NCBI GenBank assembly: GCA_021797555.1
Contig: JAJZZM010000020.1
Location: forward strand, 62,001-126,000
Source: Thermoplasmata archaeon
Lineage (GTDB): Archaea > Thermoplasmatota > Thermoplasmata > Thermoplasmatales > Thermoplasmataceae
Direction of reading: 5' to 3'
DNA length: 64,000 bases
In this document: positions 1-64,000 of the stretch, in pieces
How the letters are laid out: each line of letters begins with the position of its first letter
Position numbering within the stretch: the stretch's first letter is position 1
The notes under the pieces: model-generated
Told to the model about the DNA's origin: nothing
What the model saw: the letters and a program-made list of their open reading frames with translations, nothing else
The model's database searches: none
Program-made: the position numbers and the translations under genes

Positions 1-642
1 CATATGAATATTATAAATGGAACTGTATATAACAAACAGTATGATTATACATTGTCAAATGTTAGAATATTTGATAAAAATGGAACACTTGGTTATACAA
101 ATAGCACAGGCAATTTCTCCATATACATAGGCAACGGAACATATAATACAACGTTTTCTGAATATTTATATAAGAATTATTCAAAAAATATATCAAAGAC
201 GGACAATCCAATTGGGATATATATGTTACCGAAGAGTGTTGTTGTCACTATTATAAACTTCAACATATTGCATTATATACCAATAGCATTTTATTTCGTT
301 TATGTTTCATGGAATGAATATACATTAAGCAACTTTGGTTTATATAAGGTATATTATTCAACAAATCAGTTTATGGAAAATCCAAAAAGTGTAACAATAT
401 ATAACCAGGGAACAACATACACAGTATTATCCGGGCTAACACCTGGGAAAACATATTATATAACGGTTACTGCATATTCAGCTAACGGTTCATTTATATC
501 AACCCAGCAGATATCAGTGTATTATAATCCTGTATATTATGTATTAAATGGAATACTTATAGGCGGAATTCTGGCGTATATAGGATTTATGATAAAATTT
601 TTCGTAAAAAGGAAAAAGAAAGATGATGATTTTAATTTTTAA
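1..642 (+). CDS. C-terminal part of a membrane-anchored surface protein
   Basis: The reading frame is open to the left edge, so the ATG at position 4 is probably internal and the true start lies outside the window. The visible part begins inside a carboxypeptidase-regulatory or Cna-B-like beta-sandwich (motifs NGTVYN and NSTGNFSIYI). A fibronectin type III-like repeat follows (LSGLTPGKTYYITVTAYS, about residues 143-160). The protein ends with one hydrophobic segment (about 180-202) and a basic tail RKKK, which suggests the bulk lies outside the cell with a C-terminal anchor. Several N-x-S/T sequons fit N-glycosylation by the AglB encoded further on. No enzymatic motif is seen. Confidence 0.7.
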   Translation, partial: HMNIINGTVYNKQYDYTLSNVRIFDKNGTLGYTNSTGNFSIYIGNGTYNTTFSEYLYKNYSKNISKTDNPIGIYMLPKSVVVTIINFNILHYIPIAFYFVYVSWNEYTLSNFGLYKVYYSTNQFMENPKSVTIYNQGTTYTVLSGLTPGKTYYITVTAYSANGSFISTQQISVYYNPVYYVLNGILIGGILAYIGFMIKFFVKRKKKDDDFNF

Positions 643-657
643 ATAATAAAGTAATAT

Positions 658-1686
658 TTATTCTATTTCTTTTAATATTTCTTTTTTTGCTATATCCATA
701 TTTTTTAATTTCTGGTAGGAAATTTCCCTTGATCTCGTTCTTAATCCACAGTCTGGATTTAATCTAATAAGATCGGGTGGTAGTATTTTCAATGTATAGT
801 TGATTCTATCCTTTATTAATTCAACAGGTTCAACATAATCTATATGGACATCTGTTACCCCAAGGCCGATAAATTTCTTTTTATCATTCAATTCATTAAA
901 ATATTTTAAATCCTGATAACCAATCCTTTTTGAATCATCAATGCCATTTTCTAACGTATCCCTGTTTGCAAATTCAAGATTTAGTCCATCTATTTTTATA
1001 TCATTCATAACGTCGTATAATAATTTATAATCACTACTATAACATACATGAATTGAAACTTCACAGTTATCTATGTTTTCCACAGATTTATTTAATGAAT
1101 CAACAACAATATTCATTTCATCAGGATGTGTTGTTGTTGCAGGCTCATCCAGCTGAATCTGCAACTTTTTATTTGGGAATTTACTATCCCATAGTTTTTT
1201 TAAATCCTTTATTTCATTATTTAATAACCCTGCAAAGGCCATTGCTGTTTCATACCTGTCATTGTAATGCTCGTTGAATGACCAGTCCATCATTGTGTAT
1301 GGTCCTGTAACAGGTATTTTTATATTTTCATAATTCTGGGACAACAGGAATTTCAATTCGTCTGAATGGTATGATTCTTTTATGCCCATATCCTCTATAA
1401 TGCTACCTTTTTTGTAATACCTGTTGTCAAAGGATCTTACAGGGCCATAAAATTTTATGCCATTTATTCTATTGGCCTGGTGCTCATACATTTCCCAGCG
1501 GAACATTTCTCCACCGACACCGATATTATTTAATCCTGCCTTTTCAAACTCTTTTACCGTTTCTATTGTGGCTTTCTCCGCAAGTCTATAAAATTCATCA
1601 CTGCCATAAATTTTATGGAAAACTGAACTTAATTCCTTTGGCTTTCTGTAACTTCCTATTTCCTGAGATATTAAATAATTATTCAT
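658..1686 (-). CDS. metE: Cobalamin-independent methionine synthase, catalytic (MetE C-terminal-type) protein
   Basis: The protein matches the catalytic barrel of MetE, which moves a methyl group to homocysteine through a zinc-bound thiolate. Zinc-ligand motifs are visible: HVC near residue 214, LEFAN, and NPDCGLRTR near 313. IQLDEPA is also typical of the family. I chose the ATG at 1686 over a GTG at 1695 because AGGTGA lies five bases upstream of it. The gene upstream (1688-2569) resembles the N-terminal MetE domain, so the synthase is split in two and expressed from adjacent genes. The methyl donor cannot be told from sequence; some archaeal MetE-like enzymes are folate-independent. Confidence 0.88.
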   Translation of the reverse strand: MNNYLISQEIGSYRKPKELSSVFHKIYGSDEFYRLAEKATIETVKEFEKAGLNNIGVGGEMFRWEMYEHQANRINGIKFYGPVRSFDNRYYKKGSIIEDMGIKESYHSDELKFLLSQNYENIKIPVTGPYTMMDWSFNEHYNDRYETAMAFAGLLNNEIKDLKKLWDSKFPNKKLQIQLDEPATTTHPDEMNIVVDSLNKSVENIDNCEVSIHVCYSSDYKLLYDVMNDIKIDGLNLEFANRDTLENGIDDSKRIGYQDLKYFNELNDKKKFIGLGVTDVHIDYVEPVELIKDRINYTLKILPPDLIRLNPDCGLRTRSREISYQKLKNMDIAKKEILKEIE

Positions 1687-1687
1687 T

Positions 1688-2569
1688 TTAATCACCTATT
1701 TTTAACATTAAATTTAACTTTTTATCAGCAATAATTCTCGGCAGGAAATCAAAATATTCCTTATGGCTTACGATTAAATTATCCGAGTCTAAATTATGTA
1801 TAATGTTATTTATTTCATTTAGATCTTCCATTTTTGTATTATACCCATCAATTAATTTTAATCCCGGAACCCTTGATAATTCCTTTGCAATCTCAAAATT
1901 ATTGCTATCATAATCTGAAATTATTGAGTACGGCTTTCCCTTTATATTATTTTTATATAATTTTCCTGTTGTTACAATTTTGACTATAAATTTATCCGTC
2001 AGCGGTGTTATATTAATAATATCAGCCTTATCATAATTTAATGGGTCGTATAATAAAACATCATTTATATTGAATATTTTTAAAATTTTAGAGTATATAC
2101 TTAAAAGCTTTTTTTCAAATTCTTTATATTCCATAGATACCTGTGACATTTTATAAAACGATAATGGAGATGGCAGAAATGCATTAAAATTATCATCCTT
2201 TAAATATAATGGCAGTGGTGGTTCTTCATTTAATGGAGAAAAAACTGCAGGATCAATAATAATATCATTTATTCCATTTATAATAGGCATTCTGTAAAAT
2301 GTATTTGTTTCCTTGAACCTTGTTAATGGACCGGGTTCCATACCATCTATAATAATTGTAAGTGGTCTAAAAATATCATACCAGTTAAATAATGGATCGG
2401 TATGTATAATATTGTAATCCTTATAAATCTTATACAGATCATTTTTTTCATTAATTATCATATCATTCAATGATGAATCCGGTATAATGCCCTTTTCCCA
2501 CCTGTTAATATGTACTCTAAGATCATTTGACTTTGGATATATGCCATAAACCAATTTTTCTATATTCAT
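1688..2569 (-). CDS. MetE N-terminal-domain-like protein
   Basis: A 293-residue protein directly upstream of the catalytic MetE gene, with its stop codon one base before the chosen metE start, so the two are probably translated together. Its order of motifs (PKSNDLR near the N-terminus, WYDIFRPLT, GPLTRFKETNTFYRMP, DPAVFSP) resembles the N-terminal barrel of long MetE enzymes and of the separate N-like proteins found beside metE in some archaea. It lacks the zinc-ligand set, so it is expected to help bind or present the methyl donor rather than do the chemistry. The family assignment rests on motif layout and neighbourhood. Confidence 0.7.
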   Translation of the reverse strand: MNIEKLVYGIYPKSNDLRVHINRWEKGIIPDSSLNDMIINEKNDLYKIYKDYNIIHTDPLFNWYDIFRPLTIIIDGMEPGPLTRFKETNTFYRMPIINGINDIIIDPAVFSPLNEEPPLPLYLKDDNFNAFLPSPLSFYKMSQVSMEYKEFEKKLLSIYSKILKIFNINDVLLYDPLNYDKADIINITPLTDKFIVKIVTTGKLYKNNIKGKPYSIISDYDSNNFEIAKELSRVPGLKLIDGYNTKMEDLNEINNIIHNLDSDNLIVSHKEYFDFLPRIIADKKLNLMLKIGD

Positions 2570-2643
2570 ACAACATAATGTTTTTTCATTAAAAAAAGCT
2601 TTTTGGTTAATATATGATTAATAGTAATAAATTTAAATTTTAT

Positions 2644-3576
2644 TTAATCAACAACATTTTCCATTAATTCGATATATGGCTCTTCGTCTGATATGCTAAT
2701 TTTAGCATTTAATGGTATCAGCATCTGCTCTTCTCCATGGCCGAAGGGTGCACCGTACAGTGACGGCTTATTTATCTCATTCATAAATTTCTGAATTACA
2801 TCTTCTATTGATGGCATTGGTTCTTCCTTATCAAATATTGCCTTGAAATCACCAAAAACAAATCCATTGAACTGTTCAACTATATCTGCAAGTTTCATGC
2901 TGAAAAAGTATCTATCAATATCACCTGATGTAACATCGGTATCCTCTATAAAAAATATTTTGCCTTTTGTTTCAGGTATATAATTTGTTCCCAGCAGTGA
3001 TGCAACCAAGGATATATTTGTTCCTAGGGATAGACCATCGGCTTTTCCTGGTATAATATATTTTATTAACCTGTCATCATATGTATTTATCTTTAAGGAA
3101 TTCCCTGACAATATTTCCATAAAATTTTTGAATACAGGCTTAGATATATAATCCTCATCGGATGATACCATTGGCCCGTGGAATGTTATTAAATTTGAAT
3201 TCCTGTTTATTGCTAAATGCAGTGCCGTTATATCACTGTAACCCATAAATATTTTGGGATGATCCTTTATTACATCGTAATCAAGCGATGATAATATATG
3301 TATGCTGCCATAGCCACCACGTGCACAGAATATTGCCTTTACATTGTCATCCCTAAATGCTGACATTAATTCTTCTGCACGATCCCTGGCGGGTGCCGCA
3401 AGGTCATTCCTCTGATTTAATTTTTTAATATTTTTGCCTACGGTTACTTTATAGCCCAGTTTTTTTAGTTTGGATATCCCCCTTGATAATTTTATCATGT
3501 CAGGTGCACTTGCCGGTGCTATAATTCTTATTTCGTCTCCGGTATTTAATTTAGCAGGTTTTATTCTTTCATTCAT
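2644..3576 (-). CDS. S66-family serine peptidase (LD-carboxypeptidase / MccF-like)
   Basis: The fold signature of peptidase family S66 is clear: IIAPASAP at the N-terminus, ARGGYGS, the nucleophile motif GYSDIT (Ser near residue 113), then a Glu in FIEDTD (near 210) and a His in GHGEEQ (near 278), which would complete a Ser-Glu-His triad. The known activities are cleavage of L,D-peptide bonds in murein and hydrolysis of acylated antibiotics such as microcin C. A wall-less archaeon has no murein, so detoxification or peptide turnover is more likely. The ATG at 3576 is preferred to upstream ATG and TTG codons. It overlaps the M20 gene by 8 bp, so the pair is an operon. Confidence 0.85.
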   Translation of the reverse strand: MNERIKPAKLNTGDEIRIIAPASAPDMIKLSRGISKLKKLGYKVTVGKNIKKLNQRNDLAAPARDRAEELMSAFRDDNVKAIFCARGGYGSIHILSSLDYDVIKDHPKIFMGYSDITALHLAINRNSNLITFHGPMVSSDEDYISKPVFKNFMEILSGNSLKINTYDDRLIKYIIPGKADGLSLGTNISLVASLLGTNYIPETKGKIFFIEDTDVTSGDIDRYFFSMKLADIVEQFNGFVFGDFKAIFDKEEPMPSIEDVIQKFMNEINKPSLYGAPFGHGEEQMLIPLNAKISISDEEPYIELMENVVD

Positions 3577-4732
3577 AATCATCAAACTCTTTTTTTATTT
3601 TTTTTATAGCATCCTGATTTTCCATTATGTATAATACTGCATTTACAGCCGATTTTATTGCTATGGATAATGTACTTATATTATATTCAGGATTTGCGGC
3701 ATCCCTAAACTCATCAGAATGCCCTGGCAAATTGCTTCCTATCTTCATATCTATATGACCTACCGGCACTTTCATGCTTACATTTGCTTCGTCTGTACTG
3801 CCCGATGCAATTTCATCACTTTCATCTATATTTATGGCTTCTATGTTAAATTTTTTTAATTCGTTGCACAATATTTTATCGATTGTTTTATTGAATTTAT
3901 ATTCTGTATATACTGGCATTAAATCCTTTATATTTAATGTTGTTCCAAAACCATCCGATACTGATTTTACCAGTTTCTTTATTTTATCAACAAATGGAAT
4001 TAAAAATTTATAGGATGTTGACCTTATATCAACTTCCAGAACTGCCTTATCTGGAACGACATTGGATGCTTTACCACCCTCTCTGATTATCATTCCTATT
4101 ACCAAATGCTTATCGTTTTTTACTGAATCTCTCATATTATTTATTGCAATATATGATGTTACTAATGCGTCTAAGGCATTTATTCCATAGCTTGGAGATG
4201 CAGCCATGTGGGATGCTATGCCATTAAATGTAAATTCTATTTCGGCGTCTGCCAATGCCTTCGAACCCACCCCCCAGCGGTCATCAGGATGCATGCCTAT
4301 TACAAAATCTATATTATTGAATGCGTTATTATCCGCCATTATTGCCTTACTGCCGGCATAATCACCTATGCCTTCCTCTGATGGGGTACCAAAAACAACA
4401 ATTTTTCCTTTTTTTATTAAATTTTTCAGCACTATTGCTGTGCCGTATGACCATGCTGATATTAAATTATGGCCACAGGAATGACCATTTGGCAAAGCAT
4501 CATACTCTGTTAATAATCCCACTACCGGGGTACCGATTCCATATTCAGCCCTAAAGGCCGTTTTCATATTCATATATGGATTTATTACAGTAAAACCATT
4601 TTCCTTTAATTTGTCTATTATCAATTTTGATGATTTATATTCACTGCTGCCCAGCTCCGCAAAATTATATATTTCCTTTGATAATTCTATTATTGATGAT
4701 TTTTTTTCATTTAGTAAAGATTCGATGTCCAT
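3569..4732 (-). CDS. M20-family metallo-amidohydrolase / aminoacylase
   Basis: At 387 residues this is the usual size for the M20D group. Visible motifs are LLTEYDALPNGHSCGHN (metal-binding), GTPSEEG (catalytic Glu and metal ligand) and IGMHPDDRWGVGS. A dimerisation domain with IRSTSYKFL lies in the middle, and GHSDEFRDAA supplies the last ligands. Relatives remove acyl or aminobenzoyl groups from amino acids or cleave dipeptides. Together with the overlapping S66 peptidase gene downstream it looks like a peptide or conjugate degradation operon in the cytoplasm; there is no signal peptide. The substrate cannot be predicted. Confidence 0.87.
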   Translation of the reverse strand: MDIESLLNEKKSSIIELSKEIYNFAELGSSEYKSSKLIIDKLKENGFTVINPYMNMKTAFRAEYGIGTPVVGLLTEYDALPNGHSCGHNLISAWSYGTAIVLKNLIKKGKIVVFGTPSEEGIGDYAGSKAIMADNNAFNNIDFVIGMHPDDRWGVGSKALADAEIEFTFNGIASHMAASPSYGINALDALVTSYIAINNMRDSVKNDKHLVIGMIIREGGKASNVVPDKAVLEVDIRSTSYKFLIPFVDKIKKLVKSVSDGFGTTLNIKDLMPVYTEYKFNKTIDKILCNELKKFNIEAINIDESDEIASGSTDEANVSMKVPVGHIDMKIGSNLPGHSDEFRDAANPEYNISTLSIAIKSAVNAVLYIMENQDAIKKIKKEFDDYE

Positions 4733-4770
4733 AAATCCATATATATAATTTATTAATATTTTTATCTAAA

Positions 4771-6102
4771 TTATATAGATTTTAACTGCAATTTTATAAT
4801 ATTATTTGCTGCATCAATAAATATTTTTTCTTTGCCCTGTGGTATTACACCACCAGCAGCTATATCATGGCCACCACCAGACCCACCAGCCTTTTCACAT
4901 GCTTCCTTCATAACAAGTGATAGGTTTAGCCCTCTGGATACGAGCGTTTTTGTTCCCCTTGAAGAAATTTTAATATCATCACTTCCAGAATTAAAGCCTA
5001 TTACCGGCTTATCAGGTTTCATTGCGTATAATTCCAGGGCACCAGATATTGGGCCTGCCATTTCTGATTCAGGCGAATAAAAATATCTTAAATATTTTTC
5101 CTCTTTTATTTCAGAATTTGCCCTGTATATATAATCAATTAATTTTGTTTTGTATATTTTTACGTTGTTTAACATATCGTTTTCAACGCTTTTATCCCCT
5201 AAAAAATACTGAACAGGCACTGACTGGTTTGCAGTTCTGCTATTTCCATCTATTATTGAATTTAATTCTTTTGATGAGAAACCAAGGTCATCGAAATATA
5301 AAATATCACTTTCAAGGTATTTTATTGCATCCATACCAACATTATTTTCAAGCATTTTTAATGACAGCAAATTTCCAAGCAATTTATTATCATCTGTTGT
5401 AAGTTCCATAACACTTTTGTTACTATCAATATTATTTTTGCTGAGAAAAGCCCCAACTTTATCCGGATAACCACTTAAATTAATAAAAAAAGGATCCAGA
5501 GAATATGTAATCCCGTCCTTTATATTGCCTTCAAAATTTAATACATGTTTTGTTGGATATGTGTTGTAATTATCATATAATGCCTTATTTAATCCTGATA
5601 ATCCACCTATATCCTGTTTATCCGCTATTACACCGGCCATAAAAAATGGGAATAAATCCTTGTTATTTTCATCTATAACTAGGGAAAATATAAAAGCCAT
5701 TGTCGCACCGCATGCCTCCCGTGTTCCATTTATTCCATAATCCCGGGCATTTATATTTATACCTTTGACATCTGATTTGCTATAAAAATGATGATCTAAA
5801 ATTATAAATTTTTCATAATCTGCAATTGATTGGGCCTGTGATGAACCTGCATCAACTATTATATTTAAAACGTCTGGCTCCTCATCGTATAACTCTCTGA
5901 ACCCTTCATTATCGAGGTTCTTTATATAACCTGAATGGTATTTTATATCCAGCCTTTCAAGTGTTTTTAATAAAATAATTGATGAGCTTACACCATCACC
6001 ATCGTAATGGGCTAAAACCCTTACATATTTATTTTCTTTCAAAATGTTTGAGGCTTTTTTTAAAATATTAAATAGGTCTTCATTTAGAATATCTTTTATC
6101 AT
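4771..6102 (-). CDS. DHH-family single-strand nuclease, archaeal RecJ / GAN-like
   Basis: A 443-residue DHH phosphoesterase. Near the N-terminus HYDGDGVSSS gives the first metal motif (position 2 of the usual DxD). IVDAGSS and LDHHFY (the DHH motif, about residues 103-108) follow. The C-terminal DHHA1 part ends with the glycine-rich GGSGGGHDIAAG. Archaeal members of this architecture are RecJ-like 5'-3' exonucleases, including GAN, which binds GINS in the replisome and resembles Cdc45. The start ATG overlaps the stop of rps15 (ATGA), as in many archaeal genomes where this nuclease follows S15. The replisome role is inferred from the family. Confidence 0.87.
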   Translation of the reverse strand: MIKDILNEDLFNILKKASNILKENKYVRVLAHYDGDGVSSSIILLKTLERLDIKYHSGYIKNLDNEGFRELYDEEPDVLNIIVDAGSSQAQSIADYEKFIILDHHFYSKSDVKGININARDYGINGTREACGATMAFIFSLVIDENNKDLFPFFMAGVIADKQDIGGLSGLNKALYDNYNTYPTKHVLNFEGNIKDGITYSLDPFFINLSGYPDKVGAFLSKNNIDSNKSVMELTTDDNKLLGNLLSLKMLENNVGMDAIKYLESDILYFDDLGFSSKELNSIIDGNSRTANQSVPVQYFLGDKSVENDMLNNVKIYKTKLIDYIYRANSEIKEEKYLRYFYSPESEMAGPISGALELYAMKPDKPVIGFNSGSDDIKISSRGTKTLVSRGLNLSLVMKEACEKAGGSGGGHDIAAGGVIPQGKEKIFIDAANNIIKLQLKSI

Positions 6103-6536
6103 AGAACTCTATTTAATGACCAGTCCTTTGATAGGCGGCCTGTGCGCTTATAATACCTCATTAATCTCAGGATCTTTGACATTATTAATTCTTTTCCTCT
6201 TTTATTGCTTATGTCATTTTTATTTAAAAGAAGGTGTTTTGATACATTTTTATACCTTTTTATAAGGAACTGCAGGTCCTCAGGTATATCATCCTTTATG
6301 CCATTTTCTTCCAGTATTTTTGTCATTTTTTTATGTAACACTGGCCTGACACCTGGAATAGTATACTGATCCCTTAATTTAACTCCTATTTTTGAAGTCG
6401 ACATTCCCTCTTTCTTTAATTTTACTATCTCTTCCTTTATCTCATCATCTGAAAGTTGAATCCATGAGGGCTTTTCAGCCATTGTGATTCTTCTTGATCC
6501 GGATTTTCCTCTCTTACGTGTATGCATTCGTGCCAT
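6099..6536 (-). CDS. rps15: Small-subunit ribosomal protein S15 (S13e type)
   Basis: A 145-residue protein with the archaeal/eukaryotic S15 layout. The basic start ARMHTRKRGKSGS is followed by an N-terminal extension with PSWIQLSDDEI, and then the core that binds 16S rRNA (KILEENGIKDDIPEDL through LRLMRYYKRTGRL). A TATA-like box lies about 25-30 bp upstream of the ATG on the minus strand, so the transcript has little or no leader. The gene overlaps the DHH nuclease gene by 4 bp, which links ribosome and replication genes in one transcript. Confidence 0.96.
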   Translation of the reverse strand: MARMHTRKRGKSGSRRITMAEKPSWIQLSDDEIKEEIVKLKKEGMSTSKIGVKLRDQYTIPGVRPVLHKKMTKILEENGIKDDIPEDLQFLIKRYKNVSKHLLLNKNDISNKRGKELIMSKILRLMRYYKRTGRLSKDWSLNRVL

Positions 6537-6618
6537 AGAAATCGATAGTATATTATTATTATAAATTTATCTTTTTTGTTTTTTTACTGATCTCATATTT
6601 ATACATCACCTTTGCATT

Positions 6619-7287
6619 TTAATCCACTATTAATTTAAATCTTTCATATTCGGCTATTACTTCCATGCCTGCAGACCATATTGTCAATTCTTTATTAAAT
6701 ATTGAATATGCATTATATTTTTCATATAAATTTGTTATAAAATCACCTTCAGAAAAACCGCCTATTACAACATTTATAGTATCAGCATTTATAATTTCCG
6801 AAATTTTTGATTTGTTTCCTCCCGGGGATAAAACTATAGTTTTCCCATCAAGTTTTTCAAGAAATGGGAGCAATTCACCATCGTGTAATGATAATAATGT
6901 TTTACCATTATTTTCTATAATTTTTTTCCTGAATAAATCCTCTATTAAACCTGTAAATCTATTATATGACTTTGGAACATTAACCTCCGGGTTTATATTT
7001 ATTATAAAATTATTTTTTGTATGTATATAAACATCCAACAATTTATTTTTATTCAGTATAGATTCCATTGCCATTTCAAGAAAAATATAAATAATGTCAG
7101 GCCTTCCAAATCTATTTGATTTGCCTGGAAAATATTTATCAATTGATGAATGCATATAATTTGAATCCAGTAACATTTCATCTGCGTTCTTATGATTTTT
7201 TGATGCAATTTTTCTTATGGATGGATCATGCAACATTTTTTTAGGTATTAACTCTAATTCTGCATCGGCAATAATTAATCTTAACAT
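6619..7287 (-). CDS. nep1: rRNA pseudouridine N1-methyltransferase Nep1 (Emg1)
   Basis: At 222 residues this matches the SPOUT-class Nep1 family, which methylates N1 of a pseudouridine in helix 35 of small-subunit rRNA and helps assemble the subunit. Typical stretches are LILDAEL-like LIIADAELELIP at the start, HNxxDEMLLDSNYMHSS, RPDIIYIFLEMAMES, NVPKSYNRF, and the SAM-binding knot region near the C-terminus (IGGFSEGDF, YSIFNKELTIWSA). It sits between htpX and rps15 on the same strand, 82 bp ahead of S15, which fits a ribosome-biogenesis role. Confidence 0.93.
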   Translation of the reverse strand: MLRLIIADAELELIPKKMLHDPSIRKIASKNHKNADEMLLDSNYMHSSIDKYFPGKSNRFGRPDIIYIFLEMAMESILNKNKLLDVYIHTKNNFIININPEVNVPKSYNRFTGLIEDLFRKKIIENNGKTLLSLHDGELLPFLEKLDGKTIVLSPGGNKSKISEIINADTINVVIGGFSEGDFITNLYEKYNAYSIFNKELTIWSAGMEVIAEYERFKLIVD

Positions 7288-7304
7288 TATTACTGTATTA
7301 TAAT

Positions 7305-8324
7305 TTATGATTTACTATTTTCTATTATTTTTACCCTTTTGGCTGTTGAAGGATGGTCCAAACTCAATGATTTCATCACATTTTCTGGTATTTTATCTAT
7401 ATTTGATATTTTTTCCAGTGCGTCTATTAAATACTGTTTGTTTACATATTTTACTGCATTTAAATCTGCTTTTATTTCATTCCTTCTTTTTATCGCAGGC
7501 ACACCTAAAAATATGAATAATAAAAGTAAAATAAAGAATATAGGTGATGCAAAATACAGCAGGGCATTACCTGTAACTAAACCCAATGATATAAAATTTA
7601 TAATAATTATAAAAGTTATAAAGTTTATAAATGATGTTTTCTTATTATGCCTTAATTTTATATGGGATAATTCATGTGCAAGAACTGCGATAATTTCATT
7701 GTAATCAAGTATATTCATTAAATAGCCTGTAATAAAAACATATGCTTCCTTGCTGTTTACCTCAAATGCATTGGCAATCCTATTATTTGTATTCAGTATG
7801 TAAACCGTAGGGTCCTTTATATTCATTTCCGTGGATAACTGTGATACCTCATTATTTATGAAAACATCACTTAATTTAACGGATTTCCCTATAAGAAAGT
7901 TTACCATTGGATTATTTGCAGATATTGCCCATATAAAAATTATAAAGGCATTCAATATAATTAATTCTGAATATTCATGGACTATTTTAATTGTACCACC
8001 CAGTATTAAAGCTATAAAGAAAAATATGGATAAATAAATAACATATCTCCAGCTTAAATCATTTGCCATGTAATAAAAAACATTATTTTCGGAACTTTTG
8101 CTCCTATTAATGTTTCGTTTAAAATATATAAAAAGGCCTGCAATTATCATAATTACTACAAACATTGTTAAGGCAACAAAAATTGAGAATTTTACACCGG
8201 ATAGTACAATATAGGAAATTAAAATTAAAAATAATGATGTATGTGATATTATAGATGAATTCCTAAGCACAAGCTTTTCTTTGTTACTGTTATCACCTGT
8301 ATTTTCCATATATGCATAAGTCAA
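7305..8324 (-). CDS. htpX: HtpX-like M48 membrane zinc metalloprotease
   Basis: The protein carries the zinc motif HELSH at about residues 217-221 inside AVLAHELSHIKLRH, and the third-ligand region RNEIKADLNAVKYV near 285. Several hydrophobic segments flank it: about 28-70, 93-112, 117-135 and 230-275. This matches the HtpX/M48B layout, where the enzyme degrades misfolded membrane proteins with its active site on the cytoplasmic face. The C-terminal helix motif SLSLDHPSTAKRVKII is also typical. Its stop lies 17 bp before nep1 on the same strand. Confidence 0.9.
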   Translation of the reverse strand: MTYAYMENTGDNSNKEKLVLRNSSIISHTSLFLILISYIVLSGVKFSIFVALTMFVVIMIIAGLFIYFKRNINRSKSSENNVFYYMANDLSWRYVIYLSIFFFIALILGGTIKIVHEYSELIILNAFIIFIWAISANNPMVNFLIGKSVKLSDVFINNEVSQLSTEMNIKDPTVYILNTNNRIANAFEVNSKEAYVFITGYLMNILDYNEIIAVLAHELSHIKLRHNKKTSFINFITFIIIINFISLGLVTGNALLYFASPIFFILLLLFIFLGVPAIKRRNEIKADLNAVKYVNKQYLIDALEKISNIDKIPENVMKSLSLDHPSTAKRVKIIENSKS

Positions 8325-8462
8325 ATCTTTTATTTAAATTGCTATGATAAATAAAATTTAGTGCATATTTTTTAATGCCAATTTTATATTTATAATATAT
8401 AAAGATTATGTAAATAATTTTTTAATCATACATTTAAATAGTATAATTAATTAACATAATTA

Positions 8463-8512
8463 TACGTATTAAATATACATATAAATAATACGTATAATTA
8501 ATACGTATAAAA
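8463..8512. promoter_or_regulatory. Three TACGTA palindromes in the tatA promoter
   Basis: The 6-bp palindrome TACGTA occurs at 8463-8468, 8489-8494 and 8502-8507. The last two lie in adjacent 13-bp direct repeats, AATACGTATAATT (8487-8499) and AATACGTATAAAA (8500-8512). The first is set back 26 bp, twice that period. They sit just upstream of the tatA ribosome binding site and overlap the expected transcription start, so they may be operator sites. The binding protein is unknown. Confidence 0.45.
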
Positions 8513-8525
8513 AATAGGTGGATAT

Positions 8526-8738
8526 ATGATAGGAAATATAGAAGATTGGGTTATTATTGCAATTGTTGTAGGACTTTTGTTTTTAGGTCCTAAAAAGATT
8601 CCTGAGATTGCAAGATCTCTTGGAAGGGCCAGAGGTGAGTATGAGAAGGCCCAAAAAGAGATGAATAATGAGATCCATAATGCAACAAATCCGGCAATTA
8701 ACAATGAAAACAAAAATGAAAATGATAACAAAAATTAA
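8526..8738 (+). CDS. tatA: Sec-independent translocase subunit TatA
   Basis: A 70-residue protein with the TatA layout: a short N-terminal membrane helix (WVIIAIVVGLLFLGPKKIPE), the hinge FGP-like motif present here as FLGPKKIPEIARSLG, an amphipathic helix, and a charged, Asn/Lys-rich tail. It forms the pore-like part of the twin-arginine system, which exports folded proteins. The ATG has AGGTGG upstream. An ORF on the opposite strand (8498-8731) is only a shadow. tatC follows after a 44-bp gap. Confidence 0.93.
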   Translation: MIGNIEDWVIIAIVVGLLFLGPKKIPEIARSLGRARGEYEKAQKEMNNEIHNATNPAINNENKNENDNKN

Positions 8739-8782
8739 TAAATATAAGGGTGGTTTAAATAAATACAGAATATGAGGATGAT

Positions 8783-9532
8783 TTGAAGGAATTAGGCAAA
8801 CGCATTAAAAATATATTAATTCCATTATTAATAATATTTTTTATAGTATTTGTATCAAACCCTCTAAAAATGAAAATAGGTATTCAAAATTCTTTTTCTG
8901 TTATGATTTTTCATATTATTTATTCTAATTTACCTGAAGGATTTTCAGTTATTGCAATAACACCTTTTGAGGCAATAATGGTTGATGTCAAGTTATCATT
9001 ATTGATTTCATTGATAATAATAATGCCATGGATATTATTGCAGATATCTCTGTTTGTAGGGCCAGCACTATATAGTTATGAGAGGAGATTACTGATACTG
9101 TCTATAATACCGGTTATAATGTTTTTTATAGCTGGATTTTTATTTGCAGCCAGTTTAATTATTCCATTAATGTTTAAGTTTGCAGACACACTTGATATAT
9201 CTATGGGTATCCTTCCAACGGTAAGTGCTTCATCCTTTGTGCTAACCATTTTTATAATAGAGTTCTCAATGGGGTTGAGCTTTGAAATTCCGATGTTCAT
9301 GCTATCCCTTACATATTTAGGTGTTATAAACAGTAAGCAAATAAAAAATAACTGGAGATATGGAATAGCAGGGTCGTTTGTCATAGCGCTTATAATTTCA
9401 CCTGGTGCCACAGGAGGTTTTGTGGAGACATTAATAGGTTTAATAATTTCCGGATTGTACTTTTTGGGTTATGCTTTCTCCGTAAAGGCAGAAAAATGGA
9501 AAGTGAAAAACAATGAAAATATGGATGTGTGA
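8783..9532 (+). CDS. tatC: Sec-independent translocase subunit TatC
   Basis: A polytopic protein of about 250 residues with six predicted membrane helices. It has the conserved TatC core: TPFEAIM, MPWILLQISLFVGPALYSYERR, and SMGLSFEIPMFM. TatC recognises twin-arginine signals. The start is uncertain: no ATG lies at the expected place. I place it at the TTG at 8783, with GAGG five bases upstream, which gives KELGKRIKN at the N-terminus. An ATA codon at 8759, preceded by GGGTGG, would add eight acidic residues. The end overlaps the next gene by 20 bp, so the tat genes and that gene are one transcript. Confidence 0.92.
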   Translation: MKELGKRIKNILIPLLIIFFIVFVSNPLKMKIGIQNSFSVMIFHIIYSNLPEGFSVIAITPFEAIMVDVKLSLLISLIIIMPWILLQISLFVGPALYSYERRLLILSIIPVIMFFIAGFLFAASLIIPLMFKFADTLDISMGILPTVSASSFVLTIFIIEFSMGLSFEIPMFMLSLTYLGVINSKQIKNNWRYGIAGSFVIALIISPGATGGFVETLIGLIISGLYFLGYAFSVKAEKWKVKNNENMDV

Positions 9533-11702
9533 AAAAGAAAATATTGGATTTAAAAGCGAGAGCGATGCTATAAGGCATACAATTTCAACAGATCACGTTG
9601 TGAAATTACATAGGTTCTGGAGAAATATTCCTGATAATATAAAAATTGTTGAGACTGGCAATAAAAATAATTTGAAAAACCAGAATATTGCTATTGTTTC
9701 TGGCAACATGAAAGATGCAGATATAATACCTGCTGATCCAAGACAGAGAAAAAGAAAATTTTTAAAACTTGCTGGCCTTGGAATTGGAATATCAATAGTA
9801 TCAATGACAGCACTGAATAAGACATTGAATTTGCATAATAAGTCATTTGATTCGTCACCTGAGATAGGGGCAACGATAACATCCCAGGGCATTATATTGC
9901 CAGGACTTACCCAGGATCCAATGAACCCGTATCCAGGTCAGGTATGGTATAGGTCAGATCTTGGCCTTGTAAAATGGTATGATGGCATAAATAATACAAA
10001 CAATATAACTTCTGCATGGAATAGTTTCAGAGGGAAACCGTACATTACAGTTTCATCAAAAGGACTCTCAAATAATTTATCGGATATTGCAAATGATGGT
10101 GCAGATTTTGGGCCGGATACACCATATGGCTCAGGAACAGGACTTACACACACATCTGGAATACAGGAAGCATTAAATTATGCTGGAACAAATGGGGGCG
10201 GCATAATAAAATTAAGTGCCGGCATCTATTATATATCCGATATACTATATTTACAATATGATAATACAAAAATAGTTGGAGAAAATATGGGTTCAACTGT
10301 ATTGCACCTTAAATATCCATTTAATGCGCTTGGTTCAGGTGGATTCCAGAATATAAATGCAATTGTAACAACAGACCCGACAGGGTCAGCCGAACCAGAG
10401 TATACAGGCATAGAAAATGTAACACTGGACGCATCAGAAGCTGGTAACGCGAAAGCCGGGATAACAATAATAATGTTCCGCTGGGGTAAACATTTAACAT
10501 TTAAAAATATAAAAATGGTAGGATTAAATGGAACTTCACCCAATCCAAATGGTTTAAACGGCGGAGTTGATTTTGTTGATATAGATAATTATATAGCAAA
10601 ATCAAGTGATTATGTTGAATCGGGTTCAACATGTGGAACACTTGTATTAACCGGTGGCAGCAATATACATGTAAGCAATGTTTATATGGATGGCCTGTGG
10701 GAGTTTGATGGCAATGTAACACCTGATTCCACTTTTGAAAATATAGAAATGCACGGCAACGATATATTATTGGATGGCAGTAGTTCTGACAGCTGGGGAT
10801 ATACAACATTTAGAAATGTAAACGTATTTAACGGATTAAACTGGGCATTAAATGGATTTTTACAGGTTAATGAAGGCTGTTACTTCATAAATTGCTATTT
10901 TGAGGGTGTTGTAAGGGCATCTGCAAGGCACACATATTCATGTGAATTTAATGGTGGATTAGGGTCTGTTAAGGATTTTAGGAATAACAGGGTTTACATG
11001 AACAGTTCAGCATTATTCCCCCAGGGTGTTGGATTGCCAATGGGAATAAGTGCATATGAGGATTCTGATGGGAAATATGTAGCATATGTTACCGGAAATA
11101 TATTCATAAATCTAACTGCAAACAGTGTTCAGGGCGGTTCTGCCTTTAGTATAGGCGGGTTCAATGCACCTAATGACACCGATAATTTGCTGATAATATC
11201 AAACAACATATTTCCAACAGGTTTTTCGGGATTGTTTGGATACAATATACAGGCGGCGTCACTCATACTTATAATAGAAAATAACACAGGGCCGTTTTTA
11301 ACAAATATGCAGAATACAGTTGGAACACCAGCAACAATAACCGCATTGCCAGGGAGTTCAATAAAAAATAATAGTTGTTTATCAGTAAGTTATCCATTTT
11401 CAGGCAGTACGGCATCAATACCAGAAAATCCTCCAGCCAGTGGAGCAGTATATCAGAATACAAATCCATTTGATATAGAACTAAACATACCTGTATATGC
11501 ATCTTCATCAGGTACGTCAGGTTATGTTACTATATATAAGGGAGTATCTGAATCAGTACAAACAATTGGGCGTCAGTATGTTGATGGAAATACAAATTCC
11601 AAAAATACACAGCTTGTCACATTAAGGGTAAAATCCGGATGGTATTATAAAATTACAGCATCTAATGCCACAATAGGAACTGCGGTGATAATAGGTGAAT
11701 GA
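9513..11702 (+). CDS. Beta-helix (pectate-lyase-like) protein with Tat-like signal, in the tat cluster
   Basis: A 729-residue protein. The first 70 residues hold a lone Cys and three His (C6, H22, H28, H33), like half of a C2H2 finger. Next comes RKRKFLK (about residues 77-83) followed by a hydrophobic stretch (LAGLGIGISIVSM). This resembles a twin-arginine signal, but with KR in place of RR and displaced inward. After a short PYPGQVWYRSDLG motif (near 145), a long right-handed beta-helix-type region begins with DGADFGPD and IQEALNYA and runs to about residue 600. No lyase residues are evident. It overlaps tatC by 20 bp, so it may be that system's substrate. Its start and end motifs recur in the protein at 45109-46407. 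Confidence 0.75.
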   Translation: MKIWMCEKENIGFKSESDAIRHTISTDHVVKLHRFWRNIPDNIKIVETGNKNNLKNQNIAIVSGNMKDADIIPADPRQRKRKFLKLAGLGIGISIVSMTALNKTLNLHNKSFDSSPEIGATITSQGIILPGLTQDPMNPYPGQVWYRSDLGLVKWYDGINNTNNITSAWNSFRGKPYITVSSKGLSNNLSDIANDGADFGPDTPYGSGTGLTHTSGIQEALNYAGTNGGGIIKLSAGIYYISDILYLQYDNTKIVGENMGSTVLHLKYPFNALGSGGFQNINAIVTTDPTGSAEPEYTGIENVTLDASEAGNAKAGITIIMFRWGKHLTFKNIKMVGLNGTSPNPNGLNGGVDFVDIDNYIAKSSDYVESGSTCGTLVLTGGSNIHVSNVYMDGLWEFDGNVTPDSTFENIEMHGNDILLDGSSSDSWGYTTFRNVNVFNGLNWALNGFLQVNEGCYFINCYFEGVVRASARHTYSCEFNGGLGSVKDFRNNRVYMNSSALFPQGVGLPMGISAYEDSDGKYVAYVTGNIFINLTANSVQGGSAFSIGGFNAPNDTDNLLIISNNIFPTGFSGLFGYNIQAASLILIIENNTGPFLTNMQNTVGTPATITALPGSSIKNNSCLSVSYPFSGSTASIPENPPASGAVYQNTNPFDIELNIPVYASSSGTSGYVTIYKGVSESVQTIGRQYVDGNTNSKNTQLVTLRVKSGWYYKITASNATIGTAVIIGE

Positions 11703-11721
11703 TTTATTTTAAGGTGTTCAT

Positions 11722-13014
11722 ATGAATTATAAAAAATTAAAAAATGAGATAAAAAATAAAATACAAAAAACCGGCAAAAAAATAGGCAAAAAAAGATTGA
11801 TGATAATATTATCCATTATTTTATCCATAATATTAATTTCAGATGTTTTATTGATATCACAGAATCAAACATCAAAAAGCATTGAAAGAACATTGCCTTC
11901 CCCGGTAAAAATAAGTCCAGCAATACTAAATTTCACGACGCCAGTAACAACATGGTATAATAATACAGAATACAATTATTATGCTACTTTTAATTCCTCG
12001 CATGATTATATATTAAAAACAAATTCAAGCCTTGTAATGACATATAATATGACAGACTATGCTAAAGATACAGATGACGTTGCAATTACCGGAAAAATGC
12101 TTACAGGCATATATTATGTAAATCTTTCTGTTGTGTCAAATTTCAGTGCGGATAAAAAGCTTATAGGATATGATAATTTCACAGTAAATGTATTAAATAA
12201 ACCATTTATATGTAGTGAGCCAATGTATACATATATAAAAGGTTCGGAATACAAATACACTTATAAATCAACACAGAATGGTGAGTATAATATGTTCAAG
12301 TTGCCATCATGGGCTTCAGTAAATTCAACTACACATACAATATATGGATACCCTAAATCTGGAAATTATTCTATATCTATTACCGTATATAATTCAAATG
12401 GGTCATATACACAGTCATATGTTTTATCTCCAATGAATAGTATAGTTTCAGACAATGTAATGGTTGGCAATAATTCTGTAAATTTAATTTACAATAATTC
12501 CGCTGGTAATATAGGGATTGTGGATAATTCTATATATCTTAATAATTATCCAGTATTAAATGTAACGGGCAATAAAATTCATGCAGTGTATAATATATCC
12601 ATTGTATCCGGAAATAGATACACAGTATCAACAAATTCAATAGATAACCTGCCGGTCAATATAATATTTGGAAACCAGACAACACATTTTTCTGGAAATA
12701 ACGAATACAATGTTTATATGTATAATAATGGATCAAAAACACTTTTTGAACAGGTTCATTCATACAACGGTAAAATTTATGTAACATATAATCCTGCAAA
12801 AGACCCTCTTGATCCTGTTTTCTGTGTAACGCCTGCAATTGCATCAGAACATATAACCTCACCTAAGCCGGTGCATGTATTTTCAATAATATACGTAAAT
12901 AATATATTCCTGGAAAATGTTGAAAAATTAATGCTTGCTTTTGCAGTGATAACAGCCATAGCATTAGCATATGTTGTATTTTATATGAAACCTAAAACAT
13001 TAAAGAAAAAATAA
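11722..13014 (+). CDS. Surface protein anchored at both ends, with Ig-like domain
   Basis: A 430-residue protein 19 bp after the beta-helix gene and probably in the same operon. It has a Lys-rich cytoplasmic start, a membrane helix at about residues 26-45, a long Asn/Tyr/Ser/Thr-rich outside region, and a second membrane helix near the C-terminus (about 400-420) before a basic tail. The middle contains PSWASVNSTTHTIYGYP, typical of a putative Ig (cadherin-like) domain. It has many N-x-S/T sequons. No enzyme motif is seen. It could hold the Tat-exported beta-helix protein at the surface, which is inference from position. Confidence 0.7.
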   Translation: MNYKKLKNEIKNKIQKTGKKIGKKRLMIILSIILSIILISDVLLISQNQTSKSIERTLPSPVKISPAILNFTTPVTTWYNNTEYNYYATFNSSHDYILKTNSSLVMTYNMTDYAKDTDDVAITGKMLTGIYYVNLSVVSNFSADKKLIGYDNFTVNVLNKPFICSEPMYTYIKGSEYKYTYKSTQNGEYNMFKLPSWASVNSTTHTIYGYPKSGNYSISITVYNSNGSYTQSYVLSPMNSIVSDNVMVGNNSVNLIYNNSAGNIGIVDNSIYLNNYPVLNVTGNKIHAVYNISIVSGNRYTVSTNSIDNLPVNIIFGNQTTHFSGNNEYNVYMYNNGSKTLFEQVHSYNGKIYVTYNPAKDPLDPVFCVTPAIASEHITSPKPVHVFSIIYVNNIFLENVEKLMLAFAVITAIALAYVVFYMKPKTLKKK

Positions 13015-13068
13015 ATATAATTTTTATTAATAAATTTAAATTATAATATTAAATTAAATAACATTTTT

Positions 13069-13503
13069 TTAATTTTTATCCTTATCATATTCCTGAAATG
13101 CCTTTGAGGCAGCATCCTTGTAAACCTGTTTATGCGTTAAATTCGCCAGCTGTTCTAAACTTCTTGCAACCCAGAGCTTGTCATGGCCATGAGCTTCAGC
13201 ATATTTCAGGCCTTTGTCATAGTTTTCATCTGCAGATAATTCATCGGAATATCCTGGATGATTAGATGTTGTTTGCATATCTATACCCATTTCATATTTT
13301 TTATTGTCATATTTATTGTTGGTATCTTTTTTATCTTCCTGATCTTTTAATCCGTCTATTTCCTCATTTAATCTGTGCTCATGCCTTTCATGTACATTTT
13401 CATTTTCTTTCATTTCATGTTCAAGTATCCATATATCCTTTCCATTTCTATGAACATAATGACCTTTTACCTCTGTTTCATTGTTATCTTTATCATCACC
13501 CAT
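13069..13503 (-). CDS. Highly charged protein of unknown function
   Basis: A 144-residue protein that is rich in Glu, Asp, Lys and His (for example HEHRLNEEID and HGHDKLW), with no signal peptide or membrane segment. The N-terminal 80 residues look disordered. The C-terminal 60 residues (LKYAEAHGHDKLWVARSLEQLA onward) could form helices. I do not recognise a family. It stands alone between the surface-protein operon and tRNA-Cys. The composition suggests a soluble, possibly metal- or stress-related protein, but nothing in the sequence proves this. Confidence 0.6.
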   Translation of the reverse strand: MGDDKDNNETEVKGHYVHRNGKDIWILEHEMKENENVHERHEHRLNEEIDGLKDQEDKKDTNNKYDNKKYEMGIDMQTTSNHPGYSDELSADENYDKGLKYAEAHGHDKLWVARSLEQLANLTHKQVYKDAASKAFQEYDKDKN

Positions 13504-13634
13504 TTTATCGCCTTAACATTTATTCATAATATATTAATATAAATTTTTTTGCCTTATATATAAATATTATATTTAATGTAATAGCAAAACATAATGATTG
13601 TATTATTCTATTTATAAGGATTTGAAATTGTAAA

Positions 13635-13706
13635 AGGATAGGTTGGGATTTGGACCCAAGTAGATGAGATCTGCAGTCTCACGCATAGCTTCTCTGCCAC
13701 CTATCC
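13635..13706 (-). tRNA. tRNA-Cys (GCA)
   Basis: On the minus strand the acceptor arms GGATAGG and CCTATCC pair fully. The anticodon stem TGAGA/TCTCA encloses the loop CTGCAGA with anticodon GCA. The discriminator base is U, the identity element for Cys. The T-arm is TTGGG-TCCAAAT-CCCAA. No intron is seen and CCA is not encoded. A TATA-like stretch lies about 20 bp upstream. Confidence 0.93.
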
Positions 13707-13834
13707 GCTATCTTGTATTACAAATTTATATTTATCTTTTTATGATTAAATTTATTATTTATCGATATTTATTTATACAATATTTAAAAATAAATTATAA
13801 AAATTTATAAATAATGAATTAATTATTATATCAG

Positions 13835-14479
13835 ATGACTCGAGTAGGAATATATACTCATGATTTCAAATTTTACCATGATGTTATAATGGATTTGAAG
13901 AAGTGGAATCTGCCTTTTTACAGCATAACTGATATTTATTCCATACCTAAGGATATTTCTGTAATCTTAAGTTCTAATAAGGATAATATAAAATTACCCG
14001 GGCAGATTAAAGCTGGTAATTCAATGGAAGGGATAAGGATGTGCCTTTCAATGCTTTTAGATCGTGATAAATTTAATAACATTGTTATAGGTATAGACCC
14101 TGGACCAAAACCAGGTATAGCTGTTATGGCAGATAATGTTTTAATGGAGGCATACGAATGCCCGACAATAAAAGGTATAAGAAAGGAAATTCTGAATATA
14201 ATAAATAGCTATTCTTATGTTTATGCAACTATAAAAATAGGTAATGGTGATAGGCCAAACAGGGATTCAATAATAATGGAATTAAGAAATATTGCACCAA
14301 TGGTAATAGTTAATGAAGAAAATACAAGCACTCCACATAAAATACATGATAACGCATTATCGGCTGCAAGAATATCATTAATAAATGATAAATATGACTG
14401 TACGCGGGTCCCTGAAAAATTTAGCAGAAAAAATATTTATGAAAAAGAATTTACAACCTTACATTCATTAATATCATGA
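13835..14479 (+). CDS. RuvC/RNase H-fold protein of unknown function
   Basis: A 214-residue protein. The motif GIDPGPKPGIAV (about residues 87-98) is the first beta-strand motif of RuvC-like and other RNase H-fold nucleases. A second acidic position is likely in the middle, and an aspartate in KIHDNALSAARIS near residue 172 is a good third ligand. The N-terminal 80 residues (GIYTHDFKFYHDVI) form a separate alpha/beta part. This layout matches uncharacterised archaeal RNase H-fold proteins. A structure-specific DNA nuclease is possible but unproven. A TATA-like TTTATAAA lies about 30 bp upstream of the ATG, so the transcript is nearly leaderless. Confidence 0.65.
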   Translation: MTRVGIYTHDFKFYHDVIMDLKKWNLPFYSITDIYSIPKDISVILSSNKDNIKLPGQIKAGNSMEGIRMCLSMLLDRDKFNNIVIGIDPGPKPGIAVMADNVLMEAYECPTIKGIRKEILNIINSYSYVYATIKIGNGDRPNRDSIIMELRNIAPMVIVNEENTSTPHKIHDNALSAARISLINDKYDCTRVPEKFSRKNIYEKEFTTLHSLIS

Positions 14480-15298
14480 TTTTGTTTTTGGCACTTTTTT
14501 CTTTCTTCTTTTCCATTTGGGTACCTTTACCGTATTTCTTCTACCTGAAGCCAATACAAGGAATATTGCAAATGCCACAGCAACTGCAGCTATATAATAA
14601 ACCCAGTTATAATTTGGTGGTGTTCCATAATAGAAACTAACAGAAGATTTACCTGATATTAATATATCAGGATTGCTTGTTGATATTGATAATGTATCTT
14701 TGCCTTTGGGTATCGTGGCCGCGGGTACAGTAATATTAATATTTGAAGTAGATTTTGGGCCTATTCTTTCAACATGCTTCGAACCTACAGTAACCCCATT
14801 AATAAAATAACTTATAGTAATATTATATATTGGGCTGGATATAGAGTTTTTTATCGTAGCATTTAATTTAACCGGATTGCTTACATTAAAATTTATACTA
14901 TTTAAATTTACAACAGTTGAATTTGTTTGATTTAATGCCATACTTTTAATATTAACATATACGGTCTGGCAATTTAAAGGTGCAGTAACGGGTATAACAA
15001 AGTCTGTATTGTTGTGTGAGCTTTTATGGTATGTTAATGGAGAAAATGATGTTAGATTAGTACCGGCGAAATATGCACTCACCGAGTAACTATGATAACC
15101 GGATGATTCGTTTACATATATATCAAATTTTTCACCTTTGTATACGAAAGATGGATAGCTTATTACAGGTGAAAATGATGTTGCCGGCGTATTTACATTA
15201 TTAGCTCCACCGTTCGCATTATAATTAATCATTGATAATCCAGATAAGGAAACCAATATGAACACAATTGATATAATTATTATTAATTTAGTTTTCAT
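14474..15298 (-). CDS. Membrane-anchored surface protein with CARDB-like domain, next to aglB
   Basis: A 274-residue protein with an N-terminal signal or anchor helix (about residues 4-24), an Asn/Ser/Thr-rich outside part, a C-terminal membrane helix (near 232-250) and a strongly basic tail. The central stretch, with LNATIKNSISSPIYNITISYFINGVTVGS, resembles a CARDB-type adhesion domain. It begins 5 bp after aglB on the same strand, so it is probably co-expressed with the glycosylation enzyme. It may be a glycosylated envelope protein or a non-catalytic partner. Its last 6 bp overlap the convergent RuvC-fold gene. Confidence 0.65.
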   Translation of the reverse strand: MKTKLIIIISIVFILVSLSGLSMINYNANGGANNVNTPATSFSPVISYPSFVYKGEKFDIYVNESSGYHSYSVSAYFAGTNLTSFSPLTYHKSSHNNTDFVIPVTAPLNCQTVYVNIKSMALNQTNSTVVNLNSINFNVSNPVKLNATIKNSISSPIYNITISYFINGVTVGSKHVERIGPKSTSNINITVPAATIPKGKDTLSISTSNPDILISGKSSVSFYYGTPPNYNWVYYIAAVAVAFAIFLVLASGRRNTVKVPKWKRRKKKVPKTKS

Positions 15299-15303
15299 TT
15301 ATT

Positions 15304-18300
15304 TCACCTTTTCTTCCTTGACCTTATTGAAGACCCTATTAAGCCCACTAACATGGCTGCTACTATTATTCCTATGCCTATATATATTGTAATTGCCGGA
15401 TTAGCCGTATAATCATCAATTATACTGATGCCTGATGAACCTGTATTTACTGATGCACTCTGTATTTCCGGTGTTATTGTTACATTATGTTCCAGCGTGT
15501 TATTGTAATATGAATGGAAATCTATTATATCGCTGCTACTTAATTTAACAGATGAGATATCATATGCGTAAACATACACTGTTGCTGTTTGATTGTATAG
15601 TAATGTAATATTATTTGCTATTTTGCCATTGTAAACTGTATATGTACCTATACGGTATACTTTGTTTAATGTTAAATTATTTGTTATATTGAAATAAACC
15701 GTTATGTTTACATTACCTGTATTTTTAATTGTTACGGGGAGCATATTCAATGTACCGTTTGTTATTGTATATTCCTTTAGGCTTAAATTTCCAGAATTTA
15801 CTGTATAATTATAATACTTTGATACATTAACAGTAATATATCCATGTGCCGTTACATTTTTAATGGTATTATTTACAACTATCGAAACGTTATTTATGCC
15901 TGCAGGTGCATCCGGTACAGTTACAGTAACATTTACGGTTTCATTTTCATTCGGTTTAAGATAAAAATTGTTGGTGCTAAATAACATCTTCCACGTTGAA
16001 TTGCCAGAATATAATGTTAAATTATTAGCTGTATTGCCATTATTTGTTATTTTAACTGTTGTAATGAATGTACTTCCTACACTTTCATTAGGATCGACCG
16101 CGTTTATTGTATAATTAAAAATGTTAACCTTCTTAAGATGTAAGTTAACATATTCTGTACTGTTTATGTATTCTGTTACCGCGTTATTATATGTTATATC
16201 CATTTTATATGTGCTATTATATATAATTTTACTTGATGATATTGTAAATTTATTCTCGGGTAATAATATTTTCTGTATTGATGAGTTTACGTTTAGTTCT
16301 GACGGTCCTGTGATTTTAACATTATTATTTATTAATTTATTATTATAATATACATAAAGATGTGCATAATGTGCTTTTATTAATGTAATGTTATTATCTA
16401 TGACGTTTGTAAATGGTTTCAAAGTTATATTATTCATATATGCATAACCGTCATTTGCACCTGTTATGTATATACCATATATAGCATTGGCATTTTGTAA
16501 TGATACATTATAATAGCCACTGCTATTTGATCTTATAGTTTTTATTATTGTACCGTTGCTTATTACGTTTATATATGCATATCCTGCAGGAGAATTATTA
16601 TATGTTACATAGCCATTTACATAATCAGGCACCATGTGTGTTGTTAATGTAAGGTTTAAAGATGTATTTTTTGTTAGATATATATTAGTTAAATTACCGT
16701 AATATGTGTATGCACCTGTTTTGTTTGAATATTTACCTGAGGTGCTTACATTATAATTATTATTTTCAGGCAGGACTAAACTGATTTTTTTGCCTGTGAA
16801 ATTCAATGATAAACTATTGTAGTCTATAATATAGCTTGTTGATGTGTTTAATGAATTTGTTACATTTAAATCGTAAGCCGGTTTATAAAAGGGTGTATAT
16901 GTTGTATTTTTATTTATATACATTGACGTAATGTTTGCTGTGGTTCCATTGTATGAATATACTGTATATTTGCCTGCTGGGAAGTGATTTATATTATATT
17001 CTGTGCCGTTCTTAAAAATATATGTTGTATAATTCTTATTGTATGTTAATGAGAAATTAAGGTATGTATTTTTGTCTATTGTCTGATTTTTCATTATTAC
17101 AGTTGTGCCCGTGATTTCTGGTGTAATATACGCATCCTTGCTACTAAAGGATGTATAATATATACCTGGGGCCATATTATATGTCGCCACACCATTGATA
17201 AAATTAATATTATATGTATTATCAGGGCTTTCAAGATTTATCGTTCCATTAAAGTTACTCAGTACTTTTGAAGTGTTATTGATTTTAAATGTAATATTAT
17301 ATGTGTTCTGATAGGCCAGGTATGATAATGATGTTGAATTTGTTATTTTTGCCATTTTACCATAGTAAAATATGGATTGAATATCCACATAACTTTTATT
17401 CACTGCAGGATAATTTACTATTGCCTGGCTGCTATTTAATTCTGCAAAGAAGAATGGGAAGCCATGGTAATAAACTGTTGCTATTCCTTCAGTTACTTCC
17501 TGATTAACATTATTATTGGATGATGCAAGTACTGTTGTGTTATATGGTGTATTTAAATTTAAATAAATATATCTTTCAGCGCTTATATTTAAATAATCAA
17601 ATGAAGCAAGCCTTGCACCTGTATATTCACCAAGGCCGGATATTGTATACTGCCCTTCCGGCAAATATACTGTATAATTTTTATCTGTATTGTTAAAATC
17701 ATACTGCAATCTTATATTTTTTGATAATACCTCATAAAATCCTGTGTAATTATTATGGTTTTTTATGTATGAGTCAATATGTACCGGTATGGCCTTTAAA
17801 TAATGAATATTTAATTCCGTATTCCCTGTAACATTTATTGTTTTTATAAATACACCGGTTCCATTGGTAGAATACACAGTATACATTCCATATGGAAGGT
17901 TTGTACTATAAGTTCCATTAACCGGTGTAACATTTAATGAGTCTGAACTTATTCCATTGAAATATAATGTTACATTATTTGTTGCATTTCCATAAAGTCT
18001 AGCTGCAAGCTCAGGAGTTATACTTGCAGAATATGATGACCCCCAGCCAGTTACGGATTTATAACCCTTATTTTCGGTATTATTTGATTTTACTGTTATT
18101 GTATAATTACCAGGTATAACCCCAAAGGTCACATCCCCATTAGAACCAGTTGTGCTTGATTCTATATAACCTGTGGTATTAACTGTAACATTATAATCTG
18201 ATAATGGGTTACCATCAGTATTTACATTTACTGTTAGGTTATCAAAATTTATGTTAATATTATTTGTTATATTTTTACCGAGAACAGCAGTTATTGTTTC

Positions 18301-21300
18301 AACATTTTTATATGTTAAGCCACCGGATGAAACTGTTACACTATATGTATATGGCGATAAATCATTAAATGAATAATATCCATCTTTTATATCTGTATTA
18401 TATGTCCTATTGTATGTGCTGTTGTATAAGGTAACATTCCCTGTTTCCACTGTTTTATTAACATTTACATTATGGAGCTCCACATGGCCTGATACCTTAT
18501 TTTTGTGGAATGTTTCATTTAAATGTATGGTATAAGGATCATTTGCCTCCTGCTCTGTTATATTAACATCCTTTGTTGATATTACATTCCCCGTTAAGTT
18601 TAATGGCCCTATGGTGCCTGTACTGAATGTTAATGTATCATTCCCGGGTAAGCCAACAATGTTGTAATACCCTGTAGCATTTGTTGTTACCACATCATGG
18701 GGTATTCCATACTGATCTGTTAGGGTTACATGAACTCCAGCTATTGGCTTCCCATCGGATGACAGTACATGGCCTGTTATATTTGCTCCTGGATAATACT
18801 GTATTATCGAGTCCTCATCTGTTAATACTTCAGAACTTAATGGCAGCAATATTTCATATCCTTTATTTTCCTGCTGGTATTTATATGCTGTCTGTAAAGG
18901 TATAAATTTGAAGTATTTTTCAAGGCTTGGATTCTTTTCTATCTGGGTTTCATTGTATGGATTGTACAGTGAACCATAATACACTAACTCAAAGTGGCTC
19001 ATATTAAATGCAGGCATGGGTGTCATATCACTTGTACCATATGATATGCCTGGTATACCTACTGTTTCCCCAACATCCTGTGGTGTGTATCCTATTGTAG
19101 TTCTATAAATTGTTGAATTATAAAACTGTGGTGAATATAATATTTCATAACCCGTAATTGTTGCACCTGCAGGTGTCTCATTTAATGGATAAACTCCTGT
19201 GCTTGTTTCTGCAAATATATCGTAATATGTTGTAGGAACAACCTCACCATCGTATGTATATGATTTTGTATCCGTTAAATATGCAGGGGCATAAAATATT
19301 CCCGGATCGGATCCAGAGAATGGAAATAATCCGTGATCTACCTGTATATACGATATTTTCGAACCTGTTGCCTTTTCTAATGCAGAATATGCATTTGTTA
19401 TTGTATTCATGGAATACTTTGTTGATAACTGCCCCATTATAAGTGCGTGACGTGCATTTGATGCTGATGTTATATTTACCTGATGGTTGCCATATGATGT
19501 TGTATTTAATAAATAATCATATTTGTTATTTAGTGGATTTGCATATATATCTGTAATTATATTTGTCTCATTAATACCGAAGTATGTGTCCAAAACATTT
19601 TCAACGGTTTTATTAAAATGACCGTTAGAATATGCACCTGGTGTCTGTAATACTCTTGTTATAAATAATGAGATTATCTGGCTCTGGTTCTGGGCTAAAA
19701 GTATCTGGCCTGCTGTTACATATCCCTGCTGGAAATCATCCGCAACTGTGGGGTGTTTTCCCTGTTGAAGTTCCTCAAAACCATAATCCCACCATGAAAC
19801 GTATGCCGGCCTATCTGATAATGATTCATTGGTATTCTGGGTTGCAAGCCATGAAAATGATTGTGCTAATGGATCTGTATTATTAACAAGAAGTAAGCCA
19901 TAATCCCCTAAATATGATGATGCTGCTGTGCTATTTATGCCCAAGGGTGATAATGTGGAATTTATCTGGCTATTATAGTACCCTGCATTATTGTCGGGTA
20001 CAGCTGCAGATACAGACCCCATGCCTGATGGTACAATTAACGCAAGCACCACTATTATTGCAAATACTACCTGAATCCAGGTTATGTTGCCTTTTATGGA
20101 TTTTCTGATTGTTGAATGACTTATTCTTTTTTTAACATCGTTTGCTTTCAATAAATCTGCAAAATAAGCTATTAATCCACCTCCAAGTATTGCATACGCC
20201 GGTGCTGCTGTTACATTAAACCTCCCAGCCTCAAAGCTCATGAATATTGAGAATACTGCAAATACTAAAACAAGGAATATTGCCTCGTTTTTAACCTTCA
20301 GGAATTTATACACTATATATGGTACTCCAGCAACGCCTAATAAAAACAATCCTGGGCCAAAATCCGATATGTATGACCCAAGGGGAGGTGCTGCTGCTTC
20401 TGCTATTGTTGAGTATAATCTTGTCTTGATAAAATATCCATCTCCGGTAATTAATTCCCTGAATATTACAGGATTTGTTTTATCAAGTACAAATAAGGAT
20501 ACCGCACTTACAATTATTAATGCCGGCACCGTAATTATCCATGGTTTTCTTGAAATTATGTTTATTAACAAACCAAAGCCTATAATTAATAATCCCATTG
20601 CCAGTGGCGGATAATACCATGGCATTAGCATTTTTGTTATATCATAGTAATAATAACCGAATGGAAATGAAAATGCTATATATATTGTTGTTAGATATGT
20701 TAAATAGCCTGTCGGCTTTCTTTTAAACAGGTTATATAGCAGCTGTAAGGCCACATATATTAATATTATAACTTCTATATACGGGAAACCCTGCCAAATA
20801 ACAATTAAACCACCAAGTGATACAGCTGACATTAATGCATATATTGTAGATATCTTATTCTCCCTATAGAAATTAGCTATCGAACTGTAATATGATTTAT
20901 AATCTGTCAGTTTCTTTATTATAACGCTTTTATTGGATTTTATTACAGCCATTTCAAAGAAATATACTGCAAGAAAAGCGAATATTAATTCAGGTGTATG
21001 TGCCCTGCCATCAGACAGTATACCAGATGTTAAATTTCCCGGCATTATTGCATAGAATAATGCAGCTAACATACCTGCTTTTTTTCCGAATATTTCCTTT
21101 GTTATTAGGTATACAGGTATTATTAACAATGCACCGTAAAATGCATCAGATTCCATAAATGCATAGTAACCTGCATGGGTTAAACCCAGTAATGGTGATA
21201 ATAAATATGCTGTAAATACTATGCTCCACTGGTAAAATGGCGGCCTGAAGTTGTGTGTGCCTAAAGGATATGCAAGGCCTTTAGTATATATTAACTGGCT

Positions 21301-21501
21301 GTGGTGGCTCAATATATATTGAACTATATAATAATTAAAATACGGATCACTCCCCCCTGATACATTTAGATATAAATCCTTAAATGCCTCTGACCATACA
21401 AAGAAATTAGCAAGGAACATATACAGTGCAAATAGTAGCAAAAGCACAGGGAATTCTGGATGTCTGCTTATCTTCTCTTTAATGTTATCTGTAATACTCA
21501 T
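15304..21501 (-). CDS. aglB: Giant oligosaccharyltransferase AglB (STT3) with repeat extension
   Basis: The first 500 residues are a GT-C membrane domain with about a dozen helices and the motif GGSDPYFNYY (about residues 46-55), holding the metal-binding Asp, and DGRAHTPELIF (near 165). The signature SWWDYGFE follows near residue 571. This is the STT3/AglB enzyme that moves a lipid-linked glycan to Asn in N-x-S/T on the outer face. The family is usually 700-1000 residues, but this protein is 2065. From about residue 900 (TGHVLSSDGKPIAGVHVTL) to 2030 it carries repeated carboxypeptidase-regulatory-like and other beta-sandwich repeats rich in sequons, then a last membrane helix (near 2035-2058) and SRKKR. 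Confidence 0.93.
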   Translation of the reverse strand: MSITDNIKEKISRHPEFPVLLLLFALYMFLANFFVWSEAFKDLYLNVSGGSDPYFNYYIVQYILSHHSQLIYTKGLAYPLGTHNFRPPFYQWSIVFTAYLLSPLLGLTHAGYYAFMESDAFYGALLIIPVYLITKEIFGKKAGMLAALFYAIMPGNLTSGILSDGRAHTPELIFAFLAVYFFEMAVIKSNKSVIIKKLTDYKSYYSSIANFYRENKISTIYALMSAVSLGGLIVIWQGFPYIEVIILIYVALQLLYNLFKRKPTGYLTYLTTIYIAFSFPFGYYYYDITKMLMPWYYPPLAMGLLIIGFGLLINIISRKPWIITVPALIIVSAVSLFVLDKTNPVIFRELITGDGYFIKTRLYSTIAEAAAPPLGSYISDFGPGLFLLGVAGVPYIVYKFLKVKNEAIFLVLVFAVFSIFMSFEAGRFNVTAAPAYAILGGGLIAYFADLLKANDVKKRISHSTIRKSIKGNITWIQVVFAIIVVLALIVPSGMGSVSAAVPDNNAGYYNSQINSTLSPLGINSTAASSYLGDYGLLLVNNTDPLAQSFSWLATQNTNESLSDRPAYVSWWDYGFEELQQGKHPTVADDFQQGYVTAGQILLAQNQSQIISLFITRVLQTPGAYSNGHFNKTVENVLDTYFGINETNIITDIYANPLNNKYDYLLNTTSYGNHQVNITSASNARHALIMGQLSTKYSMNTITNAYSALEKATGSKISYIQVDHGLFPFSGSDPGIFYAPAYLTDTKSYTYDGEVVPTTYYDIFAETSTGVYPLNETPAGATITGYEILYSPQFYNSTIYRTTIGYTPQDVGETVGIPGISYGTSDMTPMPAFNMSHFELVYYGSLYNPYNETQIEKNPSLEKYFKFIPLQTAYKYQQENKGYEILLPLSSEVLTDEDSIIQYYPGANITGHVLSSDGKPIAGVHVTLTDQYGIPHDVVTTNATGYYNIVGLPGNDTLTFSTGTIGPLNLTGNVISTKDVNITEQEANDPYTIHLNETFHKNKVSGHVELHNVNVNKTVETGNVTLYNSTYNRTYNTDIKDGYYSFNDLSPYTYSVTVSSGGLTYKNVETITAVLGKNITNNININFDNLTVNVNTDGNPLSDYNVTVNTTGYIESSTTGSNGDVTFGVIPGNYTITVKSNNTENKGYKSVTGWGSSYSASITPELAARLYGNATNNVTLYFNGISSDSLNVTPVNGTYSTNLPYGMYTVYSTNGTGVFIKTINVTGNTELNIHYLKAIPVHIDSYIKNHNNYTGFYEVLSKNIRLQYDFNNTDKNYTVYLPEGQYTISGLGEYTGARLASFDYLNISAERYIYLNLNTPYNTTVLASSNNNVNQEVTEGIATVYYHGFPFFFAELNSSQAIVNYPAVNKSYVDIQSIFYYGKMAKITNSTSLSYLAYQNTYNITFKINNTSKVLSNFNGTINLESPDNTYNINFINGVATYNMAPGIYYTSFSSKDAYITPEITGTTVIMKNQTIDKNTYLNFSLTYNKNYTTYIFKNGTEYNINHFPAGKYTVYSYNGTTANITSMYINKNTTYTPFYKPAYDLNVTNSLNTSTSYIIDYNSLSLNFTGKKISLVLPENNNYNVSTSGKYSNKTGAYTYYGNLTNIYLTKNTSLNLTLTTHMVPDYVNGYVTYNNSPAGYAYINVISNGTIIKTIRSNSSGYYNVSLQNANAIYGIYITGANDGYAYMNNITLKPFTNVIDNNITLIKAHYAHLYVYYNNKLINNNVKITGPSELNVNSSIQKILLPENKFTISSSKIIYNSTYKMDITYNNAVTEYINSTEYVNLHLKKVNIFNYTINAVDPNESVGSTFITTVKITNNGNTANNLTLYSGNSTWKMLFSTNNFYLKPNENETVNVTVTVPDAPAGINNVSIVVNNTIKNVTAHGYITVNVSKYYNYTVNSGNLSLKEYTITNGTLNMLPVTIKNTGNVNITVYFNITNNLTLNKVYRIGTYTVYNGKIANNITLLYNQTATVYVYAYDISSVKLSSSDIIDFHSYYNNTLEHNVTITPEIQSASVNTGSSGISIIDDYTANPAITIYIGIGIIVAAMLVGLIGSSIRSRKKR

Positions 21502-21566
21502 AATTAGATTTGGATAATGAAATCTTTATATAAAAATTTACCTTATTTTTAAATAAAATATATTTC

Positions 21567-22868
21567 TTATTTATATTCAAATTTTATATTGCTGTAAAAT
21601 TTTAATCTATTTCTTTTTAAATAAATAATATATGCAATAGCTATTAAAATATATATTAATATAAAATAATTTATAGAAACATAATAGGCAATATTGCTTA
21701 TAAATGATAGAATAAAGGCGAAAATAAGAAATATTGATGATATAACGGGAATAAAAAATTTATTTTTTGCATATAATTTAATCAATGATATATTGGAAAT
21801 TATATGTATTATTATGTAAATAAAACTTATTATTCCGGCTATTATTACGAATGATGCGAAAACACCTATAAAATAAGTTGACACCATTGATATTAATATA
21901 GATATTAAAAATAGGATAAGCATAAGTTTTTTCTTTTCCATCTTTTTTATATTAAAATCATTATAAAACCTTGGGATAAGGTTTATAAATGCATTTAAAT
22001 ATGATACACTTAAATTAAAACCGCTCATTATGCCGAAGAATGCAAAAACTATTAAAAATGGAAAACCTAACCTGTGAAATACAAGTTCGGTTATATAAAA
22101 TGAATTTGTTATATAATCGGATAAACCTGAATAGCCCGCAAAAACTAATAAGGCAAATGCTGATATGCTCATAATTATGCCTGAAATTGTAAATGATATA
22201 AACAATGATTTTGGCGTGTTTTTATGAGATTTTTCAGTAGTTTCCGATAGGAATATGCTTGAACCACCTCCGGAAAAGGCTAAAATACCAAATATTACAC
22301 CGAAGAAAAATTCATTTAAACTGAATTTTATTCCAGAAAATGAAAAATTTGGTGACCGATAAACAATAAAAACTGTGCTCATTATTAAAATAAACATTAT
22401 TTCAAGAAAGCCTGCTATTAATGTATATTTAATTGAAACCTTTAATCCTGCTGATACCACAAGATATACCATGCCAACAAATATAAAAATAAAAATATAT
22501 TCTAAATAAATATTATAAATCCCAAATAAATTAAAAATAGAATATATAAATCCTGATATGAACATGGATATGTTTGGAACGGTTAATATTGAATACATTA
22601 TGTATAAAAGAAAAATAAAAATGCCAAAATCCCTGCCCAGAATATTTCCAGCATATGAATAATAACCTCCGTTAGTTATATATTTTTTTGATAATGCATA
22701 TATTGTATATAATGTAAAATATGATAATAAAAATGAAAATATAACAACAAACGGCAGTAATGACCCGGAATATAATGCAATTACCGAAAATAATGCTATA
22801 AAATCAAGCATTGGCCCTATTGATGTAAACGACTGCATTACAGCTTCTTTTAAATTTAAATATACCAT
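21567..22868 (-). CDS. APC-superfamily amino acid permease
   Basis: About 433 residues with roughly 12 hydrophobic helices. The start has the APC pattern: NLKEAVMQSFTSIGPM, where unwound helix 1 would bind the substrate, and NGGYYSYAGNILGRDFG in the loop after helix 3. SGGGSSIFLSETTEKS (middle) matches the helix 6-7 region. The frame is open 14 codons further upstream, but the ATG at 22868 fits the family N-terminus better. It is divergent from a regulator gene at 22944, with a 75-bp shared promoter. The substrate is unknown. Confidence 0.85.
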   Translation of the reverse strand: MVYLNLKEAVMQSFTSIGPMLDFIALFSVIALYSGSLLPFVVIFSFLLSYFTLYTIYALSKKYITNGGYYSYAGNILGRDFGIFIFLLYIMYSILTVPNISMFISGFIYSIFNLFGIYNIYLEYIFIFIFVGMVYLVVSAGLKVSIKYTLIAGFLEIMFILIMSTVFIVYRSPNFSFSGIKFSLNEFFFGVIFGILAFSGGGSSIFLSETTEKSHKNTPKSLFISFTISGIIMSISAFALLVFAGYSGLSDYITNSFYITELVFHRLGFPFLIVFAFFGIMSGFNLSVSYLNAFINLIPRFYNDFNIKKMEKKKLMLILFLISILISMVSTYFIGVFASFVIIAGIISFIYIIIHIISNISLIKLYAKNKFFIPVISSIFLIFAFILSFISNIAYYVSINYFILIYILIAIAYIIYLKRNRLKFYSNIKFEYK

Positions 22869-22943
22869 ATAACCGCATTGCAATAAAAAATTAAAATCTA
22901 TCCATAACAAAAAAAGATAAATTGATATTATATATCATATTTT

Positions 22944-23927
22944 ATGAACGATTTAAAAAAATCACTTTTAAGGGAATTAAGAAAAAGAAAATATTCAGGG
23001 ATGGCACAGTATGAAATTGAGGCTTTATATAATTTCTCAAGATCATATATTTCTGAAACCCTGACATTTCTAGAAAATGATAATATAATAATAAGAAAAA
23101 ACACAGGTAAATTAACAAAAAGGATATGGCTTCCTGAATATTATCCTGGCATAATAGATAATTATATACGTATAGGAATATTAAGATCAAGCGAATACTC
23201 ATTATTTTTATCCCTGGTATATAAAATAAATGATAAAAAAATAAAAATTATTGCATATAATAATACAGTAGAATTAATGAATGCAATAGTTAACAATGCA
23301 CTGGAATTTGCATTATCTCCCCTCTTTTCACAAATAATTTACTCACTGACAAATAATAATGTATTGATGCTTGCTCCTGTTTCGTCCGGCGGGTCATCAA
23401 TTATCGGGAAAAATGTTAAAAATAATACTCTTTACACCTCTGAGATATCCTCAATGATGCTTTTTACAAAGGAATTTATTAAAGCAGGGAATGATATAAC
23501 TATAAAAACATATGATAACCCATTAAATGGACTAAAGGAATTTAAAAACAATGGAAGATACATAGTTATATGGGAACCATATGCAACATATATATCTGAA
23601 ACCGGATACATAACTGTTATGGATTATAAAAGTTTAATGAATGGTGATCCATGCTGCTTTATTTCTACTAATAAAAATTATTATTCAAAAAATAAGAAAT
23701 TTATAGATGACTTAATGATAAGATATAAAAATTACGATAAATTTGATGAAAATGTTTTAAAATATATATCTAAAATCACAAAAATAAAAAAGAGCACTGT
23801 TGAAAAATCATTGGGTAATTATAATTTTAAACTGGAATTTGATTTAAATGATTTAAAGAATTATGTTGAAAAACTTGGCATTGTCATATCTGATGAAAAA
23901 TTAAAAAGCATATACAATAAAATTTAG
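22944..23927 (+). CDS. HTH regulator with periplasmic-binding-protein-like sensor domain
   Basis: The first 75 residues look like a winged helix (YSGMAQYEIEALYNFSRSYISETLTFLEND, then a wing around KLTKRIWLP). Residues 80-327 resemble a type 2 periplasmic-binding protein of the NMT1/ThiY sort: IRIGILRSSEYS, NALEFALSP, APVSSGGSSIIG, VIWEPYATYIS. There is no signal peptide, so the binding domain probably senses a small molecule in the cytoplasm. It faces the APC permease gene across a 75-bp gap and is a good candidate for its regulator. Its stop overlaps pheT by 4 bp on the opposite strand. Confidence 0.72.
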   Translation: MNDLKKSLLRELRKRKYSGMAQYEIEALYNFSRSYISETLTFLENDNIIIRKNTGKLTKRIWLPEYYPGIIDNYIRIGILRSSEYSLFLSLVYKINDKKIKIIAYNNTVELMNAIVNNALEFALSPLFSQIIYSLTNNNVLMLAPVSSGGSSIIGKNVKNNTLYTSEISSMMLFTKEFIKAGNDITIKTYDNPLNGLKEFKNNGRYIVIWEPYATYISETGYITVMDYKSLMNGDPCCFISTNKNYYSKNKKFIDDLMIRYKNYDKFDENVLKYISKITKIKKSTVEKSLGNYNFKLEFDLNDLKNYVEKLGIVISDEKLKSIYNKI

Positions 23928-25534
23928 TTTTTATTTAAATATGAAAGAAATTTATCAAGGTTAATTTCAATGAACGATAGCGGTGCGGGTATTTCAAAGT
24001 TTGATAAGACCTGTGGTTTCATTTCACCTATTATGCCTATGGTATTATTATCCACTGTTATATCACCACCACGGCCATCAATAATTTCTTCATGCTTTTT
24101 TTCCTTGATAGTTATTGTTTTATCTATACTCCTTGAGTTTAAATAATTTAAAATCTGGTATATATCGGAATAAACTGCTTTTGAATTATTATATATTATA
24201 CATAAATCTGTATATTGGTTCCCGTTTTTTATTATATCACCAATTTCAAATATTTTTACTGGCAAACCATTTCTTTTATTTATCCTTATAAAATTTAACA
24301 TCCCTGCATACAATCTATCACGTATTACAGAATAATCCATGCTTTTTGGATTTTCAATGTATGCTTCACTGGAGTAATTCAATCCATTATAAAATTCATT
24401 TGAGGTAAGCACAAAGGTTCTTACCTCCTGATAGTTTATTGATGTTAGTATATTCCTTATAATGTTTATGTTATCATTTTTTTTATCCGGTTTTCCTGGA
24501 TTGTATATTTTTAATTTTTTTTCTTTTATGTTGTCATAGCCATATGCCTTTGCTATATCCTCTATAATATCAACGGGCCCCATTACATCTATTCTATTTC
24601 CAGGGACATTGATTTTATATCCATAATCTGAAATTTCGCATCGATAGCCCATTTTTCTTAATGGTGTTACAATATCCTCAGGAACTAAACCTATTAAATC
24701 CTTTATTTCCTTTTCCTTTATGTAAATTTCACGGAAATCATATTCCATTATATTAGAAAGATTATTGCCCGAATTGCATATTGATATTTTATAGCCAATG
24801 TAACTCATTTCATATGCAAAAAGATAAAATGCTGACCTTACAGCATTAAAATCAGTACCTGTTATATCAAAGAAAAATCTTGATGTATTAACTGTTACCT
24901 TTGATTTTATGCCATTTACTATAGGTGGCATTGACATAACATCGTTTTCAGAATCAAATATAACAGGAACACTGTCCCGTGATTTTATAAGGTTTTTATA
25001 TTCGTTTCCTTTTTCATGCCTATTAAGTATATCATATGCACTTCCTGTATAACCATCATATGTTGTAAATTCTAAATTTTTTGCTTTGGCCATTGTATAT
25101 TTAAATGGTGGTTTTATATTATCAAGGTCATGTATGCCTATAGATACTTTTTTCCTGTTTTTGCCTATTATATCGTGCAGCCTTTCCTGATAATTTATGA
25201 TATGCTGAAAGTTATTTCCTATATTTTTACCTTCCGCAATGAATGATAATAGATATGGCCTTTCTTTTAAAATGTGTTTATCTGGTATTATTGCTATGTT
25301 TGAATTATTTAATATGCCCTTTATTCTATAATTATTATCATAAAAAATCTTCATGTTTTCTTTAAGCGCAAAGAATGAATACAAATCCGGTCTGTCTGGA
25401 TTGAACTCAATTTTTAATTCGTTATCTTCATCTATGGAATAGCCTATAATTTTTGAATAATCATATAATCTATCGTAATAGTTTCCGCCTATACTATTTA
25501 TTATATTGTTTTTGCTATCTTTTATTACAACCAT
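23924..25534 (-). CDS. pheT: Phenylalanyl-tRNA synthetase beta subunit
   Basis: At 536 residues this matches the short archaeal/eukaryotic PheT. Visible family stretches are ELKIEFNPDRPDLYS near the N-terminus, a B3/4-type editing region (KVSIGIHDLDNIKPPF, and FFDITGTD), the B5 domain with VPGNRIDVMGPVDIIEDIAKAYGYDNI (about 315-345), and a class II core-like C-terminal half (ENPKSMDYSVIRDRL). It joins with PheS as a heterotetramer to charge tRNA-Phe; pheS is not in this window. The tandem RHH gene ends 30 bp upstream on the same strand. Confidence 0.94.
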   Translation of the reverse strand: MVVIKDSKNNIINSIGGNYYDRLYDYSKIIGYSIDEDNELKIEFNPDRPDLYSFFALKENMKIFYDNNYRIKGILNNSNIAIIPDKHILKERPYLLSFIAEGKNIGNNFQHIINYQERLHDIIGKNRKKVSIGIHDLDNIKPPFKYTMAKAKNLEFTTYDGYTGSAYDILNRHEKGNEYKNLIKSRDSVPVIFDSENDVMSMPPIVNGIKSKVTVNTSRFFFDITGTDFNAVRSAFYLFAYEMSYIGYKISICNSGNNLSNIMEYDFREIYIKEKEIKDLIGLVPEDIVTPLRKMGYRCEISDYGYKINVPGNRIDVMGPVDIIEDIAKAYGYDNIKEKKLKIYNPGKPDKKNDNINIIRNILTSINYQEVRTFVLTSNEFYNGLNYSSEAYIENPKSMDYSVIRDRLYAGMLNFIRINKRNGLPVKIFEIGDIIKNGNQYTDLCIIYNNSKAVYSDIYQILNYLNSRSIDKTITIKEKKHEEIIDGRGGDITVDNNTIGIIGEMKPQVLSNFEIPAPLSFIEINLDKFLSYLNKN

Positions 25535-25564
25535 TACATAATAATATCAACAATTTATTTAAAT

Positions 25565-25864
25565 TTAGTTTTTATTATTGTTTGTTTTGTTTTTTGCATA
25601 TTCCCTTAATATGAATCTTATTAAATCATCTATAGATATTGCATTTCCTGTATTTACTTCACTTTCCAATTCATTATAAACCTTTCTTGGCAATTTTAAA
25701 TCAATATTGTTTGTATTATCGACATCATGTTTGGCTACAAATTCATTCAATGCAAATCTTATTGCCTCAGAAACGCTATTATAGTTGTATTTATCTACAA
25801 TATCCTGAAGTTTTTTAACAAGGTCTTCTGAAACTCGTATTGTTATCCTGTAAGGTACTGACAT
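25565..25864 (-). CDS. Tandem ribbon-helix-helix (CopG-like) DNA-binding protein
   Basis: A 99-residue protein with two consecutive RHH units. The first is YRITIRVSEDLVKKLQDIV followed by SVSEAIRFALNEFV. The second is NIDLKLPRKVYNELESEV followed by SIDDLIRFILREYA. RHH proteins normally dimerise to make one DNA-contacting sheet, so this chain could form that sheet by itself. It lies 30 bp upstream of pheT on the same strand and divergent from ctaB across 177 bp. It could regulate itself, pheT or ctaB. Confidence 0.8.
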   Translation of the reverse strand: MSVPYRITIRVSEDLVKKLQDIVDKYNYNSVSEAIRFALNEFVAKHDVDNTNNIDLKLPRKVYNELESEVNTGNAISIDDLIRFILREYAKNKTNNNKN

Positions 25865-26041
25865 ATAGTTAGATTAAATTAACTATTAATATAAAGTTTT
25901 CCTAATTTTCGCATTCATGTATAACTTTAATTGAAACAAAAAATTCATGTAAATAAATTATTTATATATAAAATACAAATTATTTATACATCAGCATTTA
26001 AAATACTAATATATATATTTACGAGTTAAATAAAGCATTAA

Positions 26042-26920
26042 ATGCTTAAGAGTTTAAAGATTTATATAGACTATTCAAAACCAAAAGTATGGTGGCTTCT
26101 TGTATTCACAGGCTTTGCAGGTGCATTTATTGCCACTACAAAATTTACGGAAGCCAATATTATTCTTATTATAATTGCAATTATATCAGTAACTTCAGGT
26201 TCAATGGGTGCCGAGGGCCTTACAAATTACATTGATTTAAATATGGATTCCATAATGAAAAGAACAAAGAACAGACCATTGCCTATGGGCTTAATAAGCA
26301 AAAAAAATGCATTGATTTTTGGTTATTCATTATCTATTTTTTCCGTTATAATTCTCTTAGTATTCGGTAAATACATAGCATCATTTTTCATGGCAATTGG
26401 TATTTTCGACAATGTCTTTATTTACAGTTATTTATTAAAGAAAAGATCACCATACAGTATTATATACGGTGGATTCTCCGGTGCTTTTCCTGTTTTGATA
26501 GGCTGGTATACATTAACTACAAAATTCTCATGGCTCCCCTGGATTCTATTCCTCTTAGTAATGTTCTGGATACCGGTACATGTATGGAGCCTGGCATACC
26601 GGTATAAAGATGATTATAAAAATGCAGGCGTGCCTATGCTGCCTGTAGTTTATCCTGATAAGGAAACAGCAATAGCAATATCAATAGCATCCTTGTTTTT
26701 AATTATTTTTTCTGTTATACCCTATATATTAGGAATTTTTAATATAATTTATTTAATAATAGTAATAATATTATCGATACCTATTATAATATTTTCAATA
26801 AAATTTATAAATAAACCTGATAAAAACTCTTCATTAAGATTATTTGTATATACTGCACCGTATCTGACGTTTATCTTTTTAATTGCTATAATAATAAATC
26901 TAATTAAAATTTTGGCCTGA
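26042..26920 (+). CDS. ctaB: Protoheme IX farnesyltransferase (heme O synthase)
   Basis: A 292-residue UbiA-family membrane protein with about nine helices. The first aspartate motif is NYIDLNMDSIMKRTKNRPLP (near residues 70-89) and the second is YKDDYKNAGVPMLPVV (near 187-202). These are the CtaB/CyoE forms of the prenyltransferase motifs. The enzyme attaches a farnesyl group to protoheme to make heme O for terminal oxidases, which implies aerobic respiration. No oxidase genes are adjacent in the window. Confidence 0.93.
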   Translation: MLKSLKIYIDYSKPKVWWLLVFTGFAGAFIATTKFTEANIILIIIAIISVTSGSMGAEGLTNYIDLNMDSIMKRTKNRPLPMGLISKKNALIFGYSLSIFSVIILLVFGKYIASFFMAIGIFDNVFIYSYLLKKRSPYSIIYGGFSGAFPVLIGWYTLTTKFSWLPWILFLLVMFWIPVHVWSLAYRYKDDYKNAGVPMLPVVYPDKETAIAISIASLFLIIFSVIPYILGIFNIIYLIIVIILSIPIIIFSIKFINKPDKNSSLRLFVYTAPYLTFIFLIAIIINLIKILA

Positions 26921-26981
26921 TTAGAATTATAGAATAAATTTAATAATGAAAATTTTATAATCAATAAAGAGGTAATATAAA

Positions 26982-27554
26982 TTGGGTAATACAAAGAGTA
27001 TAGTTTTCCCCGGAGATGTGATAGCAAAGGAAGAGGAGTATTTATCCGGGAGAAATACACAGGATATAAATGGAAATATAATAGCTACTGTTTTTGGAAA
27101 AGTAGAAAAGGATGAAAAGAACCTTACAATTTCAATAAAAACTCAGGAAAATGCAATAAGGCCAAAAAAAGGGGATATAGTTTACGGCAAAATTATAAGG
27201 GTAATAAATAAAGACGCAATAGTTTCTATTTCAGGCATATATATGAATGGAAAAATTATGCCGGTTAATATTGAGGGCAGGATAAAATTACCCATAACAA
27301 ATAAAAATATGTATTCACACATAATTACGATAGGTGACCTTGTAAGAGCAAAAATTATTAATATTAGACCATTATATGTAACTATATTCAACCCGGAACT
27401 TGGAGTGATTAAAACAAAATGCCTTATATGCCGCAAGGAGCTTATAATTAAAGAAAATAAACTTTATTGCACTAATTGCCAGAGGAATGAAACCAGAAAA
27501 ATAGCAAATGATTATGGGGATATAAAAATATATGGTGATGCTAATGAAAGATGA
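26982..27554 (+). CDS. csl4: Exosome cap subunit Csl4
   Basis: A 190-residue protein with the three-part Csl4 layout: an N-terminal domain with VFPGDVIAKEEEYLSG, an S1 RNA-binding domain (about 70-145; KGDIVYGKIIRV and LPITN), and a C-terminal zinc ribbon with CLIC and CTNC (about 155-175). It caps the archaeal RNA exosome and recruits RNA and the DnaG-like partner. The start is TTG at 26982, with AGAGGT upstream; no in-frame ATG fits. The next small gene starts inside its last codons, and an LSm gene follows, so this is an RNA-processing operon. Confidence 0.93.
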   Translation: MGNTKSIVFPGDVIAKEEEYLSGRNTQDINGNIIATVFGKVEKDEKNLTISIKTQENAIRPKKGDIVYGKIIRVINKDAIVSISGIYMNGKIMPVNIEGRIKLPITNKNMYSHIITIGDLVRAKIINIRPLYVTIFNPELGVIKTKCLICRKELIIKENKLYCTNCQRNETRKIANDYGDIKIYGDANER

Positions 27555-27699
27555 GAAAATAAAAGATGTCCAGGAGCTATCAAGAGAAGTTACAGATATG
27601 AAAAAAGAGATAGATAGCTTAAAGGAAGTTTTAAGCGGATTAATACAGGTTATGATAGATCACAATGATCAGTTCAATGACGATGATGAATATAACTAG
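27538..27699 (+). CDS. Small coiled-coil protein between csl4 and LSm
   Basis: A 53-codon ORF that overlaps the end of csl4 by 17 bp and ends 9 bp before the LSm start. It may begin at the ATG at 27538 or at the one at 27544. The central part (VQELSREVTDMKKEIDSLKEVL) shows heptad-like hydrophobic spacing and should form a coiled coil. The tail is acidic (DQFNDDDEYN). It has no recognised family. Tight packing between two RNA-binding genes suggests it is real and may act in RNA turnover. Confidence 0.65.
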   Translation: MLMKDEKIKDVQELSREVTDMKKEIDSLKEVLSGLIQVMIDHNDQFNDDDEYN

Positions 27700-27708
27700 G
27701 TGAGAAAT

Positions 27709-27924
27709 ATGGCAACGTTACCAATGAAAATGCTTGAAGAGAATTTGAATAAGAAAGTTAGTTTGCTTTTAAAAGATAATAGAATGTTGGATGGAACATT
27801 ATCCGGTTACGATGAATACATGAACATGACCCTGGATGATGCCGAAGAAAATGGTGAAGTCCAGAGAAAATTGGGGAAAGTTGTTATCCGCGGGAGCAAT
27901 GTTGTAAGAATAACAACAAAATAA
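27709..27924 (+). CDS. LSm (Sm-like archaeal) RNA-binding protein
   Basis: A 71-residue protein with both Sm motifs: Sm1 as KKVSLLLKDNRMLDGTLSGYDEYMN and Sm2 as GKVVIRGSNVVRI near the C-terminus. Archaeal LSm proteins form heptameric rings that bind U-rich RNA. I use the ATG at 27709, five bases after GGTGA, rather than the GTG at 27700, which lies inside that binding site. It is the last gene of the csl4 cluster. Confidence 0.95.
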   Translation: MATLPMKMLEENLNKKVSLLLKDNRMLDGTLSGYDEYMNMTLDDAEENGEVQRKLGKVVIRGSNVVRITTK

Positions 27925-27971
27925 TTTTTTTTTATTTTAAAAGTATATATAATTTGTATTAATAACGAAAC

Positions 27972-29534
27972 ATGTCAAAAACTATAGATGATATTCATTA
28001 TGTTATGGGTTTTTCAATGTGTGGATACTATAAAAATATAAAGTTCCCGCTTATTATAGATACATTTTCAGACAATTATAAAAACGATAATAAGGAAATA
28101 AAGATAATAGGCAATGAATTTGATAAAAAAATATATTATCCATCATTTCTTGATGGCAATAAAATTATAGAAAGCGATGATATTATAATTATTTTCAATG
28201 GCATAGAATTAATACAGAGGCCTAGAAAACTTGTTGATTTCCTTGTAAAATTAAGAAATAAACATGGATTTAAGAAATTATTTTATCTTCAGGGTGTTTC
28301 TGACCCATATATAATTCCAGTTCTGGTTTATTTAGGCATAAATATATTTGATGATTTGTATATAAGGGAAGAAAGCAATAAAAAAATAAAATACAATGTT
28401 GCTGGAAAATCATATGTTGATTATAATCCTTTAAAGGAAAATGTGGATTTTGCAAATAATCTAATATCATCATTGTTTGATTCAATAAAAAATAATACAT
28501 TAAGAGAGGTTGTTGAAAAAATAGCAATATCATCAAAAGCTTTGGAATTATTAAGGATAGCAGATTCATATTATTATAATGATTTTATTAAATATTTTCC
28601 ATCAAGAACACCATATATACTTGCAAATTCAATGGAATCATTAAACCGGCCAGATTTAATAAAATACAGGAATGATATTATGGAGTATAAAAAGCCCGAA
28701 AACAGGGATATAGCATTAATATTGCCGTGCTCGGCTAAAAAACCGTATTCATTGTCAAAAACACATATGAAAATAATAAATGAAATATCTAATTATAGAA
28801 AATACCTGCATGAACTTATAGTGACTTCACCGGTAGGCCTGGTTCCAAGGGAACTTGAGAACATTTATCCCGCTAGATTTTATGACATACCCGTTATCGG
28901 CATATGGTATGAGGATGAAAAAATTATGATGAATAATTTATTAAAAAATTATTTAAAAAATAATTATTATAATAAAATAATTGCATACATACCTGAGGAC
29001 CTGGAATTCTTAAGGGAAGTTCTTCCAGAGGATACAGTATTTATAGAAGGGAAGGTAACAGATAATGCCAATTTAGAAAAATTAAAAGGTACATTAAAAA
29101 ATATGATAAAAAAGGATTTTAATTATGGAAATAAATTATATGATTATAAATCAATATTATCATTCCAGTTTGGAAAATGGATAAATAAATATTTAGATAA
29201 TATAAGAATAGTGAATAATTTTCATCAGGATATGATATTAAAGGATAAAAAAATATTATTTGTTTATAATGATAAAATAGGCAAATTTACAATAACAAAG
29301 CAATCTGCAAAGTTTTTCCTTGAAAATAATAAATTTAATGTAGCAATAGATGATTTTAAGCCCACATCGAATGTATACTCCGTAGGCGTTAAAGATGCAA
29401 CTGATGATATAAAACCCCTGGATGAAGTAATTCTTACGTACAATAATGAGGTGAGGGGAGTGGGTACTGCCATGATGCCATATAAGGCCATGATAGATTT
29501 GAATAAGGGCATAGCTGTAAAGGTAAGAAGCTAA
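27972..29534 (+). CDS. arcS: Archaeosine synthase ArcS (TgtA2-type)
   Basis: A 520-residue relative of tRNA-guanine transglycosylase. It carries the ArcS signature PCSAKKPYSLSKTH (about residues 252-265), which separates ArcS from the transglycosylase itself. The N-terminal part keeps a decayed TGT-like barrel (GFKKLFYLQGVSDPYI). The C-terminal 80 residues are a PUA domain (ILFVYNDKIGKFTIT, EVILTYNNEVRGVGTAMMP). ArcS helps convert preQ0 in position 15 of archaeal tRNA to archaeosine. A TATA-like TATATATAAT about 28 bp upstream of the ATG suggests a leaderless transcript. Confidence 0.9.
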   Translation: MSKTIDDIHYVMGFSMCGYYKNIKFPLIIDTFSDNYKNDNKEIKIIGNEFDKKIYYPSFLDGNKIIESDDIIIIFNGIELIQRPRKLVDFLVKLRNKHGFKKLFYLQGVSDPYIIPVLVYLGINIFDDLYIREESNKKIKYNVAGKSYVDYNPLKENVDFANNLISSLFDSIKNNTLREVVEKIAISSKALELLRIADSYYYNDFIKYFPSRTPYILANSMESLNRPDLIKYRNDIMEYKKPENRDIALILPCSAKKPYSLSKTHMKIINEISNYRKYLHELIVTSPVGLVPRELENIYPARFYDIPVIGIWYEDEKIMMNNLLKNYLKNNYYNKIIAYIPEDLEFLREVLPEDTVFIEGKVTDNANLEKLKGTLKNMIKKDFNYGNKLYDYKSILSFQFGKWINKYLDNIRIVNNFHQDMILKDKKILFVYNDKIGKFTITKQSAKFFLENNKFNVAIDDFKPTSNVYSVGVKDATDDIKPLDEVILTYNNEVRGVGTAMMPYKAMIDLNKGIAVKVRS

Positions 29535-29564
29535 AAATTATTAATTATATACCAATAATGACCT

Positions 29565-30812
29565 ATGAGATTATTAATAAAAAATGGAATTATAATAACC
29601 GAAAACGATAACAGGGATATAATAAATGGAAATGTTTTAATTGAGGATAATATAATAAAGTATATTGGAAAAGAGATACCAGAACATGATGATGAAATAG
29701 ATGCAAAAAATAAAATAGTAATGCCAGGTCTTATAAATACACATACACATATTGCAATGAGTGGTTTTAAGGGAATTCTGGATGATATCATACTGGATGA
29801 TTTTTTAAAAAAAACATCCGAACTTGACTCTAAAAGAACTGATGATGGCATCTATAATTCATCTCTACTTGGAATGTATGAAATGATAAATTCAGGAACC
29901 ACATCATTTTTAGATTTATATTATTCGGAGGATATCATAGAAAAAGCGGCTAAAAAAACAGGAATAAGGTCATTTCTTGCATGGGCAACCTTAGATGAGG
30001 AATATACAACACAGAAGGGGAACCCGGTAAAAAATGCGGAGAATTTTATTAAAAAAGACCATATAGACCTAGTAAAACCATTAATAGGTATTCAGGGAAT
30101 ATATGTTTCATCCGATGAGAATTATTATAAAGTAAAGGAAATATCTGAAAAATATAATGTAATGGTGCATACACACCTATCTGAAACCAGAAAAGAGGTG
30201 TATGATTTTGTAAAAATCCATGGAGAAAGGCCAGTAGAGCATTTAAATTCGATAAATTTTCTGTCCGATAGGTTGATAGCAGCACACTGTGTCTGGGTAA
30301 CTTTAAATGAAATAAAAATGTTATCTAATAGCAATACAAGGGTGTCGTGGAATGCAGTAAGCAATGCAAAACTTGCTTCTGGTGGCATAGCACCGATTCC
30401 TGAAATGATAAACAACAATGTAAATGTTTCTCTTGGTACAGATAGCTCAGGAAGCAACAATTCATTAAACATGTTTGAGGAGATGAAATTTTCATTACTA
30501 TCAATAAATAATGACAGGTGGTCAGCTGATACATTAAAATCTCAGAAGATACTGGATATGGCTACACGTGATGCAGGCATAGCATTGAAAGAAAAAATAG
30601 GCATAATAAGGGAAAATTACTACGCAGACATCATAATAGTAGATGCAAACAAATTCAATATGATACCTTATAATAATAAAAATGTTGTAAATAACATAGT
30701 ATTTTCTGCAAATCCAGAAAATGTTGAATACGTAATAATAAATGGAAAAATATTAAAAAATAAATATAAAATAAATAATAAAATTGATTTCATGGAGCTT
30801 GATTACATGTAA
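29565..30812 (+). CDS. MTA/SAH deaminase-type amidohydrolase
   Basis: A 415-residue metal-dependent amidohydrolase. Metal and catalytic motifs are NTHTHIAMSG (near residue 58), VHTHLSETRKEV, AAHCVWVT and LGTDSSGSNNSLNMFEE. These fit the subgroup that deaminates 5'-methylthioadenosine and S-adenosylhomocysteine. Archaea use it to recycle SAM by-products through inosine derivatives. MtnA, an enzyme of methionine salvage, is encoded at 55479-56495. The gene is 30 bp after arcS. The exact substrate cannot be set from sequence. Confidence 0.83.
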   Translation: MRLLIKNGIIITENDNRDIINGNVLIEDNIIKYIGKEIPEHDDEIDAKNKIVMPGLINTHTHIAMSGFKGILDDIILDDFLKKTSELDSKRTDDGIYNSSLLGMYEMINSGTTSFLDLYYSEDIIEKAAKKTGIRSFLAWATLDEEYTTQKGNPVKNAENFIKKDHIDLVKPLIGIQGIYVSSDENYYKVKEISEKYNVMVHTHLSETRKEVYDFVKIHGERPVEHLNSINFLSDRLIAAHCVWVTLNEIKMLSNSNTRVSWNAVSNAKLASGGIAPIPEMINNNVNVSLGTDSSGSNNSLNMFEEMKFSLLSINNDRWSADTLKSQKILDMATRDAGIALKEKIGIIRENYYADIIIVDANKFNMIPYNNKNVVNNIVFSANPENVEYVIINGKILKNKYKINNKIDFMELDYM

Positions 30813-30871
30813 CCTTTAAGCATCCGTTTATATGCACTAGAAATATGCATGCCAGTTTTATGCTGAAATAT

Positions 30872-30907
30872 ATGCAAAAGGTTTGCATGGGTTGCCGCAA
30901 TAGCAAC
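30872..30907. repeat. Two inverted repeats between convergent genes, with a motif repeated at 34776
   Basis: ATGCAAA-AGG-TTTGCAT (30872-30888) is a perfect 7-bp inverted repeat. GTTGC and GCAAC (within 30891-30907) form a second. Part of this, TTGCATGGGTTGCCGCAAT (30883-30901), matches 34776-34794 at 17 of 19 positions. It lies between convergent genes and could end transcription or be an IS remnant. Confidence 0.4.
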
Positions 30908-30953
30908 GCTGTACGAATTATAAATTTTCAACTGCAGAAAAATGTAATTAATA

Positions 30954-32099
30954 TCACCTCTCAAATCTTCTGAATATTATTACCTCAAACACAGTAAAAA
31001 TAGCCACCAGAACGATGAATGCAAGGAGGTTAGAATATAATGGCCCAACAACAGAAATCATAAGGGATGAAAGGCTCCGATATGCTGTAATTAAAGCAAT
31101 AAGAAATAGAAATGAGGTAACAAGCCTATTGGAGAGATTCTGATTATTTTCACGTTGTTTCATGGCTTTTATATCAAGAAATTTCAGCTGTGCATTTATT
31201 TTTTGTTTCAACTTATCAAAGTTACTGGTTTCAATCATTTTTTCAAGTATGATGGAGTGGCGGCCTGGTATTGATGGATCCAGTATTTCATCTACCTCCA
31301 GTATTTCAAAGCTTGCATCCTCACGTATCCTATTTATTTCCTGCGATCCGATAACTAATTTGCGTTCAATTATAGAGGAAAGATATGCTGTATTTGTATA
31401 CAGGCTTAACCAGGCATGCTGAAGTCTTTTTTCCAGATAAACATAATCTTTCACATAATCATATTTGCCTGCAATCACAATGACACTGGACCAGCTTATC
31501 AATCCTGTAACTCCGTTCCTTATATCTGAATTATTGTCTTTAAGCCATTCTTTACTTGGGCCTCCGGTAATTTTTTCTATTTCTTCAATTTTTTCATCAA
31601 AATTGAGAGAATCATCTATTCCGACCATAGAGGGCTGAAATATAGCCATGAGCAGCTCTGGCTTTACCCATTCCTCATCTGGAAATGCATAGATCGTAAA
31701 AACATAGGACATTGCTATGTCACATCTTGATGGGGCAAAAATCTTCTTAAGTTCGGATTCTATTGCAGATACAACTGAATCAGAACCATCAAGAAATTTT
31801 CTGTGCATTGCCTTCCTTTCGGCGAGTATATTATATATCTGTTCTTCCGTAGGAATATTGCTGTTAATTGCATGGTCCATCGTTACAGTTATTATGCCAA
31901 TATCTCCGTCGAATATATCGAGGTCAGCCACGGTGCCAGATATTTTAACCTGAAATGAAAACTTTGTCTTCCCAACAAGTATGGACTCCCTGTGGTCCCT
32001 CTCCCTTACGGTTAAGTAGTTTCCATCCACTACCTTAATATTACCAGTAGGAGATAACTGAAATGGTATTAGACTTACTGTCCGGTATGTTTCAGGCAT
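30954..32099 (-). CDS. Membrane-anchored protein of unknown function (higher-GC block)
   Basis: A 381-residue protein. Residues 1-320 are soluble and mostly alpha/beta (VSLIPFQLSPTGNIKV, FDGDIGIITVTMDHAI, AGKYDYVKDYVYLEKRLQHAWLSLYTN). Two hydrophobic helices at the C-terminus (about 325-345 and 352-374) follow a basic, coiled stretch. The overall plan, a cytoplasmic body tethered by a C-terminal hairpin, is clear, but I recognise no family. The DNA is visibly richer in G and C than its neighbours. It overlaps the isochorismatase-like gene by 8 bp, so the two were probably acquired and are expressed together. Confidence 0.7.
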   Translation of the reverse strand: MPETYRTVSLIPFQLSPTGNIKVVDGNYLTVRERDHRESILVGKTKFSFQVKISGTVADLDIFDGDIGIITVTMDHAINSNIPTEEQIYNILAERKAMHRKFLDGSDSVVSAIESELKKIFAPSRCDIAMSYVFTIYAFPDEEWVKPELLMAIFQPSMVGIDDSLNFDEKIEEIEKITGGPSKEWLKDNNSDIRNGVTGLISWSSVIVIAGKYDYVKDYVYLEKRLQHAWLSLYTNTAYLSSIIERKLVIGSQEINRIREDASFEILEVDEILDPSIPGRHSIILEKMIETSNFDKLKQKINAQLKFLDIKAMKQRENNQNLSNRLVTSFLFLIALITAYRSLSSLMISVVGPLYSNLLAFIVLVAIFTVFEVIIFRRFER

Positions 32100-32637
32100 G
32101 CAGGACTACTCTCCTGAAGAATTCATGGGCACTGCCATATACATGGTCCTTGCCCAGGACCTTACGCGCAATTCTAAGCCCAGCCTCCTGCCCCGATTCT
32201 CCATAGGTGCTTCCAACTAATTCGGCAACTATCCAGGAATTTATACCCCTATCGAAAGCATCCATTGCTATTTTTATTACAGAGGCATCTGTTTCGACAC
32301 CGGTTATAAGGAGTTCGTCTACCCCTCTCAGTCTTAGGGCCCTCCAGAATGATGGTGGCATACCATATGTTCTCCTTCTAAATACAGGAAATTGCCCATT
32401 ATTAAATGGCGGAATTATACCTGTATCAACCTTATCTGTAAAACCATCCCACCATGAAAGAAGTTTTCTGAATTTTGATTTTGGTGTGTTGCTGAAAGTT
32501 GCTATTAAGGTAACTCCATTAAGACCATACTCAGAAATGAAGGAATATATCCTTTCAAAGAGTTTTTCAGTATAGTTATTTATCCATCCATTCTGTGGAT
32601 CTATTACAAGAACTGCAAATTTTTGGTAGTTGTCCAT
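32092..32637 (-). CDS. Isochorismatase-fold protein lacking the usual catalytic Cys and Lys
   Basis: A 181-residue protein with the isochorismatase fold: LVIDPQNGW (first Asp, about residue 13), FRRRTYGMPPSFWRALRLRGVDELLITGVETD (about 88-119) and AMDAFDRG. The family triad is Asp-Lys-Cys. Here the Lys position near residue 89 reads Arg, and the Cys after GVETD is replaced: ASV stands where VCV is normal. Either the enzyme works differently or it has become a binding protein. It precedes the unknown membrane protein and shares its higher GC content. Confidence 0.82.
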   Translation of the reverse strand: MDNYQKFAVLVIDPQNGWINNYTEKLFERIYSFISEYGLNGVTLIATFSNTPKSKFRKLLSWWDGFTDKVDTGIIPPFNNGQFPVFRRRTYGMPPSFWRALRLRGVDELLITGVETDASVIKIAMDAFDRGINSWIVAELVGSTYGESGQEAGLRIARKVLGKDHVYGSAHEFFRRVVLHA

Positions 32638-32726
32638 AAAAAACGATACAATTAAACTTATTTAAACTTTGCCTAGCTCTATTACAATTGCAATGACTTT
32701 ATATATCCATATACATTATTAATATA

Positions 32727-33959
32727 ATGGCCAGACAATTAATAAAAATACCTCCGGAATTATGTATAAAATGCAGGGGATCAAAAATGCTCTGTGGTTT
32801 AACATACTGCCCTGTAAATATTACAAATAAAATTAAAAAGGTATACTCATTCCCTGGAAATAATATAAGTGGATCATCACCCCCATCATTATTTGTGGGC
32901 AAATATGGTTATCCTAAAATAGGCGTATATCCGGCACTGCCACCATTTAAGGGTGATACATCATACATGGAGGACGAAACTAAATGGCTATCAATGGGAA
33001 TAAATGATTTTATAGAAGCAAGGTTATCATTATTAAGGGGAAAAATAAATGTAAATATAAATGATGCAAAAAATCCTGATTATAAATTGCAGGAAATCCA
33101 GCTAACGTCATTATCAGAAAAACCGGTTGACATAGAAATGATTACAGAAAAATCATTCAATAAAAATATAATTATTGATGAGAATAGCACCCCTATGGGA
33201 CCATCATCCAGTATAAAAAATATAAAATATGATAATTATAAAATAGACAATAGAATAGAAAAGGTATATTATGATAATGATTTAAAAGCGGATAATGCCA
33301 TGATAAATCTGTATAAAAATGGAATGAGCATAAATAATATATCAAAGGCATTGAGTATAGGTTCAATGGGAATTAAAAATAACAGGAAAATAGTTCCAAC
33401 GAGATGGTCTATAACGGCTGCAGACAAAAACATTTCTGATAATATTGTGGATAAAATCAAGGATTTTAGTTCAATAGATGAATATTATGTATATATAAGA
33501 AATATAAACAAAAATTTATTTATAGGAATATTAGCACCTGGAAACTGGATGTTTGAGTGGGGCGAGGCATGGTTCCCTGGAACAACCTGGAATTATTTCA
33601 GCAATGATTACCAGATAGAACTTGATTATGAGAATTATTATGGAAGAAAAACATATCCAGATATAGGTGGATGTTACTATTCATCAAGATTAGGTGTCAC
33701 CGAGAAATTCAATGAAATGAAAAAATCAGGCAAGGCAATACTCTGGCGTGAAATTTATAATGGTTTTAATATACCTTTAGGTGTATGGTATGTCAGGGAC
33801 AATATAAGGGAATTATTTAAGGCCAAACCTGAGAAATTTGACAATATTGATAATGCACTAAAATATGTATCAAAATTTACCAAAATAAATATAAACGAGT
33901 GGGCAAAAAAATCATATAATATTAAAAATATAAAAAGCAACCTTGATGTTTTTCTATGA
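32727..33959 (+). CDS. nreA: Archaeal DNA repair protein Nre
   Basis: A 410-residue protein with the Nre layout. An N-terminal zinc motif, CIKCRGSKMLCGLTYCP (residues 13-29), is followed by SPPSLFVGKYGYPKIGVYP. A central region around ARLSLLRGKINV leads to a C-terminal domain with LAPGNWMFEWGEAWFPGTTWN. Nre proteins protect against DNA-damaging agents and bind PCNA. The last residues, NLDVFL, look like a PCNA-interaction tail. A TATA-like box lies about 25-30 bp upstream of the ATG, so it is probably leaderless. It overlaps the next gene by 4 bp. Confidence 0.9.
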   Translation: MARQLIKIPPELCIKCRGSKMLCGLTYCPVNITNKIKKVYSFPGNNISGSSPPSLFVGKYGYPKIGVYPALPPFKGDTSYMEDETKWLSMGINDFIEARLSLLRGKINVNINDAKNPDYKLQEIQLTSLSEKPVDIEMITEKSFNKNIIIDENSTPMGPSSSIKNIKYDNYKIDNRIEKVYYDNDLKADNAMINLYKNGMSINNISKALSIGSMGIKNNRKIVPTRWSITAADKNISDNIVDKIKDFSSIDEYYVYIRNINKNLFIGILAPGNWMFEWGEAWFPGTTWNYFSNDYQIELDYENYYGRKTYPDIGGCYYSSRLGVTEKFNEMKKSGKAILWREIYNGFNIPLGVWYVRDNIRELFKAKPEKFDNIDNALKYVSKFTKININEWAKKSYNIKNIKSNLDVFL

Positions 33960-34774
33960 GAAATTTAATTATAAAGGAAGTAAATGCCAGATACGCTTTG
34001 GGAAAATCCAGAATGAGGGAATTAAACTATATATTTAACCCATACAGTGGATGCTTGCATGGATGCCTTTACTGCTATGCAATAGATTATTCTAATAATG
34101 CTATATCAGGGAACTGGGGAAATACAATATATGTTAAGATAAATATTATAGATTTATTGAAAAAGGAGATCAATAAAAAGATAAGGGGAATCGTAGGCAT
34201 ATCGAGCATAACCGATCCATATATGGCTATAGAAGCACAATACAGATTAACCAGAAATGCTATAGATATATTATACAAAAATGGCTTTTATGTTACTGTA
34301 CAGACAAAATCACCACTAATTTTAAGGGACCTGGATATATTGCATCATAATAATATAGACGCAGGAATAACAGTAACGACACTAAATAAAAAAACAAGTG
34401 ACCTAATCGAACCTTATGCACCGTCTCCAATATCAAGAATGAATACATTAATTAAATTAAAAAATAATAATATTAAAACATGGTTATTTTTAGGACCTAT
34501 AATAAGAAATATAAATGACGATATTAGCAATATAGAAGATATAATAAAATTTGCAGCCGAATACAATATAAGGATAATATATGATAAATACAACAATTAT
34601 AATGGCTCGTCTAAATATATGGAAAATGTAAATTATCTGTTAAGTGATAATAAATGGTGGAATAATATTGAGAAAAATATTATAAAATTATGCAATGAAT
34701 ATAATGTTGAATGCACAGATGAGAATAAGGAAAAGGAATATGAAATGAATAAAATTCAAAAAAAATTATTTTGA
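33956..34774 (+). CDS. Radical SAM protein, SplB (spore photoproduct lyase)-like
   Basis: A 272-residue radical SAM protein. The cluster motif CLHGCLYCYA (about residues 26-35) is CxxxCxxC and follows NPYSGC, as in SplB-like proteins. ISSITDPYMAIEAQYRLTRNAIDIL, TVQTKSPLILRDLDIL and PYAPSPISRMNTLIKLKNN continue the SplB-like barrel. It overlaps nre by 4 bp, which suggests a role in DNA repair. SplB-related proteins outside spore formers are mostly uncharacterised, so photoproduct repair is only a hypothesis. Confidence 0.83.
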   Translation: MRNLIIKEVNARYALGKSRMRELNYIFNPYSGCLHGCLYCYAIDYSNNAISGNWGNTIYVKINIIDLLKKEINKKIRGIVGISSITDPYMAIEAQYRLTRNAIDILYKNGFYVTVQTKSPLILRDLDILHHNNIDAGITVTTLNKKTSDLIEPYAPSPISRMNTLIKLKNNNIKTWLFLGPIIRNINDDISNIEDIIKFAAEYNIRIIYDKYNNYNGSSKYMENVNYLLSDNKWWNNIEKNIIKLCNEYNVECTDENKEKEYEMNKIQKKLF

Positions 34775-34775
34775 A

Positions 34776-34794
34776 TTGCATGGGTTTCTGCAAT
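34776..34794. repeat. 19-bp motif shared with 30883-30901
   Basis: TTGCATGGGTTTCTGCAAT differs at two positions from 30883-30901. Its ends form the inverted repeat TTGCA/TGCAA. Both copies are followed within about 30 bp by GAATT-ATAAATT. It starts right after the stop of the SplB-like gene and could be the left end of the decayed IS whose right end is at 35140. Confidence 0.35.
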
Positions 34795-35002
34795 GTTGAA
34801 TTTATAAATTATGGTATCTATGTTTAGAGTATTTTTCAATTATAAAGGTAATATAGCTAGATTTTCTATTAACCATGTTAAATATAATTCCAAATAATAA
34901 CATATCCCGCTAAAATTTTTTGTAATTCCCTTTTATTATATGTGAACACTAAGCACAATAAATAAACTAAATATGGAAAGTAATAATATCAATTCTTATA
35001 GA

Positions 35003-35169
35003 ATTATATATAGTTATTAAGATAAAATACAGTTAGGAGCTATGTGCTGAATTGAGAAGCAGTCACTGAAACTTTTTCTGTCATGATAGGGATTATAAAT
35101 AAGTTTAATCATCAAAAAAATATAGTTCTCAAATGTTTATATTAACACAGTTAATAGAAATCATAATCT
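35003..35169 (+). mobile_element. Probable right-end remnant of an IS200/IS605-type element
   Basis: The hairpin TATTAAC-ACA-GTTAATA (35140-35156) is followed by GAAATCATAATCT. The string at 35151-35169 matches the one after the decayed tnpB at 53697-53715 in 17 of 19 bases, and both loci have a hairpin at the same place. Upstream DNA has no long ORF. It is therefore probably a very old copy of the same element. The 5' limit is a guess. The rest of the 34795-35240 gap holds the promoter of the aIF5A gene (TATATAAA near 35203) and nothing else I recognise. Confidence 0.45.
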
Positions 35170-35240
35170 ATTGTATTACATAAAATAATAAAATAATATA
35201 AAAATATATAAAGCCTTAAAATATTAACCATTGATTTAAT

Positions 35241-35630
35241 ATGAGCTGGACTGAAGCTGAAGTAAGGGAATTAAAAGTTGGAAGATACATGTTAATTGAT
35301 GATTCTCCATGTAAAATAGTTGATATAACAATGTCAAAACCGGGGAAGCATGGCGAAGCAAAGGGAAGGATAGTTGCCATAGGTGTTTTTGATAATCAGA
35401 AACATAGCGTTGTTTACCCTGTAAAGCACAAGGTAAAGGTGCCAATGATTGTGAAGAAGAATGCACAGATCCTATCAATTGCAAACAATGAAGCACAGAT
35501 GATGGATTCTGAAACATTTGAAACGTTTATATTGCCTATTGAACCTGAGGACCAGGATAAATTAAAGGCAGGAATGGAGGTGTCATATTGGGAAGCTATG
35601 GGAAAAAGGAAGATAATGCTGCAGAATTAA
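35241..35630 (+). CDS. eif5a: Translation initiation factor aIF5A
   Basis: A 129-residue protein with the IF5A layout: an N-terminal SH3-like domain with the modification loop [13 protein letters not shown], where Lys36 is the hypusine site, and a C-terminal OB-fold. It helps ribosomes through stalling peptides such as polyproline after Lys36 is modified. Deoxyhypusine synthase is encoded at 51159-52103. The agmatinase gene starts inside its last 43 bp. Confidence 0.96.
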
Positions 35631-36493
35631 AATCGCATTTTTCTTATTCAAAAATAGCAGATGCTTTATCTGAGTACGAAAATTCAAAATATGTAATATT
35701 CGGTGTACCTTTTGATAATACATCGAGTTTCAGGAGAGGTTCACGATTATCACCCAATTCAATAAGGTATGCATATAACAATCTTGAATCCTATGAGGTA
35801 AATTATGATATAAATTTACTTGATTATAATATATGTGATCTTGGTGATTTGCCTGTTTATGAGGACGTAAACTATGTTTTAAGTGAAGTTGAAACTGTAA
35901 CTGATATGATATTCCATGATAATAAGATTCCAATTATGCTAGGTGGCGAGCATTCTATTACTGTGGGTGCATTGAGGAATTTAAAGGATATATCTATGAT
36001 AATAATAGATGCACATTCAGATTTCAGGGATTCTTATATGGATAATAAATACAACCATGCATGTGTTACCCGAAGAGCATTAGAATTACTTGGAAAAAAT
36101 AAAATAATATCTATAGGTACCAGGTCAACGTCATATGAGGAGGTAACTGCGGAAGAATATAAAGATGTAAGATTTATATCTGCAGATGAGGTAAGGCAAT
36201 CCGGAATAAATGAGGTAATAAATGAGGTTAAAAATAAAACAGGCAATAAAATATATTTCTCCATAGATATGGATGGAATTGACCCTGCATATGCACCTGG
36301 TGTCGGTACTCCGGAACCTTACGGTTTAACCTCAGTTGATGTTAGAAGCATATTGAATTCTGTATCAGAAAAAATAGTAGGTTATGATATAGTTGAAATG
36401 ACCCCTCTGTATGATAATGGCAACACTTCAATGCTTGCTGCAAAGTTAATCCAGGATTTTATAGCAAGCAGAGAAAAAAAATTTAAATTATAA
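35588..36493 (+). CDS. speB: Agmatinase (ureohydrolase family)
   Basis: A 301-residue binuclear manganese hydrolase. Metal motifs are GGEHSI (about residues 119-124), DAHSDFRD (about 141-148) and [14 protein letters not shown] (about 226-239). It would convert agmatine to putrescine and urea in polyamine synthesis. The start is TTG at 35588: GGAGGTG at 35576-35582, inside the aIF5A gene, is spaced five bases before it. The 43-bp overlap implies coupled translation. A later start is possible because the first 20 residues are not conserved in the family. Confidence 0.91.
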
Positions 36494-36561
36494 AATATAT
36501 AATATTTTTATAACCATTATTTAAAAAATGTAATAAATAAAATATTAAAAATTATAAAAAT

Positions 36562-37092
36562 CTATATACCCAGCCTTGAAGTTATATCCTTTCCCTTAGT
36601 TACAACAACCTTGCATGGAGTTGGCAGTTTAATTGATGCTTTTTGCAATGCTATTTTTAATGTTTTGGCATTTGCACCATCAACTTTTCCAACCATTATT
36701 ATTTCTCCAGGATGGACTCTTGCAGCAGTGCCTACAGGCCTGCCGAATGCCATTCTCATACCACTTGATATCCTATCAGCACCGGCACCTGTTGCCATTT
36801 TATGCTCCGTTATTACCTGATGCGGATATGGCCGTATATGAAGGAAATAATTTGCTGCACCTACATTTTCGAGTAATTTCCTGTTTATTGAAATTCTTGC
36901 TGCTTCCAGTGCAGTGTGCCTAATTTGACATCCTTCTTCTGCTATTAACTGCATTTCAATTTCAAAATTTTTTTTCTGATTTCCCTGCACAAACGTTGTT
37001 ATTTTTGGGTATGGAACCCCGCCCATAAACTCTTTGCGTGTATATGCAGGCCCTTTAGCGTGTGAATACATTCTCGCTGGTTTAGTTACCAT
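36562..37092 (-). CDS. rpl10e: Large-subunit ribosomal protein L10e (uL16)
   Basis: A 176-residue protein of the L10e family. Recognisable stretches are KPARMYSHAKGPAYTRKEFMGG, ANYFLHIRPYPHQVITEHK, the loop ATGAGADRISSGMRMAFGRPVGTAARV near the peptidyl-transferase side, and PGEIIMVGKVDGANAKTLKIALQKAS. It is the archaeal counterpart of L16 and sits near the tRNA-binding cleft. It is transcribed alone, convergent with speB. Confidence 0.96.
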   Translation of the reverse strand: MVTKPARMYSHAKGPAYTRKEFMGGVPYPKITTFVQGNQKKNFEIEMQLIAEEGCQIRHTALEAARISINRKLLENVGAANYFLHIRPYPHQVITEHKMATGAGADRISSGMRMAFGRPVGTAARVHPGEIIMVGKVDGANAKTLKIALQKASIKLPTPCKVVVTKGKDITSRLGI

Positions 37093-37149
37093 AATAATCT
37101 ATACATAAATTCATAGGGATATAAAAACATTTATAATTACAATAAAAAT

Positions 37150-38247
37150 TTAATTCCTGTTATTTCTGTAAATATAATTATTGTTTATTGCAATATTATA
37201 TGGACCTGATGCATCCTTATCTATAGTTTCCCCACACTGGCTGCACTGCAGTGATAAATCATCGTTTAGTTTAAATTCAACATTCCCACAGTTAGGGCAT
37301 GCACTTCTTATCCACAGTTTTTCCGGGTCTGTTTTTTTAATTTTTGATAGTATTTCATTGTTTTTTTCTTCCTTTAACTGTTCATCAGTTTTTTCCGCAT
37401 TCTTTTTATTTACATTTCCGGATTTTCCAGAATAATATATTAATATGGTGTAAAATCCAAGAAACGCCCATACAAATAAAAATAATGAAATAACTGTTGA
37501 TAATAGACTGGATGAAAATAAAACCAGTGATAATTCTATTATGGATGAAACAAAACTGATATTAATAGATTTTAAAAACCCGAACTTTATATAAACATAG
37601 CTAAGTATCAATGTATTTATGTACAGCAATATGCTTTCGTAGGTGTTGTAATTTGTTATAAATACTGATAAAGAAGCAGTTATTATAATAAATACAAACA
37701 TTACATCCTTTACATATTTATATGGATTTAATAATGATAATAATTTTAAGTTTTTTGTTAATGCAAGATATATTGCAGTTAACACTGTAATGGGTATAAA
37801 TTCAAGTATAATAACCTGGAAAACAGAACTAACGGCATATATAAAATTCTGTACACCAAATTTATACGTTGAGATTTTTGATACCGTTATGGCAGGGTCT
37901 ATTAATTCCATTACAAAGGATGAAAATATTAAAACTGCTATGTAAATTGAAAAAACAGAGTAATAATATTTATTGTTGTCACTGTCAAATCCTTCGGAGA
38001 TTTTATTTTTGAATACAAGTGGCAAAAATGATAATATTATTAGTATAAGGCTTAAAATAATAAAAAAATATGATAAATCATAACTCATTTTTATTTTAAA
38101 ATATAGATATGATGATGAAATACCCGATAAGCCCGATAATTCCCCAAACGTAAAGGGCAATAAATAAAAGAATACAACAATGGCTATAAGTATGCCTATG
38201 TATGAAACAACTTTATTAATTCTATTTATTAGATCAAGACCATTCAT
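37150..38247 (-). CDS. Polytopic membrane protein with C-terminal zinc ribbon
   Basis: A 365-residue protein with about eight to ten hydrophobic helices in residues 15-290, a charged linker (KKNAEKTDEQLKEEKNNEIL), then a zinc ribbon with CPNCG and CSQCG (about 315-335) and a tail rich in Asn. Proteins with this plan are common in archaea and are uncharacterised. The ribbon should face the cytoplasm. It starts 24 bp before the AlaX-like gene's end, on the same strand, so the two may share a transcript. Confidence 0.7.
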   Translation of the reverse strand: MNGLDLINRINKVVSYIGILIAIVVFFYLLPFTFGELSGLSGISSSYLYFKIKMSYDLSYFFIILSLILIILSFLPLVFKNKISEGFDSDNNKYYYSVFSIYIAVLIFSSFVMELIDPAITVSKISTYKFGVQNFIYAVSSVFQVIILEFIPITVLTAIYLALTKNLKLLSLLNPYKYVKDVMFVFIIITASLSVFITNYNTYESILLYINTLILSYVYIKFGFLKSINISFVSSIIELSLVLFSSSLLSTVISLFLFVWAFLGFYTILIYYSGKSGNVNKKNAEKTDEQLKEEKNNEILSKIKKTDPEKLWIRSACPNCGNVEFKLNDDLSLQCSQCGETIDKDASGPYNIAINNNYIYRNNRN

Positions 38248-38271
38248 AATTTAAACATTTATATATATATT

Positions 38272-38985
38272 TTATTTTAATGTTACTATTAGTCTTTTAT
38301 CTAACTTTCCCTTTATCAATGAAGTTTTTACATTTATTTCACCGACCTCGTTTGTGTTTTTTACATATATTCCATAATCTGCCTGCAATGGCAGGCCTGC
38401 AATATTTATTACTCGGAGATTTTCATCATCAGGCAGGTTACCTGTTGAATAGCTTAACATCTGCTTTTCTTTTGAAAAAACAGTGCTGTCCACATACCCT
38501 GCTTTTACATCAACACCCTGGGCTACTATCTTATTTGCCTCTGTTATTATATTATCTACAATATCCTGTGTTATGTCATCTATATATAAATCTATCCACG
38601 CCTTATCATCATATGTTTGCCCTATTCTTGATTTTGCATTATAAAACTTATACGCAAGCCCGGCAATTATAAATAATGCAGTCCTGAACCTCATATGAAT
38701 ATATCTTACATCCCAGTCAAGTTTCTGATGTATAATTTTACCAGTTAAATCCTGCGGATATGTATCCAGTGAAATTAAATGTGTGTAATCACCATCTGTC
38801 CATACATCTACTATACCATAGGTTTTATCATCTATTGTAACTTCCCCTTTGTCATTTTGCTGGCCATATAACGTGGAAAAGAATATTGTTTTATCTACTG
38901 TTAAATCCGTAAATTCTACGCTAATTGCACTGCTATCACATTCCTTTAAATATGGGTCTTCCAGAAATAATTCCTTGGTTTTCAT
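38272..38985 (-). CDS. AlaX-family protein with all zinc ligands replaced
   Basis: A 237-residue protein with the AlaX (alanyl-tRNA editing) layout: KTKELFLEDPYLKECDS, GIVDVWTDGDYTHLI, LDWDVRYIHMRFRTALF (about residues 88-104), and RVINIAGLPLQADYGIYVKNTNEVG. Active AlaX has HxxxH and CxxxH as zinc ligands. At these positions the sequence reads RTALF and DYGIY, so none of the four ligands remain. The fold is kept and the reading frame is intact, so the protein is under selection for something, but hydrolysis of Ser-tRNA or Gly-tRNA by the usual zinc route is unlikely. Confidence 0.83.
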   Translation of the reverse strand: MKTKELFLEDPYLKECDSSAISVEFTDLTVDKTIFFSTLYGQQNDKGEVTIDDKTYGIVDVWTDGDYTHLISLDTYPQDLTGKIIHQKLDWDVRYIHMRFRTALFIIAGLAYKFYNAKSRIGQTYDDKAWIDLYIDDITQDIVDNIITEANKIVAQGVDVKAGYVDSTVFSKEKQMLSYSTGNLPDDENLRVINIAGLPLQADYGIYVKNTNEVGEINVKTSLIKGKLDKRLIVTLK

Positions 38986-39101
38986 TAATATGATAAGAGC
39001 TAATTTATATTTAATTTTATTTTATTTTTTATACTTTTTTAGCAATGTATTGAAAATTATTTATATTAAAACTGGGCTGGAATAATATTATATGTTATTA
39101 T

Positions 39102-39845
39102 TTATAAATTATCATTAAAAATATCATAAAACGTTGACCTTAATTTTATATTTTTTATAAGTGAGTATAAATATTTTTTTGAGTTTTTATAATCGAAATT
39201 ATTGAATGAAATATTGTTATATGATATATCCATTAAAATAAGAGGCAATGGATCAGCGAGATATGGGAATTTTTTATCTATAGAAAATGGATCAGTGCCG
39301 GCATTCCTTAATGAATACTCTATTATGCTCCTGATCTGGTGCCAGATAAAACTTTTTGCATAGAAATTTATTTTATAAAAATTAGGATATTTATTATAAT
39401 CTATCATTTTTATAGTTCTTACCGTATTTCTTTTGTCAACCCTGCAGAAATTTATGAAATCATGGGTGCCTTCAAATTTTTTTAGTGTTTTTATTATTGG
39501 ATCAATATCATATTTTCCGTATAATATATATGAGTATTGCTTTGCGTCATTATGTCTCGGATTAAAATAATCATTTAAAGCCGAATATGAATAAAAAAAC
39601 ATATATCTTATTTTTGAGTTCAATATTTTCATTATTTTTATTATGTTATCATCAGATTTTATAAGAAAAACATTGCCTTTGGCTGACACATATTTATCTG
39701 TTCTCGCGGCACTTTCTATATTATCTGAAATATTATATTCTATAAGTGTTTTGATGATTGTATTTTCAATGCTATTTATGCTGTTATCACACTGGAAACC
39801 ATCAAACATTGAACCATCATATCCGTATTTTATGAGGTAATACAT
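39102..39845 (-). CDS. truA: tRNA pseudouridine synthase TruA
   Basis: A 247-residue protein with the TruA features: YLIKYGYDGSMFDGFQ at the start, the catalytic motif AARTDKYVSAKGNV (Asp near residue 50), RHNDAKQYSYILY, GTHDFINFCRVD and SFIWHQIRSII. It makes pseudouridine at tRNA positions 38-40. The upstream flank contains a run of short AATATAATT-type repeats (39910-39940) and the promoters of the divergent operon at 40002. Confidence 0.93.
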   Translation of the reverse strand: MYYLIKYGYDGSMFDGFQCDNSINSIENTIIKTLIEYNISDNIESAARTDKYVSAKGNVFLIKSDDNIIKIMKILNSKIRYMFFYSYSALNDYFNPRHNDAKQYSYILYGKYDIDPIIKTLKKFEGTHDFINFCRVDKRNTVRTIKMIDYNKYPNFYKINFYAKSFIWHQIRSIIEYSLRNAGTDPFSIDKKFPYLADPLPLILMDISYNNISFNNFDYKNSKKYLYSLIKNIKLRSTFYDIFNDNL

Positions 39846-40001
39846 TTAGGTTGTATTTTTTAATGATATAAAACTATGGTGATTAATAACATTGTGTATA
39901 TAGAATTCTAATATAATTAATATAATTAATATAATTAGTATAATAATATAATAGTATAACAATAATGAAAAATTTATATGCAAGTTCATGATAGAACCAT
40001 T

Positions 40002-40304
40002 ATGTCAGGGTCAGACAATATTAATAAAATAATAGAAAAAACCAGAAATAACAATCCTTTAAAGGATATTCCTACAATTCTTGTACCGGTATGGCAGATC
40101 AAAATTAGGGAAAGATTCGGAATTAACGTAGATAGAGAAATTGCGGAATACATAGTTCTGGCAGCACATGAAAACGGAACATGGAAAAGGCAGAGGGCCA
40201 TAAGGAAAATAGAGAAAATACTAATAGAAAGGGGAAACGAAGTACCTGCTGCAAAGGTTATGGCAAGGAATATAGTGGAGATGGCCGTTGGAAATCAGGA
40301 ATAA
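40002..40304 (+). CDS. Conserved-looking small protein of unknown function
   Basis: A 100-residue helical protein with no recognised family: an N-terminal variable part, then VPVWQIKIRERFGINVDREIAEYIV and a basic C-terminal half (KRQRAIRKIEKILIERG). An ATG at 39978 is in frame but lies within the TATA-like box TTTATATG (39973-39980). A transcript starting about 25 bp later would begin at or next to the ATG at 40002, so I use that leaderless start. It overlaps the METTL5-like methylase by 17 bp and may be its partner. The amphipathic basic helices suggest nucleic-acid or protein binding. Confidence 0.7.
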   Translation: MSGSDNINKIIEKTRNNNPLKDIPTILVPVWQIKIRERFGINVDREIAEYIVLAAHENGTWKRQRAIRKIEKILIERGNEVPAAKVMARNIVEMAVGNQE

Positions 40305-40902
40305 TATTAATAAGAAGAAATTAGAAATTTTTTTGCAGAACATAAATAAACCGGATACATATAATATGGACCTAGAACAGTATCCAACAGATGCAAACAG
40401 TGCATCAATACTTTTATTATATGCATATTTTGATGGTAATATATATGGCAGGAATGTTATAGATTTGGGGACTGGCAATGGCATTTTAGCCCTTGGGTCA
40501 AAATATCTTGGTGCCGAAACCGTTACAGGTATAGATATAGACAATAATATGGTAAACATTGCTAAAAATAATGCAGGTTTAAATAATATGGATATTGATT
40601 TTTATAATATGGATGTCTCAAAGTTTTCCGGGCATTATGATACGGTTGTAATGAACCCACCGTTCGGATCAGTAATAAAGCATGATGATATAGTATTTAT
40701 CGATAAAGCCCTTGAAATGTCTAATAATATATACTCAATACATAATATTAAAAGCTATGATTTTATAGTTAATTATTACTCAAAAAAGGCGAAAATAAAA
40801 AGGGAACAGGAAATATCTATAACTGTTCCAAGGATATATAAGCATCATAAAAAGGATTTTTATGAAATAGAATCGTTTTTATTATATGTAGAGAAAAATT
40901 AA
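40288..40902 (+). CDS. METTL5-like RNA N6-adenine methyltransferase
   Basis: A 204-residue Rossmann methyltransferase. LEQYPTDANSASILL precedes the SAM site VIDLGTGNGILALGSKYLGA. Catalytic NPPFG (about residues 128-132) is the N6-adenine or N-type motif. The C-terminal YSIHNIKSY and KAKIKREQEI resemble archaeal METTL5 homologues, which methylate an adenine in small-subunit rRNA. The start is TTG at 40288 with GGAG seven bases upstream. It follows the 100-residue gene with a 17-bp overlap. Confidence 0.85.
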   Translation: MEIRNNINKKKLEIFLQNINKPDTYNMDLEQYPTDANSASILLLYAYFDGNIYGRNVIDLGTGNGILALGSKYLGAETVTGIDIDNNMVNIAKNNAGLNNMDIDFYNMDVSKFSGHYDTVVMNPPFGSVIKHDDIVFIDKALEMSNNIYSIHNIKSYDFIVNYYSKKAKIKREQEISITVPRIYKHHKKDFYEIESFLLYVEKN

Positions 40903-40949
40903 AAAAATAATTATATGTATTAATAATAAGGGTAATGCAGTATTTATAT

Positions 40950-41022
40950 GGCCGGGGTGGGGTAATGGATATCCTTGGGGACTGTGGATCCCCGGACCCG
41001 GGTTCGATTCCCGGACCCGGCC
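40950..41022 (+). tRNA. tRNA-His (GTG), target of the integrated element
   Basis: G-1 (40950) pairs with C73 (41022), the tRNA-His identity pair, and is encoded. The acceptor arms GCCGGGG and ACCCGGC pair at six positions; position 7 with 66 is G against A, a mismatch. The anticodon stem GGGGA/TCCCC encloses CTGTGGA, anticodon GTG. The T-arm is CCGGG-TTCGATT-CCCGG. The 3' end, from 41010, is repeated at 49851-49863 with T in place of the mismatched A. Confidence 0.9.
41010..41022 (+). other. attL: 3' end of tRNA-His
   Basis: CCCGGACCCGGCC, the T-stem and acceptor end of tRNA-His. It matches 49851-49863 in 12 of 13 bases. This copy came with the element if integration followed the usual tRNA pattern. 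Confidence 0.7.
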
Positions 41023-41089
41023 TCTTCTCAAAAGTTTAATGCCTTACTGGTTTTATAATTAATATTAGTGTGTTATTATAATATAAAGG

Positions 41090-42043
41090 TCAGGCTTCTC
41101 TGGCTTTATCGCTTTGCTCGGAGGTGTTTTTTTCGTCTATGGCAATTCGTCTTAAATCACCGTAGAATTGAGAAACATCTGGATTTGAGCTGTTTTTTAG
41201 TTGCCTCTGGAACAGTTCAAACTGCATGTTATATAATGTATCCATCAACTTATGGCACCACAGTTTATTGCGTATGGCTAATTTGATTTTATTAAGTTTT
41301 TCCAAGTCTAAATTCACTGCATGGTCAAGAATGCGTTTAAGAACAACAGGTATCCATTTATCTTCCAGCAGGCACAGTGATTCATAAACGTTGAGCCATG
41401 TGGAATCGATATCATCATCTCTTTCCATGGATCCAAGGATTTTGCGTTCATTGAACAGATTACCTTCCACCTCTCTAATAATCCTCACCAGTGGCTCTTT
41501 TATATTCATTCCTTTTTCAGTCCTATATCTTAACGCCCTTGCTATGAACGAGGATAAACTCACTTCAAATTCACCTCCTGATATGGAGCCACTAACGGTA
41601 TATTTCAGCAGCCGAATCAGTGTAAGCAGGTCATCGTCGCTTGGCAGGGTATAATACTGATAGGGGGATGGGTGTCCACTTTTACCAACTATCTCATTAA
41701 GTGCTATTTTCAGTTTTTCATTTTCATCGTGCTTTTTTTCATTTTTTTCATGATACTCCTGCCTTACCACTTCCTCTATTACACTCATCGCCATCCTGAA
41801 AGTCTGGAGTGTGATATCACTGCCAGAGGGCAAATATAAATTCCCAACCTTGACTATGCTTCCCTCTTTCGTTAGGATATCAATGTTTCTGGACAGCGTG
41901 GAATCAGGGATTTTAAGTGCTTCTCTCATATCTTTGAAGCGAAGTCCCTCCGGGTGTTCGTTTACGTATTTTAACAATACTTTGGTATATTTTGGTTTTA
42001 CTTTCGTTATTATTGTTTTATTTCCATTTTTACTTTCATTCAT
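41090..42043 (-). CDS. Winged-helix regulator of the element
   Basis: A 317-residue protein. Residues 15-75 look like a winged helix: KYTKVLLKYVNEHPEGLRFKDMREALKIPDSTLSRNIDILTKEGSIVKVGNLY. The rest is mostly helical, with a charged segment (YHEKNEKKHDENEKLK) and a long C-terminal helical domain (SLCLLEDKWIPVVLKRILDHAV). No family is recognised for the second part. It is the only leftward gene at the tRNA end and faces the AbrB-like gene across 51 bp, so it may set expression of the rightward operon. Confidence 0.65.
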   Translation of the reverse strand: MNESKNGNKTIITKVKPKYTKVLLKYVNEHPEGLRFKDMREALKIPDSTLSRNIDILTKEGSIVKVGNLYLPSGSDITLQTFRMAMSVIEEVVRQEYHEKNEKKHDENEKLKIALNEIVGKSGHPSPYQYYTLPSDDDLLTLIRLLKYTVSGSISGGEFEVSLSSFIARALRYRTEKGMNIKEPLVRIIREVEGNLFNERKILGSMERDDDIDSTWLNVYESLCLLEDKWIPVVLKRILDHAVNLDLEKLNKIKLAIRNKLWCHKLMDTLYNMQFELFQRQLKNSSNPDVSQFYGDLRRIAIDEKNTSEQSDKAREA

Positions 42044-42094
42044 ATATAATGAAATGTAAGAGAATATTTAAACTTATGCTTTCTATATCTCTTT

Positions 42095-42271
42095 ATGGAA
42101 ATAATAAGATATCAGAAACTGTTGCCCCGTGGCAAGTTTACCTCTGATGTAGTTATCCCGAAGTGGTGGCTCGAAATGCACCAACTCACCCCGGGTTCTA
42201 CAGTTAGAGTCATCGCTTCGCCTGAAAAGATTGTGATTGAATCCATCAAAGAACCAGAGGCGGTGGAATGA
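42095..42271 (+). CDS. AbrB/SpoVT-like small DNA-binding protein
   Basis: A 58-residue protein with the swapped-hairpin AbrB pattern: QKLLPRGKFTSDVVIPKWW, LTPGSTVRVIASPEKIVIESI. Such proteins are transition regulators or antitoxins. TTTAAAC lies about 25 bp upstream of the ATG, giving a leaderless start. The stop overlaps the next ORF (ATGA). It is the first gene of the element's rightward operon. No toxin partner is obvious. Confidence 0.7.
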   Translation: MEIIRYQKLLPRGKFTSDVVIPKWWLEMHQLTPGSTVRVIASPEKIVIESIKEPEAVE

Positions 42272-42345
42272 GTTGGCAGAACGTCTTTGAATTATGGGAG
42301 GAATTAAAGAAGGACACTAAAGAAAAAAAGAAGAAAAAGAGGTAA
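42268..42345 (+). CDS. 25-residue basic micro-protein
   Basis: A short ORF starting in the stop of the AbrB-like gene (ATGA) and ending 6 bp before the next start. The sequence MSWQNVFELWEELKKD is a short amphipathic helix; the tail is nine lysines and arginines with few other residues. The spacing and overlap support translation, but at this length it could be chance. Confidence 0.4.
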   Translation: MSWQNVFELWEELKKDTKEKKKKKR

Positions 42346-42351
42346 ATATAA

Positions 42352-42663
42352 ATGGAAAAAATAGAAGATATTAAGCAATTAAATAATACATTGACATTTA
42401 TAAATGTTTTCACAGATTATGTGAAAGGCATAGGACCATTTGGAAGCCCATTCGCATTTTTATCATATGGCAAAACCTATGATGAAATGCTGGATTTTGC
42501 GAAGTCTTCACCAGAAGTTATTGATTTCATTTTTGATTTTATTATTAATAATAAGCAGCAGTCGGTGATAGACAAATCAATAAATGTTCTAATGGACACT
42601 GGACTTTCAATAGGCGAGATTAAGGAAAAAATAATAGCAAAAATAATCGGGGTGAAACAATGA
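42352..42663 (+). CDS. Small protein of unknown function in the element
   Basis: A 103-residue helical protein with no recognised motif. It contains TFINVFTDYVKGIGPFGSPFAF and a C-terminal half (DKSINVLMDTGLSIGEIKEKI) that resembles a helical bundle. It overlaps the helicase gene by 4 bp (ATGA), so it may work with it, for example as a loader or regulator. Confidence 0.65.
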   Translation: MEKIEDIKQLNNTLTFINVFTDYVKGIGPFGSPFAFLSYGKTYDEMLDFAKSSPEVIDFIFDFIINNKQQSVIDKSINVLMDTGLSIGEIKEKIIAKIIGVKQ

Positions 42664-44609
42664 ACACAGATGACGAGGCAATAAAAAAGGCAAATGACAT
42701 ATTAAAGAATTTCGAGAATAATGATAAATCAAATTTTGACCTTGGAATTACTGACGGATTTTATTTTCCCGGCACGATTGAAATAACAGATTCCTTAACA
42801 AAGAGATACAATTTCAAGTCAATACGAAATCCAGAGGCAAGGAACGAAAATATATATTATTTTAATGGGCAAATATATGAACGGGCAGAGGAATTTATCA
42901 AAACCGAAGCACATTATGAACACCTAAAGCAGTGGAGGGAAATGGGTGAAAGGACTTCAGGAGACTCTAAATATTCCACACTAAATGCAAAACTCAACAG
43001 GCAAATACATGCAGGCCCGTCATCATTTCAGATTAATGAAGTCGAAGAAATGATAAGAAGAACAACGTTTACAGATGAAGAAATGAACCCGTCTGGTTTC
43101 ATTCCATTCAAAAACGGGTTATTGAGCCTCAAAACGAGAAAATTAGAGCCATTCAGCAGGGATTACTTCTATACTTACCAAGTAAATGCAAATTATTTGG
43201 AAAAACATATAACGCTAAAAGATGTGCCGATGTTTTCAAATCTGCTTAATACCGTGTTTTATCCAAAGGATATACCAATGGTTTTAAGTTATCTTGGATA
43301 CTCCTTTTATCCAACATTCCCAGCACAGAAAACCTTATTTATTCTTGGCAGGGAGAGAATAGGCAAAGGAACGACAATTAGGGTTATTGAGGAGGGATTA
43401 ATGCCAAAGGGTAGTGGAGCCGTTTCATTAGCCCGTTTGCTTACAGGCGAGAGATTTCAGTTTACAGGTATCGAGGGAAAGAATCTGCTTGTGGACGATG
43501 AAAGCAGAAGAAGGTTCAGGCATGATGCTGTTTTAGACTGGTCGGCGTTCTGCAACTTATTCGGCGGGGATAGGCTTTCCCTAGAGCCCAAAGGCAAGGA
43601 AGCACATGACTACACTAGCAAGGCAAAGGGCATATTTTTAGGCAATCTGCCATTTATTCCTGTTTATGACCCGCCAACAATAGCAAGGATTTTACTGGTA
43701 GAAACCAAGAACGAAAGACCTAAAACTGAAATTGATGACTATGATAAAAAAATAATTGAGAAGGAGGGAGATGCAATAGCAACACTATTAATGCAGGTAT
43801 TATTCAAGCTTATAGACCGTAATTTCAAATTCCCTGGGCAGATGAGCGATGATGAAACAGCAGCAAAATTTGAATTGCTTTCCGACCCTGTAAGATTTTT
43901 TATTGAAGACAGAACAGAACGGAACGAAGGTAGCACTGTTCGTTCTGATGAGGCATATTCATTATTTGAGAAATGGCTTAAAATTAAGGGAATAACCCAT
44001 ATTGCAAGTCATACATTCATGCAGAGATTCGGCAAAGAATACCCAAGAAAAAGGGCTGGAACCCGCAAAAACAGATATTATATCTTCACCAACTGCATGA
44101 TAATAGATGATGATTCTGATGATGTAAAACAACTTGGACACGGGGATAATTCACAGGAAACCCTGAAATACGGGGATTCTGGAGATAAAAAAGACGGTGT
44201 CCAAGTTAAATCCGATACACAACGCGTGAGAAATCTAAAAAATATAGAAAAAATAAATATAAAAGATGTCGGGGTTAACTTGGACACGGAGAAAAATCTC
44301 TCTGGAAACCGTGATTTTCAGGCTTCTGGTGAAAATAATCCCGTGTCCAAGTTGAATCACAACTTACAAAATGAACCCAAAAGAGACGATGACCTTTCAG
44401 ATGAAATATCTAAAATAAAAAATAGAATAATCGAGGTCATTAAACATGGAGATCCATCCAATGAGTTATCAAATATTCAATGGCTAATAAAAGTGGATTT
44501 TGGACTTGATGCAGAGGAAACAGAAAACATCGTTAGAGCCATGGTCGATGAGAAAATGCTATCATTTGATGAATATAAAAGGCGTTTGAAGGTGGTAAAA
44601 CGGAAATAA
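42660..44609 (+). CDS. SF3/D5-type replicative helicase of the element
   Basis: A 649-residue protein. After a D5_N-like region (PSGFIPFKNGLLSLKTRKLEPF) comes the helicase core: Walker A GRERIGKGTT (about residues 229-238), Walker B NLLVDDESRR (near 275-284), and sensor FLGNLPFIP. A winged-helix region follows (SHTFMQRFGKEYPRKR). The last 150 residues are charged and probably flexible, ending in a small helical domain. Typical partners have a primase domain at the N-terminus; here the first 100 residues are too short to hold a full AEP primase. It should unwind DNA at the element's origin. Confidence 0.85.
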   Translation: MNTDDEAIKKANDILKNFENNDKSNFDLGITDGFYFPGTIEITDSLTKRYNFKSIRNPEARNENIYYFNGQIYERAEEFIKTEAHYEHLKQWREMGERTSGDSKYSTLNAKLNRQIHAGPSSFQINEVEEMIRRTTFTDEEMNPSGFIPFKNGLLSLKTRKLEPFSRDYFYTYQVNANYLEKHITLKDVPMFSNLLNTVFYPKDIPMVLSYLGYSFYPTFPAQKTLFILGRERIGKGTTIRVIEEGLMPKGSGAVSLARLLTGERFQFTGIEGKNLLVDDESRRRFRHDAVLDWSAFCNLFGGDRLSLEPKGKEAHDYTSKAKGIFLGNLPFIPVYDPPTIARILLVETKNERPKTEIDDYDKKIIEKEGDAIATLLMQVLFKLIDRNFKFPGQMSDDETAAKFELLSDPVRFFIEDRTERNEGSTVRSDEAYSLFEKWLKIKGITHIASHTFMQRFGKEYPRKRAGTRKNRYYIFTNCMIIDDDSDDVKQLGHGDNSQETLKYGDSGDKKDGVQVKSDTQRVRNLKNIEKINIKDVGVNLDTEKNLSGNRDFQASGENNPVSKLNHNLQNEPKRDDDLSDEISKIKNRIIEVIKHGDPSNELSNIQWLIKVDFGLDAEETENIVRAMVDEKMLSFDEYKRRLKVVKRK

Positions 44610-44629
44610 AAACACTTGATGATTTTGAC

Positions 44630-44842
44630 ATGCCTAAGTATCTAAATTCATTTCTTGGCTGCGATGTCGTGGTATATTTTAGAACAGAAAGCGGGGGATT
44701 AATATCACACAGAGGGACACTTGAAACTGTTAACAAATGGCACATAAAATTGCAGACCTGCACCAAATCTGGTTTTCATTTTAAAATTCCAACAAAAAAT
44801 GTTTATTCAATCAGAAATGGAAAGTCAAATAAACGTGGATAA
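44630..44842 (+). CDS. LSm-like small protein 1 of the element
   Basis: A 70-residue protein. FLGCDVVVYFRTESGGLISHRGTLETVNKWHIKLQT has the length and strand order of the Sm1 motif, and FKIPTKNVYSIRNG stands where Sm2 (I-x-G-x-N-V) is expected. Upstream codons are open, so a slightly longer N-terminus is possible; the ATG at 44630 is 20 bp after the helicase stop. It should form a ring that binds RNA or single-stranded DNA, but the fold is inferred from pattern alone. Confidence 0.6.
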   Translation: MPKYLNSFLGCDVVVYFRTESGGLISHRGTLETVNKWHIKLQTCTKSGFHFKIPTKNVYSIRNGKSNKRG

Positions 44843-44853
44843 ATTATATAAAT

Positions 44854-45081
44854 ATGGAAAATATAGAATTAAGAAATAACGAAAATCCAAGAAACTACTC
44901 TAACCCTGAACCACTCAACACATCGCACATTGGCAGGATTGTTTCAATAACCATGGTCAACGGCAGGACGGAAAGAGGAAGGCTGAAATCCCTGGGGGCT
45001 TACATGCTTTCTGTGGAAATGCCAGATGGAAAGGAAAAGATTGTAAACAAAGGTGCAATCATTTCAATGACAATTTTATGA
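44854..45081 (+). CDS. LSm-like small protein 2 of the element
   Basis: A 75-residue protein. After a polar N-terminus, HIGRIVSITMVNGRTERGRLKSLGAYMLSVEM reads as Sm1 (strand, loop, NGR, GRL) and KIVNKGAIISMTIL as Sm2. The match is closer to LSm/Hfq than that of the previous gene, and the two are tandem. The start is 11 bp after that gene's stop, without a strong SD. Its role is unknown. Confidence 0.65.
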   Translation: MENIELRNNENPRNYSNPEPLNTSHIGRIVSITMVNGRTERGRLKSLGAYMLSVEMPDGKEKIVNKGAIISMTIL

Positions 45082-45108
45082 TAAATTAAGATGAATGGAG
45101 GAATTATT

Positions 45109-46407
45109 ATGGCAAATGCAACAATACCGTATATAATTGCGGAAGACGGTTTTTATTATATAGCGTATAAAGAAAAAGTAAAAGTTCCATATGTGGTCGT
45201 ATCAGATAAGGGAATTGCAAATGGATTATCGGAAGAGTATAATGATGGGTGGGACTTTGGGCCGGACTCATATAATACTGATTCAAACGATACTATTCCT
45301 TACACAAAAACAGTTGGAATAAAAGAGGCGATTGACTATGCCAATCCCGGTCCAGATGCAACCGTATCAGGTGAGGTTATGCTCATTGGTATTTTTGGCA
45401 TATCGGAAACAATAGTTATGCCTAATGGCTGCAAGGTTGTTATTAAATCAAGCGGATACGAGAGGGCGGCAATATACCCGATTGTATCAGGGATAACACT
45501 AATTCAGGGAACACCCGGGACACAGTCTAGTGTTTTTCAGTTTGACGGAATTACATTTACCACAGAGGAGATTTCAGGCACCACTGTTTCGGGGGGTTAT
45601 GGATTCTATTACCAGCCAACTGCATTCACCAGCGAGATAGTCAGGTTTAATGATTGCTACTTCAGGGGTTCGTGGAATAATAATGTGGTGTCAATCATCG
45701 GTGTGGATGATGTTCGCTTTGATAATTGCCTGTTCGGTGGTTCTCTCTCAACAGGGCCTGCATTATATACAATTAACACAATAACATTCACAAACTGCCA
45801 TTATGCCTCATACCATGACGGAATTCACATTGAGGGGTCAAACATCGGACCGTCAAACACACTGACAGCAATAGGTTGCAGGTTCAGGACTTACAGCGGG
45901 ATTGCACCATTGCAGCTAACAAACTACGGAAATGTTTCCATTAACCTTTTTGGAAATACATTTGATGCAACAGAGGTATTCGTATTAATAGACAGCACCT
46001 CCACTGTGCCATTCCTTACTATGATAGGAAATCAGTCGCTTAATAATATAACATCGTCTCCGGTATCAATTCAGAGTGGTGGCGTATTAAATGGATGGTT
46101 TGAGCGTGGAAATTCATTTGACCTATTCCTTGAAACAACACTTGCCGGTGAAACAGCAGGAAATGTTATAGCAAAGGTCATAGACAGCAATCCGGGATAC
46201 AAAAAGATATTATTATATGTAAATGGCTATGAGAATGACACAACAACAGACCAGAGCCTGACATATCCGATAGCATTCAGCACCATTGCAGAAATTACAT
46301 CAAATACAACAGGTCTAACAGTATCAACGACCAATACGGCATTAGCTATAACATCTCCGGACGCAACAACTATATATAGCGGTATCATAGTTGTTGAGGG
46401 GTATTAA
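45109..46407 (+). CDS. Beta-helix (pectate-lyase-like) fibre-type protein of the element
   Basis: A 432-residue protein. The start used is ATG 45109, eight bases after GGAGG (45097-45101); an upstream ATG at 45091 overlaps that site. It begins with PYIIAEDGFYYIAYKEK. Next comes VPYVVVSDKGIANGLSEEY, NDGWDFGPD and GIKEAIDYA, then a right-handed beta-helix region with repeated short strands (FNDCYFRGSWN, FDNCLFGGS, FTNCHYAS). The end ITSPDATTIYSGIIVV matches the end of the tat-cluster protein. There is no signal peptide. It looks like a virion spike or fibre, or a cell-surface sugar-binding protein. Catalytic residues are not evident. Confidence 0.75.
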   Translation: MANATIPYIIAEDGFYYIAYKEKVKVPYVVVSDKGIANGLSEEYNDGWDFGPDSYNTDSNDTIPYTKTVGIKEAIDYANPGPDATVSGEVMLIGIFGISETIVMPNGCKVVIKSSGYERAAIYPIVSGITLIQGTPGTQSSVFQFDGITFTTEEISGTTVSGGYGFYYQPTAFTSEIVRFNDCYFRGSWNNNVVSIIGVDDVRFDNCLFGGSLSTGPALYTINTITFTNCHYASYHDGIHIEGSNIGPSNTLTAIGCRFRTYSGIAPLQLTNYGNVSINLFGNTFDATEVFVLIDSTSTVPFLTMIGNQSLNNITSSPVSIQSGGVLNGWFERGNSFDLFLETTLAGETAGNVIAKVIDSNPGYKKILLYVNGYENDTTTDQSLTYPIAFSTIAEITSNTTGLTVSTTNTALAITSPDATTIYSGIIVVEGY

Positions 46408-46601
46408 TGAGTATAATTGATTTGGTTTTCGGCATTGTAGTTCTCATACTGGGGCTTTTACTGCTTGCAGTGGAGTATTTGTTCGTATCATATGTAGGAT
46501 TAACATCCGGCAATTTTAGTCATGTAATTTTATTTTTATTTGTAGGTATTGCAGGCGTTGTAATTGGAATAGTCGCAATTATCATTGGTCTTAGAAAATA
46601 A
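46407..46601 (+). CDS. Small two-helix membrane protein
   Basis: A 64-residue protein, almost wholly hydrophobic: a first helix (LVFGIVVLILGLLLLAVEYLF, about residues 6-26), a short loop with TSGNFSH, and a second helix (VILFLFVGIAGVVIGIVAIIIG). The start overlaps the stop of the beta-helix gene (TAATGA), so translation is coupled. It could be a virion membrane protein or a holin-like protein, but no specific family is evident. Confidence 0.65.
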   Translation: MSIIDLVFGIVVLILGLLLLAVEYLFVSYVGLTSGNFSHVILFLFVGIAGVVIGIVAIIIGLRK

Positions 46602-46707
46602 TATTTTTATAAAGCACGTTTTTAAAAAAGATTTTAGGCAATATTTTTTAGTGGACACATATTTCTACATGACATCATTTTAATTGTGTTTTTAGGGGAA
46701 TATGACC

Positions 46708-47619
46708 CTATTCAGTATGCATTATTCCACCTATCAGGTGTATGTGGCTTTTTTCCTTTTCTTTCTTTGCCAATGACACCTGTTTTTCATTGATATCTTC
46801 CAGCAGCCTGTTCATGTTATTTAGTATCGTGTTAAGCTTGTTCATCTCCTCATCGACAGCCTTCTGAAATCTTTTAGAAGCCATCGCATTAAACGAATTC
46901 ATTGCCTGTTCCATTGACTTTTTCATTCTGTCGGCGTATCTCTTTTCTAAATCAGATAGGCGTTTGTCTGCAATGCCAACAGTTTGTTCCACCAGCTTTG
47001 AAGCGACCTCATCACCGATATGTTTCAGGTCAGCGTCAAAGAAACCCATGGATCTCCACTCCATTATTACCTGATTAAGAATATAGAAGATTGAATCAGA
47101 CCTCTGCATACCTTCCTTTACCAGCACGTCTATGGTCTTATTAACTTCAGGCATTTTAAGGAATTTTAGGAATACTGAATAATATTGCATATCCTTCGGG
47201 TTATTCCCGGGCATGAGGTCATCTGGCTCCAGGCCCATATCCCTAAACTTCTGCACCAGTTCAATGGCATATTCTAGGTCATCAACATCATATCTGTTTA
47301 TATACTTGTCTACACGGTCATATACATGTCCGTCCATGAATATTCCATGCCTTGCCATGATTCTGGCAATTACTTGACCATAAACATCATCATCGATATG
47401 CCTCTGGATATCATTTCCTATGCTGTCGTATTTGGCAATTAGATTGTCAACACCGCCATTTTCCTCTAACTTCTCCTCTGGCTTCCCTTCTGTATTCTCT
47501 TCCTTCAGCCACTCGTATATGGTCTGCCTAGAAACGTTCAGTGTCTTGGCTATCTCACTCTTGGAATGGCCCTGCTTTGCAAGTTCTATCGCTTTCAATC
47601 TGTCCTCCGTCTTTGCCAT
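46708..47619 (-). CDS. HTH protein with coiled-coil, likely binds the repeats at 47651
   Basis: A 303-residue protein. Residues 8-42 hold a helix-turn-helix (AIELAKQGHSKSEIAKTLNVSRQTIYEWLK). The middle is helical with RYDVDDLEYAIELVQKF and MEWRSMGFFDADLKHI. The C-terminal 90 residues are a long coiled coil (LSDLEKRYADRMKKSMEQAM, NKLNTILNNMNRLLEDIN). It is leftward and its promoter region contains several TGTAAA repeats, which may be its binding sites. It could be a repressor, a partition protein or a plasmid replication initiator; the sequence does not decide. Confidence 0.7.
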   Translation of the reverse strand: MAKTEDRLKAIELAKQGHSKSEIAKTLNVSRQTIYEWLKEENTEGKPEEKLEENGGVDNLIAKYDSIGNDIQRHIDDDVYGQVIARIMARHGIFMDGHVYDRVDKYINRYDVDDLEYAIELVQKFRDMGLEPDDLMPGNNPKDMQYYSVFLKFLKMPEVNKTIDVLVKEGMQRSDSIFYILNQVIMEWRSMGFFDADLKHIGDEVASKLVEQTVGIADKRLSDLEKRYADRMKKSMEQAMNSFNAMASKRFQKAVDEEMNKLNTILNNMNRLLEDINEKQVSLAKKEKEKSHIHLIGGIMHTE

Positions 47620-47650
47620 AATATGTAAATCAGAATTAGGTTTATATTAG

Positions 47651-47745
47651 TTTACACTGTCAGTTTACATGTAAAAAAGGTGTAAAAGAATGTGTAAAAA
47701 ATGCGTAAAAATATCCGAATAAATAGATAAATAGACCTATTTATT
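47651..47745. promoter_or_regulatory. TGTAAA repeats and inverted repeat: operator or replication origin
   Basis: TTTACA at 47651-47656, the perfect 12-bp palindrome TTTACATGTAAA at 47664-47675, TGTAAA at 47681-47686 and 47693-47698, and CGTAAA at 47704-47709 lie 11-13 bp apart, about one helical turn. A 9-bp inverted repeat AATAAATAG/CTATTTATT follows (47718-47726 and 47737-47745) in very AT-rich DNA. This is the only long gap in the element (47620-47922) and sits before the HTH gene. Confidence 0.55.
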
Positions 47746-47922
47746 ATGCTTAATATTGATATCTATATGTCATATAAATTTAGGCATACGTCCCGAAAAA
47801 AACCTTGCAGTTTTTGCAAATTTTTGTTTCTTTTGATTATCTAGTTTTGCTGTTCGCTTATTTGTATGTTTATTATTAAAAAGTGCTATAAACTCTTATA
47901 AACCTTTAAATCATTTCTTTTT

Positions 47923-48411
47923 ATGACAATATTAGATTATTTGCCCGGTATTCCAAGAACATACTGGAAAGATTATGTAAAAGCCATTGAGCCGACAAAG
48001 CCACTGGTGATAAATTCAGGAGAGAGAGGAGTTAATCTGTTCCCGAGCAATCTCACAGACAAGAGAGGAATTATCCTTGAATTTGTGCTTTCCGTCAATA
48101 ATCCCGGGATAAAATTCAATGTGAGGATAGACAACAGGACAATATCGGCAACACTCCAGCAGATTTATGATGGCGGATATTATAATTACTATATTCCTGA
48201 TACCCCGTTCATAAGCGAATATAACACCACAGACAATGCATATACCGTAAATATAATGGGTCAATACCCGTTCAGGAATGATGTGTATGTCTATGCCGAT
48301 AATTTAACAACATCACCTGCAATCATAAATGTAATGGGATTTCGGGCAATAATATTTGAGCCGGGGTTCTATAAAAAACTTGCAGAATTAAAAAATGGAA
48401 AAGAGGACTAA
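47923..48411 (+). CDS. Beta-rich protein of unknown function in the element
   Basis: A 162-residue protein, rich in Asn, Tyr and Ile with alternating strands: LDYLPGIPRTYWKDYVK, GIILEFVLSVNNPGIKFNVRIDNRTISAT, YNYYIPDTPFIS, YTVNIMGQYPFRNDVYVYADN and FRAIIFEPGFYKKLAELK. It could be a virion protein, but no match is recognised. CTTATAAAC about 25 bp upstream of the ATG gives a leaderless start. It is convergent with the integrase gene. Its pattern also fits a carbohydrate-binding beta-sandwich. Confidence 0.6.
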   Translation: MTILDYLPGIPRTYWKDYVKAIEPTKPLVINSGERGVNLFPSNLTDKRGIILEFVLSVNNPGIKFNVRIDNRTISATLQQIYDGGYYNYYIPDTPFISEYNTTDNAYTVNIMGQYPFRNDVYVYADNLTTSPAIINVMGFRAIIFEPGFYKKLAELKNGKED

Positions 48412-48498
48412 TATTTTAAATAAAAATTAATTCATTCCCAGAAGGCTTTTCACAAAAAGATAGCCAAGTCAGTATCATAGCAGATTGCCATTTATTTA

Positions 48499-49794
48499 TC
48501 ATTCATTTTTCCCTGATAGTTCCTTCTGGAATTTCTCCTTCATGCCCGGGTTCTCCATTATCTGCTTCAGCACAGTTTCAAGGATCAGGTCTTTGAACTC
48601 TTCTGGAAATGATTCTACAATCTTTTTGGTTGGAGCATCCACAACATCTGACTTGATTATTGCAGTTTCGATTTCCTTCGCCTCATCTTTGAACTTCTTC
48701 TCCGTGAGTGAACTATCGAGTATCATGCCACACTTCCAGCAGAACCTTGCTTTTGGGTCGTTTGGCTCTTTACATCTTGGGCATGGGAATGGTTTTTGTG
48801 ATTCTATAGGATTCTCATCCTTTACCTCAATTCCGTATGCTTTTAGTATTGCATTATCCTGGTCTCTTCCAGATAAGTGAACATAAGTCTGGGTCATCCT
48901 TGAACCGTGAATCCAGCCCATCTGTGCCTCTAATGGTGCTTCAGTCACTCTCGAAGCAAGTATAGTGGCCCTGGTATGCCTGAACAGATGTGGATATATC
49001 CTCCTCTCTATCTTTGCGTCCGTTAAACCTTTTCTTATGAATTTATATATGTTTGCATGCTCTAATCTTTTCCCCCTATTATCAGATTCAATGCCACAGA
49101 AGAACCATGCATTATCATCATTTCTCATAGGATGTGCATTCTGCCATTCCCTCAAATATGAAATTGAATTGCCTACAATCCTTACTTTTCTATATCCTGT
49201 CTTTCCTGTTACGGATAATATTGCACCATATTCATCAAACTCTACATCCTTGTTCCTTAGTGTTAGAAGTTCTCCTATCCTGCATCCAGAATCATAAAGA
49301 GTATAAACTATAGCCCTATCCCTTGGATTTTTCAGCACTGATACTAATTTCTGCACCTCCCCCTCTGTTATTAGGTTTTCCGGCTTAACATTCTTGTTTG
49401 GGTGATTGTTTGTTTTGACCCATGATATGCATTCTGGCTTTTCTTCCTTCAGAAGCCATGGATAAAACTTTTTTAGTGTTGTCTTATAGTTCTCAATGCC
49501 CCAATCGGAGTATGTGCCCTTTTTGTTCCAGCCCTTTATTTTTCTTCCAATCTTGCCTTCCATCAACCTTGAAAGCAATGCCTTGACATCTTCAACTGTA
49601 GGCAATAAAAAAGAATCTGGCATAAGCGATGCAATCTGCCTTAACCTTATAGCATAAAAATAAAGGCGGTCATTTGACAGACCGTTAAGCCTTTGTTCAT
49701 TCAAAAACTGTTTAATTTTATCCTGATACTCCCTTGGAATGCCCGATTTGCGAAGTCTTTCCTGCTCTTTTAATAATTCATTCGATGATAACAT
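48499..49794 (-). CDS. int: Tyrosine integrase with C-terminal zinc ribbon
   Basis: A 431-residue site-specific recombinase. The N-terminal SAM-like/core-binding part (about residues 1-140) ends in the catalytic domain: Arg in SGCRIGELLTL (about 171), Lys in TGKTGYRKVRI, HLFRHTR (His and Arg near 269-272), and the nucleophile Tyr in TYVHLSG (near 304). A zinc ribbon with CPRC and CWKCG (about 335-353) and a helical tail follow. It sits inside the element near attR, and the gene is whole. Integration does not split it, unlike SSV1-type integrases. Confidence 0.95.
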   Translation of the reverse strand: MLSSNELLKEQERLRKSGIPREYQDKIKQFLNEQRLNGLSNDRLYFYAIRLRQIASLMPDSFLLPTVEDVKALLSRLMEGKIGRKIKGWNKKGTYSDWGIENYKTTLKKFYPWLLKEEKPECISWVKTNNHPNKNVKPENLITEGEVQKLVSVLKNPRDRAIVYTLYDSGCRIGELLTLRNKDVEFDEYGAILSVTGKTGYRKVRIVGNSISYLREWQNAHPMRNDDNAWFFCGIESDNRGKRLEHANIYKFIRKGLTDAKIERRIYPHLFRHTRATILASRVTEAPLEAQMGWIHGSRMTQTYVHLSGRDQDNAILKAYGIEVKDENPIESQKPFPCPRCKEPNDPKARFCWKCGMILDSSLTEKKFKDEAKEIETAIIKSDVVDAPTKKIVESFPEEFKDLILETVLKQIMENPGMKEKFQKELSGKNE

Positions 49795-49850
49795 AATAAT
49801 GATAATGTATTAATATATTTAAATTTAGGCATTGAACTTTTATTCTAATG

Positions 49851-49863
49851 CCCGGTCCCGGCC
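49851..49863 (+). other. attR: displaced copy of the tRNA-His 3' end
   Basis: CCCGGTCCCGGCC. It differs from attL (41010-41022) only at position 6, T for A. It lies 56 bp past the integrase start. In the tRNA the T would restore pairing with G7. Confidence 0.65.
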
Positions 49864-50201
49864 CATTATTAAATTTGGATTTCCATAATGTTTTTGGAGA
49901 TTATTTATGAATTTATTGAGATATACAAATATTGCCACATAACCATCAAAGAGCCCTTAGTAGATAATAAATGTGGATAATGTATGTAGGTAATAGATAT
50001 GTGTTAATAAAAAGTATTGATAGCTTAATTTATATGGTAACCTATTTCATGATATTTACATAATAGCATTTTTGGTATATGTATACATGGAAGTTCTACA
50101 AATTACAGTGCTATAAAGATGCTTTATTAAATTAAAATTTATCTATATTGTTCTTATCTTGCCGGCATCAATGAAAATTATAAATTGTGATATTTGTTTA
50201 T
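49864..50201. other. Non-coding flank right of the element
   Basis: No ORF or RNA gene is seen in these 338 bases. If the element is excised, this DNA would lie directly downstream of tRNA-His. It is AT-rich, with no strong repeat. Confidence 0.5.
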
Positions 50202-50693
50202 TCAATTAATCATTTTAACCATGTTTACTATCCTTTTCCAGGATGAATCAAAATATTCACTGCCTTCTGGATGGTACCCCAGGGATTCATAATAGTCTTC
50301 AAGATTTTTGATGGCCTCGATCTCAATCCTTCTAATGTGTATTGGCCTTGCAATATTGTTTTCAACAACCTTTAATAGATCTGCCCCTACACCTGAACTG
50401 CCACTACCCATGCTGAAATTTCTTGCAAGCATTTCTATAACGATTTTTTCAGGATTATTTATACCTGGCACAAATCTGAACATGATAACACCATCTATCA
50501 TTCTATCCTGAGATTCACGGACAATTACGGTACTATTATTCTCCATATTCCATTCATAAAAATATGATAATTTATAATCACGCATGGTTCTATCTTCCGA
50601 AGTAAATTTTTTGTGTATATCCTCTTTCCTTATAAGTCTAAATCCCGGTGGAAGTTTAACTGTTACGCAATTTTCCAGTGTTACAAGTGGCAT
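50202..50693 (-). CDS. GNAT-like acetyltransferase
   Basis: A 163-residue protein with a GNAT-like layout: IHKKFTSEDRTMRDYKLSYF, strand-rich VIVRESQDRMIDGVIMFRFVPG, EKIVIEMLARN, GSGSSGVGADLLKVVENN where motif A (acetyl-CoA pyrophosphate loop) is expected, and EAIKNLEDYYESLGYHPEGS, a typical end helix with the GNAT YEKLGF motif. The substrate is unknown. It is transcribed alone, between the integrated element and the deoxyhypusine synthase gene. Confidence 0.75.
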   Translation of the reverse strand: MPLVTLENCVTVKLPPGFRLIRKEDIHKKFTSEDRTMRDYKLSYFYEWNMENNSTVIVRESQDRMIDGVIMFRFVPGINNPEKIVIEMLARNFSMGSGSSGVGADLLKVVENNIARPIHIRRIEIEAIKNLEDYYESLGYHPEGSEYFDSSWKRIVNMVKMIN

Positions 50694-51158
50694 AAAATAA
50701 CATCCCTACACTTTAAATTTAATGCATGTTTTTAAATTTTTTGGAATATGTTAGAATATATTATAATTATCATTATATAAAATAGTGATATACACATACT
50801 TTCTCACATGTATATTATTTAACAGTTTTATATCGATTATGTGATAATCTACATTTACATTCTCTGTTGATTTATGTAATGTCTTTGCCTTGCTAGATTA
50901 TTATTTATATAACAGTGTTAATATATACTTCTGGGAATTATACCCTTATATAAATGTGAGATGCTTAAATTTAAAGATTAAAACCTTACCATGTAACAAT
51001 TAGCAAAATCTTTATATATAGATTTTTTTGATTACTTTCATGTTTTTGTTGTTAATTTATTTTATTGCAATACTGCATCTAAAAATATATTATCATATAA
51101 TCTATGTTTTTACATTACATAATAAAACAATTTTTATATATTTTTAATATTATGTATT
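50694..51158. other. Intergenic region between divergent genes
   Basis: 465 bases with no ORF or RNA gene I can support. It contains the promoters of the GNAT and DHS genes; TTTTTATATATTT (51130-51142) is a likely TATA box for the leaderless DHS gene. Confidence 0.5.
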
Positions 51159-52103
51159 ATGTCAGATGATATAAAAAGGGAGGATTTATTAAATAACCCG
51201 GTAAAGGATACATATGTAAATAAAAATACAACATTAAATGACTTAATGAAAATGTTCGGGTCCAGCGGAGGATTCACATCAAAAAAAATATATGAAGGCT
51301 ATGAAATATTAAGGGAAGAATTTGGCAGCGATGAAACAACGTTTTTATCATTTCCTGCTGATATCATATCCACCGGCACCAGAGGCATAATAAACCAGCT
51401 TGTAAAGAAAAAATTGGTTGATGTTATAATAACAACAAACGGTACGCTGGATCATGATATAGCAAGGTCATATACTAATTATTATTCTGGAACGTTTAAT
51501 TTTGGCGATAAAAAATTGAGAGATTTAAATATAAACAGGCTTGGCAATGTTTTTGTTCCAGATGAAAGTTATGGCATAATAATAGAGGAAAAGGTAATGC
51601 CCATGCTTGAAGATTTATATAAAATAAAAAAAGAATGGGCACCAAATGAATTAATAAGGGAGGTAGGACTGAAAATAAATAATGAAAATTCAATTTTATA
51701 CAATGCAGCTAAAAATAACATCCCTATTTTTGTTCCGGGTATGACGGATGGCTCTTTCGGTTCACAGTTATGGTCATTTTATGAAATGAACCATGATTTT
51801 AAAATAAATCTATTGGAAGATGAGCATAAGTTATCTGATATAATATTTGATGCCAAAAAAACAGGCGCATTAATGATAGGCGGAGGCATATCAAAACACC
51901 ATACAATATGGTGGAATCAATTTAGGGATGGCTTAGATGAAGCTTTGTATGTAACAACTGCACAGGAATATGATGGGTCATTATCAGGTGCAAAACTTGA
52001 GGAGGCAATATCCTGGAAAAAGGTAAAGGAAAACGCAAAATTTGTAAATATATATGGTGATGCAACAGTAATATTACCTATTTTATTATCGCCATTTTTA
52101 TAA
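51159..52103 (+). CDS. dys: Deoxyhypusine synthase
   Basis: A 314-residue NAD-dependent enzyme. Landmarks are STGTRGIINQL, VDVIITTNGTLDHDIARS, PGMTDGSFGSQLW, MIGGGISKHHTIWWNQ and TTAQEYDGSLSGAKLEEAISWKKV. The conserved Lys in this last motif (near residue 286) forms the enzyme-imine with the butylamine of spermidine. It attaches that group to Lys36 of aIF5A (35241-35630). A TATA-like box about 20 bp upstream of the ATG suggests a leaderless transcript. Confidence 0.94.
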   Translation: MSDDIKREDLLNNPVKDTYVNKNTTLNDLMKMFGSSGGFTSKKIYEGYEILREEFGSDETTFLSFPADIISTGTRGIINQLVKKKLVDVIITTNGTLDHDIARSYTNYYSGTFNFGDKKLRDLNINRLGNVFVPDESYGIIIEEKVMPMLEDLYKIKKEWAPNELIREVGLKINNENSILYNAAKNNIPIFVPGMTDGSFGSQLWSFYEMNHDFKINLLEDEHKLSDIIFDAKKTGALMIGGGISKHHTIWWNQFRDGLDEALYVTTAQEYDGSLSGAKLEEAISWKKVKENAKFVNIYGDATVILPILLSPFL

Positions 52104-52106
52104 ATT

Positions 52107-53435
52107 TTAATCTAATGCCTTATTTTTTGTTTCAGGTGCATATTTTAATGTTAATATTAAGCCAATTAATTCAAATATTGCAAAATAAATTATTATTGTT
52201 TTTAGACCATATAATGCATAGATAATAGGAAATGAAAAAACAGCTAGTATGGAGCCAAATCTGGAAAAAGATGTAGCAAAGCCCATTGCAGTTGCCCTTA
52301 TCCTTGTCGGGAATATCTCAACTGGATATGTATATGTTATTGGACTTGGACCTACATTGTGAAATAAATGTACCATGCCAAATGCACTGAAAGTCATTAA
52401 TAATCCAACAATCATATATACATTTACAAAAAAGAATATTATAAGTACTGCAAAAGAACCTAAAAAGCCTATTATCAATAATAATCTCCTGCCTATTTTT
52501 TCAACATAATATATTGCTATTAGAAATCCAACAACGACGGGTATTGATTCGGCCATACCTGTGAATAATATATATAGATCTGCATAATATGATGTAATTT
52601 CTGTTGAGAATATTAATGGCGAATATGTCCATATTCCATAACTTACAAGATCATATGAAAACCATGCTATTGATAAAAACATCGTATAAACACCATATTT
52701 TCCCTTAAATATTTCTCTTAATCCAGTTTTGCCCTTACTTATTTCAGGTATGTTTTCAATGGAGTAACCGGTTAGTTTCTCTATTTTTATTTTTTCATTT
52801 TCTGCGGCTTCCATTCCATATTTACGTTCGATCCAGTAGGGGCTTTCCGGCAAATCCCTCCTTGAAAATAAAACAAGTATTGGGAATATAGCACCGACCA
52901 TGTACATATATCTCCAGGCGTTAACACCGGTATATAGAACTAATGGCACAGATATAAATAGGAATATTAATGACCCTATTGAAAAGGCAAAAATGTTAAA
53001 AAATAAATATTTGCCCCTGGATTTCTTTGGAGAAAATTCTGCCTGTATCGATGAACTGACAGGATAATCAGCTCCGATGCCTATTCCTGCAATGAATTCC
53101 AGTATAGAGAAATTTATATAATTCGTTGAAAACCCGGTTAAAAATATGAATATTGAGACCAAAAACAGGTCATATATGTATATATAGCGCCTGCCATATC
53201 TATCCGATATAATTCCTGCAAAAAAACTGCCTATCAAAACCCCGCCTATAGATGAAATGCCCATTATCGATATTTCATAACTTTTTAATGACATTACATT
53301 AATAAGATATAATAATGCATATGAGAATACCGTTAATGTATAGCCATCCATCATAATTCCCATGGATGATAAAACGGTTACCTTTCTCAGAAATGGCGTG
53401 GAAGGTATATCTTCCATTGTTTTATAGCGTATCAT
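52107..53435 (-). CDS. MFS transporter, sugar/aromatic-acid porter-like
   Basis: A 442-residue protein with 12 hydrophobic helices. Motif A of the family is present as GIISDRYGRRYIY (about residues 76-88) and again as YVEKIGRRLL (after helix 8). GADYPVSSS and PTRIRATAMGFATSFSRFGS match the sugar-porter and aromatic-acid types, and PESPYWIERKYGMEAAE is the cytoplasmic loop with PESPRWL-like sequence. The substrate is unknown. It is convergent with DHS, with 3 bp between stops. Confidence 0.85.
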   Translation of the reverse strand: MIRYKTMEDIPSTPFLRKVTVLSSMGIMMDGYTLTVFSYALLYLINVMSLKSYEISIMGISSIGGVLIGSFFAGIISDRYGRRYIYIYDLFLVSIFIFLTGFSTNYINFSILEFIAGIGIGADYPVSSSIQAEFSPKKSRGKYLFFNIFAFSIGSLIFLFISVPLVLYTGVNAWRYMYMVGAIFPILVLFSRRDLPESPYWIERKYGMEAAENEKIKIEKLTGYSIENIPEISKGKTGLREIFKGKYGVYTMFLSIAWFSYDLVSYGIWTYSPLIFSTEITSYYADLYILFTGMAESIPVVVGFLIAIYYVEKIGRRLLLIIGFLGSFAVLIIFFFVNVYMIVGLLMTFSAFGMVHLFHNVGPSPITYTYPVEIFPTRIRATAMGFATSFSRFGSILAVFSFPIIYALYGLKTIIIYFAIFELIGLILTLKYAPETKNKALD

Positions 53436-53554
53436 TGGTACGTAATTTAATTATTATATATAAAATATTAGTATTTACTCATAATTAAGTTATATATTAT
53501 GCTGGAAAAATTATAAAGAGGGAAATATTCAGATCAGCAAATGTAATTCTTATG

Positions 53555-53691
53555 CGTACTGATCTGCATGCATCATACAATATTATAAAAAAGCAATTCC
53601 TGAAGCATTCGCTAACGGAATAGAGTGTGTGTAGTTATACCATAGAAGTTTAAACGTCAAAGAGATGATAACTTCTAAAGGTGACTGTTAA
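53555..53691 (+). pseudogene. tnpB: Decayed 3' end of an IS200/IS605 TnpB gene
   Basis: Translation gives RTDLHASYNIIKK, then after a one-base frameshift AIPEAFANGIECV, a stop, and YHRSLNVKEMITSKGDC. This is the end of TnpB: the third RuvC-type Asp region (DLHASYN) followed by the C-terminal tail of archaeal TnpB. Everything upstream is missing. A frameshift and a nonsense codon show it is inactive. Confidence 0.75.
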
Positions 53692-53715
53692 TATTATTAA
53701 CAGAAATCATAACCT
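53685..53715 (+). repeat. Right-end hairpin of the decayed IS
   Basis: CTGTTAAT-ATT-ATTAACAG (53685-53703) is a perfect 8-bp stem. It overlaps the tnpB stop codon and is followed by AAATCATAACCT. The same arrangement occurs at 35140-35169. Subterminal hairpins like this mark the ends of IS200/IS605 elements. Confidence 0.6.
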
Positions 53716-54046
53716 TACTACCTCCGGGATAACATATATAGAATTAATGTTGCTTGCAAAGAAGTATGACCGGAATTATCCGAGGATAACCAAAGATTTA
53801 ATGCATATATGTAATAATAACATTATGTATTTGATGGCTGCAGAATATATAAAAAACTGAATGAACGTATTTGATGCATTCCAGTATGCACATTGCAATG
53901 GTGAAATTATAAGTTCCGATCATATTTATGATAAATTTAATATAAAAAGAATAAAATTGTGGTATGTAAATTATATATAAATAAGATATTTACTGGAAAG
54001 CAAAAGCCTATAATAATATTTATATAGTATTTAGTAATTAAGACTA
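53716..54046. other. Non-coding stretch before 5S rRNA
   Basis: No gene is supported here. A frame from about 53748 to 53857 reads ELMLLAKKYDRNYPRITKDLM and then stops. It is short and unrecognised and may be a scrap of a decayed gene. TTTATATA (54019-54026) is the 5S promoter. Confidence 0.4.
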
Positions 54047-54163
54047 GACGACGACCATAACGCCGGTGAAATACCAGGTCTCTTTCCGAACCCGACGGTT
54101 AAGCCCGGTGTGTTATATACTGTACTATCTTCCGCGAGGGGATGGGAACTATGTTTCGTTGTC
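54047..54163 (+). rRNA. rrf: 5S ribosomal RNA
   Basis: The ends GACGACGA and TCGTTGTC pair as helix I. The 5S core CCGAACCCGACGGTTAAGC lies at about 54087-54105. Loop E and helix IV follow around CGCGAGGGGATGGGAACT. A TATA-like box (54019-54026) is about 26 bp upstream and a T-rich stretch follows. No 16S or 23S gene is next to it, which fits the unlinked rRNA genes of Thermoplasmatales. The exact ends are good to a few bases. Confidence 0.93.
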
Positions 54164-54210
54164 GTTATTTTTATTAAAAAGATTAATTAACCATTTTATT
54201 ATAAAGTTTT

Positions 54211-55503
54211 ATGATAAATCCGTGGAGTTCAAAACAGTATTTTGATTATAATAAATTAAAGAAAGATTTTGGTATAGAAGATTTAGATAATTATTTTAAT
54301 AATTACCTTTTCCAGAGGCATTTGATCTTTGGCCAGAGGTCTCTGGATTATATAGAATATGCATTGGATAACAAAATGAAATTTAATGCTGTAACTGGTT
54401 TAATGCCATCTGGGCATATGCACTTGGGCAATAAAATAACAATAGATCAGATAATTTATTTTCAAAGTTTAGGTGCCGATGTATTTATCTCGGTTGCAGA
54501 CCTTGAATCATATGCAACGAGGAATATATCACTGGAAAAGGCACGAGAAATAGCTATAAACGAATATATTGTTAACTATATCTCAATGGGATTAAAGCCA
54601 TGCAATATATATTTCCAGTCAAATGACCCTGATACACAGAGTTTATCATTTATATTATCCAATGAGACAAATATGAGTGAGTTAAAGGCAATATACGGTT
54701 TTGATGACTCATCATCAATACTGCATATTAATTCACCTATAGTACAGGCTTCAGATGTACTGCATTCACAGTTAAAAAAATTCGGTGGCCCTGTGCCTAC
54801 AGTAGTTCCTGTTGGTGTTGATCAGGACCCGCATATAAGATTGATGCGTGACCTTGCACAGCGCTTACGTATATATAATGTAAAAATAGAAAATAATAAA
54901 ATTTCGGTATATATAAAGGGCAGAGATGACCCGCATGAATACATAGACAGCGCTATAGGTCTATTAGAAAAAAACAATTATGAAACAGAGAAAAATTATG
55001 AATACAGATCAATTAACATTAAAAACTCAAATATAAATGATAAAATAAAGATAGACTTATTACTGGGAAACCTTGAAAAGGACTACAATAATTTTACATT
55101 CATAGGGCCTTCAGCAACATTCCAGAGATTAGAAACAGGATTAAAGGGTGGAAAAATGTCATCATCGGTTCCGGATTCATTAATAGCATTAAGCGACAGT
55201 GAAGAAAATGCAACAAGAAAAATAAAAAATGCGGTTACAGGTGGCAGGAAAACAGTAGAAGAGCAAAAGCAATACGGTGGAAATCCTGATATATGCCCTG
55301 TGTTCGAGTTATATAATTACCATGTTAAGGAAAATGAATATGTCCAGAGAGTATATGATGAATGCAGGGGCGGTGCGAGAATGTGTGGTGCATGTAAAAA
55401 AGAGGCTGCAGAGCTTATATCCACGTTTTTAAAAAATTTAAAAGATAAAAGTGATGAATCACTATCAAAAATAGATGATTATCTCATAAATAAATCTTTT
55501 TGA
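54211..55503 (+). CDS. trpS: Tryptophanyl-tRNA synthetase
   Basis: A 430-residue class I synthetase of the archaeal/eukaryotic TrpS type. The HIGH-equivalent is PSGHMHLG (about residues 69-76) and KMSSS is at about 315-319. GVDQDPHIRLMRDLA contacts the amino acid and ATP. GGNPDICPVFELYNYH is typical of TrpS rather than TyrS. It begins 47 bp after the 5S gene. The last 25 bp overlap mtnA on the other strand. Confidence 0.95.
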   Translation: MINPWSSKQYFDYNKLKKDFGIEDLDNYFNNYLFQRHLIFGQRSLDYIEYALDNKMKFNAVTGLMPSGHMHLGNKITIDQIIYFQSLGADVFISVADLESYATRNISLEKAREIAINEYIVNYISMGLKPCNIYFQSNDPDTQSLSFILSNETNMSELKAIYGFDDSSSILHINSPIVQASDVLHSQLKKFGGPVPTVVPVGVDQDPHIRLMRDLAQRLRIYNVKIENNKISVYIKGRDDPHEYIDSAIGLLEKNNYETEKNYEYRSINIKNSNINDKIKIDLLLGNLEKDYNNFTFIGPSATFQRLETGLKGGKMSSSVPDSLIALSDSEENATRKIKNAVTGGRKTVEEQKQYGGNPDICPVFELYNYHVKENEYVQRVYDECRGGARMCGACKKEAAELISTFLKNLKDKSDESLSKIDDYLINKSF

Positions 55504-56495
55504 ATTATTTTATATAATTTATTTAATTCTTCAGGCTTAAATATTCCATATTCTGTTATAAATGCAGTAACATATTCATGCGGAGTTACATCAAATGCGG
55601 GATTTCTTGCATGACCCTCTTTAGGGCCAAGGTTTTTATCATTTACTATTAAAACCTCTTTTTCATCCCTTTCTTCTATTGGTATTTCATCCCCGGACTT
55701 TAATGAAAAGTCAAATGTGCTTCCCGGGGCTGCAACATAAAATGGTATATTATTAACCTTTGCTAAAACAGCCTTTTCATATGTGCCTATTTTATTTGCG
55801 AAATCGCCGTTGGATGCTATTCTATCAGCACCGACAATTGCCAGATTTATATCATTTTTATGCATGAAATAGCCTGCTGCATTATCTGCTATAATTGAAT
55901 AGTTTATTCCTTCCTGCTGCAACTCCCAGGCCGTTAATTTTGCACCCTGAAGCCTTGGCCTTGTTTCATCAACATAAACAAATATATTTTTTCCTGAATC
56001 ATGCGCTATTCTCATTGGAGCCAGCGCAGTGCCCCAATCAACTACTGCTAATGCCCCGGCATTGCAATGCGTTAAAATTTTATCATTTGGTTTTATCAGT
56101 TCATTGCCGAACTCACCTATCTTCTTTGACCTTTCTGTTATTTCCATTGCATACCTTCTTGCTGATGATTCCAAAAATTTGTTTTCTTTCATAAAATTTA
56201 TTGCCTTGAATAAATCGTATGCAGTTGGCCTTGCTGATGAAATTTTTTTGATGGCTTCATCCATGTTTTCCTTATTTTTATTTGCCATTGCCAGACCATA
56301 GGCAGCTGTCACACCTATTGCCGGTGCGCCGCGAACAACCATGTCCTTTATTGCATAGTATATATCATCACTATTTTTTGCTGAAAAAATTTCTATGCTT
56401 TCTGGAATTTTTCTCTGGTCTATTAATTTTACTTCGCCATTCTCATACCATACTGCTAATATTGTCTTTGTCTCTCCATTTATATTAACTTTCAT
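55479..56495 (-). CDS. mtnA: Methylthioribose-1-phosphate isomerase (MtnA/eIF2B-like)
   Basis: A 338-residue protein of the MtnA family. RGAPAIGVTAAYGLA, the catalytic Cys in THCNAGALA (near residue 145) and Asp in GADRIASNGD (near 227) match MtnA, as does the end FDVTPHEYVTAFITE. It converts 5-methylthioribose-1-phosphate to the ribulose form in methionine salvage. The archaeal R15P isomerase is related, so that activity cannot be fully excluded. An MTA/SAH-type deaminase is encoded at 29565-30812. Confidence 0.9.
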   Translation of the reverse strand: MKVNINGETKTILAVWYENGEVKLIDQRKIPESIEIFSAKNSDDIYYAIKDMVVRGAPAIGVTAAYGLAMANKNKENMDEAIKKISSARPTAYDLFKAINFMKENKFLESSARRYAMEITERSKKIGEFGNELIKPNDKILTHCNAGALAVVDWGTALAPMRIAHDSGKNIFVYVDETRPRLQGAKLTAWELQQEGINYSIIADNAAGYFMHKNDINLAIVGADRIASNGDFANKIGTYEKAVLAKVNNIPFYVAAPGSTFDFSLKSGDEIPIEERDEKEVLIVNDKNLGPKEGHARNPAFDVTPHEYVTAFITEYGIFKPEELNKLYKIIQKDLFMR

Positions 56496-56798
56496 ATTAC
56501 AATATTTATAAAACGTATTAAAATTTTTATATAAAAATTTAGGTTATCGGGGAAATTAAAATTAGTTTTTAACATCAGGCTAATGTAGAATATATAACCT
56601 GCTTTTATTGAAATGAATGAATTATTGAAATTTTTAATCGCTTTAAATTTTATTATAATTTAAGTCTGTTTCTTTAAATAGTAACCTAATTGTTAATGAT
56701 ATATTTCTGAAAAAACAATAAATTAAAAATACTATTTAGTAATATCATACTACAAAAGGATTATATTTACCATAATAATATAGCTGACTACATATTAT
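56496..56798. other. Intergenic region upstream of tRNA-Lys and rpoH
   Basis: 303 bases without a gene. A TATA-like TTATATTTA at 56761-56769, about 30 bp before the tRNA, follows the purine-rich AAAAGGA, a likely TFB-recognition element. This is the only evident promoter for the tRNA and polymerase genes. Confidence 0.5.
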
Positions 56799-56872
56799 GG
56801 GTCCGTAGCTCAGCTAGGTAGAGCGTCTGGCTTTTAACCAGGCGGTCAGGGGTTCAAACCCCCTCGGACCCG
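56799..56872 (+). tRNA. tRNA-Lys (TTT)
   Basis: Acceptor arms GGGTCCG/CGGACCC pair fully, with discriminator G. The anticodon loop is CTTTTAA (anticodon TTT) in the stem CTGG/CCAG region. The T-arm is AGGGG-TTCAAAC-CCCCT. CCA is not encoded and no intron is seen. It ends 12 bp before rpoH. Confidence 0.96.
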
Positions 56873-56884
56873 TTAGGTGATGAG

Positions 56885-57145
56885 ATGAGTAAGTTCAATG
56901 TGCTTAAGCACGAAATTGTACCGGAGCATCATTTGGTACCTGTGGATGATGAAATGAGTGTTTTAAAGAAACTTAATATTACTAAGGATAATCTACCGAA
57001 GATAAGTATAAACGATCCTACTATTAAGGCGCTGGAAGAAATCCATGGTAAACTTGATCCCGGAAGGATTATAAAAATTATACGGAAAAGCCCAACAGCA
57101 GGCTATTATGAGTATTATAGAGTTATTGTTAAGAGTGTGATATAA
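56885..57145 (+). CDS. rpoH: RNA polymerase subunit H (Rpb5-like)
   Basis: An 86-residue protein equal to the C-terminal assembly domain of eukaryotic Rpb5: NVLKHEIVPEHHLVP, then LPKISINDPTIKAL and the end PTAGYYEYYRVIV. The ribosome site AGGTGA (56875-56880) lies directly after the tRNA-Lys gene. rpoB starts on the next base after its stop. Confidence 0.96.
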   Translation: MSKFNVLKHEIVPEHHLVPVDDEMSVLKKLNITKDNLPKISINDPTIKALEEIHGKLDPGRIIKIIRKSPTAGYYEYYRVIVKSVI

Positions 57146-60100
57146 ATGAACCCGATTTTAGATGCATTTTTTAAGGCAGAAAGCGTTGTAAATTATCAAA
57201 TTGATTCAATGAATTATTTTTATGCTTCAAAGACAAATCCAGATAATATTATGCAACAGATTGTTGATGAGACCAAAATTTCAGATACTGCTGAACCAGG
57301 AGTTATTGAACTTGATTCAGCAAAAACACGTGGAAAAGAAATAAAGATATATTTTGGCCGTGAAATGGATAATGGTAAACCTACTGGAGATCCGACAATA
57401 TGGGTAGAGAAGCCAGAAATAAAGGAGGCATCTGGAGCATCAAATCAGATAACACCGCAGGAAGCCAGACTAAGGGATTTAAATTATATGTCACCCATAA
57501 TGTTAAGGTTGAAAATAGTTGAGGATGGCATAGAAAAGGATATAAGCACAATAAAAATTGGTGAAATACCTGTAATGGTAAGATCAAAAATATGTACATT
57601 ATCCAAAGAAAACTTAGATCAGTATATAGAGAAGAATAACGGTCCAATAAATGCAACAAGGGAAGAGAAATTAAGATATGTTGATGAAGATCCTACAGAT
57701 CCAGGAGGATATTTCATAATTGGCGGGTCTGAGAGGGTAATAGTTTCTTTGGAAGATTTAGCACCTAATAAAATTTTAGTAGAATATGGAGAAAAGTATG
57801 ATAGCAAAGTTGAGGTCGCAAAGATATTTTCACAGAAAGGTGGTTTTAGAGCTTTAATATCTATGGAAAAGGGTAATGATGGCATAATAAATGTTTCAAT
57901 ACCTACGGTTGCTGGAGCTGTGCCCTTAGTAATATTGATGAAAGCACTTGGGATTGAGAAAGATGTGGATATACATGATTCAATATATTCAGATATGAGA
58001 ATGGATCCTATTATATATGCAAACATAGAGGATTCAAAAAACCCTAAAATATTACCTCCCAATGGCGTTAATAACAATGAAGACGCAATATCGTATTTGG
58101 AAAAAAGATTTGCTGCAGGCCAAGCTAAAGAATTCAGGGATAAAAAAATAACACAGATGCTTGACCGTGCATTGTTGCCACATCTGGGTGATGATGTTTC
58201 TGATAGATTAAAGAAAGCAATTTACCTTGGCAGGATGGCAAGGTCATTACTGGAATTAAATCTCGGGATGAGACATGTTGATGACAAAGATCATTACGCA
58301 AATAAAAGGATAAAATTATCCGGTGATTTATTAGATGAATTATTTAGGAACGCTTTCCAGTCTGTAATGAAAGATTTAAAATATCAGCTGGAAAAAACTT
58401 ATAATAAAAAAAGAGGGATTAGATTAAGGCCAGCAGTGCGGCAGGATTTACTAACGCAGAAGATTTTACATTCAATGGCAACAGGCAACTGGATTGGGGG
58501 CAGAACAGGAGTGTCACAGTTGCTGGATAGAACATCAAATATGTCAACACTGAGTCATTTAAGAAGAATTATATCACCTTTAACAAGGTCACAACCACAT
58601 TTTGAAGCAAGAGATTTGCACCCAACACAGTGGGGCAGAATATGCCCCAATGAAACACCGGAAGGCCAGAATTGTGGCCTGGTAAAAAATGCTTCATTAA
58701 TAATAAATGTTACACAGGGAGTAGACCCTGACATAGTAATGGAAGAACTAAAAAATCTTGATATATACGATGTTACAAGGGAACAGTTCTCTGGCAGGGT
58801 GTATCTAAATGGTGATTTTATCGGATACCATGATGATCCGGCAATGCTTACCGATACTGTAAGGGATTTAAGAAGATCCGGAAAATTATCCAATGAGGTA
58901 AATGTTAAATTTGATAGAAATACAAACGAAGTTATTATAAACTGTGATAGGGGCAGATTAAGAAGACCGTTGTTTGTTGTAAAAGATGGAAAAACTGTAT
59001 TAAATGAAGAAATGCTTAAAAAATTAAAAACCGGTGAATACACCATTAATGATTTAGTGGACAACGGAGCAATAGAATGGCTTGATGCCGAAGAAGAAGA
59101 AAATGCATATATTGCAGTTTATCCATTTAATTATCCTGAAAAATGCCCAGATTGTGGATCAGTATTATACCGCAATTCAGTTACGTGGATAAATCCAGGA
59201 TCGAATGAGATAACACTGGAATGCGATAACTGCCATGCACAGTTTAAAGGTATAAACCTAATTGAAAAAGATCATACACACTGTGAAATAGATGCTTCAA
59301 TGATTTTAGGTGTTGTTGCATCACTAATACCATATCCGGAGCATAATTCGTCTCCTAGAATTACAATAGCATCTGCAATGATTAAGCAGTCGATAGGTTT
59401 GCCACAGTCAAATTATAGAATAAGAACTGATACAAGAGGACATTTATTACATTATCCGCAGATACCACTAGTAACAACCAAGGTTATGGATTTCATAAAA
59501 TACAGAAGGAAACCTGCAGGTCAGAACTTTGTTGTAGCAATATTATCATACCATGGCTATAACATGCAGGATGCAATTATAATGAATAAGGCATCAATAG
59601 AGCGTGGACTCGGAAGAAGTGATTTCTTCAGGACATATACAGCCGAAGAAAGAAGATATCCTGGTGGACAGGAAGATAAATTTGAGATACCCAGCCATGA
59701 TGTATTAGGTGCCAGGGCAGAAGAATTTTATAAGAATCTCGATGAAAATGGTGTAATATATCCGGAATCTAAAGTGGAAGGATCCGATGTGCTTATAGGA
59801 AAAACATCACCACCAAGATTCTTAGAAGAGGAAAATGCAGATAAATTAGGGCCATTAAGAAGAAGAGAGTCATCTATAACCATGAGACCTACAGAATCAG
59901 GTTATGTTGATAACGTGTTTTTAACAGTTTCAGAAAGCAATAGCAGAATAATTAAGGTAAAGGTAAGAAGTGATAGAATACCCCAGCCAGGCGATAAATT
60001 TGCATCAAGACACGGGCAGAAAGGAGTTATAGGACATGTTGTGCCACAGGAAGATATGCCATTTACAGAAGAAGGCATAATACCGGATTTATTATTCAAT

Positions 60101-60729
60101 CCACATTCAGTACCCTCAAGAATGACATTAGGGCATGTATTAGAAATGATGGGAGCAAAGGTATCAACAATGAGCGGAGAAAATATAGATTCAACAATAT
60201 TCGATGGTGAGCCCGAGAAAAGCTTGAGAGAGCAGTTGAAGAAATATGGATTCAGAGAATCAGGAAATGATGTTATGTATGATGGCATAACAGGTAAAAA
60301 GTTTAAGGTTGATATATTTATTGGAGTTGTATATTATCAGAAATTACATCATATGGTTGCAAGCAAATTCCATGCAAGGTCAAGAGGGCCGGTACAGATA
60401 TTAACAAGGCAGCCAACTGAAGGAAGATCAAGGCAGGGAGGACTCCGTTTCGGTGAAATGGAGAGGGATACATTAATTGCACATGGCGCATCCATGGTAA
60501 TAAAAGACCGTTTATTAGACCAGAGCGATGGAACAATATTATATGTATGTGGGAATCCATCATGCGGCCACATAGCAATTTATGATTTCAGAAAAGGTAC
60601 TTTAAGATGCCCTGTATGTGGAAATACAGGAAATATATATCCTATAGAAACAAGCTATGCATTCAAATTAATGCGTGATGAGCTTAGTTCTATGGGAATT
60701 GTAATGAGATTGGAATTGGGTGATATGAA

Positions 60730-60733
<4 letters not shown>
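57146..60733 (+). CDS. rpoB: RNA polymerase subunit B (undivided)
   Basis: At 1195 residues the beta-like subunit is one chain, as in Thermoplasmatales, not split into B' and B''. Landmarks are the fork and switch regions ([13 protein letters not shown]), [20 protein letters not shown], and [13 protein letters not shown] (about 950-962). The C-terminal zinc ribbon has CGNPSCG and CPVCG. Unusually, a second zinc ribbon, CPDC with CDNC (about 667-696), lies between ENAYIAVYP and [12 protein letters not shown], where other archaea have a short linker. It overlaps rpoA1 by 4 bp (ATGA). Confidence 0.97.

Positions 60734-64000
<3,267 letters not shown>

Follow-up and report, generated by a model that had tools for sequence, protein, structure and literature searches.

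The window analyzed here, a stretch of 64,000 nucleotides (64 kb), contains a mobile element that occupies the tRNA-His gene of a Ferroplasma-type acidophilic archaeon. The integration target, tRNA-His (gtg) at 40950..41024 (+ strand), was identified by ARAGORN and as Rfam RF00005 (Rfam otherwise gave chance matches in the window), and its 3' end is now element-derived. A repeat search located attL, CCCGGACCCGGCC, at 41010..41022 (+) and attR, CCCGGTCCCGGCC, at 49851..49863 (+), the latter 57 bp upstream of the integrase start. They share 12 of 13 bases and are the only two sites in the 64 kb that fit the repeat within one mismatch; the other strand of the window has none. The insert between them comprises 8,841 bp (~8.8 kb), with a GC content of 0.374 versus 0.311 across the rest of the window. 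An empty site was found in the closest congener, G007 (L086), with an uninterrupted tRNA-His at 3749-3821. Its left flank is 81-89% identical to the window, the end of the tRNA joins directly to sequence matching window positions 49848-49937, and G007 has the next gene of the window (50202-50693) at 88% identity. The direct repeats of the tRNA 3' end reported in an earlier note on this DNA are thus borne out by the attL/attR pair and by the empty site. The pattern that this note had set against its own proposal, the same genes at one place in all relatives and no att repeats, is not the one found: G007 is empty and the repeats are present.

At the right end lies a 431-aa tyrosine integrase with a C-terminal zinc ribbon (48499..49794, - strand; PF00589, E 1e-19). 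The enzyme is intact, as had been proposed, with the residues R172, K198, H269, R272, W294 and Y304 and four zinc-ribbon cysteines that are invariant in its family. The same integrase type and att core appear in another genus: the G019 (L067) integrase, ~80% identical, adjoins a 14-nt stretch, CCCGGTCCCGGCCC, that repeats the tRNA-His end exactly and thus gives the att core independently. The sequence shows that an 8.84-kb circle was joined by the integrase to the tRNA-His gene at its 3' end, the tRNA being restored by the element's own end; excision would rebuild the circle.

The SF3 helicase of the P4/D5 type (42660..44609, +) has the Walker A motif GRERIGKGT and a C-terminal Pox_D5 domain; it matched D5_N, DUF5906 and Pox_D5, with TIGR01613 just below the cut-off, and its family profile matched PDB 7ola (E 3e-13). 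Neither a primase domain nor a primase gene was found in the element by searches with Pfam, NCBIfam and family profiles, in agreement with the earlier description of a helicase lacking a full primase domain. A 103-aa orphan (42352..42663, +) sits at the position where relatives have a PrimPol gene. Directly downstream of the helicase are a 70-aa conserved partner protein of the lsmA type (44630..44842, +; family profile E 3.2e-6) and a 75-aa LSm/Hfq-like protein of the lsmB type (44854..45081, +; family profile E 3.1e-28). Two LSm-like proteins had been claimed. The second stands, with a weak Hfq/LSM match in Pfam and a family profile that matched the Hfq-like protein of plasmid pIRI48 (E 8e-12); the first is only possibly LSm-like, with an hhalign probability of 1.4%.

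We have found this helicase/LSm cassette in ten other elements of the Thermoplasmatales (L055, L056, L058, which equals L096, L059, L060, L062, L100, L135, L136 and L137), most of them beside tRNAs of differing identity. The cargo differs: the relatives carry MvaI/BcnI restriction-modification (R-M), SIR2-STAND or HNH nuclease genes, and another helicase element, L093, has methylase/Mrr. The gene set as a whole matched no described element in the collections and literature searched. Together with the att repeats, the integrase and the empty site, this upholds the proposal of an undescribed virus- or plasmid-like element in tRNA-His, and the replication genes belong to a widespread, apparently undescribed family of integrating plasmid-like elements. 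Most of the ten relatives have their own primase, as a separate gene or fused, and the window element could therefore be replication-defective.

Within the helicase coding region, at 44131..44353 (+), repeat, folding and covariation analyses detected a nested palindrome, a candidate replication origin. Four copies of a 12-bp motif (AACTTGGACACG in the window, AAGTTGAACACG in L055) are found at 44131-44142 (+), 44196-44207 (-), 44277-44288 (+) and 44342-44353 (-), alternating in orientation in 65-bp steps. They fall in three reading frames, and a protein repeat was rejected for this reason. The region folds as a stem-loop of ~225 nt in which two arms are nested (z of -11 for RNA and -9.8 for DNA, reached in 0 of 200 shuffles), and a weak Rfam match to MIR8562 (44134-44350) corresponds to it. 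The strict four-site architecture is present in the helicase genes of the window, L055, L058, L059, L063 and L098, with a variant in L136; it is missing from L060, L100, L137, L135 and L061, and the L056 region folds weakly. It appeared in none of 102 codon-shuffled genes and none of 74 unrelated ORFs. Compensatory changes affect 13 of 24 pairs (0 of 500 shuffles), a test that does not discriminate between an origin, iterons and an mRNA hairpin; protein-binding iterons or a regulatory hairpin in the mRNA would likewise produce four complementary copies. The palindrome, the most novel feature of the element, had been missed in the earlier note.

The strong RNA fold and the LSm genes a short way 3' of it would suit an mRNA structure, for example one that binds the LSm-like proteins or regulates translation of the genes that follow. 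We consider this rather unlikely, because each element keeps one motif sequence and the copies vary jointly between elements, as expected for the sites of a co-evolving initiator, and because the position resembles that of the pRN1 stem-loop, which lies 3' of the replication gene and is needed for replication (PMC4234260). From these analyses, the nested palindrome probably serves as the replication origin, an intragenic counterpart of the pRN1 stem-loop. The SF3 helicase would use its C-terminal DNA-binding domain to load onto the palindrome in its own gene, and would melt it. Since the element is without a primase, we propose that the host primase and replisome would then take over, and the co-oriented LSm-like genes may tune replication or a replication RNA. 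The intragenic palindrome poses the question of whether archaeal SF3-helicase plasmids start replication at a nested stem-loop in the initiator gene, initiator and site evolving together.

The missing primase, the single difference among the 13 att bases and the lack of any other close copy in 117 genomes could also indicate a decayed, immobile island, with a readable integrase and a lost primase, that neither excises nor replicates. This appears unlikely: all element ORFs are open, the catalytic and zinc residues of the integrase are intact, the palindrome is better preserved than that of any relative and the composition is still foreign.

Among the remaining genes are three predicted regulators. 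The first, a 317-aa winged-helix protein (41090..42043, -; Pfam MarR_2, E 0.001), is a probable repressor with no relative in 61 genomes. The second is a 58-aa AbrB/MazE-type DNA-binding protein (42095..42271, +; PF04014 above cut-off); some relatives have small genes resembling it close to the helicase. The third, a 303-aa HTH protein (46708..47619, -), has a 49% identical ortholog adjoining the LSm genes in G104 (L132). These proteins may regulate gene expression together with copy number or partition. The intergenic region at 47640..47840 (no strand assigned), with TGTAAAAAATG repeats (47670-47711), is conserved in L132 and L133, and its repeats are a candidate operator, partition site or second origin; a match of the TGTAAA repeats in G005 was rejected, no element gene being nearby. 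A defense function for the element genes was also rejected, PADLOC giving only generic HTH or marginal matches, and when the DNA of the whole order was searched for CRISPR spacers, the matches were short and marginal.

Three further genes would be variable cargo. A 438-aa beta-helix, fiber-like protein with no signal sequence (45091..46407, +) is followed by a 64-aa protein of two hydrophobic helices (46407..46601, +), whose start codon overlaps the preceding stop. Spindle-shaped viruses have a hydrophobic major coat protein with two helices, but the 64-aa protein had no match in Pfam, NCBIfam or PHROG. Both had been noted before and are present, the beta-helix with a weak Pfam match (E 0.015) and the helices in accordance with hydropathy; the structure model of the former (pLDDT 40) gave no significant match in the fold search. 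The third is a 162-aa orphan (47923..48411, +), already noted as beta-rich and modeled as a beta-sandwich, albeit with low confidence (pLDDT 62). Its best PDB match was Sulfolobus polyhedral virus 1 (E 4e-4), followed by birnavirus VP2, and all listed matches were below TM 0.5. We have not accepted it as a capsid, the jelly-roll-like and beta-sandwich matches being scattered.

These genes might nevertheless make the element a provirus or satellite, that is, a replicon of plasmid type in which virion genes were acquired: the 162-aa protein as a jelly-roll capsid or spike, the beta-helix as a receptor-binding or glycan-degrading fiber and the two-helix protein as a membrane or coat protein. Besides the PDB matches, several observations would fit. 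The beta-helix lacks a signal whereas its cellular relatives have twin-arginine-like ones, and the motif at its start is seen again in a fiber-like ORF of a 75-kb viral contig, close to a gene of tape-measure type. The nearest named relatives of the integrase are the pleomorphic archaeal viruses GAPV1 and ThalV2 (33-35% identity, >80% coverage), and the virus PAV1 has half of its genes in common with pTN2 plasmids (PMC3543421). However, neither a capsid nor a portal, terminase or packaging ATPase was found among the element products, Pfam and PHROG giving no ATPase; the lack of a recognized capsid or packaging ATPase had already been stated in the earlier note. The four cargo genes had no PHROG match other than generic HTH. 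VP3, VP4 and Rep of the pleomorphic viruses were unmatched, only the integrase matching L140/L141, and the integrase family also occurs in non-viral elements. IMG/VR scans with the beta-helix, helicase (single sequence and alignment), 162-aa and HTH proteins found no relatives, and genes for the helicase, HTH and 162-aa proteins were absent from all viral contigs. The beta-helix and 162-aa proteins are virion-like at best, and we regard a provirus or satellite as quite unlikely. Very unlikely, too, is a new type of functional virus or satellite, namely an integrative plasmid replicon with its origin in the helicase gene and an acquired small virion module, which may consist of the jelly-roll-like protein, the signal-less beta-helix fiber and the two-helix membrane protein.

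The earlier note had left open whether a virus, a satellite or a non-conjugative plasmid was involved. Our comparison favors a plasmid, because the helicase/LSm core recurs in ten other integrated elements with defense and nuclease cargo and because plasmids are known to carry a cassette of a helicase and a following Hfq-like gene; none of the findings calls for a virion. It is likely that this is an integrated plasmid-like element, a cryptic integrated element (PMC6563490), of a family spread through the Thermoplasmatales, in which the beta-helix, membrane and 162-aa genes would stand where relatives carry R-M or other defense genes. As in such elements, the att direct repeats derive from a tRNA gene with a neighboring integrase, the equivalent locus of a close relative (G007) lacks the element, and a replication gene is present without recognizable virion or conjugation genes. 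The thaumarchaeal elements with PrimPol/S3H (PMC6563490) have in common with this family the tRNA-directed tyrosine integrase, the SF3 helicase, a fused or separate primase, R-M cargo and a size <20 kb; here there are in addition the LSm cassette and the intragenic palindrome, the hosts are Thermoplasmatales, and the window member has fiber-like genes and no primase.

The pTN2/pEXT9a plasmids of the Thermococcales, among them Thermococcus plasmids, are similar in the Hfq-like gene directly downstream of the helicase, present also in the window element, in being non-conjugative, in the primase-polymerase known from the family and in links to a spindle virus (PMC3543421). They differ in having an SF1 helicase instead of SF3; neither this helicase nor the pTN2 primase-polymerase occurs in the window element, which did not match the pIRI48 helicase or polymerase, and the pIRI48 annotation has no integrase. 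The pRN1 family of Sulfolobus (PMC4234260, PMC3869888) resembles it in an SF3 replication protein with a winged-helix domain and a large stem-loop, poorly conserved in its bases, where the replication gene has its 3' end. In pRN1 this stem-loop is ~100 nt of non-coding DNA beyond the gene, whereas here it lies inside the helicase gene; pRN1 has a fused PrimPol, and an AEP primase, SF3 helicase and wHTH in one protein were not found in the window element. GAPV1 and ThalV2 (Pleolipoviridae record) share the integrase with zinc-ribbon tail but have a rolling-circle Rep, VP3 and VP4, none of which is in the window element.

Genetic tools for the Thermoplasmatales are scarce, and vectors could be developed directly from a compact family with defined att sites, a replication cassette and a candidate origin. 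The cargo of the window member would provide a test case for the conversion of a plasmid into a virus or satellite, in an order with few plasmids and no isolated viruses known (PMC3177234, PMC6336744). The small plasmids of the same order, pPO1 of Picrophilus oshimae, which carries recombinase and R-M genes, and pTA1 of Thermoplasma (PMC3177234), use an Orc1/Cdc6 initiator instead of the SF3 helicase found here.

The element, an insert of 8,841 bp with a GC content of 37% (31% in the remaining window), is integrated in the single tRNA-His gene of the window (40950-41024). As proposed in the earlier note, it is bounded by direct repeats of the tRNA 3' end, attL (41010-41022, CCCGGACCCGGCC) and attR (49851-49863, a copy with one base changed); no third copy within one mismatch was found on either strand of the 64-kb window. 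In the nearest congener (G007) the site is empty, the tRNA end continuing straight into the sequence found to the right of attR, with a left flank 81-89% identical to that of the window as far as the tRNA end. The base in which the repeats differ is A in attL and T in both attR and the G007 tRNA, so the A was most likely brought by the element itself. At position 66 of tRNA-His, within 41010-41022, the element-borne end places an A across from G7, where G007 and another genome, G019, have U, leaving a G-A mismatch in the acceptor stem of the host tRNA. G019 has an integrase ca. 80% identical to that of the element, and 14 nt of the tRNA-His end are repeated exactly beside it. The int-type elements (L057, L063, L073 and that of the window) have their second att copy 55-65 bp upstream of the integrase start.

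The integrase is intact, as previously described: every expected catalytic residue is present, and its zinc ribbon does not vary within the family, pleomorphic archaeal viruses included. The SF3 helicase contains the domains D5_N, DUF5906 and Pox_D5, and the domain search found no primase in it, also in agreement with the first reading. Most related elements do have a PrimPol, fused in L060, apparently fused in L062, and as a separate gene in L056, L058, L100, L135 and L137. Two small genes downstream of the helicase had been taken as LSm-like. This was supported for the second, lsmB (44854..45081), whose family profile matches the Hfq-like protein of the Thermococcus plasmid pIRI48 (E 8e-12). 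The first, lsmA (44630..44842), is as conserved in the family (the window protein scored E 3e-6 against a profile built without it), and its LSm identity is only putative.

We have searched all the retrieved loci with the helicase, lsmA and lsmB profiles. The window element combines the helicase with lsmB, as do ten further ones (L055, L056, L058 = L096, L059, L060, L062, L100, L135, L136 and L137); L057 and L063 combine it with lsmA. Many of them adjoin tRNA genes (Arg, Gly, Pro, Leu, Phe, Cys, Asp) and several have tRNA-end repeats of 10-21 nt, the shortest being individually unconvincing. Their integrases fall into two unrelated groups. The cargo varies between elements: L096 encodes a SIR2-STAND protein as well as an MvaI/BcnI restriction-modification pair, L093 a methylase with an Mrr domain and L059 an HNH nuclease. 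Acquired gene clusters beside tRNAs have been reported to be numerous in Thermoplasmatales (PMC2718499), and genomic islands at tRNAs have been reported from acidophilic archaea (PMC12302457). The open-access papers searched contained no description of this family, and to that extent the element is indeed undescribed. Several small proteins of L055, L056, L057, L059, L100 and L132 open with PCNA-interaction-like motifs (QSTLETFL, QATLDQFI, LTLDRFI, QSSLSQFS), a resemblance that suggests recruitment of the host sliding clamp. Besides, contigs C14, C19, C20 and C24 of the source genome carry further integrases of this type, probably belonging to further elements; the one on C19 (L069) lies upstream of a PrimPol-type gene.

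A repeat search inside the helicase genes revealed a nested palindrome (44131..44353) in the window, with four copies of AACTTGGACACG at 44131 (+), 44196 (-), 44277 (+) and 44342 (-). The same order recurs in L055, L056, L057, L058, L059 and L098, and in L063 with another motif, the steps being 65 or 66 bp and the central gap 69-90 bp; L136 has a variant spacing. A strict form of the pattern was absent from all 102 helicase genes shuffled by codon and from the 74 unrelated ORFs tested (one extra match was another record of the L058 helicase). The helicase had been picked by homology and not by structure, but the test was designed after the pattern had been seen in these genes. The four copies are spread over three reading frames and their peptides differ; therefore, the constraint acts on the nucleic acid. 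The region forms a single nested stem-loop, copies 1 and 4 being the outer arm and copies 2 and 3 the inner arm, with a fold of -93.6 kcal/mol as RNA (z -11.0) and -50.3 as DNA (z -9.8), equalled by none of 200 shuffles. The z values of the relatives were between -4.6 and -6.7 in seven and -2.1 in L056. Compensatory changes affected 13 of 24 pairs across seven elements (0 of 500 shuffles; 0-4 when slid), a covariation that would look alike for iterons. Two helicase genes lacking the four-site pattern fold strongly elsewhere, L135 at nt 1346 (z -7.1) and L061 at nt 1321 (z -5.6), and these folds may be different origins.

Plasmid pRN1 depends on a stem-loop that directly follows the 3' end of its SF3 replication gene and keeps its form, not its sequence, among pRN plasmids; P4 alpha uses a winged-helix domain to bind origin repeats (PMC4234260). 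By analogy with both, the palindrome is probably the replication origin, although here it lies inside the helicase gene and not just 3' of it. The C-terminal domain of the helicase itself would then bind it. The palindrome may act in RNA or, as DNA, in the form of a cruciform or of iterons.

Between the virus and plasmid options left by the earlier note, a plasmid is likelier, since no capsid, ATPase or viral relative was found for the element; a virus is the less likely reading. Relatives of the beta-helix protein are encoded amid glycosyltransferase genes in another genome (G076), and a further one is a 729-aa beta-helix/fibre-like protein of the window (9513-11702), which adjoins the Tat translocase genes tatA (8526-8738) and tatC (8783-9532). 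All these relatives have twin-arginine-like signals (RKRKFLKLAGLG in the 729-aa protein) and the copy in the element has none. The start motif of ca. 58 aa that the 729-aa protein shares with that of the element also turns up on a tailed-virus contig, in a fibre-like ORF. This combination fits a virion fibre acting on surface glycans; a cellular role is also possible. The 162-aa protein was modeled, with low confidence, as a beta-sandwich with a Sulfolobus polyhedral virus 1 chain as best PDB match.

This protein had no ortholog in 117 genomes of the order, nor did the 317-aa winged-helix protein in 61 genomes. The 303-aa HTH protein has a single ortholog (49% identity), in a partial sibling element of G104. 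A region with TGTAAA repeats and AATAAATAGATAAATAGACCTATTTAT (47640-47840) is conserved both in G104:C73, where the HTH gene is present as well, and in G113:C151, where that gene is missing, and could be an operator, a partition site or a second origin.
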